Source: Bacillota bacterium (GTDB taxonomy: Bacteria; Bacillota; Dethiobacteria; DTU022). Taken from it: a stretch of DNA of 45,876 bases. A program made the translations under genes and the position numbers. The stretch spans positions 1-45,876 of the forward strand of contig JAHYJM010000010.1 in the NCBI GenBank assembly GCA_019428945.1, written 5' to 3'. The notes below the pieces were generated by a model that was given only the letters and a program-made list of their open reading frames with translations, did no database searches and was not told where the DNA came from. Positions 1 to 45,876 of the stretch are shown here, one piece after another. Position 1 is the first letter of the stretch. Every line of letters starts with the position of its first letter.

Positions 1-127
1 TAGGTATTTGTAGATGACCTCGCTTACAAAAGAACGCCAGTTTTTCTGGTATTATTGCATGTCATTCAGTAGTATTGTGTACTCAAATAAGCCGGAAATG
101 CTTAAAAATAGGGATATAATACTACTA
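1..127. repeat. 127-bp perfect direct repeat, left copy (IS91-like fragment)
   Basis: Every base from 1 to 127 matches 6131-6257, in the same orientation; the copies diverge immediately after base 127/6257. The window begins inside this copy, so its true left extent is unknown. Read on the minus strand it encodes the start of the zinc-binding region of an IS91-type transposase (…YKYLE), interrupted by stop codons. The shared abrupt end suggests position 127 is a transposon terminus or a recombination boundary. Confidence 0.9.
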
Positions 128-185
128 TTTGTTTTTTTCGATGTTTTTTGCTACAACGCAAATGGCTCGTGGCTGATACCTCCTC

Positions 186-215
186 TTGACAGGTTTCTAT
201 AGACTGAGTTATTAT
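186..215 (+). promoter_or_regulatory. Putative sigma-A promoter for the winged-helix regulator
   Basis: A TTGACA -35 box at 186-191 is followed after 18 bp by TATTAT at 210-215. The predicted start point lies about 45 bp before the regulator's ATG. The promoter sits just outside the repeat, so the regulator probably does not depend on transcription from the transposon. Confidence 0.5.
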
Positions 216-264
216 ATGTATAAGTTTTTGGGTCTTTTGGGGCAAAATGATTGGAGTGAGATAA

Positions 265-963
265 ATGACTTTGACCCGGCGAAGAAAAGAGTTTTTACAA
301 AAGCTTAAAGAAATATATGAAAATACCAGAACCCCCGTACATTATATCACTGTGGCTAAGGCGCTTGGGGTCAGCAAGTGGACGGCATATGATATCTTGA
401 AGGATCTGGAGAAAGAAGGTTATTTACGTAGCGAATATTCCGTAAGTCGTGAAGAAAGATACCCGGGGCGCTCAGTCATCCTTTTTCTTCCGACCCCAAA
501 AGCCGGGGAATTATTCCTGAAAGAAAAAGATGAAATCGACCACATGGAAGAATGGCACGCTGCCCAGGGAAAACTTCTCGAAATACTTGAAAATGTAAAA
601 AAACACGGCTTGAAAAATAATATTGACATCCTCCTGGAAGATATACCGACTACCGAAGCGCCGATAATAATCAGCGCAAAGATAATATTCGTAATGATTG
701 TTTACATTCAAAGGTTGGGTACAGAAACTGTAAAAATAATGAAAAATCTGCTGCAGCCGGCCCTCAGGCCTGAACTGGTCCTGAGCCTGTTCGTGGGTGC
801 GGCTCTGGGAGTAACGGTCAAAAATAAAAATATACATGGTTTCATATACGACCAGCTGGCTGACGAAGTGAGCCAGTTCCAAAAATATATTTCGGAATTT
901 AGCGTCAAAGAAAATAAATTGCTGGTTAGCTTTTTGGGTGATGCTTTAGAACGAGCAGTATAA
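265..963 (+). CDS. Winged-helix transcriptional regulator, unknown target
   Basis: This 232-residue protein has an N-terminal winged helix-turn-helix at about residues 20-65: a PVHYITVAKALGVSKWTAYD recognition segment, then a basic wing region containing RYPGRSV. The rest is a helical, partly hydrophobic domain (about 125-190) I cannot assign; it may bind a ligand or form a dimer. The ATG at 265 follows a GGAGTGAG ribosome site. The first gene downstream on the same strand is a radical SAM enzyme, 178 bp away, so local control of that gene is plausible but inferred. There is no transmembrane anchor or signal peptide. DNA binding is fairly certain; the family of the C-terminal part is not. Confidence 0.75.
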   Translation: MTLTRRRKEFLQKLKEIYENTRTPVHYITVAKALGVSKWTAYDILKDLEKEGYLRSEYSVSREERYPGRSVILFLPTPKAGELFLKEKDEIDHMEEWHAAQGKLLEILENVKKHGLKNNIDILLEDIPTTEAPIIISAKIIFVMIVYIQRLGTETVKIMKNLLQPALRPELVLSLFVGAALGVTVKNKNIHGFIYDQLADEVSQFQKYISEFSVKENKLLVSFLGDALERAV

Positions 964-1100
964 ATTTTTTAGACAATTATTTGGTCTTATTGGTGTTTTG
1001 TGTTTTATTGGTATGCTCCGAAGATGTCTTTACTAAACTCGCGTCAGGGAAGTGATTTTATATGTAGTTTTTCTTCAGCGGCCACAAGAGAAAGAATAAT

Positions 1101-1131
1101 TATACTAATCTTATACTAAACTAAAAGGAGG
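1101..1131 (+). promoter_or_regulatory. Two -10-like boxes and strong RBS before the radical SAM gene
   Basis: TATACT occurs twice, at 1101-1106 and 1112-1117, in the 178-bp gap after the regulator. No convincing -35 box pairs with either. A near-perfect AAAAGGAGG ribosome site at 1123-1131 precedes the ATG at 1142. The absence of a -35 would suit activator-dependent transcription, but this is only suggestive. Confidence 0.35.
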
Positions 1132-1141
1132 CATCAGAAGA

Positions 1142-2539
1142 ATGCAGTGGAAAACGGCAAATCTCGACTTCGCCAAAAACTATGTAAAGAAACAGGTCCT
1201 TTGCCAGATCTTGGATTATCTTGAAAAAGACCCCGAAGCAAGCTTGCCTAAAATTCTTAACCTTGTAAAGTTGTTTCCCATTCAAGAGATACACAAGGAA
1301 CAGGTGGAGCAGTTAGCCCTGACTTACCGTCAAAACCCAGTTATCAAAACTTACGTCAACCGGCTGTTCGTCACGACACACCCCAATGTCAAGCAACGTC
1401 TGTTTTACAACTTTTTGATTAATTTCATGCTTTTTGGCACTCAAAAACAAGTGCAGATGTCGCAAAAACACGGGATAAATGTACCGTACACCTTCCTGGT
1501 GGACCCGACCAGCGCCTGCAACCTGGCTTGCGAGGGCTGCTGGGCCGGTCGGTACGCGAAAAAGAATTCGCTGAGCTTCGAAAGAATGGACCACCTTTTT
1601 TCCGAGGCCAAAGAGTTGGGTATCTACTGGGTGGTCTTGTCAGGCGGGGAGCCATTCGTTTACCCACGTTTGTTTGAGCTGGCCAGCATTCATAACGACA
1701 TGGCATTTATGGTTTATACCAACGGTACGCTAATCGACGAGGAGGTAGCCAATAAAATCGTTGAGGTGGGGAACCTGTCGCCGGCCATCAGCTTAGAGGG
1801 CTGGCGGGAACGCACCGACGCCCGCCGTGGCGTTGGCACCTTTGACAAAGTAATGGGGTCCATGGACTTGTTGAAGGAAAGGGGAACCGTATTCGGGGTG
1901 TCGATTACTGTCACCAAGGATAACGTAATGGAAGTCACCAGCGACGACTTCATCGACTTTCTGGTCGGCAAAGGAGTCTCTTACGGATGGTTGTTCCATT
2001 ATATCCCCATCGGGCAGGATCCCGACCCGGATCTGATGGTGACGCCGGAACAGCGAGCCTACCTGGCCGAACGCATCCCGTACATCCGCACCAATAAGCC
2101 TATCATGCTGGCCGACTTCTGGAACGACGGTGAAAAGTCCGGTGGCTGCATCGCCGGCGGGCGGCGGTATTTCCATATCAACGCTGCCGGAGACGCGGAG
2201 CCCTGTGCCTTCGTCCACTTTGCTGTCGACAATATCAAGGATAAGACCCTGCTGGAAGTCCTGCGTTCGCCCCTATTCGCGACCTTCCAAACGCATCAGC
2301 CCTTCTGCGAAAACCATCTGCGGCCCTGCCCGATCATAGACAATCCGGATGCGCTACGGGCAATCGTGGCCGAGTCAGGGGCCCATCCCACACACCCGGG
2401 TGCTGAAACGGTGCTGGAAGGTTTTGTAGCAGACTCCCTGGACCAGAAGGCAAAAAATTGGTCAGCCGTTTGCAATGCCATTTGGGAGAAACGCAGGAGC
2501 GGGCAACAGGCACAAAACGAATGCCGGCAGTACAAATAA
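1142..2539 (+). CDS. Radical SAM enzyme with C-terminal cysteine motif
   Basis: This 465-residue protein carries the radical SAM cluster motif CX3CX2C at Cys126, Cys130 and Cys133 (CNLACEGC), with the SAM-binding GGEP at about 168-171. A C-terminal segment has further cysteines at 336, 355, 389 and 396 (GGCIAGGRRYF, EPCAF, PFCENHLRPC). That resembles a reduced SPASM-type auxiliary iron-sulfur site. The first 110 residues are a helical extension. Substrate unknown; relatives of this layout modify peptides, heme precursors or lipids, and I cannot choose among them. The preceding gene encodes a regulator. Its codons look more GC-rich than those of the core genes further right, and it lies in a transposon-riddled stretch, so recent acquisition is likely. 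Confidence 0.85.
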   Translation: MQWKTANLDFAKNYVKKQVLCQILDYLEKDPEASLPKILNLVKLFPIQEIHKEQVEQLALTYRQNPVIKTYVNRLFVTTHPNVKQRLFYNFLINFMLFGTQKQVQMSQKHGINVPYTFLVDPTSACNLACEGCWAGRYAKKNSLSFERMDHLFSEAKELGIYWVVLSGGEPFVYPRLFELASIHNDMAFMVYTNGTLIDEEVANKIVEVGNLSPAISLEGWRERTDARRGVGTFDKVMGSMDLLKERGTVFGVSITVTKDNVMEVTSDDFIDFLVGKGVSYGWLFHYIPIGQDPDPDLMVTPEQRAYLAERIPYIRTNKPIMLADFWNDGEKSGGCIAGGRRYFHINAAGDAEPCAFVHFAVDNIKDKTLLEVLRSPLFATFQTHQPFCENHLRPCPIIDNPDALRAIVAESGAHPTHPGAETVLEGFVADSLDQKAKNWSAVCNAIWEKRRSGQQAQNECRQYK

Positions 2540-2859
2540 CCAAACTACAACGGGGATTTTATTATATCCCACGGGAGTTCAACGGGCAAGGCTGTTAAAA
2601 GCGCGATAAGGGTAGCTATGGAATTAGTTGAAAGCCGTTTGGTGGAATATATCCGCGACGGCATTGAAAGGGCGAATGTAGACGGGGTTGGTGAACCGCA
2701 TACCCAGAGAATTAGTTAATACCGGTACCAATGGTATTGAGACATGCATACCCGATTGGGTGCTCACTTTCAACGATCAAGGATGCGGAAACGTCGGATT
2801 AAAAATAACCCGTGCCGGTAAGCATTCCTGTAATCAGTGAAAACGCTCTTTGAAAAATG
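2540..2859 (+). other. Gene-free stretch with a possible coding remnant
   Basis: No complete gene is visible. An open stretch ending at the TAA at 2717-2719 reads GKAVKSAIRVAMELVESR and continues to EPHTQRIS. It has the look of the C-terminus of a real protein but no start or ribosome site. I do not recognise the family. The rest up to the IS110 remnant shows no coding signal. Confidence 0.3.
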
Positions 2860-2924
2860 TATAACCTCCAGATATGATTGATGTGTGCTCTGAGGTGCAC
2901 AAAAACCATAAACCGGAGGTTATA
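2860..2924 (+). promoter_or_regulatory. Inverted repeat that pairs with the IS110 transposase RBS
   Basis: TATAACCTCC at 2860-2869 is the exact reverse complement of GGAGGTTATA at 2915-2924, which contains the transposase ribosome site just before the ATG at 2930. Transcripts entering from outside would fold so that the ribosome site is masked, a common way for insertion sequences to avoid impinging expression. In IS110 elements the non-coding end also encodes a bridge RNA; whether a remnant persists here cannot be judged by eye. Confidence 0.5.
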
Positions 2925-2929
2925 ACCAA

Positions 2930-3391
2930 ATGAATCACTCTAAGAAATTGGAAGTAATCACACCAAATACACTAATTATTGGCGTTGATATTTCGAAAAA
3001 GCTCCAATGGGCCAGGTTCACCGACTACCGTGGCATTGAGTTGGGCAAAGACCTTAAGTTCGAGAACGACAAACCCGGCTTTGAAAGAATCTTATCAAGT
3101 ATTAAAACTGTTTGCAAGCTCAAGAAAATGGATGCTGTGATCGTGGGGATGGAGCCGACCGGTCACTACTGGAAACCCCTTGCGAACTACTTGATTTCAA
3201 ACGAAATAGCAGTAGTGATGGTTAACCCATATCATACCAAACGCGCTAAAGAGCTAGATGATAACAGCCCCACAAAGAATGACAAAAAAGACGCCTAAAC
3301 CATAGCGAGGTTAGTTCGAGACGGTAGATATTACGAGGTTTACATGCCGCGGGATGTATATGCGGAACCACGCCGATACCTGGGATGCTAA
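2930..3391 (+). pseudogene. IS110-family transposase, N-terminal part, with nonsense codon
   Basis: The reading frame matches the IS110 (DEDD) transposase catalytic domain: IIGVDISKKLQWARF with the first acidic residue, VGMEPTGHYWKP with the catalytic Glu, and SPTKNDKKDA. A TAA at 3296-3298 sits where relatives usually have Lys or Leu (KKDA-stop-TIARLV). The same frame then continues recognisably as ARLVRDGRYYEVYMPRDVYAE before homology stops near 3370. Full IS110 transposases are about 400 residues, so over half is missing. The break coincides with the start of an inverted C-terminal fragment. The element is dead. Confidence 0.85.
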
Positions 3392-3503
3392 GAATTATCT
3401 CTTTTAACCCCGTTTCAGCCAGAACCAACTCCATGGCGCTTTCTATCTGCTCAAGTTGCTTCGTCAAAAGCTCTAATTCCTCAATCTGGGTCGCGGATAT
3501 GCC
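3367..3503 (-). pseudogene. IS110-family transposase C-terminal fragment, inverted
   Basis: On the minus strand this stretch reads EELELLTKQLEQIESAMELV followed by LKEIILSIPGIGVV. That is the coiled region plus helix-hairpin-helix of the IS110 C-terminal (transposase_20) domain. It faces the opposite way from the N-terminal fragment on the plus strand, and the two meet within a few bases near 3367-3370. This needs an internal inversion or two independent insertions with deletion. Confidence 0.8.
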
Positions 3504-3621
3504 GCAGGCATGGTTTTATGGATAACCTTCCAGGGGCAGGATGCGAAAAACAGGGTCGAATAAATGATTACTGAGCAGTAAAAGGGTGCGGAAAGTCAGG
3601 TCTAATTTAGGAGGCTATCAA

Positions 3622-4212
3622 TTGTTAAAACTGTTTACGCTGCTAATGTTCAAGATCAACGGTTGGAAAGTAGACGGCAAGTTGCCCCCAGGGATAAAAA
3701 AATCTATCATCGTTGCCGGACCACACACGAGTAATTTTGATTTTATATATGCCATGGGCGGATTATACACGCTTGGCATACCAGTTAATTACCTGATCAA
3801 GAAAGAATGGCTGAACAATATCTTACTCGGACACATTTTTAAAGGATCCGGGGCATTGAGTGTAGATCGCAGCCGCTGCCACTCTATGGTTGATACAATT
3901 GCCGGTATTATCAGATCAAGCAGAGATGACCTGCATATTATGATCTCCCCGGAAGGCACAAGGAAACTTGTTCACCAATGGAAAACAGGTTTTTACTACA
4001 GCGCCCTGAAAGCCAATGTGCCTCTTGTTCTTTTCGGCCTGGACTATTCGAAAAATATTGCCGTAATCGGTCCTACATTTATGCCAACAGGCTGCTTTAG
4101 ACGGGATGTGCAAATTATCAAAGAATTTTACCGGGAAGTAACCCCCAAGTATCCCAAAAATTTCAGCCTGCAGGTTTACCTTCCCGATGATCAGGACATT
4201 TATACCTGTTGA
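3622..4212 (+). CDS. 1-acyl-sn-glycerol-3-phosphate acyltransferase-like protein (PlsC family)
   Basis: The protein belongs to the glycerophospholipid acyltransferase fold. The HX4D catalytic motif is in GPHTSNFDF, and the second block, SPEGTRKLVHQWKTGFYYSA, holds the EGTR phosphate-binding motif. The family transfers an acyl chain to lysophosphatidic acid or related acceptors at the inner membrane face. I chose the TTG at 3622: an AGGAGG at 3610-3615 lies the ideal distance upstream, giving 196 residues. The in-frame ATG at 3586 has no such site. The gene sits alone between transposon remnants, so it may be cargo of the island; its actual acceptor is unknown. Confidence 0.8.
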   Translation: MLKLFTLLMFKINGWKVDGKLPPGIKKSIIVAGPHTSNFDFIYAMGGLYTLGIPVNYLIKKEWLNNILLGHIFKGSGALSVDRSRCHSMVDTIAGIIRSSRDDLHIMISPEGTRKLVHQWKTGFYYSALKANVPLVLFGLDYSKNIAVIGPTFMPTGCFRRDVQIIKEFYREVTPKYPKNFSLQVYLPDDQDIYTC

Positions 4213-4308
4213 TATAGCCTTTTACGAATAGAAACCTGTTTTTAATTCCCTACAGCGCGTGCGGTAAATCGGCATCGGCGCCCTGCTTAAGGGTATATCC
4301 GGAGAGGC

Positions 4309-4634
4309 TATCCCTATATGACCGGTGTGGCTGTCGTGCTTTTATCGCCGTTTACTGGACCTGGAGCGGTGGGTTAAAAGCTGTAGTCTGGACTGATTCA
4401 CTGCAAGCGGCAGTAATGTCAACTGTGGCAATATTATCGGTATTGTTTATAGTTTACTGCGGTTTCGGAGGCTTTGGGGGGATGTTTACACGGCTTGAAA
4501 CAAACTACCCTTCCTGGCTGATTGTTCTGGGGCCGGGCTTTTTCATCATCAACACCTTTGTTGGTCTTACCCTGCCCTGGTTTTTCTTTTCACTATCCAA
4601 CCTGCTGGTCAGCCAGAAACTGTTTGTACCCTAA
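4309..4634 (+). pseudogene. Sodium:solute symporter fragment
   Basis: The reading AFIAVYWTWSGGLKAVVWTD, followed by DSLQAAVM and a run of hydrophobic segments, is characteristic of an internal part of the SSS (sodium/solute symporter) family. Upstream the homology continues in a different frame (YMTGVAVV), showing a frameshift near 4330. Both ends are missing: complete symporters have about 500 residues, while roughly 100 remain. No ribosome site or promoter is evident. The substrate cannot be inferred. Confidence 0.65.
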
Positions 4635-4647
4635 TTTCCCGGCTAAA

Positions 4648-5382
4648 TTATAACCATGCCGGAAGTGCGACTTCGAGTTTTTCCATAATCAAGCACTGAG
4701 GTTTAGTAACCTCTGTTATAATCTGGCCATATTTGCCTGAATAACGCACTTGGGTCAGGGTCTCCATCTCAAGGAGCAATTCACGGACGGAATATTTATC
4801 AAGCATTTCGCTGTCCCGCATTTTTTTACGTAGGATGCTCATATAAATAAGAGCGATAAACTGGACGAAAAAACGTCCATCCATAACCGGTGAACTGTGC
4901 ACACGCAAACGCTTCATATCAAGTTGGTTTTTCAAGTCATCAAAACATTTTTCTACGCTATCCTTGTTGCGGTAAGTTGACAGCGCCTCGAGCGGATCCT
5001 TAAAATCATTGCTTAAGAGAACGTAGAATCCGGCATAGTGGTTGCGGTGCTCTGCAATGCCTACATTGTTAAAAGACACCTTGCGGCCGCGGACCGGAGT
5101 TTCTTTCACTGTAAAAAAAGTCTTGTAGGCCTCCTCATGGTTGCTGTTGAAAAAGCCTGTTTCCAGCTCTTTCTTGTAGGCTAAAAGCTCTTCGGTAAAA
5201 TCATCGGTGGCCTGGGCTGCTGCATGGGCATTGTAATAAAGGTGAAGATAGCAGCGTTTGCGCTCCTTGCCCCAAGGTAAAAGGCGGGAGTGAAGATAGA
5301 GCACTTCTCCTTCCATCTTGTGGTAACTATCAGGATTCTGGATGCTGTCTTTTGATAGATAAGAACTTGCTTTTCTGTTGGG
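4648..5382 (-). pseudogene. IS1634/IS4-like transposase, 5'-truncated
   Basis: The frame from an ATG at 5316 to 4648 gives 222 residues, and homology-like sequence runs in frame upstream to about 5382 (NRKASSYLSKDSI). The C-terminal block YRNKDSVEKCFDDLKNQLD contains the Y…R…E (YREK-type) signature of DDE transposases of the IS4/IS1634 group, with the final catalytic Glu. Family members are around 500 residues or more, so the N-terminal half with the first two catalytic Asp residues is gone. There is no start codon with a ribosome site. It is a remnant, not an active element. Confidence 0.75.
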
Positions 5383-5390
5383 AATATACT

Positions 5391-5593
5391 ACTACATTAG
5401 AAAGCTGCAGGTCAAGCTATCCCGACCCTAAAAAACAGACTTTAGCCCGATTTGCCACTGGTAGAGGTGAAGTAGAGGGCATTTAAAGACCATCTCGGGG
5501 TTTTACACTTAAGAGCATGCAAATTGGACAAAGAGATAAACTAAATGGCCCTGTTTTTGGCATAACGCAACCTAATGATGACCTAAAACCGGT
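5391..5593. other. Non-coding spacer between two transposase remnants
   Basis: I see no open frame or RNA here. The stretch lies just beyond the 3' end of the IS91-like transposase remnant, where the replication origin end of such elements normally lies, but no diagnostic hairpin could be confirmed. Confidence 0.3.
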
Positions 5594-6257
5594 TTACCTG
5601 GAGGAAGCATGCTTCAGACAGAGCTTTTCATCTGGTAGCTGCGAATAGTCATCTTCATAGCGGTTATTATGGTGATTATCTATATCCGGATACTTAAGGT
5701 CACCTGCAAATGTAAGCTGTTCTGTATGCTGCGCCTGATCCGGCACAAATTGAAGCAAGACCTTGCCGGGCGGCGGGCCGTGGTTTCTCGTTTCCCATAG
5801 ATCAAGGTGCAGCAGGATCTTTTTTATTACGGCAACATCATCGATTAGGGCAATCACTTGTTATGCCAGCTGAGCATATTGTCGATTACGGCATCTGAGA
5901 TCTTGCCCTCTTTTTTAAGCATTTTGAAAACTTCCATCCGAAAAGACCCATTGCCGGTGGGGCACTTTTTTTAATACCGCTTTATACAACCATTCGCCAA
6001 ACTCCACCACCCGTTTCTGGTGGCAGGAGGGGCAAAAATGGCGGCACTTGCAGGAGAAAGCCAGCAGATACTCGTGATTACAATCTTCACACTTAACGCG
6101 GGCAAAACCAAAATGCGGATCGCCGCACTCTAGGTATTTGTAGATGACCTCGCTTACAAAAGAACGCCAGTTTTTCTGGTATTATTGCATGTCATTCAGT
6201 AGTATTGTGTACTCAAATAAGCCGGAAATGCTTAAAAATAGGGATATAATACTACTA
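5594..6257 (-). pseudogene. IS91-family (HUH) transposase remnant with internal deletion
   Basis: Reading leftward, the frame near 6170-5945 gives KYLECGDPHFGFARVKC, CEDCNHEYLLAFSCKCRHF and CPSCHQKRVVEFGEW. This is the zinc-binding N-terminal domain of IS91-type transposases, with its CX2C pairs. A short piece MLKKEGKISDAV follows near 5920. After a frame change comes the family's C-terminal part in 5857-5594 (ALIDDVAVIKKIL, GPPPGKV). The central part with the HUH and catalytic Tyr residues is deleted. Stop codons also interrupt the extreme N-terminus. The right end coincides with the 127-bp repeat. Confidence 0.8.
6131..6257. repeat. 127-bp perfect direct repeat, right copy
   Basis: This copy is identical to 1-127 and in the same orientation. 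It forms the outer end of the IS91-like remnant. Identity with no substitutions implies that the second copy arose recently or is kept uniform by recombination, although the coding frame it carries is already broken. Confidence 0.9.
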
Positions 6258-6287
6258 AAGAGCATTAAAAGATATCACTTCTGCTTC

Positions 6288-6332
6288 CTACGAATCAGGA
6301 GGTCGCAGGTTCAAATCCTGCCGGGCGCACCA
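6288..6332 (+). pseudogene. 3' part of tRNA-Arg(ACG), probable attachment-site remnant
   Basis: CTACGAA at 6288-6294 is a normal anticodon loop with anticodon ACG. It is followed by the 3' anticodon strand TCAGG, variable loop, a T arm (GCAGG/TTCAAAT/CCTGC), acceptor strand CGGGCGC, discriminator A and encoded CCA at 6330-6332. The 5' part (acceptor, D arm, 5' anticodon strand) is absent: the preceding bases cannot pair with TCAGG or with the acceptor strand. A break at the anticodon loop is typical of integrase sites in tRNA genes. It is not a functional tRNA. Confidence 0.8.
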
Positions 6333-6364
6333 AAAAAAAAGCCCCTCCGCATCAGCGGAGGGGC
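6332..6364 (-). terminator. Rho-independent terminator of the lipoprotein gene
   Basis: A perfect 10-bp stem (GCCCCTCCGC at 6341-6350 with GCGGAGGGGC at 6355-6364, ATCA loop) is followed on the minus strand by nine T residues. It ends the lipoprotein gene whose stop lies at 6401. It directly abuts the CCA of the tRNA fragment. Confidence 0.9.
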
Positions 6365-6400
6365 TTCTGATTAAACATAAATCAGTTAAAATTTATCGCT

Positions 6401-6991
6401 TTAATCGTCGTCGTCATCATCACTGTTGAAATTAAAGCCGGAAGGATTTGATGTTCCGAATCCGTCAAACCAGCCACCGTCAGTACCGCCAGCAGCTTCT
6501 TCTTGCTTTTTTTCTTCCTTCCAGGCGGCATAGCTTTGTGTTGTTCCGCCTTGTGTTTCTGCATACCACTTCATCATATCTTTATTATATTCGCCCTTGG
6601 CCCCGTTGGCGGCAAACCAGGCCATATAATCTCTGGTGCCTGGTGGTGGCGGATTGTTTGGGCCATATTCGCCTGTATTTGTTGATTGTTCTGTCTGAGG
6701 CGGCGTTGTGCTCGGCTCAGGCTGTTGTTGTGTAGGCTGCTGTGTCGGGGTCTGCTCAGCAACTACTACCTCTTCAACAACTTCTTCCTCGGCAGGATCT
6801 TCTTTCGGATTGACAATATTATCATCTGCCGCACTGCGATGGGATAAAAGCAGCCATCCAGGCAAATCGCTTTCCAGGCCGGCCGTTATTTCCGGTTGTG
6901 CACTACGCATTCCTAACAGGCTGCATCCCATCAGGGACAACGATAAAACGACTACAAGGCTTACAATAAGTAAGGTCTTAACTCTGGACAT
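6401..6991 (-). CDS. Secreted lipoprotein with acidic, low-complexity body
   Basis: The 196-residue product starts with a lipoprotein signal peptide: two basic residues, a hydrophobic core, and lipobox LMGC with the acylated Cys at about residue 23. It would be anchored on the outer membrane face. A Glu/Val-rich stretch, then a Gln/Pro/Thr-rich linker (TPTQQPTQQQPEPSTTPPQT), leads to a compact segment rich in Tyr, Trp and Lys around RDYMAWFAANGAKGEYNKDM. The end is a run of six Asp residues. No enzyme family is recognised. The ATG has an AAAGGAGG site. It is transcribed away from a zinc-ribbon membrane protein gene. The Asp tail might bind cations, which is speculation. Confidence 0.75.
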   Translation of the reverse strand: MSRVKTLLIVSLVVVLSLSLMGCSLLGMRSAQPEITAGLESDLPGWLLLSHRSAADDNIVNPKEDPAEEEVVEEVVVAEQTPTQQPTQQQPEPSTTPPQTEQSTNTGEYGPNNPPPPGTRDYMAWFAANGAKGEYNKDMMKWYAETQGGTTQSYAAWKEEKKQEEAAGGTDGGWFDGFGTSNPSGFNFNSDDDDDD

Positions 6992-7025
6992 ACAGGTTCC
7001 TCCTTTAAAGACCTTTTCGTAAAAT

Positions 7026-7063
7026 TAAGCCCGCTTGTCTGTCATGACGAATTTACGGGCTTA
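7026..7063 (-). promoter_or_regulatory. Hairpin in the leader of the lipoprotein gene
   Basis: TAAGCCCG at 7026-7033 pairs with CGGGCTTA at 7056-7063. On the minus strand the stem lies 35 bases before the lipoprotein start and is followed by a short T-rich stretch (AATTTTACG). It could act as an attenuator or transcript stabiliser. Confidence 0.35.
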
Positions 7064-7107
7064 CTGTTTTGCATTATAACTGAAGAGGGGGCAAAATGCA
7101 AGTAGTG

Positions 7108-7135
7108 GTGACATAGCCCTTGATTATGATATAAT
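7108..7135 (+). promoter_or_regulatory. Sigma-A promoter of the zinc-ribbon protein gene
   Basis: GTGACA at 7108-7113 and a perfect TATAAT at 7130-7135 are separated by 16 bp. Transcription would begin near 7142, about 70 bases before the ATG at 7214. Confidence 0.6.
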
Positions 7136-7213
7136 GTAACCTGCTATCCGGTTGAGCTTCTTTTGTTGAACCGGACTGTATGCTAAAGTGATAACAGATT
7201 GGGAGGTAATCTA

Positions 7214-7873
7214 ATGTCAGATTTGAAAACCTGCCCCTTTTGTCTTGAAGAGGTTCCGGCGAAAGCAATAAAATGCCGTTACTGCGAATCGATGCTTGAT
7301 GAAGTTGAGCCGTCAGCAGAAACAGCAGCTAAACCTGCCGAAGAAGAGAAAAAGGGTAAAAAAAGAGATATAGCAACTCCGCAACAGGGTGTGCCCTACC
7401 AGGGGAGTTCTGGTAAAAAGAAAAGTAAGTCTTTTATCCTGCCCTTGGTAATAGTTTTGGTGGTGCTACTGTTGGCAGGCGCTTTTGCCGGCTACTGGTT
7501 CCTGCTTCGAGATGGAGGAGCTACCGCAACTGGTGAAGTTGGAAGCGTTGAGATCATCGGTTCCTGGAAAAGTGAAAATGCCGGTAACGAGCTCTATTTT
7601 CAGTTCCTGCCTAACGAGATGGTCAATGTTGCTGTGCCCAGCGAAGGCTATTGGTTTAGAACACAATACCGCATTGTTGAAACTGGTACCAGCAGCTACT
7701 TAGAACTTTACCATCGTGGCCTTGCCACCTGGGAACGTACGGCTGAGTTGACGATGAGAAATGCCGATGCGCTGACAATGATTGACGCCTGGGAAGGTAT
7801 CGTGATTGAACTGGCAAGTATCGGCGACGCTGAATTCAGGGATGTAATAAATGAGCTTGACTTTGAGCGTTAA
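7214..7873 (+). CDS. Zinc-ribbon single-pass membrane protein
   Basis: The N-terminus is a zinc ribbon with two CXXC-type pairs, CPFC and CRYC, separated by LEEVPAKAIK. A charged Glu/Lys linker (about residues 35-75) follows, then one transmembrane helix (about 77-100, rich in Leu/Val/Ala). The outer domain of about 115 residues begins GSWKSENAGNELYFQFLP and looks like a small beta-rich lipocalin-type fold. With the ribbon inside and the beta domain outside, it resembles many Firmicute envelope proteins of unknown role. The ATG at 7214 has GGGAGG at 7201-7206, so an in-frame TTG at 7199 is not the start. Its divergent neighbour is a secreted lipoprotein; cooperation at the cell surface is possible. 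Confidence 0.8.
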   Translation: MSDLKTCPFCLEEVPAKAIKCRYCESMLDEVEPSAETAAKPAEEEKKGKKRDIATPQQGVPYQGSSGKKKSKSFILPLVIVLVVLLLAGAFAGYWFLLRDGGATATGEVGSVEIIGSWKSENAGNELYFQFLPNEMVNVAVPSEGYWFRTQYRIVETGTSSYLELYHRGLATWERTAELTMRNADALTMIDAWEGIVIELASIGDAEFRDVINELDFER

Positions 7874-7904
7874 GTAAGTAAAATATCATAGATTTGTGCA
7901 ATTA

Positions 7905-7932
7905 AATGCCTCTTTCGGGGGGCATTTTTTTT
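7905..7932 (+). terminator. Rho-independent terminator
   Basis: AATGCCTC and a G-rich strand ending GGCATT form a stem with a TTTC-type loop, followed by eight T residues. It ends the zinc-ribbon protein transcript before tadA. Confidence 0.8.
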
Positions 7933-7983
7933 CGTGCTATAGTATTAATACAGGGTGTTATAATAAAAAAGGGGTAAATACTG

Positions 7984-8433
7984 ATGGCTGACCACGAATA
8001 TTACATGACCATAGCTCTTGAACAGGCAAAAGAAGCTTCTATTGCAGGCGAAGTGCCGATAGGTGCGGTGCTGGTCAGGGACGGTAAAGTAATTACGGCT
8101 GATCGAAACCGCCGGGAAGAGTTAAATGATGCCACTGCTCACGCTGAAATTTTAGTCATACGCCGGGCCGGCGAGCTGCTGGGCGGTTGGCGTATTTTTG
8201 GTTCAACTCTGTATGTAACCCTTGAACCCTGTCCCATGTGTGCCGGAGCAATGGTTCAGGCTCGTGTCGATCAGCTGGTTTTCGGCGCTGCTGATCCGAA
8301 AGGCGGTGCGGCCGGGACCCTTTATGATATAGTTCGTGACCGGCGTTTAAACCACAGGCTTGAAGTTACAGGCGGAATTCTTGAAGAAGAATGTGCCGCG
8401 GTATTGCAACAATTTTTTAAGGACAGGCGCTGA
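7984..8433 (+). CDS. tadA: tRNA-specific adenosine deaminase
   Basis: TadA converts A34 to inosine in the anticodon of tRNA-Arg(ACG) so that one tRNA reads CGU, CGC and CGA codons. The 149 residues contain the cytidine-deaminase-type zinc site HAE at 53-55 (His53 ligand, Glu55 proton shuttle) and PCPMC with Cys83 and Cys86. The substrate loop around NRREELNDATAHAE is normal. Length matches the family. A TATAAT box at 7959-7964 and a purine-rich AAAAAGGGG before the ATG support independent expression. A broken copy of its tRNA substrate lies 1.6 kb upstream, probably by coincidence. Confidence 0.97.
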   Translation: MADHEYYMTIALEQAKEASIAGEVPIGAVLVRDGKVITADRNRREELNDATAHAEILVIRRAGELLGGWRIFGSTLYVTLEPCPMCAGAMVQARVDQLVFGAADPKGGAAGTLYDIVRDRRLNHRLEVTGGILEEECAAVLQQFFKDRR

Positions 8434-8530
8434 AATTAAAAATGCAACTTTCTCATTCAGGTTTCATCAGCTAAAAGCTGTTGCATCATTATTAATGCGT
8501 ATTAATGACGATCGTAAAGGATTCGTTAAC

Positions 8531-8560
8531 TTTACAAATTAGTCCTGCCTGATGTAATAT
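8531..8560 (+). promoter_or_regulatory. Promoter of tRNA-Ser(CGA)
   Basis: TTTACA at 8531-8536 and TAATAT at 8555-8560 are spaced by 18 bp, placing the start point just ahead of the mature tRNA at 8574. The gap between tadA and this promoter (8434-8530) contains only short inverted repeats (ATGCAAC/GTTGCAT). Confidence 0.55.
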
Positions 8561-8573
8561 ATAAGCTGAATAC

Positions 8574-8664
8574 GGAGAGATGGCCGAGTCCGGTTGAAGG
8601 CGCACGACTCGAAATCGTGTGTGCCCAAAAGGCACCGTGGGTTCGAATCCCACTCTCTCCGCCA
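8574..8664 (+). tRNA. tRNA-Ser (anticodon CGA)
   Basis: The acceptor stem GGAGAGA/TCTCTCC closes a class II tRNA with a long variable arm (GTGCCCAAAAGGCAC), as expected for serine. The anticodon arm CACGA-CTCGAAA-TCGTG gives anticodon CGA. The T arm GTGGG-TTCGAAT-CCCAC is perfect. The discriminator base is G and CCA is encoded at 8662-8664. Confidence 0.97.
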
Positions 8665-8710
8665 AGTTCAAAACCGGCGTGACGGTTGATCTGGAAAAAT
8701 AAAGATAAAA

Positions 8711-8749
8711 AGCGAGGCGCTCTACGGAATTTGTGTAGGGTGCCTCGCT
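8711..8749. terminator. Bidirectional terminator between tRNA-Ser and the ABC importer
   Basis: AGCGAGGC at 8711-8718 pairs with GCCTCGCT at 8742-8749, with further pairing inside (GCTCTAC/GTAGGG). On the minus strand the stem is followed by TTTTTATCTTT; on the plus strand by a weaker T-rich stretch. It can serve both the tRNA and the importer operon, whose last gene ends at 9032. Confidence 0.7.
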
Positions 8750-9031
8750 ATCTTCTTATTGCGATCTTTATATACTAATCTTAATCTATAATTTTGAATT
8801 TTCTTCTGCAAGATAATTCTAACATATCTGTATAGTTATTTACAAGCAATAATTCTATATGAATTAGTCTTATGAATTAGTTAATAACAGAGCCTATCAT
8901 GGGGGCTGATTTTTACCAGGCAGTGCAGATTCCAGGAAGAGATGGAGCAGAACAGAAGCGTCCATTAATATATGGCACCAGACATATTATGGCTATAACT
9001 GCAAATTACTGTCTTTATAATCTATAAATGA
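8750..9031 (+). other. AT-rich intergenic region with an orphan coding remnant
   Basis: Most of this stretch is AT-rich and featureless. At 8899-9027 an ATG-started frame of 42 codons reads GADFYQAVQIPGRDGAEQKR and ends ANYCLYNL. Its composition looks protein-like, but there is no ribosome site. It may be the tail of a lost gene. I cannot name the family. Confidence 0.3.
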
Positions 9032-10024
9032 TCAACCATTAAAAATTTCTTCATAAAAGTGGCATGCGGACATGTGCCCTGGTGCCGACCCAAAAATAGG
9101 CCGCAGTTCAGGCATTTCTTTTATACATTTTTCAGCGGCAAAGGGGCAGCGGGTATGAAACCGGCAGCCTTCCGGCGGGTCAATAGATGAAGGAACATCC
9201 CCTGTTAAAACTATCCGTTCTTTTTTACCGCCAGGTTTGGGTACAGGTATTGCAGAAAGCAGCGCCTTGGTGTAAGGATGCTTCGAGTTTTCAAAGAGAG
9301 TTTTTTTATCGGCCGTTTCTACGATACGGCCCAGGTACATTACGATGACCCTGTCGGAAATATGGCGAACTACACCAAGATCATGAGAAATAAAGAGGTA
9401 GGTAAGCTTAAATCTTTTCTGTAAACTTTTTAGCAGGTTTAATATCTGGGCCTTTATTGAAACATCAAGCGCTGAAACGGCTTCATCACAGATAATCAGT
9501 TTTGGGTTTAGTGATAAAGCCCGGGCTATGCCGACTCTCTGCCTCTGCCCTCCGCTAAACTGATGAGGGTAGCGGTCAGCCTGGTATGATGCCAGGCCAA
9601 CGGTTTCGAGCAGTTCGAGCGCTTTAGCTTTACGCTGTTCGCGGGGGACTACATTCTGGATAAGCAGAGCTTCCTGCAGAATCTGGGCTATTGTCTGCCG
9701 GGGGTTCAGCGAAGCGAAGGGATCCTGGAAAATAATCTGCATATTTTTCCTTGTTTTGCGCAGTTCCTTTTTAGTAAGGGTTGTCAGATCTATTCCATCA
9801 AAATAAACATCGCCTGCTGTAGGTTCTTCAAGACGTAATATCGAACGCCCCGCAGTAGATTTACCGCAGCCCGATTCGCCGACCAGGCTCACTGTTTCCC
9901 CTTCGTAAACGACAAATGATATATCATCAACAGCCTTAACATGGTTTATTGTCTGGCCGAGAAAACCACCTTTGATTGGGTAATATTTTTTTAAATTATT
10001 AACTCTGAGCAGTTCCTTATTCAT
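9032..10024 (-). CDS. dppF: Dipeptide/oligopeptide ABC importer ATPase, DppF/OppF type
   Basis: This is one of two ATPases energising peptide uptake from the inner membrane face. The 330 residues contain Walker [10 protein letters not shown] (about 53-61), the signature [10 protein letters not shown], Walker B LIICDE followed by SALD, and the switch His in ISHDLGVV. The C-terminal oligopeptide/dipeptide domain has the usual cysteines ([14 protein letters not shown] and a later Cys) that bind an iron-sulfur cluster in some relatives. The gene overlaps dppD by 8 bp, indicating translational coupling. It is the last gene of a C-B-D-F operon. Substrate (peptide, nickel or glutathione) is not determined by the sequence. 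Confidence 0.93.
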
Positions 10025-11039
10025 GGGTGCGGTTCACCTCACTTGAACCTTTCCAATCATCTGAGTAGATCCAGCACCTGACCAGGCCATTATCTTCTGT
10101 TTCAATGAGTTCCGGAAAGTTATGATGACAAATATCAGCTGCATGGGGGCAGCGTGGTGAAAAACGGCACCCCAAAGGCATTTCGGCAGGTCCGGGAACT
10201 GAGCCTTTTATAGCTTCCAGCTCTTCCATGTCAATGTCATGGCGGGGGAGGGAATTAAAAAGTCCTATGGTATAAGGGTGCTTTGGATCATTAAATAAGG
10301 AATAAACATCTGCATATTCAACGATACTGCCGGAGTACATAACCGCTACATGGTTACAGGTTTCGGCAACTATACCGAGATCGTGAGTAATGATCATTAC
10401 CGACATGGAGAGTTTTTGTTGGAGTCCCTTGATCAGCTCCAGGATCTGGGCTTGAATTGTAACATCCAAGGCTGTAGTTGGCTCATCGGCAATTAGAAGG
10501 TCAGGAGCACAGGCAAGGGCCATAGCAATCATCACTCTTTGCCTCATACCGCCTGATAGTTCATAAGGATACTGGGCAGCTCTTTTTTCAGGTGAGGGTA
10601 TGCCGACTAATCTAAGCATTTCGATCGATTTCTGCCATGCTTCTTTTACGCCCATCTTCTGATGGGCCCTGTAAGCTTCACGAATCTGTTCGCCGATTGT
10701 TATTACGGGGTTTAATGAAGTCATCGGTTCCTGGAAAATCATAGAGATCCGGTTACCTCGTATATCGAGCATTTCTTTTTCTGTGCACTGCTTTATATCG
10801 CGGTTGTTAAAAATAATTTCTCCGCTGACAATTCTGCCAGGTTTCTCAACCAGCTGCAATATGGATAAGGCCATAACGCTCTTTCCGCAGCCTGACTCAC
10901 CGACGATGCCAATGGTTTCACCTCTTGGAATGGTGAGCGTAACACCATCGACAGCTCTGACTTCGCCATCATCAGTAAAGAAAGAGGTTTGCAGGTTTAT
11001 TATTTTTAAGATTGGTTCACTGGTAGTCATAACATGCAC
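10017..11039 (-). CDS. dppD: Dipeptide/oligopeptide ABC importer ATPase, DppD/OppD type
   Basis: The second importer ATPase pairs with DppF as a heterodimer. It shows Walker A GESGCGKS, the signature LSGGMRQRV, Walker [13 protein letters not shown] and the D-loop. Its C-terminal Cys motif is [15 protein letters not shown]. Length (about 340) is typical. Two ATGs are possible: 11039 and 11030. The second has the better distance from the AAAGGGG ribosome site and may be the true start. It follows dppB by 23 bp. Substrate is inferred only from family membership. Confidence 0.93.
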
Positions 11040-11062
11040 CCCTTTCTGCCGGTCTGCAAGAA

Positions 11063-11983
11063 TTAGTTAAGATCAATGCGTTTATTCAGATAGCGGTAAG
11101 AAATATCAACCAGCGTATTAATCAGTACGAAAGTAAGGGCAAAAATTAATACAATCCCCTGAACAACAGGAAAATCCCTTGCCCTGATCATGTCAATAGC
11201 AAGCCTGCCCATACCGTTAATAGCAAAAACTGTTTCCGTAATTACTGTGCCGGAGAGAAGCATACCAATTTCGATCCCGATAATTGTCACAACTGGAATC
11301 AGGGCATTTTTCAGACCGTGCTTGTAGATAACCACACGCTGTTTTAAACCTTTGGCTCTCGCCGTGCGCATATAGTCCTGATTTATAACATCAAGCATAC
11401 TGGATCTGGTCATCCGTGCAATAATTGCCGCGCCTGCCGTACCAAGCGTTATAACCGGCAGTATCGCCTGCTGCAAACTTCCCCAGCCTGATGGTGGAAC
11501 AAGCGCCAGTTCAATCGCCACGTATTTGATCAGCATCAGGCCAAGCCAGAAGTTAGGCATAGAAAGCCCGAAGAGAGCTACAAGCATCAGCAATGAGTCA
11601 AGCAGGCTATACTTGCGGACAGCAGAGATGACGCCCACGATTAAGCCGATAAAGACGCTTAAAGTCATGCTGTACAGAGCCAGGCGCATTGTAATCCAGA
11701 ATCTCGGTTTAATTTCCTCAAGAACAGGGCGGCTGCTGCGAACTGACTGACCCAGGTCTCCCTGAAGAAGATTGCTCATGTATTTGCCATATTGGACGTG
11801 TATGGGATCGTTTAATCCAAGCCTTTCCCTGATTGCTTCAACCTGGGCATGGGGAGCCGCTTCACCGGCAATAATTTGGGCAGGATCTCCCGGAATGAGG
11901 TGCATCAGGGAAAAGACCAGGATGCTAACTCCGATCACAACCGGTATTGTTTGCAATAGTCTGCGGACTATAAACTGTAGCAA
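11063..11983 (-). CDS. dppB: Dipeptide/oligopeptide ABC importer permease, DppB type
   Basis: This inner-membrane permease has 306 residues, the usual GsiC/DppB length, with six predicted helices. The first helix is at about 10-30 ([20 protein letters not shown]), followed by the typical PGDPA segment. The cytoplasmic EAA loop ([20 protein letters not shown]) docks on the ATPases. The start is a TTG at 11983, supported by GGAG nine bases upstream. It lies 17 bp after dppC, in an order that differs from the usual B-then-C arrangement. Confidence 0.93.
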
Positions 11984-12000
11984 ATATCTGCGCTCCTCTC

Positions 12001-12894
12001 CTAGGCCTTCATCTTGGGATCCAAAGCATCCCTCAGCCCGTCGCCAAAAATATTGAAGGCCAGCACAACTGTCATGATCGCCAATCCCGGATATAGAGCA
12101 ACATGGGGATGATCAAACATGTAGCTTCTTCCCTGGCTGAGCATGGCGCCCCATTCGGGCGTGGGCGGCTGAGCGCCCAGCCCGAGGAATGAAAGCCCAC
12201 TGGCAATTAAAATTGCTATCGCAATCCTGATTGTTGCCTGAACAATTATCGGAGAGAGTATGTTTGGCAGTATATGCAAAAATATGATCCGCAGGTCACC
12301 GGCGCCGAGAGCGCGGACAGCATCTATATATTCAAGTTTGCTGACTGCCAGGGTAGATCCCCTGGTGATCCGGGCAAAACCGGGCACGGAAAAGATTCCC
12401 ACAGCAAGAATTACATTAGAGATGCTGCCGCCTAGAACACTAACAAGGGCTATAGCCAGCAGTATGCCGGGAAATGCAAGTAGAATATCGATAAAGCGCA
12501 TAATTACACTGTCAAGCGCTTTACCGTAATAACCGGCTGAAATTCCCAAAGGAACACCGATTACGATCCCGACCAGAACAGATAAAAATCCGATATACAG
12601 GGTGATTGACATTCCATGAACCAGCCTGGTAAATATGTCACGGCCGTTATGATCGGTACCCAGCCAGTGTGTTGTAGATGGGCTTAACAGCTTGGTTGAA
12701 TAATCGACCCTCAGAGGGTCGTGTACAGTAAAAAAGGGTCCGATCAGGGCTACGATGATGAAAAAGAGGATCAGGTATCCGCCGATAAGGGCAGCTTTAT
12801 TTTTCTTCAGTCTTTTAAAGATCATCTGCCTGGTGGAATAGCCTTTAATATCATGGGAGTTTGTTCCCGGCATAGCAGATTTTGCGTCGCTCAT
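12001..12894 (-). CDS. dppC: Dipeptide/oligopeptide ABC importer permease, DppC type
   Basis: The 297-residue permease begins with a cytoplasmic segment, an N-terminal helix (about 38-58) and the periplasm-facing HDPLRVDYSTKLLSPSTTHW region with LGTDHNGRD, diagnostic of the DppC/OppC branch. The EAA loop is near DAVRALGAGDLRIIFLHILP. It partners DppB to form the membrane channel. The ATG follows GGAGAG. It is the first gene of the minus-strand operon; the binding protein gene lies 217 bp away on the other strand, so the two units share a control region. Confidence 0.93.
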   Translation of the reverse strand: MSDAKSAMPGTNSHDIKGYSTRQMIFKRLKKNKAALIGGYLILFFIIVALIGPFFTVHDPLRVDYSTKLLSPSTTHWLGTDHNGRDIFTRLVHGMSITLYIGFLSVLVGIVIGVPLGISAGYYGKALDSVIMRFIDILLAFPGILLAIALVSVLGGSISNVILAVGIFSVPGFARITRGSTLAVSKLEYIDAVRALGAGDLRIIFLHILPNILSPIIVQATIRIAIAILIASGLSFLGLGAQPPTPEWGAMLSQGRSYMFDHPHVALYPGLAIMTVVLAFNIFGDGLRDALDPKMKA

Positions 12895-12962
12895 AAAGAT
12901 CTCTCCTAAGCATTAAATGGAACGGCAAAACAAGTGGAGTTAATGTATAAAGCTTATGAGTC

Positions 12963-12992
12963 TTTTCAAATAATATTATTATATAGTATAAT
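12963..12992 (+). promoter_or_regulatory. Putative promoter of the peptide-binding protein gene
   Basis: TTTTCA at 12963-12968 and a perfect TATAAT at 12987-12992 are spaced 18 bp apart. The surrounding ATTATTATATAG tract is also rich in -10-like boxes on the minus strand (TATACT, TATAAT), which may drive the dppC operon. The 217-bp intergenic region thus probably holds divergent promoters. Confidence 0.45.
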
Positions 12993-13111
12993 CATACATG
13001 CTGCACCCGTTTAGTTATTATATTATTTCAGTTGCCTCACCAGGTAAAAGCCAAGTATAGCTAAGCTGGCAGTAAAAATAAACTCTGTTAAGTAGGGGGA
13101 ATGATTTAAAC

Positions 13112-14701
13112 ATGAATTTTAAAAGGTTTTGTTTTTTTGCCCTGCTTCTGCTCCTGGTACCCTTTATGTTGGTTGCCTGTGGTCCTGCAGAAGATGTGGT
13201 TGACGTAACGCCCGATCCCGATGAAGCTGGCGGAGGAGATTTGATAATAGCCACACTATCAGATGCAGTTGCTCTCGATCCGCACGGTTCAAATGACGTT
13301 CCTTCCAGCAACGTTGCATATAATATTTATCAGTCCCTGGTTGTCTTTGACAGGAACAGCGAACTGCAGCCCCTGCTGGCTGCAGAATGGGAAGCTCTTG
13401 ATGAGCTAACCTGGGAATTTAAACTGCGTGAAGGGGTTAAGTTCCATGATGGTTCAGATCTAAATGCTGAAGTGGTCAAGGCTAATTTTGATCGGCTTCT
13501 GGATCCCGATATCGCTTCACCGCGGCTTTTCCTCTTTTCAATGATCGAGGATGTTGTAATTGTTGACGAATATACTGTTCAGTTTGTAACAGCGTTCCCG
13601 TTTGCTCCGCTGCCGGCACACCTTGCTCACAGCGGTGGCGCTCTGGTCAGTCTTCCGGCAATCGAAGCTGATTACGCTGAGATGGCTGCCGGAAACGAGC
13701 CGGGAACCTTTATTTCCCGAAATCCCTCAGGTACCGGTTATTTCAAATTTGACTACTGGGAGCCGGGCAGCGAAATCAAACTTGTTCGTAATGATGATTA
13801 CTGGGGCGAACCTGCCAAACTCAGCAGTGTAACCTTTAAAGTAGTTCCGGAAGACTTAACCCGTCTTTCAGAACTTGAAACCGGTTTTGCTCACATAGCT
13901 GATCCGATTCAGCCAAGTGATGCTTCCCGCGTCGAAAATATGGCTAACGCTTACCTTAACGTGCAGTCGAGTACCTCACTTGCCTACATTGGTTTCAACT
14001 GTGAAAAGGCTCCCTACGATGACGTCCGTGTGCGCCAGGCAATTTCGATGGCGATCAACAAAGATGACATCATTGAAGGTATTTATGAAGGCACAGCAAT
14101 ACCTGCTGTTGGTCCGATTGCTCCAGGGGTGTTCGGTTATGATCCATCTGTAACCGCGATTCCTTACGATGTTGACCAGGCCAGAGAACTGATGGCAGAA
14201 GCCGGTTATGAAAACGGTTTTGATGCAACAATCTGGACAAATGACAATCCGGCCCGGATCCAGATTGCTGAGTATGTTCAGTCGAAGTTAAGTGATCTTA
14301 ATATCAATGTAAGCATTGAAGTTGTCGAGTGGGGCGCTTACCTTGACGGCACCGCCGAAGGCAACCATGAAATGTTTATCCTGGGCTGGTCTACTCCGAC
14401 CCTTGATGGTGACTATGCCATGTATGCACTGTTCCACTCAAGCAACATTGGCGCACCGGGTAACCGCTCATTTTTCAGTAATGATGAAGTTGATGAACTT
14501 CTTGATCTCGGCCGCCAGGAATCAGATCCTGAACTGCGCGCCCAGTACTACAGGGATGCCCAGGAAAAACTGGTTGAGCAGGCACCGATGCTCTATTTGC
14601 TTCACATCGAAGATTTAACCGGCGTAAACAACGCGGTCAAAAACTTCTATATGACATCAGCCAGAATATTCCAGCTGCACGATGTATATATTGAAGAATA
14701 A
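13112..14701 (+). CDS. dppA: Extracellular solute-binding protein, family 5 (peptide-binding lipoprotein)
   Basis: This lipoprotein captures the substrate and delivers it to the permease. The signal peptide ends in lipobox LVAC (Cys at about residue 23), followed by an acidic linker. The mature protein shows the family 5 pattern: GGDLIIATLSDAVALDPHGS near the start, WEFKLREGVKFHDG, and the later VRQAISMAINKDDI hinge segment. Length, 529 residues, is normal. It reads divergently from the permease/ATPase operon, so unlike most such systems the binding protein is separately transcribed, often allowing higher expression. Resemblance to glutathione- and dipeptide-binding members does not settle the ligand. 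Confidence 0.9.
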   Translation: MNFKRFCFFALLLLLVPFMLVACGPAEDVVDVTPDPDEAGGGDLIIATLSDAVALDPHGSNDVPSSNVAYNIYQSLVVFDRNSELQPLLAAEWEALDELTWEFKLREGVKFHDGSDLNAEVVKANFDRLLDPDIASPRLFLFSMIEDVVIVDEYTVQFVTAFPFAPLPAHLAHSGGALVSLPAIEADYAEMAAGNEPGTFISRNPSGTGYFKFDYWEPGSEIKLVRNDDYWGEPAKLSSVTFKVVPEDLTRLSELETGFAHIADPIQPSDASRVENMANAYLNVQSSTSLAYIGFNCEKAPYDDVRVRQAISMAINKDDIIEGIYEGTAIPAVGPIAPGVFGYDPSVTAIPYDVDQARELMAEAGYENGFDATIWTNDNPARIQIAEYVQSKLSDLNINVSIEVVEWGAYLDGTAEGNHEMFILGWSTPTLDGDYAMYALFHSSNIGAPGNRSFFSNDEVDELLDLGRQESDPELRAQYYRDAQEKLVEQAPMLYLLHIEDLTGVNNAVKNFYMTSARIFQLHDVYIEE

Positions 14702-14731
14702 GAATGGCACGCAGGTTATTAATAACACAAG

Positions 14732-14756
14732 GGCTGCCCGCAAGGGCAGCCTTTTT
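14732..14756 (+). terminator. Rho-independent terminator of the binding protein gene
   Basis: GGCTGCCC and GGGCAGCC form a perfect 8-bp stem with a GCAA tetraloop, followed by TTTTT. Confidence 0.92.
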
Positions 14757-14781
14757 AAAACTACTATAAGTTCCTTAGTGG

Positions 14782-14810
14782 TTGAAACGGCTTTCTATTC
14801 ATTGTATAAT
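14782..14810 (+). promoter_or_regulatory. Strong promoter for tRNA-Ser(GGA) and probably SRP RNA
   Basis: TTGAAA at 14782-14787 and TATAAT at 14805-14810 are separated by exactly 17 bp. The tRNA begins about 30 bases downstream. No clear terminator separates the tRNA from the SRP RNA, so they may share this transcript. Confidence 0.75.
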
Positions 14811-14840
14811 ATGGCGTGAAGCTAACGAAGCTTGAGGCGT

Positions 14841-14932
14841 GGAGAGATGGCTGAGTTGGTCGAAGGCGCTCGCCTGGAAAGCGAGTAACGGTGTTAAGCC
14901 GTTCGAGGGTTCGAATCCCTCTCTCTCCGCCA
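14841..14932 (+). tRNA. tRNA-Ser (anticodon GGA)
   Basis: The acceptor stem GGAGAGA/TCTCTCC is the same as in the tRNA-Ser(CGA) at 8574. The anticodon arm CTCGC-CTGGAAA-GCGAG gives GGA, reading UCC and UCU. A long variable arm (TAACGGTGTTAAGCCGTT) marks a class II serine tRNA, and CCA is encoded at 14930-14932. Confidence 0.97.
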
Positions 14933-14946
14933 ATTAATTTAAGTTT

Positions 14947-15215
14947 GGCCGTGCTAGACGGGGAGGTAGCGGTGCCCTGTACCCGCAATCCGCTATAGCG
15001 GGGTTTAATTCCTGCCCCCGGCCGCGCATTTTTAGGGTCTGCGCCATGTAAGTGGTGTCGAAGGCCCGGTCCCGTGCGGCGCAAGCTCATGAACCCCGTC
15101 AGGTCCGGAAGGAAGCAGCGGTAAATGAGTTCTTGTGGGTGCCACGGGGTTACCGGGCTGGAGCTAACTGCCTGGTATGCGCCTGGGGGTGCCGGTCAAA
15201 GGCAGGTGCGCGGCC
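14947..15215 (+). ncRNA. ffs: Signal recognition particle RNA, long Bacillus type
   Basis: The universally conserved SRP core CAGGTCCGGAAGGAAGCAGC lies at 15100-15119 with its GGAA tetraloop. The Alu-domain hallmark GGGAGGTAGCGGTGCCCTGT begins near 14961, and the 3' part contains the conserved GGAGCTAACTGCC segment. The ends GGCCGTGC and GTGCGCGGCC can pair, giving a roughly 270-base RNA. It assembles with Ffh to target nascent membrane proteins. The exact ends are estimated from the closing helix. Confidence 0.93.
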
Positions 15216-15224
15216 TTAATAATT

Positions 15225-15608
15225 ATGAATAAGCTGATTTTAACCCTGTTACCAGATAAACTGGGGATATGCCGCCTGGAGAGCGGGGTATCGCTGCAAA
15301 AGCTGCCGCGGGATGACGGCGTATTCTTCTCGGTTACTAAAACCGCCGAGGAAACTTCGCTGGTCTGTTCTGAAGAGTTGATCCCGGCTGACATTCCTTC
15401 TGAGAAAAACTTCCGTATCTTTAAAGTTGAAGGGCCGCTTGAATTCGGCCTCACAGGTATACTCGCTATGTTGCTAGAGCCTTTGGCTAAAGCCGGTATA
15501 CCCGTATTTACCCTTTCGACATATGACACAGATTATATTATGATTAAAGAAGAGAAACTTGAGAAAGCGGTTAAAGCACTAAACACAGTCTCGCAAGTAA
15601 TTTGTTAA
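15225..15608 (+). CDS. ACT domain-containing protein
   Basis: This small cytoplasmic protein (about 127 residues) has two ACT-like halves. The C-terminal half, with KVEGPLEFGLTGILAMLLEP and AGIPVFTLSTYDTDYIMI, is the ACT_7/CASTOR-type fold that senses amino acids or similar ligands. I chose the ATG at 15225 because the upstream in-frame ATG at 15177 lies inside the SRP RNA. No good ribosome site precedes 15225; the nearest purine-rich stretch (AAAGGCAGGTG) is also inside the RNA, so translation may depend on processing. It ends 20 bp before dnaX. Ligand and partner are unknown. Confidence 0.75.
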   Translation: MNKLILTLLPDKLGICRLESGVSLQKLPRDDGVFFSVTKTAEETSLVCSEELIPADIPSEKNFRIFKVEGPLEFGLTGILAMLLEPLAKAGIPVFTLSTYDTDYIMIKEEKLEKAVKALNTVSQVIC

Positions 15609-15628
15609 TTATCTGAGGTGTTTTATAC

Positions 15629-17365
15629 TTGGCCTACCAGAGCCTTTACCGGAGACGCCGACCACTTACTTTTACTGATATGATCGGGCAGGAGCATATA
15701 ACCCGTACATTAAGCAATGCGCTTGTTAATGAACGATTAACTCATGCTTATCTATTCAGCGGCCCCCGCGGAACGGGCAAGACTACTGCGGCAAAAATAT
15801 TTGCCCGGGCGATGAACTGCGTGGAATATCCCACTGCTGATCCCTGCGGCAAATGTTCATCATGCCGAAATATTTATTCCGGGGTATCTATTGATGTGAT
15901 TGAGATGGATGCGGCATCTAATCGTGGAATCGACGAAATTCGCGAACTGCGTGAAAGAAGCCGATTTGCCAGTGGTGAAAGCCGTTTTAAGGTATATATT
16001 ATTGATGAAGCTCATATGCTTACTCCTGAGGCCTGCAATGCTTTCCTGAAGACCCTGGAGGAGCCCCCGAAGAATGTTGTTTTTATTTTAGCAACCACAG
16101 ATCCTTCAAAACTGCCGCCAACTATAGTTTCACGCTGTCAGCGCTTTGATTTCCATCTTTTAACTATTGAGCAGATTAAAATGCGGCTTGAACTGATCCT
16201 TCAAGAAGAAGGCTGGAAGGCGGAAAGCGATGCCTTAAGCCTTATCTCAAGATTGGCTGAAGGTTCTTTGCGGGATGCCCTGGGCATAATGGAACAGTGT
16301 TCAGCTTATGGCGATGAATCGATTACTGCCGAACATGTTCGCAATGTTACCGGAGCGGCGAGGGTAGAATCGATTGCAGATCTTATTGGCGCTCTGGTAA
16401 ATAATGATCTTGACACCGGACTTAGAGTTCTCGGACAGGTAGTATACAGCGGCCGCGATTTAAATCTTTTTTTAAGAGATTTGACCTTTGTTTTCAGCCG
16501 CCTGCTTCTTGCCGGAGGTTTAAATGGCAAAAACAGTGATAGTGATCTTCACGGTTTTGACAATATAATCGAGAATCACACCGGTAAAATTGACCGGCTG
16601 ATACTGCTTGATGTGGTTGAGCTGATGCATGAAGCCGGCAGCGAACTCCGCCATGCCCATTTTCCGCAGTATATTCTTGAGATTAACTTTATTCGCCTGC
16701 TCAGGCTCCTCCATGGCCGCCTGAAGCCTGCTGAGCCTCTCCACGTGGAATCATTTACAGCAGTCCGGTCAGAAGAACCTGATTCGGTTACTGTTGCAGC
16801 GGCTCAAAATTCTGAGGGTAAAGAAGAGAAGACGAAGGATGAACTTCATGATGAAAAATCTTCAGAAAAACCGCAGGTTAAAGATGATCGTGTAAATGAG
16901 ACCGAAGCCAGGGATGAGAAGCATGTTGTAAGCTCCATGAATGCCGATGAAAAGCTGGCATCATTAAAAGAAGCATGGCCGCGAATTATAAGCGAGTTAA
17001 AAAAGAGGCAAAAAACCACTGCAGCCTGGCTCGAACCTGCGGTAATAAGCGGCTGCAGGGGTCATCTCGTGGTGCTTACCTATGCGCCTGAATATCAGAT
17101 TCACCAGGAACGTTTAATGGGTGACAACCATCGTAAACTGGTTGAATCGGTGCTTTCAGCTTTCTGCGGTGAAAAAATTGAGATAAAAGCGGAAATAGGC
17201 GAGGTTGAAGGTAAAAGGCCGGAGGTTTATGAAAATAAACCCATACCAACAGTTACAGAAGAACCTGCAGTTCACGGGAAAGAAAAATCTGAAAACGTAA
17301 AAAAAGGACCCAGCGCTGAAGAAGCAATGGAAATATTTGGTGGTAAAATAATAGATTCTGATTGA
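15629..17365 (+). CDS. dnaX: DNA polymerase III subunits gamma/tau
   Basis: DnaX is the AAA+ motor of the clamp loader. The 578 residues show Walker A GPRGTGKT (45-52), a zinc module with Cys64, 73, 76 and 79, Walker B VYIIDEAHML, and the SRC finger (IVSRCQRF). Domain III follows, then a charged, flexible tail that in tau proteins contacts the polymerase and helicase. The start is a TTG at 15629 with GAGGTG eight bases upstream. A seven-A run near 17298 is too close to the end to generate a classical short gamma form. Neighbours ybaB and recR form the common dnaX-ybaB-recR block. Confidence 0.97.
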   Translation: MAYQSLYRRRRPLTFTDMIGQEHITRTLSNALVNERLTHAYLFSGPRGTGKTTAAKIFARAMNCVEYPTADPCGKCSSCRNIYSGVSIDVIEMDAASNRGIDEIRELRERSRFASGESRFKVYIIDEAHMLTPEACNAFLKTLEEPPKNVVFILATTDPSKLPPTIVSRCQRFDFHLLTIEQIKMRLELILQEEGWKAESDALSLISRLAEGSLRDALGIMEQCSAYGDESITAEHVRNVTGAARVESIADLIGALVNNDLDTGLRVLGQVVYSGRDLNLFLRDLTFVFSRLLLAGGLNGKNSDSDLHGFDNIIENHTGKIDRLILLDVVELMHEAGSELRHAHFPQYILEINFIRLLRLLHGRLKPAEPLHVESFTAVRSEEPDSVTVAAAQNSEGKEEKTKDELHDEKSSEKPQVKDDRVNETEARDEKHVVSSMNADEKLASLKEAWPRIISELKKRQKTTAAWLEPAVISGCRGHLVVLTYAPEYQIHQERLMGDNHRKLVESVLSAFCGEKIEIKAEIGEVEGKRPEVYENKPIPTVTEEPAVHGKEKSENVKKGPSAEEAMEIFGGKIIDSD

Positions 17366-17380
17366 GAGGAGGTCCACCCC

Positions 17381-17701
17381 ATGTCAAATGGAGGTATGGC
17401 CAAAATGATGAAGCAGCTGCAGAAAGCTCAGGCAGAAATGAGCCGGATGCAGGAAGAGATTGCCCAGAAAACAGTGGAAAGCTCCAGCGGTGGCGGCGCA
17501 GTAAGGGTTACTGCCAATGGGCAGAAGCAGCTTATATCCCTGCAGATCGAACCTGAAGCTTTGGGTGAAGACAACAAGGAAATGCTGGAAGATATGATTA
17601 TCGCTGCAGTAAACGAAGCTTTTAACAGGGTTGATGAAATGGTGGCTTCTGAAATGCAGAAACTTACCGGTGGACTTAACCTTCCACCCGGAATGTTTTA
17701 A
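17381..17701 (+). CDS. ybaB: YbaB/EbfC nucleoid-associated protein
   Basis: The 106-residue protein begins with a long helix (KMMKQLQKAQAEMSRMQEEI), followed by the beta strand segment GGGAVRVTANGQKQLISLQI characteristic of YbaB/EbfC. Family members are dimers that bind DNA and are almost always encoded between dnaX and recR, as here. The ATG is preceded by GAGGAGG. The C-terminal LPPGMF is typical. Confidence 0.95.
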   Translation: MSNGGMAKMMKQLQKAQAEMSRMQEEIAQKTVESSSGGGAVRVTANGQKQLISLQIEPEALGEDNKEMLEDMIIAAVNEAFNRVDEMVASEMQKLTGGLNLPPGMF

Positions 17702-17731
17702 ATCAGACTTTAAGGGCGGTTTAAATCTCAG

Positions 17732-18328
17732 ATGGTGTATCCGGGGTCATTTAAAAAACTGATTGAGGTGTTGTGCCGTTTTCCGGGTGTAGGTCCGAAG
17801 ACGGCTCAGCGGCTGGCTTTTTACCTGCTCGGGCTTGCGCGTGAAGATGTTGTCGCTATCGCCAGGGCAATGGTTGAGGCAAAGGATAAGCTTGGCTATT
17901 GCGCGGTTTGTGGAAGTTTGGCCGAAATGGAAAGCTGTTCATACTGCAGTGACCCGGGTCGCGATCAAGCTACACTCTGTATTGTACAAGAAGCGCGCGA
18001 TGTGCTGGTTTTAGAAAGAACCGGCCAGTATCGCGGCCTCTATCATGTATTACATGGCGCACTTTCACCGTTGGACGGGATTGGGCCGGAAGAACTCAAG
18101 CTCGATCGTCTTGAGAAAAGGATTGCTGAAAAGGTTATAAGCGAAGTGATTATTGCCACCAATCCAAATGTGGAAGGTGACGCCACGGCAGGATATCTGG
18201 CCCGTTTATTAAAACCTCATTCAGTCAGGGTTACGCGAATTGCCTTTGGTTTGCCGGTTGGTGGCGACATTGAATATGCTGACGATCTAACCTTGAGCCG
18301 TGCTCTTGACGGCCGACGGGAAATGTAG
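17732..18328 (+). CDS. recR: Recombination mediator protein RecR
   Basis: RecR works with RecO to load RecA onto gapped DNA. At 198 residues it has the helix-hairpin-helix near the start (LIEVLCRFPGVGPKTAQRLA), a C4 zinc finger (CAVCGSLAEMESCSYC), and a Toprim domain with the VVATNP-like IIATNPNVEGD. The ATG at 17732 has only a weak GGGCGG site about 12 bases upstream; the next codon, GTG, is an alternative. It follows ybaB by 30 bp. Confidence 0.96.
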   Translation: MVYPGSFKKLIEVLCRFPGVGPKTAQRLAFYLLGLAREDVVAIARAMVEAKDKLGYCAVCGSLAEMESCSYCSDPGRDQATLCIVQEARDVLVLERTGQYRGLYHVLHGALSPLDGIGPEELKLDRLEKRIAEKVISEVIIATNPNVEGDATAGYLARLLKPHSVRVTRIAFGLPVGGDIEYADDLTLSRALDGRREM

Positions 18329-18330
18329 GG

Positions 18331-18948
18331 TTAGAGCTTACTTTTTAATGCCCCGTTTACGATTGCCGGAAGGTGTGCGTAATCTTCAGTCGGCAGGTAA
18401 TTGGGCGCGGCTTCATCAAATAAAATATTCGCTGAAGCGGGCATTTCATCATCTCCGGGCCAGACTGTAAAGCAGATCGGCACCCGTGGCAGAACGGGTA
18501 TAACCATGCTTACTCCGCTTTGATCAATTTCTTTTCCGCCCAGGGCAAGAGCCGCTTTTTTAAAACCCTCAGGGTCATCGCCGAATGTTTTAAGAAAAGG
18601 TGCTATCGCCCGTTTCTGAAATGGTTCAATATATATGTCGCCGCCGGGCAGGTAACGGTATGTTATCCATTTCCCTGTGAGCGGGGTTCCTTTTGAGGTA
18701 ACCAGGTAGTGCAGAATTATAATGGCCAGATAGAGCGATGCACTATCCCCTTCAGGGTTTGTTACTTTGCCATCGGGGTGGTGTACAGAATAGCGTTCAC
18801 TCAGGAAATCAAGGGTTATAATATTTTCGCCGGCATCAAAGTGAGCACCGGCTTTATCGGCAACTTCGGCTGCGTCAAGGTTACTGAACTGTCCGACTAC
18901 CTGACGCAGGGTTTCCTCAAGGTTAAAGTAACTCCTTTTTTTCTCCAT
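18331..18948 (-). CDS. DUF3786-type protein
   Basis: The 205-residue soluble protein resembles the DUF3786 family of anaerobes, best seen in the C-terminal part PRVPICFTVWPGDDEMPASA and the following NYLPTEDYAHLPAI. No cysteine cluster, signal peptide or membrane segment is present. Family function is not established; some relatives are fused to or neighbour iron-sulfur and corrinoid proteins. The gene converges on recR with only 2 bp between the two stop codons and is followed on its own strand by no clear terminator. The start ATG has GGAGGAACAG upstream. Confidence 0.7.
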   Translation of the reverse strand: MEKKRSYFNLEETLRQVVGQFSNLDAAEVADKAGAHFDAGENIITLDFLSERYSVHHPDGKVTNPEGDSASLYLAIIILHYLVTSKGTPLTGKWITYRYLPGGDIYIEPFQKRAIAPFLKTFGDDPEGFKKAALALGGKEIDQSGVSMVIPVLPRVPICFTVWPGDDEMPASANILFDEAAPNYLPTEDYAHLPAIVNGALKSKL

Positions 18949-18992
18949 AGCTGTTCCTCCCGAGTTTTTCGGTAAATATTAAATAGCTTTAT

Positions 18993-19769
18993 TTAGTTTA
19001 TCTGACTATTGCTGAGCAGGCATTCGATAAAGTTTGTGATAGTCCGGTTAAGTTCTTCGGGCTTTTCCAGCATAACCATATGTCCGGCTTTATCTATGAT
19101 TTCGACGCAGCTTTCAGGCAGGCTATTTTCCATATAACGGCTGTATTTTACAGGGGTTAGCTGGTCATTACTGCCGCAGATAATCAGGGCTGGTTTGCTG
19201 ATCCTGTGCAGCATTTCCATCACATCAAATTCATTGCAGGCGCATAGATCGGCGTAATAAAGGGAAGGCTCAGTATTGAGCACTTCTTCCCTTCCTCTTT
19301 GCATCAATTCGTCAGGAGCTTCTGCACTGTAAAGAAAATCAGAAAAAGTTTCCGGAACGCTTCCTTTTTTCAGCGATTCGAGAATAGCGGGCAATACCTT
19401 AAGCCGGCCCCCCGTTCCTATAAGAATTAAGCCCTTAATATCTTCGGGGTAATGCAGGGCATAATCGAGGACAATTGCGCCACCCAGAGAATGCCCGGCG
19501 GGTACAAATGACCCGATTCCGGCTGCTTTGCTGAAACGGTGAAGCCAGTCACGATAATCTGCAACGGTGTTCATAGGTTTGCCCTCCGATCGTCCGTGGC
19601 CGGGTAGGTCGACTGCAATGGGATTGACAGGCTCTCGCAACCCTTGAAGCTGAAGCAGCCAGTGGTGATGGCCACCTCCAGACCCATGGCAGAAAACTAC
19701 CGGGATCCCGTTACGCTTGATATCTCCGGCATAATAATAGCGGGTCTGATTTATTTCGATATATGGCAA
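18993..19769 (-). CDS. Alpha/beta-fold hydrolase
   Basis: This 258-residue enzyme has the classic hydrolase layout: an oxyanion-hole HGSGGG after residue 25, the nucleophile elbow GHSLGG with Ser at about 94, an acidic residue in CGSNDQLTP, and the catalytic His in KAGHMVML. There is a short cap region at about 120-170. No signal peptide, so it is cytoplasmic. The substrate cannot be predicted; esterases, lactonases and C-C hydrolases share this pattern. It may be in one transcript with the DUF3786 gene, 44 bp downstream on the same strand. Confidence 0.88.
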   Translation of the reverse strand: MPYIEINQTRYYYAGDIKRNGIPVVFCHGSGGGHHHWLLQLQGLREPVNPIAVDLPGHGRSEGKPMNTVADYRDWLHRFSKAAGIGSFVPAGHSLGGAIVLDYALHYPEDIKGLILIGTGGRLKVLPAILESLKKGSVPETFSDFLYSAEAPDELMQRGREEVLNTEPSLYYADLCACNEFDVMEMLHRISKPALIICGSNDQLTPVKYSRYMENSLPESCVEIIDKAGHMVMLEKPEELNRTITNFIECLLSNSQIN

Positions 19770-19878
19770 GTTAATTCTCCTCTCATCGGTGTATCATAAT
19801 CAATTCGTTTGTGCTCCCCCTTAATCCTGCAAAAGGTATTGTTTATCCCTTCTTTGTTTAATTATCGGACTGCTCTTG

Positions 19879-21405
<1,527 letters not shown>

Positions 21406-21425
21406 CTTTTAAACCCGGTTCTGAG

Positions 21426-21457
21426 ACCGCAGGCCGGCAGAGCCTGCGGTTTTTTTA
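21426..21457 (+). terminator. Rho-independent terminator of guaB
   Basis: ACCGCAGGC and GCCTGCGGT form a 9-bp stem around CGGCAGA, followed by a run of T residues. Confidence 0.92.
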
Positions 21458-21513
21458 ACCCACCCGGCTACTTCACCGGTTGCGATGCTATTTTCCATAC
21501 CGGATATTATGGG

Positions 21514-22152
21514 GTGTTCAAAACGCGCGGCACATTTATTACATTAGAAGGTATCGACGGCTGTGGGAAGTCTACGCAGACAGAGATGTTAATTAACAAA
21601 TTTAGTGAGCTCGGGGTAGACTATATCCAGGTTCGTGAGCCGGGAGGAACAGCTGCCGGTGAGGCGATCAGGCAGATATTACTTGATAACCGCTACTCTC
21701 TTTTACTGCAGACTGAACTCCTGTTGTATATGGCAGCCCGTTCAGAGTTAACAGAAGAGATTATTATACCTGCCCTTAAAGCTGGGAAGGTTGTTCTTTG
21801 TGATCGTTTTACTGATTCGACTCTTGCCTATCAGGGTTATGGAGGCGGAGCAAACCTTGAATGGATTCGGATATTAAACAATAACGCTACATGCGGCATT
21901 ACTCCCGATTTGACAATTTTACTAGATCTTCCGGTTGAAGATGCTCTAAAAAGGCGGATAAACAAAGCTGATCGAATGGAGAGCAAAGACTACCATTTCC
22001 ACCAGCGGGTACGCCTTGGCTATCTTGAACTCGCCTCTGTTGAGCCTTACCGGATTAAAGTGTTGAAAGCTACTGAAGAAAGAGATTCATTGCACTTTAA
22101 AATCTGGGCCTTGGCTGAAAAACTAATAGATGATTCGAAGAGAGCTTTTTAA
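21514..22152 (+). CDS. tmk: Thymidylate kinase
   Basis: Tmk phosphorylates dTMP to dTDP. The 212 residues contain the P-loop LEGIDGCGKSTQ at about 11-22, the substrate motif DRFTDSTLAYQGYG, and a lid region with KADRMESKD. The likely start is GTG 21514 (no better in-frame start), preceded by a poor ribosome site. It is followed after 2 bp by holB, so the pair are co-transcribed, as in many Firmicutes. Confidence 0.95.
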   Translation: MFKTRGTFITLEGIDGCGKSTQTEMLINKFSELGVDYIQVREPGGTAAGEAIRQILLDNRYSLLLQTELLLYMAARSELTEEIIIPALKAGKVVLCDRFTDSTLAYQGYGGGANLEWIRILNNNATCGITPDLTILLDLPVEDALKRRINKADRMESKDYHFHQRVRLGYLELASVEPYRIKVLKATEERDSLHFKIWALAEKLIDDSKRAF

Positions 22153-22154
22153 CA

Positions 22155-23132
22155 ATGAGTTACGATCAACTGGCAGGTCAACAGGAACTTCGCCTCAACT
22201 TATCAGCAGCTATTGAAAGTGGCAGGCTGAGCCATGCTGTCCTGCTGACCGGTCCTTCAGGCAGTGGTAAAACCAGCTGGGGGAAGTTATTGTCACAGGC
22301 TCTGCTCTGTCCTGATTGCCAGGGTATCAACCCTTGTATGAAATGCAAATCTTGTCGGACATTTTTAAGCGGCAACCATACGGGATTTTTTTATCTTGAG
22401 CCGGAAAAGCGTAAGCTGAAAACTGAACAGTTCAGAGCAATCAGGGAAAATTTATACCTTGGTTCAGATTTAAAGGTCTGCCTGATTGACCAGGCAGAAA
22501 CAATGACTGCCGAAACTTCCTCTTCCCTGCTTAAAATACTGGAAGAACCGCCTGCCGGTCTGACGTTTATCTTACTGGCAGAACAACCACGGGCAGTTTA
22601 TGATACGATTTTGTCAAGGTGTCAGCGTTATACCCTGCAGCCAATGAGCAGCAGTGAAATTTATGAACTGCTCATTAAGTATAATAAAACTGACGAAGAT
22701 AAAGCGGATCTTCTGGCCCGCCTGAGTGGGGGCCTTCCCGGATATGCTTTTGACATGGCTGATGACGCTGATTTTGATGAGCGCTTCAGAGAAGCTAAAA
22801 CACTGGCTTATAACATCGCAACGGGTCGCGACTCAGCGGCACAGCTATTATCATGGGCGGCATCATTGGCCGAAAGAAGCGACCTTATTTCCCTGCTGGA
22901 ACTGGTAGCGCTTCTTTATCGTGATGGTTTAATGCAGAGCCTTTGCCGCCGTGGCGATGACTTTTATCGTTTTGAAAAACCCCTGATCTGGACTGAATCT
23001 GTTTCTTCAGCCGGGTTGGAAGAAGCCATATTAATGATAAACAGTACTATATATGAACTAGTTGCCACTAATGTTAATCGTCGCTTATTGCTTGAAAAGA
23101 TGCTAATAATGCTTCAGAGGAGGCTCGCTTAA
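22155..23132 (+). CDS. holB: DNA polymerase III delta' subunit
   Basis: HolB is the stator of the clamp loader. The 325 residues have a P-loop-like GPSGSGKT (33-40), a zinc module (CPDCQGINPCMKCKSC), LIDQAETMTAE in the Walker B position, and the sensor/arginine-finger segment LSRCQRYTLQP. The family often lacks ATPase activity, but the P-loop here is intact. Its stop codon overlaps the start of ricT (TAATG). Confidence 0.93.
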   Translation: MSYDQLAGQQELRLNLSAAIESGRLSHAVLLTGPSGSGKTSWGKLLSQALLCPDCQGINPCMKCKSCRTFLSGNHTGFFYLEPEKRKLKTEQFRAIRENLYLGSDLKVCLIDQAETMTAETSSSLLKILEEPPAGLTFILLAEQPRAVYDTILSRCQRYTLQPMSSSEIYELLIKYNKTDEDKADLLARLSGGLPGYAFDMADDADFDERFREAKTLAYNIATGRDSAAQLLSWAASLAERSDLISLLELVALLYRDGLMQSLCRRGDDFYRFEKPLIWTESVSSAGLEEAILMINSTIYELVATNVNRRLLLEKMLIMLQRRLA

Positions 23133-23932
23133 TGACCAAAGTAATCGGAATAAGGTTCAGAGAAGCCGGTAAAACATATTATTTTGAGCCTGGTTCAGAG
23201 GAATTAGAACAGGGAATTAAGGTTATCGTAGAAACTGCGCGCGGGCAGGAAATTGGTACTTTAGTGCTTCCAGCAAGAGAAGTGCCGGATGAAGATCTAG
23301 TCCTGCCCTTAAAAAAAGTTATCCGCATTGCCAATGAAAATGATTTACAGAGAACTGAAGAAAACAGACAGAAGGAAGCGGCAGCATTCATTCGCTGTCA
23401 GCATAAAATTAGGGAACACAGCCTCGAAATGAAACTGGTTAATGTTGAGTACACTTTTGATCGCAATAAAATTATATTTTATTTTACATCTGAAGAGAGA
23501 GTAGACTTCCGGGAACTGGTAAAAGATTTGGCTTCAATTTTTAAAACGAGGATTGAGCTTCGTCAGATAGGCGTCCGGGATGAGGCTAAAATTAAAGGTG
23601 GGATTGGACCATGTGGCCGGGCTTTCTGCTGCACTACTTTTCTGGAAGAGTTTGAACCTGTATCGATTCGGATGGCCAAGGGACAGAATTTATCATTGAA
23701 CCCAACCAAGATATCGGGAGTGTGCGGGCGGCTGATGTGCTGCCTTCGTTATGAAGCCAGTGCTTATGAAGATTCCCGTGAAGATATGCCGAAGCAGGGT
23801 GATACGGTAATTACCCCGGACGGTGAAGGCACGGTTAGAGAGTGTAATTTTAAGAAAAAAACAGTTACAGTTAAACTGCAGGAGTCGGGGCACCTAAGGG
23901 AATTCCCCCTGGAAGAAGTTGATCAAACCTGA
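23132..23932 (+). CDS. ricT: PSP1/YaaT-family regulatory iron-sulfur protein
   Basis: RicT (YaaT) belongs to the PSP1 family. In Bacillus it joins RicA and RicF to control RNase Y processing, and it affects competence, biofilm and sporulation. The cysteine-rich core reads GIGPCGRAFCCTTFLEEFEP and later VCGRLMCCLRYE, the conserved set that binds iron-sulfur clusters. The C-terminal KOW-like segment (PKQGDTVITPDGEGTV) is present. Start ATG overlaps the holB stop by one base, implying coupled translation. Length 266 is typical. Confidence 0.92.
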   Translation: MTKVIGIRFREAGKTYYFEPGSEELEQGIKVIVETARGQEIGTLVLPAREVPDEDLVLPLKKVIRIANENDLQRTEENRQKEAAAFIRCQHKIREHSLEMKLVNVEYTFDRNKIIFYFTSEERVDFRELVKDLASIFKTRIELRQIGVRDEAKIKGGIGPCGRAFCCTTFLEEFEPVSIRMAKGQNLSLNPTKISGVCGRLMCCLRYEASAYEDSREDMPKQGDTVITPDGEGTVRECNFKKKTVTVKLQESGHLREFPLEEVDQT

Positions 23933-23940
23933 TCGGGCGA

Positions 23941-23971
23941 TAAAAAAGCAGAAGCGCGGTTATCCCGCGCT
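23941..23971. terminator. Bidirectional terminator between ricT and abrB
   Basis: AGCGCGG at 23953-23959 pairs with CCGCGCT at 23965-23971 around a short loop. On the minus strand it is followed by TTTTTTA (A-run at 23942-23947), a good terminator for the abrB gene. On the plus strand the T-run is absent and termination would be weaker. Confidence 0.75.
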
Positions 23972-23999
23972 CCTGAAAACTTATTAATTAAAAAAGTGA

Positions 24000-24242
24000 T
24001 TAATCTTTTGCCAGTTTGTCTATACATTCCCGGCAGACAATGCGATTACCGAAGTGTTTGACGTTGTCTGCATTGCCGCAGAAAAGACAGGCAGGTTCAT
24101 ACTTTTTGAGTATAATTTTTTCAGCGTCGACGTAAATTTCCAGGGCATCTTTAACTTCGATCCCCAAAGTTCTTCTTAACTCTATAGGGATCACTACTCT
24201 ACCAAGTTCATCCACTTTTCTAACAATCCCTGTTGATTTCAA
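24000..24242 (-). CDS. abrB: AbrB-family transition-state regulator
   Basis: The 80-residue protein has the swapped-hairpin DNA-binding domain: MKSTGIVRKVDELGRVVIPI and LRRTLGIEVKDALEIYVD, close to Bacillus AbrB. The C-terminal part carries two CX2C pairs (CLFC and CREC), suggesting zinc binding, a variation seen in clostridial members. AbrB-type proteins repress stationary-phase and sporulation genes. Its start is a TTG at 24242 placed seven bases after AGGAGG. It has its own promoter and terminator and faces metG. Confidence 0.93.
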   Translation of the reverse strand: MKSTGIVRKVDELGRVVIPIELRRTLGIEVKDALEIYVDAEKIILKKYEPACLFCGNADNVKHFGNRIVCRECIDKLAKD

Positions 24243-24287
24243 GTCATTTCCTCCTTTACTTCAATATGGAACAAGGCTGGTCTGGAT

Positions 24288-24317
24288 ATTATACCAGTAA
24301 TTGACATGGTAAGTCAA
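24288..24317 (-). promoter_or_regulatory. Promoter of abrB
   Basis: On the minus strand, TTGACT (24312-24317) and TATAAT (24288-24293) are separated by 18 bp. The region also contains TTGACNTRCCATGTCAA-like partial dyad symmetry (TTGAC…GTCAA), a possible operator, perhaps for autoregulation. Confidence 0.65.
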
Positions 24318-24427
24318 TAGTTTTTTTCCCAATTTACTCAGCTTTACAAGAATATTACATGATTAAGAATGACATAGAAGTAACATACTGGCAACTTTAC
24401 CCTAATTATGGATAGGAGACTTCTGTC

Positions 24428-24455
24428 TTGACACTAAGATCAGCTCTGATATAAT
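24428..24455 (+). promoter_or_regulatory. Promoter of metG
   Basis: A perfect TTGACA at 24428-24433 and a perfect TATAAT at 24450-24455 are spaced by 16 bp. The 5' leader would be only about 30 bases, too short for a T-box riboswitch. Confidence 0.8.
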
Positions 24456-24490
24456 AACCTCATCATTTATAGCTCTGAGGAGGCCCGACA

Positions 24491-26440
24491 TTGGCGGAGA
24501 AAAATACATTTTACATAACAACCCCGATTTATTACCCGAGTAATAAGCTTCATGTTGGAAACTCATATACTACGGTGGCTGCCGATGCGATAGCTCGTTT
24601 TAAAAGGTTAACCGGATATGATGTATGGTTTTTAACCGGCACAGATGAGCACGGGCAGAAAATACAGCGTCAGGCAGATGCATCAGGTAAAAAGCCGATT
24701 GAATTTGTTGATGAAATCGTAGCCTGGATTAAAGAACTCTGGGAGGAGCTTGACATTGCTTACGATGATTTTATCAGGACAACCGAGCCCCGGCATAAAG
24801 AAAAAGTTGCCAAGATATTTACTCATTTTTACAAACAGGGGGATATCTACAAAGGTAAGTATGAAGGTTGGTACTGCACTCCCTGCGAGGCTTACTGGAC
24901 TGAGCGGCAGTTAGTCGAATGTAAATGCCCCGACTGCGGTCGTGATGTTGAACTGATCTCTGAAGAGGCCTATTTTTTCAGGATGTCCAGGTATGCAGAC
25001 CGCCTGATGGAACATATTGAAAAACACCCTGAATTTATTCAACCGCCTTCGAGGAAGAATGAAATGATAAATAACTTCCTCAAGCCCGGTCTTGAAGATT
25101 TATGTGTTTCCAGGACATCATTTGACTGGGGTATACCTGTGCCTTTTGATCCCGAACATGTTATCTATGTCTGGCTGGATGCGCTGAGCAATTACATCAC
25201 CGCCCTTGGCTATGGTGAAGATGGCAGCAATTTTGATAAGTACTGGCCGGCCGACGTTCAGCTCATCGGTAAGGATATATTGCGTTTTCACACTATATAT
25301 TGGCCAATTTTCCTGATGGCGCTTGGTGTGCCCCTGCCGAAAACTGTTTTTGGTCATGGCTGGCTTATGCTTCAGGATGGAAAGATGTCAAAGTCAAAGG
25401 GTAATGTGGTTGATCCCCGGGTTTTAGCCAGCCGTTACAGTTCTGATGCCCTCCGTTATTTTCTGCTTCGTGAGATACCCTTCGGGCAAGACGGTATATT
25501 CAGTCTTGAAAACTTCATAGTCAGAATCAATACCGATTTAGCCAATGATTTGGGCAACCTTGTCAGCAGATCCCTGACTATGGCCGAACGATACTTTGAT
25601 GGGATTCTTCCGGAACCGGCAGATAGAGGGGAAGCCAGCGATGCCGAGCTGAAAGCGCTGGCTCTTAAGACTCCCGCAACGGTTGAAGGGTTCATGGATC
25701 AGCTTAAAACCAGTGATGCCCTGGCAGAATTATGGAAGCTGGTCCGCCGCAGCAATAAGTACATCGATGAGAATATGCCCTGGGAACTTGCAAAAGATCC
25801 GGCCAAAAAAAAGAGGTTGGGCACTGTTATCTATAACCTCATCGAAAGCATTCGCTTTATTGCCGTTATTCTCCAGCCCTTTATGCCCCGTTCGCCACAG
25901 ATGATCTGGGAACAGATCAGTTTAGCCGGCGACAAAAAACTGCAAAGTTGGGAAAGCCTGCAGGGTTGGGGGGGAATCAAACCCGGAGTTAAGGTTGAGC
26001 GAGGAGAAGATCTTTTCCCCAGGCTAAACCTCCAGGCTGAAATTCGCGAAATGCAGGGTGGGCAGACAGTCGAAAAAGAAACTGAAGCGGAGCAGGTTGA
26101 TGAAAAAGATGACCTCATTACACTAGACCAGTTTCAGCAGGTAGATTTGCGGGTTGCCGAAGTTGTTTCTGCTGAAAGAATACCCAAATCTGATAAATTA
26201 TTAAAAATTGAAGTTTCCCTTGGCGCAGATGAAAATCGTCAGGTTGTTGCCGGTATTGCTGAACACTATCAGCCTGATGAACTGATCGGCAAAAAGGTTC
26301 TATTTGTTGCCAATCTGAAGCCGGTAAAACTGCGTGGTGTTTTATCACAGGGGATGCTGCTTGCAGCTACAAGTGAAGACGGGGGTCTTTCGTTGACAGC
26401 CCTGGATCGCGGTATGCCTGCAGGAAGCAGGATCAGTTAA
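24491..26440 (+). CDS. metG: Methionyl-tRNA synthetase
   Basis: MetG charges tRNA-Met. The 649 residues show the HIGH-like signature (LHVGNSYTTV) near residue 22, a zinc knob with CX2C pairs (CTPC, CKCPDC), KMSKSKGN, the anticodon-binding helical domain, and a C-terminal tRNA-binding OB fold (FQQVDLRVAEVVSAE) after an acidic linker at about 530-545. TTG 24491 is preceded by GAGGAGG. It abuts tatD with no intervening base. Confidence 0.97.
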   Translation: MAEKNTFYITTPIYYPSNKLHVGNSYTTVAADAIARFKRLTGYDVWFLTGTDEHGQKIQRQADASGKKPIEFVDEIVAWIKELWEELDIAYDDFIRTTEPRHKEKVAKIFTHFYKQGDIYKGKYEGWYCTPCEAYWTERQLVECKCPDCGRDVELISEEAYFFRMSRYADRLMEHIEKHPEFIQPPSRKNEMINNFLKPGLEDLCVSRTSFDWGIPVPFDPEHVIYVWLDALSNYITALGYGEDGSNFDKYWPADVQLIGKDILRFHTIYWPIFLMALGVPLPKTVFGHGWLMLQDGKMSKSKGNVVDPRVLASRYSSDALRYFLLREIPFGQDGIFSLENFIVRINTDLANDLGNLVSRSLTMAERYFDGILPEPADRGEASDAELKALALKTPATVEGFMDQLKTSDALAELWKLVRRSNKYIDENMPWELAKDPAKKKRLGTVIYNLIESIRFIAVILQPFMPRSPQMIWEQISLAGDKKLQSWESLQGWGGIKPGVKVERGEDLFPRLNLQAEIREMQGGQTVEKETEAEQVDEKDDLITLDQFQQVDLRVAEVVSAERIPKSDKLLKIEVSLGADENRQVVAGIAEHYQPDELIGKKVLFVANLKPVKLRGVLSQGMLLAATSEDGGLSLTALDRGMPAGSRIS

Positions 26441-27229
26441 ATGCCTGTTTTGATAGATACGCATGCGCATCTCGATTTTCCGCAGTTTCGCAATGACCTT
26501 GATGTGGTTTTAAAGCGTGCCCGTGATGCTGGAATTGCTGCTATTCTTAATGCCGGAGCTGATGAAGGCAGTTCAAAACGTTCCGTTGAGCTGAGTCTTA
26601 AGTATCCCTGGATCAGCGCTTCAGTTGGTATTCACCCGCACAGTGCGGCTAAAGCAGCTGATGGCTGGCTGAAGAGACTGGAAATGCTGGCTGAAAATGA
26701 TACTGTTCTTGCGATAGGCGAGACGGGGCTTGATTATTACAGAAACCTGTCCCCCCATGAAGATCAGGAACTAATTTTCCGCGAACAGCTTCGTCTGGCC
26801 TGCCGTACAGATAAACCGGTTATAATTCACAGCCGTCAGGCACATAACGAAACCCTAAAAATATTGAAGGAAGAAGAATTGCCTTCACGGGTTGGAGTAA
26901 TGCATTGTTTTTCCGGAAGTTTTGCGCAAATGGAAAAATTTCTCGAACTCGGTTTTTATATATCAATTGCCGGTCCTGTAACTTACCCAAAATCTCACGA
27001 ACTTCGTGATCTGCTTAAATTTATACCCTCTGACAGGTTGCTTCTGGAAACAGATGCTCCATACCTGCCTCCACAGGCATACCGAAGCGAGCGAAATGAG
27101 CCTGCCTTTATCAGGTTAACTTACGAGCGGGTCGCCCTGACCCTTGATCAGGATCTGGAGCAACTGTCAAAGCAGCTTTACCTCAACGCTGTAAGACTTT
27201 TTTCGGATAACCTGGTCGATAGAGATTAG
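26441..27229 (+). CDS. tatD: TatD-family metal-dependent deoxyribonuclease
   Basis: TatD proteins are 3'-5' exonucleases of the amidohydrolase fold, used in DNA repair. The 262 residues carry the expected ligands: DTHAHLDF (HxH), the Glu in IGETGLDYYR, the His in PVIIHSRQA, the His in VMHCFSGS, and the Asp in LETDAPYLPP. The ATG follows the metG stop directly, an arrangement common in Firmicutes. Confidence 0.95.
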   Translation: MPVLIDTHAHLDFPQFRNDLDVVLKRARDAGIAAILNAGADEGSSKRSVELSLKYPWISASVGIHPHSAAKAADGWLKRLEMLAENDTVLAIGETGLDYYRNLSPHEDQELIFREQLRLACRTDKPVIIHSRQAHNETLKILKEEELPSRVGVMHCFSGSFAQMEKFLELGFYISIAGPVTYPKSHELRDLLKFIPSDRLLLETDAPYLPPQAYRSERNEPAFIRLTYERVALTLDQDLEQLSKQLYLNAVRLFSDNLVDRD

Positions 27230-27259
27230 ATGAGTCCTAATTTAAGCTTTTTAATGCTG

Positions 27260-27303
27260 AAAAAATAAATCGGCGCCCGCTGTGATTAAAGTCTGGGCGC
27301 CGA
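27260..27303 (-). terminator. Terminator of the SCP2 gene
   Basis: TCGGCGCCC at 27270-27278 pairs with GGGCGCCGA at 27295-27303. On the minus strand the stem is followed by TTTATTTTTT. It may also slow transcripts from tatD, though no T-run follows on the plus strand. Confidence 0.75.
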
Positions 27304-27344
27304 GTGCGTTTCCAACTTTTTAATTTGTAAAGATACCCTATGTA

Positions 27345-27671
27345 CTATCCGAGCAGGCTCTGAAGTTTCATTGCGAGTGACATATCGCCTTTAACTTTTA
27401 GTTTGCCGGCCATGAAAGCAGAGGTTGCATTAAGTTTGCCATCAAGCATGGCATCAAAATCGTCTGCTGCCATGGAGATAGTAATATTTGGGCTGTCATG
27501 TGCGCCTTCTACTACTGTGGCCTTACCATCATCTACTGCGGCATGAAAAACTCCACCATTATCACCTGAAAGGTCAAACTGATATACAGCACTGACCCCT
27601 TTCATTTTTGCAGGATCTGCAGCCTCGATCTTTTTGTTAAGATTATCTAGAAGTGTTTTAAAGTCTGCCAT
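27345..27671 (-). CDS. SCP2 sterol-binding domain protein
   Basis: The 108-residue protein consists of one SCP2 (sterol carrier-like) domain: VYQFDLSGDNGGVFHAAVDD, PNITISMAADDFDAMLDGKL, and FMAGKLKVKGDMSLAMKLQS near the end. Bacterial members bind acyl-CoA or other lipids in a hydrophobic tunnel; the physiological ligand is not known. It has no signal peptide. It lies on the opposite strand to its neighbours with its own terminator. The start ATG has AAGGAGGCG upstream. A role with the 3-hydroxyacyl-CoA dehydrogenase 2 kb away is conceivable only. Confidence 0.88.
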   Translation of the reverse strand: MADFKTLLDNLNKKIEAADPAKMKGVSAVYQFDLSGDNGGVFHAAVDDGKATVVEGAHDSPNITISMAADDFDAMLDGKLNATSAFMAGKLKVKGDMSLAMKLQSLLG

Positions 27672-27949
27672 TTTATAATACGCCTCCTTAAAATTGAAAT
27701 AAGCGAAACAGTCAGGATAAGCTTAGTCTGTTTACGGCCCTCCTTTCTGAGTCTCAATTGCTTAAACAGGTGAATTATTACTATTGTAAAATATATTATA
27801 AAGCATAAATGTTGATTTGTCATTATATTTTTGTGATAACTCAGTCTAAAAAAATATTATTCAGCCGAATTTTAATAATTAGAAATGTTTGCAAGATATT
27901 GCAGGTCTGAAGAATATAATAGTTCTTATTAGTGATCATCTATTAAAGT
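27672..27949. other. AT-rich intergenic region, SCP2 to rsmA
   Basis: I find no gene here. The left part carries the ribosome site and probable leader of the SCP2 gene on the minus strand. The right part leads into the rsmA promoter. The strong AT bias is consistent with promoter DNA. Confidence 0.5.
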
Positions 27950-27979
27950 TTGACCTTATCGCGAATAGCGCGATAAAAT
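27950..27979 (+). promoter_or_regulatory. rsmA promoter with palindromic operator in its spacer
   Basis: TTGACC (27950-27955) and TAAAAT (27974-27979) form a promoter with an 18-bp spacer. A perfect 8-bp inverted repeat, TTATCGCG-N5-CGCGATAA, occupies 27956-27976, from the end of the -35 box into the -10 box. A bound dimeric repressor would block polymerase directly. The palindrome matches no operator I recognise. Confidence 0.6.
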
Positions 27980-28018
27980 GAAAAAGTACAGATAAACTTC
28001 AGATCAGGAGTGTGCGCT

Positions 28019-28888
28019 TTGACCCAAATACCAGATGTGACCTCGCCAAGGGTGCTCAGGGAGTTATTAAAAAGACACGGCCTTCAACCGCACAAGCAGT
28101 GGGGGCAGAACTTTCTGATCGATGGCAATATTGTCCGTAAAATACTAGGCTTACTTCACACAGAGTCCGGAGACCCCATTATAGAGATCGGGCCAGGTGC
28201 AGGTGCCCTTACTGCTGCCCTGGCCTGTAAAGGTGCAGATGTGCTGGCTGTTGAAATTGATCGCGGCATTGGGGCTATGCTTGGTAGTCTGCTGGAGCCT
28301 TTCCCCAATGTTAGATTGCTCCTTAAAGATGCACTGGAGATAAACTTTAAGGATTTGATCGCTGAAACATATCCAGCGGGCGCTCCTGTAAAATTAATTT
28401 CTAACCTTCCATATGTAATATCCGGACCCTTTATGTACAACCTGTTTAAGGAAGGGTTTCCTTTCACATGTGCAGTTTTAATGTTTCAGAAAGAAGTTGC
28501 TAGACGGCTCGTATCAGGGCCGGGCGACAGTGATTACGGAGCCCTTTCCGTACTCAGCAGCTATTTTTGCAGGGGTGAGGTGTTATTTGAAGTTGGCAGT
28601 AACGTTTTCTGGCCTCGGCCAAAAGTAGGATCGGCTGTTGTGAGACTAAAGCCGAAGGAGAGAATCCTTGGTGATGAAGAAGGATACTTTATAGATATGG
28701 TCCAGGGGTTGTTCAGGCAGAGAAGAAAAACGATTTTAAACAACATGGTCAGTTATTACGATCTCCCCAGGGAGAAAGCTTTATTCCTGCTTGAAAATGC
28801 CTCTATTTTACCGGGAGAACGCCCGGAAAGGTTAAGCGTAGAACAATTTGCAATGTTGGCCCGAATAACTTATAATAACCACAAATAA
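28019..28888 (+). CDS. rsmA: 16S rRNA dimethyladenosine transferase
   Basis: RsmA (KsgA) dimethylates two adjacent adenosines in helix 45 of 16S rRNA late in small-subunit assembly. The 289 residues contain KQWGQNFLID, SAM motif I IEIGPGAGALTAAL, the acidic VEIDRG, and the catalytic NLPYVISGP motif. The TTG at 28019 is the likely start, eight bases after AGGAG; a GTG at 28010 overlaps that site. Its position near metG, tatD, veg and ispE is standard in Firmicutes. Confidence 0.96.
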   Translation: MTQIPDVTSPRVLRELLKRHGLQPHKQWGQNFLIDGNIVRKILGLLHTESGDPIIEIGPGAGALTAALACKGADVLAVEIDRGIGAMLGSLLEPFPNVRLLLKDALEINFKDLIAETYPAGAPVKLISNLPYVISGPFMYNLFKEGFPFTCAVLMFQKEVARRLVSGPGDSDYGALSVLSSYFCRGEVLFEVGSNVFWPRPKVGSAVVRLKPKERILGDEEGYFIDMVQGLFRQRRKTILNNMVSYYDLPREKALFLLENASILPGERPERLSVEQFAMLARITYNNHK

Positions 28889-28913
28889 ATTACCTTGAAA
28901 GGTCGCAGAACGG

Positions 28914-29390
28914 ATGTTTTTTACAAGCCCGTCTATGGGCCAGATATCTTTTCAGGAACTGTTTGATGACCTGGTTGGTTATACCAATCAACACCCCGAT
29001 GATTCTTACAAGCTGATTATCGGTACCGACTCTCACTCTTTCCTCAATGATTCCGTAATATTCGTTACAGCTGTTGTTGTACACCGCATAGGTAAAGGTG
29101 GCCGCTTCTATTACCACAAGCAGAAAACCCGTTACATGGAAAGCCTTCGTCAGAGAATTTATTATGAAACTTTTTTAAGCCTTGAAGTTGCAGCCCGCCT
29201 GACAGAGCATCTTGCCCAAAACGGTGAAACCCGGCTCAATGTGGAAATTCACCTTGATGTGGGCGAAAAAGGTGAAACAAGAGACATAATTAAAGAAGTT
29301 GTGGGAATGGTCATCGGCAGCGGTTATCAGGCCTGCATTAAACCAGATTCGTATGGAGCGACAACTGTGGCAGATCGCTTTACAAAATAG
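28914..29390 (+). CDS. RNase H-like protein of the YkuK/DUF458 family
   Basis: The 158-residue protein matches the YkuK (DUF458) family, with a predicted RNase H-like fold. Acidic and His residues lie in LIIGTDSHSF, HLDVGEKGETRD and the conserved end KPDSYGATTVADRFTK. Its enzymatic activity has not been demonstrated to my knowledge. The start ATG at 28914 has only a weak GAAAGG site. It follows rsmA by 25 bp, likely in one operon. Confidence 0.85.
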   Translation: MFFTSPSMGQISFQELFDDLVGYTNQHPDDSYKLIIGTDSHSFLNDSVIFVTAVVVHRIGKGGRFYYHKQKTRYMESLRQRIYYETFLSLEVAARLTEHLAQNGETRLNVEIHLDVGEKGETRDIIKEVVGMVIGSGYQACIKPDSYGATTVADRFTK

Positions 29391-29448
29391 CCATATTCAA
29401 TCTGTGCGCCCTTTATCCCCCGATTAGAGCCCTATATCTCGCGCTTTC

Positions 29449-29478
29449 TTGACATAATGGCTAATATTATGTTATACT
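29449..29478 (+). promoter_or_regulatory. Promoter of veg
   Basis: A perfect TTGACA at 29449-29454 is followed after 18 bp by TATACT at 29473-29478, with TG upstream of the -10. The veg promoter of Bacillus is likewise unusually strong. Confidence 0.8.
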
Positions 29479-29509
29479 CATATTCAGAATAATTATAAGG
29501 TGGTTTTAA

Positions 29510-29776
29510 ATGGTGGCTAAAGATGTCCTATTTGAAATCCGTAAGAAGCTTGAGTCGCACATAGGTGAGAGGATAAAGCTGCGGGCAAACCGCGGCAGGC
29601 GTAAGACCTACGAGAAAGAGGGAGTTTTGGAAAGCATATATCCTTCTATTTTTATAGTCAGGGTAGATGAAAACAATTACTTCCAAAGGCTGTCATTCAG
29701 CTACGCGGATGTATTGACCGAAACCGTAGAGTTAAGTTTTAACGAAGGTGAACTGCGCCGAACAGTCGGCTTGTAG
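29510..29776 (+). CDS. veg: Veg protein
   Basis: The 88-residue protein is a clear Veg homologue: IRKKLESHIGERIKLRANRG, then RRKTYEKEGVLESIYPSIFI and VDENNYFQRLSFSYADVLTE. Veg is an Sm-like small protein linked in Bacillus to biofilm matrix expression and spore outgrowth. The ATG follows AAGGTGG. It has its own promoter and terminator. Confidence 0.95.
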   Translation: MVAKDVLFEIRKKLESHIGERIKLRANRGRRKTYEKEGVLESIYPSIFIVRVDENNYFQRLSFSYADVLTETVELSFNEGELRRTVGL

Positions 29777-29867
29777 AGCCTGGTGGAAAATGATGCTTAT
29801 TGATTTGCCCGGCGAGGCAAATGAAAGAAGACTTAAAAGTGCCGCTATTTAAATCTGGCGCGTGGGT

Positions 29868-29892
29868 CGGATCTGCAAAGATCCGGCTTTTT
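29868..29892 (+). terminator. Rho-independent terminator of veg
   Basis: CGGATCT (29868-29874) and AGATCCG (29879-29885) form a 7-bp stem with a GCAA loop, followed by GCTTTTTT. Confidence 0.88.
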
Positions 29893-29922
29893 TATTTAGA
29901 AAACAGGAGGGTTCAACAGGCG

Positions 29923-30792
29923 ATGAAATTAAATGAAATTAATAAAATCTGTGTAGTTGGAGCAGGTAACATGGGGCACCAGATCTCCATGTTGGCAGCA
30001 TTAAATGGTTATAAAGTAGGCTGCATTGATTCCAGCCGGGAACAACTGGATAAAGCCGAAGAATTTGCTGATACTTACCTGCCGGGGCGAATTTCAAAGG
30101 GCAAGTTAACTGAAGAAGAGGCATCCAGGGTCAGGGCAAACCTGGTTTTTACCCAGGATATCGAAGCAGGCGCAGCAGAAGCTGATTTTGCAGTCGAAGC
30201 GGTTACAGAAGTACTCGAAGTGAAAAAAAATATATTCAGGCAGCTTGATCGGATCATGCCCCCGAAAGCTATAATAACCACAAACAGTTCATTTTTTGTC
30301 AGCTCCCTACTGGCGGGAGAAACTAAACGGCCTGATAAAGTATGTAACATGCACTTTTTTAACCCAGCCCTGGTAATGAAATGTGTAGAGGTGGTTAAAG
30401 GGCCGCATACAGCGGAAGAAACAGCAGTGTTAACTATGGAACTTGCAAAGTGCCTTGGTAAAGTGCCTGTTTTGCTGAAAAAAGAGATCTATGGATTTCT
30501 TGTTAACAGAATCCTGGCGGCAATAAATAATGAAGCTTTATATCTATTGGAAACCGAAGTTGCTTCTGCTGAGGATATCGACAGCGCAGTGACAAATGCG
30601 CTGGGACACCCGCTTGGACCATTCAGCCTGATGGATCTTACCGGTATAGATCTTTCATATCATATCACCATGGAAAGGTACCGCGAAACAGGAGATGCCG
30701 TGGATAAGCCTTCACCGACAATAGTTGAAAAATTTGTAAAAGGTGAGTGGGGTAAAAAAACCGGTACTGGATTCTACCGCTATACAGAATAA
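29923..30792 (+). CDS. 3-hydroxyacyl-CoA dehydrogenase
   Basis: The enzyme oxidises or reduces 3-hydroxyacyl-CoA with NAD(H) in beta-oxidation or butyrate metabolism. It has the Rossmann motif CVVGAGNMGHQISML, the NTSSF-type ITTNSSFF, the catalytic His in MHFFNPALVMKCVEVV, and the C-terminal dimer domain with NRILAAINNEALYLLE. The ATG at 29923 gives 289 residues, the usual Hbd length; AGGAGGG lies upstream, and longer starts would run through the veg terminator. It stands apart from other fatty-acid genes in this window, so direction and chain length are open. Confidence 0.9.
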   Translation: MKLNEINKICVVGAGNMGHQISMLAALNGYKVGCIDSSREQLDKAEEFADTYLPGRISKGKLTEEEASRVRANLVFTQDIEAGAAEADFAVEAVTEVLEVKKNIFRQLDRIMPPKAIITTNSSFFVSSLLAGETKRPDKVCNMHFFNPALVMKCVEVVKGPHTAEETAVLTMELAKCLGKVPVLLKKEIYGFLVNRILAAINNEALYLLETEVASAEDIDSAVTNALGHPLGPFSLMDLTGIDLSYHITMERYRETGDAVDKPSPTIVEKFVKGEWGKKTGTGFYRYTE

Positions 30793-30908
30793 TCTATCTG
30801 TTGTATTTTCAATATATTCGGCAAACACAATAACGGCAGGATTAAGCTTATTTTTGTAGAATAGCGATTGCAGTGATAAGTTATCCGATTTTATCGGGAG
30901 GGTTTATT

Positions 30909-31424
30909 TTGAAAGCTTTATTGGTGATTGATATGATCGTTGATTTTATTGATCCTTCAGGTGCACTTTATATAGGACCTGTAGCTGGAGAGCTGACTTC
31001 AGCCGTCAGGGATCGACTGGAATCTTACCGAGTTTCAGGTGATACAGTTATTTATATATGCGACCGTCATCTTGAAGAAGATCGTGAATTTGAGATCTTC
31101 CCGCCCCACTCAATCGATGGTACCGGCGGGAGCGATATTGTGAGCGAACTTACCCCTCGTAATGGTGAAAGAGCCATCTATAAAAGGCGTTACAGCGCTT
31201 TTTTTGGAACGGATCTGGATCTGACTCTTCGTGAAAAAAAAGTATCCGAGCTTGAACTGGCGGGATGTGTGACAAATATCTGTGTTCTCTATACGGCCGC
31301 GGAAGCACGCATGCTTAATTATCAGGTAACCGTCTATAAAAAAGCAGTTAACGGATTTGATCCTGAAGCACATGAATTTGCCCTGCAGGAGATGAAAAAA
31401 ACACTGGGAGTCATCCTTAAATAG
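30909..31424 (+). CDS. Isochorismatase-family hydrolase, probable nicotinamidase
   Basis: The 171-residue protein has the cysteine hydrolase triad of the nicotinamidase group: Asp in LVIDMIVDF, Lys in YKRRYSAFFGT, and Cys in LAGCVTNICVLYTA, with the usual cis-peptide context. It lies directly upstream of a nicotinate phosphoribosyltransferase, so it most likely converts nicotinamide to nicotinate for NAD salvage. I chose TTG 30909, which follows CGGGAGGG; the ATG at 30873 lacks such a site. The metal-binding DxH is less obvious (CDRHLEED), leaving some doubt about the exact substrate. Confidence 0.82.
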   Translation: MKALLVIDMIVDFIDPSGALYIGPVAGELTSAVRDRLESYRVSGDTVIYICDRHLEEDREFEIFPPHSIDGTGGSDIVSELTPRNGERAIYKRRYSAFFGTDLDLTLREKKVSELELAGCVTNICVLYTAAEARMLNYQVTVYKKAVNGFDPEAHEFALQEMKKTLGVILK

Positions 31425-31442
31425 CAAATTTGGAGGTATCAG

Positions 31443-32483
31443 ATGAAAGCCAAAGATTTTATCACGCTAAAAGATGTGGCCACTATTGATGTAAAAGCTG
31501 ATGCTCGTTTTTTTTCTGCTTCCGGCACTGAAATTGCGCAGGGATTGACCAGCGATATCTATTTTATCCGGACCAGAGATCTCCTCGCATCCATGAATCT
31601 TGATGACACAGTTGTTACAGCAGAGATATTTTCATCAAGAGCGGGAATAGTGGCCGGTATTGATGAGACTCTATACATGCTGCGCAGTCGCGATCTGGAA
31701 ATCTGGGCGCTCTCTGAAGGAGAGATGATGGCTGCCAAAGAAGTTGTAATGCGCATTAAGGGCCGCTATAGCGATTTTGGAATATATGAAACTGCCCTTC
31801 TTGGAATCCTCTCCAGCTCGAGCGGTTGGGCTACTGCAGCGGCAGAATGCAAGGAGGCTGCAAGAGGCCGAACCGTGATCAGCTACGGCGCAAGACACCT
31901 GCATCCTGCAGTTGCTCCGGTTATGGAAAGAGCGGCTGTAATTGGCGGAGCTGATGCCTGCAGTTGCGTGCTTGGAGCGCTGCTGTTAGGCAGGGCGCCT
32001 GTAGGAACAGTTCCTCACGCTGCTTTTCTGATTGCCGGAGACACCGTTAAATTAGCCCAGGCATATGACAGGTTTGTTCCGGAAGATGCCCCAAGAATAA
32101 TACTGGTTGATACTTTTAAGGATGAAGCTGAAGAAACCTTACGTGTTGCTGAGGCCTTGGGAGAAAGACTGAACGGTATTCGCCTTGATACTCCCGGCGA
32201 AAGAGGTGGTGTTACTGCTGGGCTGGTCAGAGAAGTTAGAGCGCGACTTGACCAGGCAGGTTATAACCATGTTCAAATTGTCGTATCGGGTGGTTTAAAT
32301 TTAGAGCGCATCACCCTGCTTGCTGAAGCAGGGGCTGACGTTTTTGGTGTTGGCAGCTATATTTCACGTTCTCCGGCGATAGATATGACTATGGACCTTA
32401 AAGAGGTAAATAACAAAGCAGTGGCCAAACGAGGTCGAATCCCGGGAATTACAGAAAACAGTCGCCTGCAGAAGATTGACTGA
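31443..32483 (+). CDS. Nicotinate phosphoribosyltransferase
   Basis: The 346 residues match the shorter, archaeal-like class of nicotinate phosphoribosyltransferase. Supporting segments are TSDIYFIRTRDLL near the start, EIWALSEGEMM, SYGARHLHPAVAP with the catalytic-region His, and the phosphate-binding end VSGGLNLERI plus FGVGSYI. It joins nicotinate to PRPP to give nicotinate mononucleotide. PRPP synthetase is encoded 3.4 kb downstream. The ATG follows GGAGGTATCAG, 18 bases after the nicotinamidase stop, and its TGA overlaps the ispE start. Confidence 0.9.
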   Translation: MKAKDFITLKDVATIDVKADARFFSASGTEIAQGLTSDIYFIRTRDLLASMNLDDTVVTAEIFSSRAGIVAGIDETLYMLRSRDLEIWALSEGEMMAAKEVVMRIKGRYSDFGIYETALLGILSSSSGWATAAAECKEAARGRTVISYGARHLHPAVAPVMERAAVIGGADACSCVLGALLLGRAPVGTVPHAAFLIAGDTVKLAQAYDRFVPEDAPRIILVDTFKDEAEETLRVAEALGERLNGIRLDTPGERGGVTAGLVREVRARLDQAGYNHVQIVVSGGLNLERITLLAEAGADVFGVGSYISRSPAIDMTMDLKEVNNKAVAKRGRIPGITENSRLQKID

Positions 32484-33379
32484 TGCAAAAAGTATTAAGA
32501 GTAAGAGCTCCGGCTAAAATTAATCTCGGTTTAACCGTTCTTGGTAAAAGGCCTGACGGGTTTCATGAAATAGAATCGGTCATGCAGCAGGTATCTCTTT
32601 CTGATTCACTTTTGATCGAGCCTATTTCTTCTAAAGAAAGTTTATTTTTATGTACCGATCCCGGTTTGTTATCTGAAGAAAATCTGGTTTGGAAAGCAGC
32701 AGAACTTTTGGCAAAAGTTACCGGCAGAAGGTTAAGTGGTATAAAAATTACCCTCTTTAAGAATATACCTGTTGCTGCCGGCCTGGCCGGGGGCAGCAGT
32801 GACGCAGCTGCAGTTCTGCGCGGGTTGAATAGTTATTGGCAGCTCAATCTTGACCAGGAAACCTTATTTGAAATAGGAGCCCGGCTAGGATCTGATGTGC
32901 CATATTGTTTGCTGGGAGGAACAGCTCTGGCCAGGGGGCGGGGCGAAATACTGAAAAAACTTGTACCGCTTCCGCACTATTGGGTTACCCTGGTTTTGCC
33001 TGCTGGTGTAAAAATATCCACAGCCGATGCGTACAAATCATTTAACCGTGAGATGCTGGGCAGGCCTTCCCTGCAAAAGCTTTTAGAAGCTATCAACAAC
33101 CAGGACAGGCAAGCAATAGAAAACTGGGTGGCGGGAGAATTAGTTAATACGCTTGAATCAGCTGAACTGCCCGGAATTGATTCAATCAGAAAGCTTAAAA
33201 CTGATCTGCGCCGGTATGGGTTTAAACCAGTTTTATCCGGAAGCGGTCCGACCCTGTTTATGCTATCTGAAAACTATGCAGGCGCAATATCTGCTGCCCG
33301 GCTGGCGGAATCTTTAGGGGCTGATTCTTACCTTTGTTGGACAGAGACTAATAGTGGGGAGTGTTTTTCTTATGCTTAG
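32483..33379 (+). CDS. ispE: 4-diphosphocytidyl-2-C-methyl-D-erythritol kinase
   Basis: IspE is the GHMP kinase of the non-mevalonate isoprenoid pathway. The 298 residues contain APAKINLGLTVLGKRPDGFH with the substrate-binding start, the ATP loop PVAAGLAGGSSDAAAVLRGL, and the late GSGPTLF motif. Start ATG overlaps the preceding TGA. Being coupled to an NAD salvage gene is unusual, though ispE itself is often found in this chromosomal area with spoVG and glmU. Confidence 0.96.
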   Translation: MQKVLRVRAPAKINLGLTVLGKRPDGFHEIESVMQQVSLSDSLLIEPISSKESLFLCTDPGLLSEENLVWKAAELLAKVTGRRLSGIKITLFKNIPVAAGLAGGSSDAAAVLRGLNSYWQLNLDQETLFEIGARLGSDVPYCLLGGTALARGRGEILKKLVPLPHYWVTLVLPAGVKISTADAYKSFNREMLGRPSLQKLLEAINNQDRQAIENWVAGELVNTLESAELPGIDSIRKLKTDLRRYGFKPVLSGSGPTLFMLSENYAGAISAARLAESLGADSYLCWTETNSGECFSYA

Positions 33380-34121
33380 TGCTGTTGTGCTGGCCGGCAC
33401 CGGGAAAGCGGAGCCGTTAACCGAACAGGAAAAGGTTTCAAACAAAGCTTTTATTACCATTAATGAAAAACCGCTTATTGCATATATTCTGGAAGCGCTT
33501 GAGGGATCTTCATTAATCGAAAATGTGGCAGTAGTCGGCCCTGAAAAAGGCCTCGAAGAAATTCGTCGTGGAGGACATCACTTTGAACTGGTTCCGGAAC
33601 AGGGAACCATGCTTGATAATGTGGCTGCCGGGTTTAACGTTGTTGATAAAGATCGCCTCTGCCTGGTTGTAACTGGCGATATACCTTTGATAACTTCCGA
33701 AGTTATTGATCAGTTTATTGAGCAATGTCAACCGCAGGATTATGATCTTTATTATCCGGTTTTAACACGTGATACATGTCTGAAACGTTTCCCGGATACA
33801 GAGCGTACCTATGTTCGTCTTAAAGAAGGCTACTTAACTGGTGGTAATATTGCACTTATTAATCCGGCTTGGTTTATAGGGAGCCGCTCACGCCTCGAGA
33901 TGTTTATTTCGTATAGAAAGAAACCTTTGAAGCTTTTGCGCATCTTCCCTCCCCTGTTTATCTTGAAATATTTTATGAAAACACTCTCAGTCACTGATCT
34001 TGAAAATTTTCTGTCACATCTGTTGCATTTTAAAGCAAAGGCTGTTTACAGCCAATCTGCTGAAATTGGTATAGATGTTGACAAAATAAGCGATCTTGAG
34101 CTGGTGAGAAGCACTTTATAA
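33372..34121 (+). CDS. MobA-like nucleotidyltransferase
   Basis: This protein has the GT-A nucleotidyltransferase fold: AVVLAGTGKAEPL as a degenerate signature loop (lacking the usual GxGxRM), VTGDIPLITSEVIDQFI with the metal-binding Asp, and GGNIALINP. A C-terminal helical part has a hydrophobic stretch (LLRIFPPLFILKYFMK). The ATG at 33372 overlaps ispE by 8 bp. Family members of this position in Clostridia are annotated only as NTP transferases; product unknown. The weakened nucleotide loop raises the question of whether it is catalytically typical. Confidence 0.8.
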   Translation: MLSAVVLAGTGKAEPLTEQEKVSNKAFITINEKPLIAYILEALEGSSLIENVAVVGPEKGLEEIRRGGHHFELVPEQGTMLDNVAAGFNVVDKDRLCLVVTGDIPLITSEVIDQFIEQCQPQDYDLYYPVLTRDTCLKRFPDTERTYVRLKEGYLTGGNIALINPAWFIGSRSRLEMFISYRKKPLKLLRIFPPLFILKYFMKTLSVTDLENFLSHLLHFKAKAVYSQSAEIGIDVDKISDLELVRSTL

Positions 34122-34349
34122 ATGTTAATACAGACTGTTTGAAATTATATTTAATAATTTATTTATAAATGTACGGATTTTCGCACAGTGCCTTACAAAA
34201 AAACGTAACATTGGGCAATGCTTATATTGCTAACTTTGTTTATAATGATACCTAAAGATACTGGCAATTGGCAATGTTTACATGAAATCCTATAGATATA
34301 GTTCTCTTCTTATTTTTTTGTAAATACTCGTGAACTTTTTCTCATTTAG
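34122..34349. other. AT-rich gap ahead of the spoVG promoter
   Basis: No gene is visible. Several A/T tracts (TATAATGATACC near 34240 and others) could be additional promoters for spoVG. Confidence 0.4.
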
Positions 34350-34378
34350 GCAGGAATTTTGTTTAAATTGTCGAAGAA
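34350..34378 (+). promoter_or_regulatory. Sigma-H-type promoter of spoVG
   Basis: GCAGGAATT at 34350-34358 fits the sigma-H -35 consensus RNAGGAWWW exactly. After 11 bp, GTCGAAGAA at 34370-34378 matches the -10 consensus RNNGAATWW except for one base. Bacillus spoVG is the classical sigma-H target, with a very similar -35 element. Confidence 0.7.
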
Positions 34379-34434
34379 ATTAAACAAACATAAGAGGAAT
34401 CATTCCTAACATAATACCGGAAGGTGGGCTTGGC

Positions 34435-34710
34435 TTGGTAGTGACCGATGTACGCATCAGGAGACTGACCCAGGAAGGTAAGATGAGGGCTATTGTATCA
34501 ATAACTCTGAATGACAAGTTTGTTGTGCACGATGTTAGAGTAATTGAGGGAAACAATGGTTTGTTTGTAGCAATGCCCAGTAAAAGAACCCCTAATGGAG
34601 AGTTCAGGGATATTGCCCATCCGATCAATATGGAAGCTAGACAGGTTATTCAAAATTCCGTACTTGAGGCTTATGCCCGGGAAATGGAAGCTGTGACAGT
34701 CGAATCCTGA
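34435..34710 (+). CDS. spoVG: Regulator SpoVG
   Basis: SpoVG is a small site-specific nucleic-acid-binding protein that in Bacillus affects septation during sporulation. The 91 residues are highly conserved: [40 protein letters not shown], and [19 protein letters not shown]. The start is TTG 34435 with GGAAGGTGGG upstream, giving the expected alignment of the N-terminus. Confidence 0.97.
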
Positions 34711-34735
34711 TCATTTTTCTGAAATATGGTGACTT

Positions 34736-34765
34736 TTGCTTCTCCCTGCTTTCCTGCAGTATAAT
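34736..34765 (+). promoter_or_regulatory. Putative promoter of glmU
   Basis: TTGCTT at 34736-34741 and a perfect TATAAT at 34760-34765 lie 18 bp apart. The start point would be about 30 bases before the glmU ATG at 34801. Confidence 0.5.
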
Positions 34766-34800
34766 AGATTCATTAATTTATACTAGCGGGAGGTAAACTG

Positions 34801-35793
34801 ATGAAGCAGTTATGGGCTGTTGTTTTAGCCGCGGGGGAAGGAAAAAGAATGTATTCGAGCCTGCCCAAAGTATTACACTCCCTTTGCGGCAGGCCGATGC
34901 TTGATTATGTCTTAAATAGCGCCGCTGATCTGACTACAAATATAGTTGTTGTTGTCGGTCACGGCGCTTCGCTTATTGAAGAAAAAATGGGTGACAGATG
35001 GATCTATGCGCTACAGGAGCAGCAACTTGGAACAGGTCATGCTGTATTACAGGCTTTTAACCGACTCCCTAATGAAGGGACGCTTTTAGTTCTCTGTGGT
35101 GATACTCCTTTGTTGACTGGAGCGCATCTAAAAACGCTTGTAGATATTGGCGAAAATTGCGCTGCAGTTGTAGGCACTGTTAAACTGGAGAATCCTACCG
35201 GTTATGGGAGGATAGTCAGGGGCGATGAACAAATTGTGGAGAGGATCGTGGAAGAAAAGGATGCATCTGAGGTTGAAAAATCTATTAAAGAAATAAATAT
35301 AGGAACCTACTGCTTTAACCTTCAACTTCTAAGGCACTACCTTCCTCTGCTTACTAATGAAAATGCCCAGGGTGAGTATTACCTTACAGACGTCATCGGT
35401 ATGCTTCGCCTGAATGGTTATCCAGTAAAAGCTTTTGAAATTGAAGACCATCGATTTGGTCTGGGTATAAATAACCGGATGCAGCTTGCAGAAGCCGTAG
35501 CGCTTATGCAGGAGAGAATTAATAGCAGATTGATGCTCGAAGGGGTTACTATTGAAGATCCGGCTACCACTTATATCGAACCTGATGTAAAAGTTGGTGT
35601 TGACACAATAATTCGCCCTTCTTCAATAATTGAAGCAGGAACAGTTATCGGTTCAGGGTGTATAATCGGTCCCTTCGCACACCTGAGGAATGCTGTAATC
35701 GAGGATGGATCGGTAATTGAATCTTCATATGTTGAAAACTGCAAAGTTAAAAATGGAAGCAGGCTTGGTCCATATGAAGTGATGGAATCTTAA
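34801..35793 (+). CDS. glmU: UDP-GlcNAc pyrophosphorylase, short GlmU without complete acetyltransferase domain
   Basis: The N-terminal 228 or so residues are a normal uridyltransferase domain: AVVLAAGEGKRMYSSLPKVL, EQQLGTGHAV, LCGDTPLL, and GEYYLTDVIGML. After a linker, left-handed beta-helix repeats begin (YIEPDVKVGVDTIIRPSSII, GPFAHLRN), but the protein stops at 330 residues. Full GlmU is about 450-460. The part bearing the acetyltransferase catalytic His, Lys, Tyr and Asn residues is missing, and I see no continuation in other frames before prs. Either another enzyme supplies glucosamine-1-phosphate acetylation or this copy is specialised. GGGAGG precedes the ATG. Confidence 0.88.
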   Translation: MKQLWAVVLAAGEGKRMYSSLPKVLHSLCGRPMLDYVLNSAADLTTNIVVVVGHGASLIEEKMGDRWIYALQEQQLGTGHAVLQAFNRLPNEGTLLVLCGDTPLLTGAHLKTLVDIGENCAAVVGTVKLENPTGYGRIVRGDEQIVERIVEEKDASEVEKSIKEINIGTYCFNLQLLRHYLPLLTNENAQGEYYLTDVIGMLRLNGYPVKAFEIEDHRFGLGINNRMQLAEAVALMQERINSRLMLEGVTIEDPATTYIEPDVKVGVDTIIRPSSIIEAGTVIGSGCIIGPFAHLRNAVIEDGSVIESSYVENCKVKNGSRLGPYEVMES

Positions 35794-35928
35794 ATTGCAG
35801 AATTTATATTATAACATTTTTGTCCGGCAGGAAAAGCGCGAGTTTAGCGAGAAGAATTAAAACCTGTCTCTTATTTATAATATAAAAGCAGACGGATAAT
35901 GATCAGTTATACATCAGGAGGGTTCAAG

Positions 35929-36882
35929 TTGGTAAACGGAGAAGAACTGAAGATATTTTGTGGAAGCGCGAATCGCGGCCTGGCGGAACAAATTGCAAGC
36001 TATATTGATGTACCCCTGGGTGACTGTGAAGTTAACCGCTTCAGTGATGGTGAAATTTCTATCAGCATCAGAGAAAGTGTGCGCGGAACCAATTCGTTTT
36101 TGATTCAACCACTTTGCGGTCCTATTAATGAAAGCATCATGGAGCTGCTTATAATTATTGATGCCCTGAAAAGAGCTTCTGCAAAAACAATAAATGCAGT
36201 AATACCATATTATGCTTACGCCAGACAGGATCGTAAAACTAAGGCTCGCGATCCGATTACGGCCAAGCTGTTGGCGGATCTGATCACTGCTGCCGGAGCC
36301 AGCCGTGTAGTTGCAATGGATCTGCATGCCGGGCAGATTCAGGGTTTCTTCAATATTCCTCTTGACCACCTGACTGCTTTGCCCATACTGGCAAATTATT
36401 TTAAGCAAAAAAAAATTGAAAATGGTGTGGTTGTCTCGCCTGACCTGGGCGGTGTTACCAGGGCTCGCGATCTGGCTAATCGCCTGGTTATGCCTATTGC
36501 AATTATCGAGAAGAAAAGACCGGCTCCAAACAAAGCTGAGATTATGAATATAATCGGTGATGTTCATGGTAAAACTGCTATTTTCATAGATGATATGATT
36601 GACACAGCCGGAACCCTGACCCTTGGCGCTGAAGCTTTAATTAAGTCGAATGCTCATAAAGTTTATGCCTGCTGTACCCATCCTGTATTTTCCGGTTCAG
36701 CACTGCAGCGTCTCAGTGATTCTTCTATCACTGAAATTGTTTATACAAATACGATTCCCGTTGACAAGGGTTTGTTAAGCGGTTTGAGAGATTGTTTCAG
36801 GGAACTCTCAGTAGCACCTCTGATTGGCGAGGCAATTATGCGTATTCAAAATAAGATTTCGGTAAGCGAACTTTTTGATTAA
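35929..36882 (+). CDS. prs: Ribose-phosphate pyrophosphokinase
   Basis: Prs makes PRPP from ribose-5-phosphate and ATP. The 317 residues carry the ATP-binding YYAYARQDRKTKARDPITAK, the metal-binding DLHAGQIQGFF, and the PRPP-binding loop IFIDDMIDTAGTL. TTG 35929, six bases after AGGAGGG, is the likely start; the ATG at 35899 lies upstream of that site. A -10-like TATAAT at 35876-35881 may give it its own promoter in addition to read-through from glmU, its usual partner. Confidence 0.97.
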   Translation: MVNGEELKIFCGSANRGLAEQIASYIDVPLGDCEVNRFSDGEISISIRESVRGTNSFLIQPLCGPINESIMELLIIIDALKRASAKTINAVIPYYAYARQDRKTKARDPITAKLLADLITAAGASRVVAMDLHAGQIQGFFNIPLDHLTALPILANYFKQKKIENGVVVSPDLGGVTRARDLANRLVMPIAIIEKKRPAPNKAEIMNIIGDVHGKTAIFIDDMIDTAGTLTLGAEALIKSNAHKVYACCTHPVFSGSALQRLSDSSITEIVYTNTIPVDKGLLSGLRDCFRELSVAPLIGEAIMRIQNKISVSELFD

Positions 36883-36935
36883 GTTGATCTTAGTCGCTTC
36901 CTGAAGTATACTATTTCAGAAGGAGGCTTGAATGA

Positions 36936-37622
36936 ATGGAAAGAATGATATTGGAAGCACAGTTTCGTCCGACCATGACCAAGGGTGAACGTAATCAGCT
37001 GCGCGTTGAAGAAAAAGTGCCCGCAGTCATCTATGGCAGGGGCGAAGAGACTTTACCCTTGTTAGTGGATGGACGTACTTTAAGGCAGGTCTTAACCTCC
37101 GGTGGCAGCAACGTTCTTGTTGATCTGGCAGTAAAAGCAAAAGGTAAAAAGACCCGTCAGGAAACAGTAATGTTCAAAGATATTCAACGGGATATCCTCT
37201 ACCAGGATCGGATCCTCCACGTCGATTTTATTCGAATTTCAATGACGGATAAAATCGAGGTCGCCGTTCACCTGAACTTTGTTGGCGAGCCTGCCGGCGC
37301 AGACGAAGGCGGGGTTCTGTCCCTGGTTAGCAGGGAAGTCCAGGTTAAATGTTTGCCAGGTGATATTCCTGAACAATTCGATATTGATATTTCGGGACTG
37401 AATATTGGTGACAGTGTTACCGCAGATAGCCTGGTTCTAGAAGGTGAACTCGAACTTATTACTCCGCATGACACAGTTCTTGCCCAGGTTCTGGCACCAA
37501 TGGCTGAAGAAGAGCTTGAACCTGCTGTTGAGGAAGAACTTGCTGAGGGTGAAGAAGCTGCAGATGAAGAGATCGCTGAGGAATCAGGATCAGAGGCTGA
37601 GAAGACTAAAGAAGATAGCTAA
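36936..37622 (+). CDS. ctc: 50S ribosomal protein L25/general stress protein Ctc
   Basis: The 228-residue protein has the L25 5S-rRNA-binding domain (RPTMTKGERNQLRVEEKVPA, VIYGRGEE) and the C-terminal TL5/Ctc beta domain (LNFVGEPAGADEGGVLSLVS). It ends in a long acidic tail rich in Glu and Ala (from about residue 185). It binds 5S rRNA in the large subunit, and in Bacillus is stress-induced. The ATG follows AGAAGGAGG. Location between prs and pth is typical. Confidence 0.95.
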   Translation: MERMILEAQFRPTMTKGERNQLRVEEKVPAVIYGRGEETLPLLVDGRTLRQVLTSGGSNVLVDLAVKAKGKKTRQETVMFKDIQRDILYQDRILHVDFIRISMTDKIEVAVHLNFVGEPAGADEGGVLSLVSREVQVKCLPGDIPEQFDIDISGLNIGDSVTADSLVLEGELELITPHDTVLAQVLAPMAEEELEPAVEEELAEGEEAADEEIAEESGSEAEKTKEDS

Positions 37623-37653
37623 AAGCTTTTATAGAAAAGTGATTTAGGCCCGG

Positions 37654-37673
37654 TGCCCCTTTACAAAGGGGCA
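37654..37673 (+). terminator. Hairpin between ctc and pth
   Basis: TGCCCCTT and AAGGGGCA form a perfect 8-bp stem with a TACA loop. The following TCATTCTTAT is only moderately T-rich, so it may be a partial terminator or attenuator. Confidence 0.6.
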
Positions 37674-37715
37674 TCATTCTTATCCAGGTCATTTAATATT
37701 ACAGGGGTGTAAGTT

Positions 37716-38294
37716 ATGTACCTTATTGTCGGACTTGGTAATCCCGGAAAAGAATATGCAGGCAGCAGACACAACCTTGGTTTTCAGGTTGTAGAAGCGC
37801 TATCACGCCGCCTGCAGGTTATCGGAACAAGCCAGAAACACTGGTCGGTTATAGCCGAATCAAAATATAAAGGTGAAAAGGTTATGCTGGCTCAGCCTTT
37901 AACATATATGAACCTTAGCGGGCGCGCAGTCCGGGAGCTGGTAAGAAATTATAGTATAGAACTTTCCGACCTGCTGGTGATTTACGATGACTTAGATATT
38001 CCTCCTGGCACTATCCGCTTTCGGGCCAGAGGGGGCAGTGCGGGACATCGCGGCTTACAGTCAATTATTGATTCACTGGGAACAAATGAATTCCCCCGCC
38101 TCCGGGTTGGCATCGGCAAAGCGCCGGATAACATGGAAGCATCCGACTTCGTGATTCTTTCCGTTGAAAAAACCGACAAAATCCTTTTTGCAGAAGCTAT
38201 TGATCGATCTGTAGAGGCAATTTTGCATTTTATAGATTGCGGCCTGGAATCAACCATGAATGTTTTCCATAAAGGGGCAACAACTGCCGATTGA
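37716..38294 (+). CDS. pth: Peptidyl-tRNA hydrolase
   Basis: Pth frees tRNA from prematurely released peptidyl-tRNA. The 192 residues show GLGNPGKEYAGSRHNLGFQV with the catalytic His, QPLTYMNLSG, and the DDLDIPPG segment followed by GGSAGHRGLQSI with the second His. The ATG follows AGGGGTG. The order ctc-pth, then mfd after an interruption, mirrors the Bacillus order; here a 6-kb minus-strand block lies between pth and mfd. Confidence 0.96.
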   Translation: MYLIVGLGNPGKEYAGSRHNLGFQVVEALSRRLQVIGTSQKHWSVIAESKYKGEKVMLAQPLTYMNLSGRAVRELVRNYSIELSDLLVIYDDLDIPPGTIRFRARGGSAGHRGLQSIIDSLGTNEFPRLRVGIGKAPDNMEASDFVILSVEKTDKILFAEAIDRSVEAILHFIDCGLESTMNVFHKGATTAD

Positions 38295-38372
38295 GGTAGT
38301 AGATTTTTCCCTAATTTTTAAGCTTTCAGGGTCCTAACCGCTTAGAAGTAATGTCTGGATTATTTTTTACAG

Positions 38373-39878
38373 TTAATCAGATCCGTTGTTACGTCGGCCT
38401 TTCTGCAGGTGGTAGCGCAGAGCGCGTGGGGTAATGCCGAGCAAATTGGCTGCTTTGACCTGATTACCATAAGTATCATCTACGGCGCTCTCAATAATCC
38501 TGGCTAAAAATTCATCACGCCAGCAGTTTAAGTCTTTGCTAAAATGCTCAAAATCAAAACCCTGTCTGAAATTTATCGTTTCAAAAAGAGTTGCTTCGTA
38601 CTGCCCGAGCAGTTCCTCCAGTTTTGCCCCAATTTCCGGTACGCTTCTAAAAAGCTGTTTTGCTGCTTCTGAATTACGGGCAGTGCCTTCTTCTGAATTT
38701 TTAGTGTCATTTGAGTTTTTTTTAATTCTTTCAGGGAGGTCCTCTACTGTTATCTGAGGACCTTTACTTAGAAGAAGGGCCTGAGCAACTGTGTTTGATA
38801 ATTCCCTGATATTCCCCGGCCAATCGTGTTTCTTGAGCGTATTCAATGCTTCTTTAGAAAATGGTTTAATCTCTATTTGCTTGGCTATTGATTCTTTTTC
38901 AAGGAAGAAGTTTATAAAATTTTCAAGATCATTCGGTCGCTCTCTTAGAGGGGGGATACTCAGGGAAGCAACGTCAAGGCGGTAAAACAGGTCTTCCCTA
39001 AAATTGTTTTCAGCTACTTTCACTGCCAGGTTGGCGTTTGTGGCGGCAATAATACGAACATCAACCTTGCACATTTCTTCACCGCCTACACGAAAAAATT
39101 CACCTGTTTCCAGTACACGAAGCAGTTTGATCTGGATAGCAGGGCTGGCAGAATCAATTTCATCCAGAAATAGTGTTGCCTTATTGGCCTGTTCAAAAAT
39201 ACCTTTCTTTTTGTGGGTAGCCCCGGTAAACGATCCTTTTTCATGTCCGAAAAGTTCACTTTCCAAAAGGGTTTCGGTAAAGGCGCCACAATTAAATGCC
39301 AGGAAAGGGCTATCACTGCGATGGCTGACAGAATGGATATAACGGGCAAGCACTTCTTTGCCTGTACCGGTTTCTCCCTGAATGAGTACAGTGATATTTT
39401 TCTTGGCAATTTTTTGGGCAGCCGCCACCAGGCTAAGCATTTTCTGGCTTCGGCCGACCACAAAGCCAAGTTCCTGCTGAGCTGCAGACATTTTCTCAGT
39501 TTCTGCTTTTACATTAAGTGAGCGTTCCAGTAAAGCTTCCATTTCGTTTATATCAACGAAAGGCTTTTCCACATAATCGAAAGCACCCAGCTGAATAGCC
39601 TCTACGGCCGATTTAACCGTAGAATACCCGGTAATAATAATAACCTCACAGTCTGGCTGGCAGCTTTTAATTTCTTTTAAAATATCAAGTCCGTTGGCAT
39701 CCGGTAACTTCAGGTCTACAAGGGCAGTATCAAATTTATGTTCCTTCAATCTGGCAGAAGCTTCTTCGCCGGAATTAGCTGTTTCAACCCCGTATCCCTT
39801 ATGTTTGAGCAGGTAACTGAAAAAGTTACATACTTCCTGTTCATCATCAACTATTAAAAAAACTGCATCTTTCGACAT
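38373..39878 (-). CDS. Sigma-54-dependent response regulator (NtrC type)
   Basis: The 501-residue protein has a receiver domain (acid pocket Asp11/Asp12, phosphoacceptor Asp55, Thr83, Lys105). The AAA+ domain follows, with Walker A GETGTGKE at 168-175, the sigma-54-contacting loop GSFTGA at 215-220, Walker B LFLDE near 236-240 and FREDLFYRLDV. The C-terminus is a Fis-type helix-turn-helix (QVKAANLLGITPRALRYHL). A roughly 90-residue linker between AAA+ and HTH is longer than usual. It activates sigma-54 promoters once phosphorylated, presumably by the adjacent kinase. A sigma-54 promoter lies 4 kb upstream before the formate channel gene, its most obvious target here. The ATG follows GGAGG. 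Confidence 0.95.
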   Translation of the reverse strand: MSKDAVFLIVDDEQEVCNFFSYLLKHKGYGVETANSGEEASARLKEHKFDTALVDLKLPDANGLDILKEIKSCQPDCEVIIITGYSTVKSAVEAIQLGAFDYVEKPFVDINEMEALLERSLNVKAETEKMSAAQQELGFVVGRSQKMLSLVAAAQKIAKKNITVLIQGETGTGKEVLARYIHSVSHRSDSPFLAFNCGAFTETLLESELFGHEKGSFTGATHKKKGIFEQANKATLFLDEIDSASPAIQIKLLRVLETGEFFRVGGEEMCKVDVRIIAATNANLAVKVAENNFREDLFYRLDVASLSIPPLRERPNDLENFINFFLEKESIAKQIEIKPFSKEALNTLKKHDWPGNIRELSNTVAQALLLSKGPQITVEDLPERIKKNSNDTKNSEEGTARNSEAAKQLFRSVPEIGAKLEELLGQYEATLFETINFRQGFDFEHFSKDLNCWRDEFLARIIESAVDDTYGNQVKAANLLGITPRALRYHLQKGRRNNGSD

Positions 39879-39947
39879 AATGATTCCTCCAGGGTGGTCA
39901 ACAAAAGTTGTTATGGATAATTCTGTTAGGTACCATAGGGTCAGATT

Positions 39948-41132
39948 CTACTTATTGTAATCATCATCATCCTGATTATTTTTATACAGGGGAAGGATAA
40001 GGCTGAAAGTGCTTCCGCTGCCTGCTTTAGTTTCCAAATCAATAAAACCTCCGTGCGCCTGGGCTATACCTAAACTCACTGAAAGACCTAAACCAGTTCC
40101 TTTCCCACTCTTCTTGGTTGTGTAGAATGGATTGAATATCTGGGGGATATGTTCTTCTTCTATACCGCTGCCGTTGTCTGTTATGTCGACAATAACGAGC
40201 TTGCCATCAGGATGGATTCGCGTTGCTAATTTAATTTCTCCCCTCGCGCCGTTTACTTGATCACACAGCATGCTTTCAACGGCATCCTTGGCATTAAGCA
40301 GCAGGTTTACAATGATCTGTTCCAGACTGCTGGCACTGCCTGATAAGATTGGAATCCCGGCTGTTTTATTAACTGTCAGAGTTATTTTGCTTTTTTCTAT
40401 CTGGTAAGTTACCAGGGCCAGGGCGCTGTCAATCACTTCATTTATATTTACATCGTCAAAAGTGAATTCATCCTGGCGTGAGAATGTAAGCAGGTTTTTA
40501 ATGATTTTCTGACATCGAAGTCCGCTGCTGTGGATATCTTTTATCAATTGATATTGGGGATCTTTCGGATTTGTCTCACGAAGCAGTAGCTGGGAATTAC
40601 CCACTATAGCGGTTAGAGGGCTATTTAATTCGTGAGCTACTCCCGCAGACATCTCCCCCATGGATACCAGTTTGATTGAATCAACAAAACTGGTTACATC
40701 CTTGGCGTAGTAAGTGACACCATAAGGTTCCTGCATTTCTGTAAAAGCCGGATAAACAAATATATCAAGAACCCTGTTGTAACGGGTCCGTGACTGCAGG
40801 TATGAAGTTTTTTGTGACTGTAGAACCTGGTCACCAATACAGGGGTTGCACTTTTTTTCGCGTCCGTAAAAAAGCTGGTAACATTTAGCTCCGATAATTT
40901 CATCTTCCCGCATGGTAAGGAAGTCTACCGCAGCCTGGTTAACTCTCTGTATTTCATAATCCTGGTTAATAAAAACCAGAAGATCTGTCACTGCTGAAAA
41001 TGTAACCTCCCAGTCTCTTTTAATTTCTAAAAGTTCATTGATTTTCTTTTTCAGGGCCACGTAATATGATCTTTTTGAGCTATGTACTCCGGTAAGCTTT
41101 TCAATTAATCTTTTCTTGTTCTGCATTACCAT
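39948..41132 (-). CDS. Soluble PAS histidine kinase with cysteine-bearing sensor
   Basis: This 394-residue kinase lacks membrane helices. A PAS domain at about 40-150 contains CX10CX2C (Cys84, Cys95, Cys98; segment GAKCYQLFYGREKKCNPC), suitable for a metal, an iron-sulfur cluster or thiol redox sensing. The HisKA domain has the phosphoacceptor His167 in GVAHELNSPLTAI. The ATPase domain shows NLLLNAKDAVE (N box), DNGSGI (G1), FYTTKKSGKGTGLGLSV (F/G2). The start overlaps the alcohol dehydrogenase stop (TAATG), so the two are co-translated, and the response regulator follows 69 bp later. A cytoplasmic signal, perhaps redox or aldehyde related, is inferred. Confidence 0.93.
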   Translation of the reverse strand: MVMQNKKRLIEKLTGVHSSKRSYYVALKKKINELLEIKRDWEVTFSAVTDLLVFINQDYEIQRVNQAAVDFLTMREDEIIGAKCYQLFYGREKKCNPCIGDQVLQSQKTSYLQSRTRYNRVLDIFVYPAFTEMQEPYGVTYYAKDVTSFVDSIKLVSMGEMSAGVAHELNSPLTAIVGNSQLLLRETNPKDPQYQLIKDIHSSGLRCQKIIKNLLTFSRQDEFTFDDVNINEVIDSALALVTYQIEKSKITLTVNKTAGIPILSGSASSLEQIIVNLLLNAKDAVESMLCDQVNGARGEIKLATRIHPDGKLVIVDITDNGSGIEEEHIPQIFNPFYTTKKSGKGTGLGLSVSLGIAQAHGGFIDLETKAGSGSTFSLILPLYKNNQDDDDYNK

Positions 41133-42301
41133 TATGATCCACCTCCAGGCATTTCAAGGGCGGCCCGGAAAATATTAATGATATCTTTTTCATCGGCATC
41201 TCGCGGGTTTGTTATGAAACAGGCATCATTTTTGGTGTTTCTGCTAAGTTCTGGTATTGAGCTTTCAGGTAGCCCCAGTTCAGCAAGACCGGATGGGATC
41301 CCTACATCTTTTGCCAGCTCCTGGACCAATCCGATTGCTTTTTCTGCAGCCTCACGTTTCGAAAGGTGCCTGATCTGTGCGCCCATCGCTGCAGCAATTT
41401 CTGCATACTTATCAACACAGGCTATCAGGTTATAGCGCATAACATAAGGCAGCAGCACAGCGCTAATCGTGCCTATAGGCAGATCAAGCAGTCCGCCAAC
41501 CTGGTGAGTCATAGCCTGGCCCAGTCCCAGTACTGCATTTGAGAAAGCAATGCCGGCATGAAGGCTGGCTTTTGCCATGGCAATCTTGGCAGTTTCATCA
41601 ACCTGGCTTGCTACTGAAGATCTAAGGTTTTCAGAGATGAGTTTAATGGCATGAAGAGCATGAATATCTGTCATATCGGTAGATGCCAGGGAGAGGTAAG
41701 CTTCAATTGCGTGGCTTAAAGCTTCCATGCCGGTGTGTGCAGTGACATTACCGCTTATTGTTGAAAGAATAATTGGATCAGAAACGGCGATGTCAGGGAC
41801 CAGTGATTTTGAAATAATTGTCATTTTAATTTTACGGTCACTGTCGGAGATGATGGCGAACTGGGAAACCTCGGAGCCTGAACCTGCAGTTGAAGGGACG
41901 ACAATCAAAGGAGGTAGTGGCTCGGTAATCATATCGATACCTTCGTAATTGTGAATTCGACCTTTATTGGTTGATAAAGTGGCTACAGCTTTAGCGGCAT
42001 CAACGGCGCTGCCTCCTCCTATTGCCAGAACGGCATCGCAGTTAGAGTTTCTGTATAAGCTTAAACCTTCTTCAACTTCATAATCGCGTGGGTTAGCCGA
42101 AAATTCTGACCAGATCTGGTAATCCAGTTTAGCCTTATCCAGGAATATAACTGCCTTGTCTGCCCAGCCGCAATTTACTATACCCCTGTCGGCTACCAGA
42201 AATACCCTGGAAGAACCGAGCCTGCTGCAGCATTCACCGACCTGGTTTAGCGAACCGGTGCCGAAAATGATCTCCGGGGTCACAAATTTACTGATGTACA
42301 T
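41132..42301 (-). CDS. Iron-containing alcohol dehydrogenase, ErcA-like
   Basis: The 389 residues belong to the iron-containing (group III) alcohol dehydrogenases. The NAD motif is AIGGGSAVDAAKAVA. Metal ligands are the Asp in VPDIAVSDP and the His residues in HTGMEALSHAIEAY and MTHQVGGLLDLP. PSTAGSGSEVSQFAIISDSD, with VSQFAI, resembles the ErcA subgroup. In Pseudomonas ErcA is encoded beside ErcS-type kinases and takes part in control of ethanol oxidation. Here a PAS kinase gene follows directly, which supports that reading. The ATG at 42301 is preceded by AAAGGACGG; an upstream TTG at 42322 overlaps that site. Substrate unknown. Confidence 0.88.
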   Translation of the reverse strand: MYISKFVTPEIIFGTGSLNQVGECCSRLGSSRVFLVADRGIVNCGWADKAVIFLDKAKLDYQIWSEFSANPRDYEVEEGLSLYRNSNCDAVLAIGGGSAVDAAKAVATLSTNKGRIHNYEGIDMITEPLPPLIVVPSTAGSGSEVSQFAIISDSDRKIKMTIISKSLVPDIAVSDPIILSTISGNVTAHTGMEALSHAIEAYLSLASTDMTDIHALHAIKLISENLRSSVASQVDETAKIAMAKASLHAGIAFSNAVLGLGQAMTHQVGGLLDLPIGTISAVLLPYVMRYNLIACVDKYAEIAAAMGAQIRHLSKREAAEKAIGLVQELAKDVGIPSGLAELGLPESSIPELSRNTKNDACFITNPRDADEKDIINIFRAALEMPGGGS

Positions 42302-42416
42302 TTTTATGACCGTCCTTTGCAAATCAAATCTTTTACATACTTTCTATTTCTGTAATAGATGTAAAAATCCTTTAAAAATACATAGTAATAATGTTTCATT
42401 ATAACCGGCAGCAAAG

Positions 42417-42442
42417 ACGCCCCGGTTTGTTTTACGGGGCGT
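42417..42442 (-). terminator. Hairpin between the Cys4 gene and the alcohol dehydrogenase gene
   Basis: ACGCCCCG at 42417-42424 pairs with CGGGGCGT at 42435-42442. The T-run on the minus strand is weak (CTTTG). It probably ends most transcripts from the formate channel operon, with a TATAAT-like box for the next operon just beyond it (42398-42403, minus strand). Confidence 0.65.
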
Positions 42443-42479
42443 ATCCGCCATTAACGTAAGGGGTCAGGTTTCAGTTTGT

Positions 42480-42731
42480 TTATCTTCGGGTTACAAGTGG
42501 TTCCAATCCTTTTTGTTTTTCTTCCACCAACGCTTCTTCATATATATCAGGCACAAGGCCGAACCCTACATTGCTTTCCATCAGTTTTTTGCATTTCTGC
42601 CGTTGAAGTTCAGTACAACCGCAGCTTCTGGCTTCCACAACGGTTAACCTGCGACCGTAGGCGCCGGCGCTGCAGAAGGTAATCCAGCCGTTCATGCTTT
42701 GATATTCTTTCCAGTTCTTACACTGTACCAT
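42480..42731 (-). CDS. Small four-cysteine protein, paralogue of the formate channel N-terminal module
   Basis: The 83-residue product aligns without gaps over about 58 residues with the N-terminal module of the channel encoded just upstream. Both share CX2WXEYXSXXGXI, then Cys, GCT, RX2C, and an ending VGXGLVP. The four conserved cysteines (Cys4, 20, 39, 47; spacing CX15CX18CX7C) suggest metal or iron-sulfur binding. An extra Cys37 is unique to this copy. It has no signal or membrane segment. ATG 42731 is chosen because AGAAAGGTGG lies just upstream; a GTG at 42749 abuts an earlier AAAGGA. It begins 51 bp after the channel stop, so it is co-transcribed. I do not recognise the module's family. 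Confidence 0.8.
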   Translation of the reverse strand: MVQCKNWKEYQSMNGWITFCSAGAYGRRLTVVEARSCGCTELQRQKCKKLMESNVGFGLVPDIYEEALVEEKQKGLEPLVTRR

Positions 42732-42782
42732 TTTTTCCACCTTTCTCACTCCTTTAAGAAAATCTCTTACATCTCTGCCCGC

Positions 42783-43874
42783 CTATTGATGAGGATTGAG
42801 GTCAATAATAACTTTTTTTGGTGTTGTTGGTCTCAGGTAGCATGTCCAGTAAGCAAATGCAACAAAAACCACACCTCCGACAATGTTACCCAGGGTTACC
42901 GGTATCAGGTTGTTAATAAAGAATGTCTGCCAGGTTATGCCCTGCAAGACCGCAGGTGCTATAAGTCCCTGGGCCAGTTCGCTCCCTTTGACTATGATGC
43001 CCATTGGCACAAAATACATGTTGGCGATAGAGTGTTCAAAACCGGCAGCAACAAAAGCTGAAATCGGAATCATAATCCCAAGGATTTTGCTGATAGCATC
43101 TTTACCGGCCATGGCAATCCAGACGGCAAGACAGACGAGCCAGTTACAGAGGATGCCCCTGAAAAAGGCTTCACTCCAGGTCAGACTTGTTTTAGCTGCG
43201 GCAATGTTGATGACTCTTACCATAACTCCCCCGTCATTTGCTTTCCAGATACCAGAGTAATAGAAGAGAAAAACAACCAGCAGCGCTCCAACAAAGTTAA
43301 ACAGGTAGACCCAGAACCAGTTGTTTAAAACCTGCTTTCCGGTAACTTTTCGATCGAGATAACCGGCTGCAAGCAGGTTATTGCCGGTAAAAAGTTCTGC
43401 TCCACCGAGGATGACAAGGATCAGCCCAAGTGAGAAAGAGATTCCTCCAACCAGGCGGCTGAGCCCGTCACCGATGTAAAGGGCAAGATCGTTGGTGACA
43501 ATAGTAAACAGAACTGCTCCCAGTGCAATATAGGCGCCGGCAAGAATTGCCAGCATAATTAATGATGGTGCTGCAGTGGCCGCTTTTTTCTGAGCGACGC
43601 CGACTAGTGTCTTGGCAATTTCCGGGGGCGGATCGCAAGACAATACCGGCGCTGATACAGGGGCGGCTACAGGTGCGGGCAGCTCTTCGGGTACAAGTCC
43701 TTTACCTACGGCATACTCCATTGATTTCATGCACTCCACCCTTTTTTCGCCAGTGCAGCCGATGGCCTGCAGAAAATTGGGGTTAACCGGCCTGTTAAAC
43801 GCAGCCAGTTCGCAGTAGCAGATATGTCCTGCGACAGAGTCGTACTCATTCCAGAATGCACATTTCTCAGCCAT
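42783..43874 (-). CDS. Formate/nitrite channel (FNT family) with N-terminal four-cysteine module
   Basis: Residues from about 100 onward form a FocA/NirC-type channel: six hydrophobic segments, LGGAELFTGNNLLAAG at the omega-loop position, and the central His281 in GFEHSIANMYFVP, equivalent to the pore His of FocA. It would pass formate, nitrite or a similar small anion. The first 62 residues are an extra cytoplasmic module with CX15CX18CX7C (Cys5, 21, 40, 48), joined by a Pro/Ala-rich linker. Most FNT proteins are about 260-280 residues and lack it. The ATG follows AAAGGAGG. A sigma-54 promoter lies 68 bases upstream. Substrate unproven, formate most likely given the anaerobic setting. Confidence 0.9.
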   Translation of the reverse strand: MAEKCAFWNEYDSVAGHICYCELAAFNRPVNPNFLQAIGCTGEKRVECMKSMEYAVGKGLVPEELPAPVAAPVSAPVLSCDPPPEIAKTLVGVAQKKAATAAPSLIMLAILAGAYIALGAVLFTIVTNDLALYIGDGLSRLVGGISFSLGLILVILGGAELFTGNNLLAAGYLDRKVTGKQVLNNWFWVYLFNFVGALLVVFLFYYSGIWKANDGGVMVRVINIAAAKTSLTWSEAFFRGILCNWLVCLAVWIAMAGKDAISKILGIMIPISAFVAAGFEHSIANMYFVPMGIIVKGSELAQGLIAPAVLQGITWQTFFINNLIPVTLGNIVGGVVFVAFAYWTCYLRPTTPKKVIIDLNPHQ

Positions 43875-43941
43875 TGGTATTGCCTCCTTTCTTTTTTTGC
43901 TTCAGGATTTGTCAAAAATTATCTAGCTGTAACTATATATA

Positions 43942-43956
43942 GCAATACCTGTGCCA
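43942..43956 (-). promoter_or_regulatory. Sigma-54 (-24/-12) promoter of the formate channel operon
   Basis: On the minus strand the sequence is TGGCAC-AGGTA-TTGC, a perfect match to the sigma-54 consensus with the required 5-bp spacing, followed by T. The start point would lie about 55 bases before the channel ATG. Such promoters need an AAA+ activator; one is encoded 4 kb downstream on the same strand. Confidence 0.85.
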
Positions 43957-44088
43957 ACTTTGTTATTTTGATGCCAATATATTAGTTATATTGATTGGAA
44001 CCACGAGTTTATGTTGCAGCAGCAATTAAAAACGATTTTAATTCCGTGCAGGAAAAGCACTTGATAGGCATGGCACATTCTACATGTG

Positions 44089-44100
44089 ACGCAATTGCGT
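44089..44100. promoter_or_regulatory. 12-bp perfect palindrome, possible activator site
   Basis: ACGCAATTGCGT is fully self-complementary and sits about 135 bp upstream of the sigma-54 promoter, the usual distance for an enhancer-type activator site. It also lies between the divergent channel operon and mfd. Two ACATGT hexamers flank it (44082 and 44118 areas). No other gene is visible in 43875-44261. Confidence 0.4.
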
Positions 44101-44176
44101 TATCTTATTAACCTTAACATGTAACTCATGCGCAAATAATGGGTTCTTTTCCTGCCGGGGATTATCTATCCTGTGT

Positions 44177-44182
44177 TATAAT
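44177..44182 (+). promoter_or_regulatory. Possible -10 box for mfd
   Basis: A TATAAT hexamer lies about 80 bases before the mfd ATG. No good -35 box is present at 16-18 bp, so the assignment is weak. Confidence 0.35.
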
Positions 44183-44261
44183 AATTATAGTAACGGGGGG
44201 ATCAAAAATTTCCCTGCTCTTTTGATGTACTCTAAATTGCAGCCCCGGGGGGAAGAATAGC

Positions 44262-45876
44262 ATGATTGGAGATCTTCTGAAACTGTGGCATGATCATAAA
44301 TCTTTTAAAGCGATTGCCGACAGTTTAAAAAGTAAAAAATCTTACAGGGGTGTATCAATTGGTCTGGATGGAAGCGCGCGCGTTTATTTTATGGCTGCGC
44401 TTGCAGCCCGGCATGGTAAAAAGACTGTTATTATAACTGCTGATATGGCGCGTGCTGAAAAAATATATTCTGAACTTGAAGCATTTTTACCCGGTATTGT
44501 AAATATAATTCCCCCCAGGGAATTTTTTATCAGCGCTGAGATTCTGACGCGTAGTGATGAAATGCAGCACAAAAGGCTTCGATATTTACAGTGGATAATT
44601 AGTGGTGAAACAGGAATTTATGTGGCGCCTGTTTCAGCTTTTATGTCAAGAGCTCTGCCGCCCAAAATGTGGAATAGTCTGTTGGTAAATCTTGAAACAG
44701 GGCAGAACATGAATAGGCAGGAATTGATCGAACTTTTGATTAAAAGGGGGTATGAGCGGGTATCATTGACAGAAACCCCCGGTCAGTTCAGCGCGCGTGG
44801 AGACATTGTTGACATTTTCCCGCCGGGTTTGGGTAACCCAGTCAGATTAGAACTTTATGATGAAGAGATCGAATCTCTGCGTTCCTATGATCCTGCAACC
44901 CAAAGAACAACAGAGAAGTTTCAAGATATCACTTTACTTCCGGCTCGTGAGTTAATCTTACCGGAAAGCCATCTAGCCGATGGAAGCAGACTGATTAAAA
45001 AACAGTTGGATAAAATAACTTCAGGTTTACGACGACGCGATGAAAATGATGTCGCATCGAAACTAAACCAGCAGATTACAAGACATCTGGAAAGATTAAC
45101 GCATCCTGAAGGAATTGATTTACTAAGTTCATACCTTCCTTTTTTCTATGGTGCGGGTGCATCGCTGCTTGATTACCTTCCGGAAGATAGCCTTGTTATT
45201 GTCGAAGAGCCTGTCGATGTGACTGACAAGAGCAGGCGGTTGCGAAATGAAATTAAAGAATACAATACAGGTCGGGTGCTGGAAGCAGAGTTGCTTGATT
45301 CAGGTTTCGATCTCCTTTGGCGAGATAAAGATCTGCTCGCCCGTTTGCCCTGTCATCTTATCGGGTGCTCTCTTTTTTCCGGGACTGGAGGTTTGTTTTC
45401 AGCAGGGGAAAGCTACACAATCGAAACGAAGGCTGCGCCAGTGTACCACGGTCAGTGGGATCTTTTTAAAAATGACTATGAAAACTGGATCAAGGAAGGT
45501 TTTAAGATATACCTTGCTGCTGACTCAGAAGAGCGTGGACAGGGGATATCGGCTGTAATGGCAGAGAAGATAAAGGAATGCAGGGATGCCCAAAAAGGTT
45601 ACACCGAAACTGATATTTTTGCCGATCTGTTTAAAGCTGAGTTGATCATCGGTAAACTTGAAGAAGGCTTTATAGCGCCGGCCATAAAGCTGGTTGTATT
45701 AACGGAGCAAAATATAATTCCCCGCAGAAAGAGAAGAAGGCGGGTTGCAACCAAAGATGAAGGTATTCGCCTGAGTGATTATCGGGAGCTGGCGGTGGGC
45801 GATTATGTGGTGCACGAACAGCATGGTATAGGACTTTACCAGGGGCTGCACACTCTTGAAGTAAGCGAGATTAAAC
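44262..45876 (+). CDS. mfd: Transcription-repair coupling factor, N-terminal part (runs off the window)
   Basis: Mfd displaces stalled RNA polymerase and recruits UvrA. The first 538 residues are inside the window; full proteins have about 1,150. The UvrB-like N-terminal module is clear: SIGLDGSARVYFMAALAARH, GIYVAPVSAFMSRALPP, and TPGQFSARGDIVDIFPPG. The polymerase-interacting CarD-like domain starts near the end (LAVGDYVVHEQHGIGLYQGL). The ATG at 44262 follows GGGGGGAAG. The Walker motifs lie beyond the window. Position after pth is the standard Bacillus order, split here by the minus-strand block. Confidence 0.96.
   Translation, partial: MIGDLLKLWHDHKSFKAIADSLKSKKSYRGVSIGLDGSARVYFMAALAARHGKKTVIITADMARAEKIYSELEAFLPGIVNIIPPREFFISAEILTRSDEMQHKRLRYLQWIISGETGIYVAPVSAFMSRALPPKMWNSLLVNLETGQNMNRQELIELLIKRGYERVSLTETPGQFSARGDIVDIFPPGLGNPVRLELYDEEIESLRSYDPATQRTTEKFQDITLLPARELILPESHLADGSRLIKKQLDKITSGLRRRDENDVASKLNQQITRHLERLTHPEGIDLLSSYLPFFYGAGASLLDYLPEDSLVIVEEPVDVTDKSRRLRNEIKEYNTGRVLEAELLDSGFDLLWRDKDLLARLPCHLIGCSLFSGTGGLFSAGESYTIETKAAPVYHGQWDLFKNDYENWIKEGFKIYLAADSEERGQGISAVMAEKIKECRDAQKGYTETDIFADLFKAELIIGKLEEGFIAPAIKLVVLTEQNIIPRRKRRRRVATKDEGIRLSDYRELAVGDYVVHEQHGIGLYQGLHTLEVSEIK

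Follow-up and report, generated by a model that had tools for sequence, protein, structure and literature searches.

What does a four-cysteine module do at the N-terminus of an FNT channel, and why does the next gene encode the same module again as a small, separate protein? The arrangement lies in a 45,876-nt stretch of Bacillota DNA, analysed as a whole and referred to here as the window (Table 1). BLASTP aligned channel residues 1–63 with the free protein without a gap, 24 of 60 positions being identical and 34 similar (E 6e-14), which bore out the match reported in the initial annotation. The CX15CX18CX7C spacing described there was exact in both proteins, with the cysteines at C5, C21, C40 and C48 of the channel and at C4, C20, C39 and C47 of the free protein in its 83-aa reading.

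Table 1 Features of the module-FNT locus in the window.
Feature	Position	Strand	Basis or remark
Module-FNT channel gene	42783-43874	-	363 aa
Four-cysteine module, channel residues 1-63	43686..43874	-	Alignment; no Pfam/NCBIfam family
Pro/Ala-rich linker, residues 64-82, length varies	43629..43685	-	Alignment; unstructured, low confidence in model
FNT (FocA-like) channel domain	42846..43622	-	PF01226 E 1.8e-81; alignment to FocA 3kcu
Free module protein	42480..42740	-	Probable GTG start 42740, 86 aa; 42 nt behind channel stop
Iron-containing alcohol dehydrogenase (Fe-ADH)	41132..42295	-	PF00465; kept in cassette
PAS histidine kinase	39948..41132	-	HisKA, HATPase_c; kept in cassette
NtrC-type sigma-54 response regulator	38373..39878	-	Response_reg, Sigma54_activat, HTH_8; kept in cassette
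Sigma-54 promoter TGGCACAGGTATTGCT	43941..43956	-	82 bp before channel start codon; window's only exact match
Palindrome TAACGCAATTGCGTCAC	44086..44102	-	The genome's single site; in relatives, lies at module genes

The same spacing recurred in all 75 distinct module copies compared, one of which, cut by a contig end, was without the last cysteine only. Homologues without conserved cysteines, which the initial annotation had named as grounds for abandoning the idea, did not appear among these 75 copies. Two glycines and one alanine were also invariant; a proline was kept in 72 copies, the tryptophan in 62 and the tyrosine in 67. Of the motif first put forward, the four cysteines held throughout, whereas the tryptophan, the tyrosine and the VGxGLVP end proved looser. 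Both the fused and the free copies were under purifying selection (pN 0.09–0.21 versus pS 0.51–0.91). A third match in the organism's own genome (C136:6990-7079), antisense to polA and containing a stop, was set aside as chance. Second module-FNT copies occurred at L008:2057-3130, L102:2004-3062 and L092:143-1210; they kept the four cysteines, had lost the tryptophan and the C-terminal part of the module, and had no sigma-54 promoter of their own.

The free protein probably starts at GTG 42740 rather than at ATG 42731 (86 instead of 83 aa), because AAAGGAG stands 8 nt before the GTG and relatives begin with M-E-K or M-K-K at this place. As initially proposed, its gene shares the operon of the channel; it follows the channel stop codon after 42 nt and keeps this place in the cassette relatives. 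A strong hairpin with a weak T tail (ACGCCCCG...CGGGGCGT, window positions 42413-42442) separates the free module gene from the Fe-ADH gene and is a possible attenuator or terminator, though no intrinsic terminator behind the free module gene passed the scan.

On the channel side, the Pfam FNT family covered the channel part only (PF01226, residues 85-343, 273.5 bits against a curated cut-off of 34.6). The pore residues T163 and H281 align with T91 and H209 of FocA (3kcu) and were invariant in the 32 fused channels. Scored against the FocA equivalog model TIGR04060, the protein reached 252.9 bits, under the cut-off of 290.1, and was filed as a FocA-like FNT channel only; from this likeness to FocA, formate would be the expected substrate.

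The initial annotation had also allowed for the module being a known, named domain, and no Pfam, NCBIfam or PDB family that we searched, nor the 2017 FNT survey (PMC5525234), describes it. Neither the free window protein nor the module within the channel matched a Pfam or NCBIfam family. Comparison of 69 module members with Pfam gave scattered weak matches, most commonly DUF2769 (four members, E 0.049); this family, HycA_repressor and the other weak matches were set aside, all being found in single or few members at E 0.0024 or worse. The best E value was 1.3 for a PDB sequence search with the module and 0.86 for a PDB fold search with its model, and a search of viral folds returned nothing significant. 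N-terminal segments of FNT channels average 25–55 residues in the 2017 survey, and a search of the survey's text returned no mention of fused or additional domains (PMC5525234). Searches of further open-access papers likewise gave no description of the module. Neither the module, be it attached to the channel, free or HTH-fused, nor its regulon appears to have been described before, the channel itself being of a known kind.

The fold predicted for the free module from 69 sequences had a core pLDDT above 90 and comprised a beta-hairpin (7-12/15-20) and helices at 31-36 and 41-55. In this model C4 and C20 lie on either side of the hairpin's open end, and C39 and C47 stand at the start of the last helix; the four cysteines could meet in such a fold. 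The model of the whole channel contained the same module elements at lower confidence, a disordered linker and a channel core above 90.

Beyond the channel and the free module gene, the locus forms a cassette in the order module-FNT, free module, ErcA-like Fe-ADH, PAS kinase and sigma-54 response regulator. The full order was present in the window and at L005, L006, L009, L010, L122-L127 and L129, where the free modules of L010 and L124 were identified despite the gene caller's preference for an overlapping frame. At L008 a second module-FNT gene stood between the free module and Fe-ADH genes, and the cassettes of L007 and L128 were cut by contig ends. In several relatives the flanking genes were shared as well: pth borders the cassette at one end and a long gene of ~1,190 codons, the same in each, at the other. 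The entire cassette at L010 (contig JAIMBG010000021.1) lies in a metagenome-assembled genome named Acetobacteraceae and carries the most divergent module pair; this contig was probably mis-binned or transferred.

The response regulator has the receiver, AAA+ sigma-54 interaction domain and Fis-type HTH that define the NtrC type, and the same regulator was also found beside the double-module gene in L117. The closest NCBIfam model of the Fe-ADH was ErcA (NF041833; 453.2 bits, under the cut-off of 550), and its gene shares one base with that of the kinase, an overlap that would fit membership in a sensing unit. The Pseudomonas ErcA/ErcS system of ethanol regulation likewise has the gene of a regulatory Fe-ADH adjoining that of a sensor kinase (PMC12997753). 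Unlike that system, the window's regulator is of the sigma-54-dependent kind, its target would be a formate channel together with module genes, and the Fe-ADH score stays below the ErcA cut-off.

The DNA upstream of the module genes pointed to a common mode of control. An exact match to the sigma-54 consensus TGGCAY-N5-TTGCW (−24/−12, GG-N10-GC) preceded 26 of the 28 testable first module-FNT genes and, with one mismatch, the other two; the site lay between −50 and −90 in all but L010. Shuffled upstream DNA contained the consensus in 0.005 of 27. Upstream of the promoter, the palindrome TGACGYANNTRCGTCA was present with at most two mismatches at 16 of 22 loci and with at most three at 21 of 22, compared to 0.05 and 0.6, respectively, in shuffles. 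When the 60 genomes of relatives were scanned at no more than one mismatch, the palindrome occurred in 17 module-bearing genomes, always upstream of a module gene and about 150–260 bp from it (about 290 bp in G021:C16). Two further matches, in G025 and G052, were rejected as chance: they fall within or next to unrelated genes, and no sigma-54 promoter accompanies them. The reversed pattern, used as a control in the same scan, matched at 10 scattered places on a single strand and nowhere on both. Its linkage and position make TAACGCAATTGCGTCAC the probable upstream site from which the sigma-54 response regulator would activate transcription.

Promoter and palindrome also occurred together before the four orphan free module genes tested in the family and before the double-module gene, and the palindrome-bearing free genes included ones far from any channel. 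From this recurrence away from the channel, the module emerged as what the members of a dedicated sigma-54 regulon share. The module-FNT genes of family f34 had the promoter (5 of 5) and no clear palindrome. Neither element was found at the XRE locus L153, at the f10 copies or at the module-less channels, and a sigma-54 promoter was sought in L154-L156 without success. Sigma-54 control of formate genes is familiar from the formate regulon of E. coli. The regulator there is FhlA (PMC11841067); in the window an NtrC-type regulator of a two-component system takes its place, the palindrome differs and the targets would be module genes.

A profile built from 14 modules, the kind of search that the initial annotation had proposed, was run on 60 relatives and on 398 sampled genomes of the phylum, most of the sequences compared coming from metagenome-assembled genomes. 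It recovered the module in 26 of the relatives and 18 of the phylum genomes. When the channel was used to scan bacterial and archaeal genomes, the six channels closest to it all carried the module and were each followed by a free copy; the free protein alone as query returned no relative from the genome collection, and the module was absent from the viral contigs and plasmids searched. The other loci listed in the channel scan had ordinary FNT N-termini or, in eight cases, a receiver-like domain. These eight channels (L029, L032, L033, L036, L042, L043, L044 and L064; frames of about 425–436 aa), mostly in Desulfobacterota-type metagenome-assembled genomes, are unmentioned in the FNT survey (PMC5525234). 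They resemble the module channels in carrying a signalling domain on the FNT N-terminus and differ in that a phospho-receiver-like domain replaces the Cys4 module, with no free copies noted. No module was found in 198 sampled genomes of the phylum of L029 in a scan run without a positive control.

Among the relatives, 24 of the 27 having an FNT gene contained the module. Two of the remaining three, G041 and G047, had plain channels beside formate dehydrogenase genes. In the third, G036 (L176:1129-2157), the module has decayed to MANRCRFW, with no cassette, sigma-54 promoter or palindrome around the gene. Since the G036 channel still looks intact, the module is not essential to a channel. Formate dehydrogenase was encoded by 59 of the 60 relatives, so its co-occurrence with the module discriminates nothing.

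Six architectures were distinguished. The module-FNT gene was accompanied by a free module gene (the first), or stood in a genome with no second module (family f34; L130-L135, L159-L162). Free genes occurred as orphans (L116, L118, L119, L120), and L117 encoded a tandem, double-module protein of 169 aa. In the fifth arrangement (L153-L156) an XRE-type HTH and the module shared one frame, preceded by a free module gene and followed by formate dehydrogenase; the sixth comprised free copies outside any formate dehydrogenase or XRE context (f10; L157, L158). The XRE-HTH fusion of L136/L165 was a single 162-aa frame (HTH_3 at 30-82, module at 98-162), and the proteins of this kind belong to other Bacillota families. 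Directly after the HTH-module gene of L154 came a gene passing the Fdh-alpha model (672 bits against a cut-off of 666.25), and the formate dehydrogenase surroundings of L153-L156 included Fe-S and flavin subunits. Most module copies found do not adjoin dehydrogenase genes. A tree built on the short module alignment, with many unresolved forks, largely separated the fused copies from the free, orphan and XRE ones; the L010 pair, which is divergent, and half of the tandem protein were the exceptions. This split indicated that the duplication is old.

N-termini of FNT channels are cytoplasmic. In E. coli, FocA is gated through its N-terminus by PflB (PMC11841067), and the window channel, of the same family and with the FocA pore residues kept, carries the module at that very place. 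The N-terminal helix of FocA is short and its partner, a glycyl-radical enzyme, is a separate protein, whereas the window channel has a fused 60-residue Cys4 domain and a paralogous free protein. A Cys4 domain located where FocA is gated, and also attached to an HTH beside formate dehydrogenase, led us to propose a control domain for formate. That the module is a cytoplasmic Cys4 sensory or control domain setting formate flux and, in relatives, formate dehydrogenase transcription is a proposal to which we give an even chance. Against it count the f34 channels, which manage with no free copy, the intact-looking G036 channel and the missing sigma-54 promoter at the XRE and free copies that adjoin formate dehydrogenase.

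In the proposed mechanism, the four cysteines, invariant and placed in the cytoplasm of anaerobes, would most likely be the ligands of a metal centre, an iron-sulfur cluster being the probable kind; the state of this centre (redox, bound ligand or partner) would set formate flow through the channel. Through the XRE fusion the same signal would reach the transcription of formate dehydrogenase, and the module genes would be activated together by the cassette kinase and sigma-54 regulator. The free and double copies would be soluble versions under the same control and may serve the kinase, the Fe-ADH or formate dehydrogenase as a partner, a competitor or a carrier of the signal. Sharing of one module between a channel and an HTH protein is typical of a sensory domain. 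Iron-sulfur regulators of the FNR, WhiB and Rrf2 types couple a few conserved cysteines to DNA binding; the module differs from them in its cysteine spacing and its XRE-type HTH, and the searches gave no match in sequence or fold.

The free copy had initially been seen as something that might exchange with, gate or report on the channel. The idea that it is simply the partner of the channel did not hold: f34 fused channels have no free copy, free and double copies distant from channels carry the same palindrome and promoter, and the module is fused to XRE proteins. Expressed with the channel or alone under apparently the same regulator, the free copies probably have a job beyond the channel.

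The strongest competitor, which we regard as unlikely but would take seriously, is a docking or adaptor domain holding structural zinc, tethering the channel to a soluble partner such as formate dehydrogenase or the Fe-ADH, with the free copies as adaptors and no sensing involved. Small Cys4 folds are often structural, PflB docks at the FocA N-terminus, the flexible linker suits tethering and free copies sit in the channel's operon; fusion to a DNA-binding domain, and lone free or double copies under apparently the same regulator, are more readily explained by a signal domain than by a tether. An electron carrier, or a store of clusters or metal for formate dehydrogenase, merely carried on the channel, is improbable: invariant cysteines and the adjoining dehydrogenase with Fe-S and flavin subunits in L153-L156 are consistent with it, but it would have no clear use in the channel or the HTH fusion, the module matched no ferredoxin-like family, and most copies found lie away from dehydrogenase genes. 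Just as improbable are metal-free redox thiols that form reversible disulfides and sense disulfide stress or bind an aldehyde or formate-derived ligand, as the strict order of cytoplasmic cysteines and the Fe-ADH neighbour might suggest, because four equally invariant cysteines, with no full-length copy retaining only a pair, favour a four-ligand site.

A more specific form of the control-domain reading, in which a new family of cysteine-centre sensors gates the channel by redox and controls formate dehydrogenase through the HTH while free copies, placed under a two-component sigma-54 regulon of their own, carry or buffer the signal, is put forward only tentatively, as somewhat less probable than not. 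Formate is a main electron carrier between syntrophic anaerobes. The gating of FNT channels is an open question, and in FocA it depends on a separate enzyme. Where the control domain is built into the channel and can also be expressed separately, gating would become directly testable with a small soluble protein, and the regulon of module genes would open a second route, independent of the first, to the signal that the module senses.
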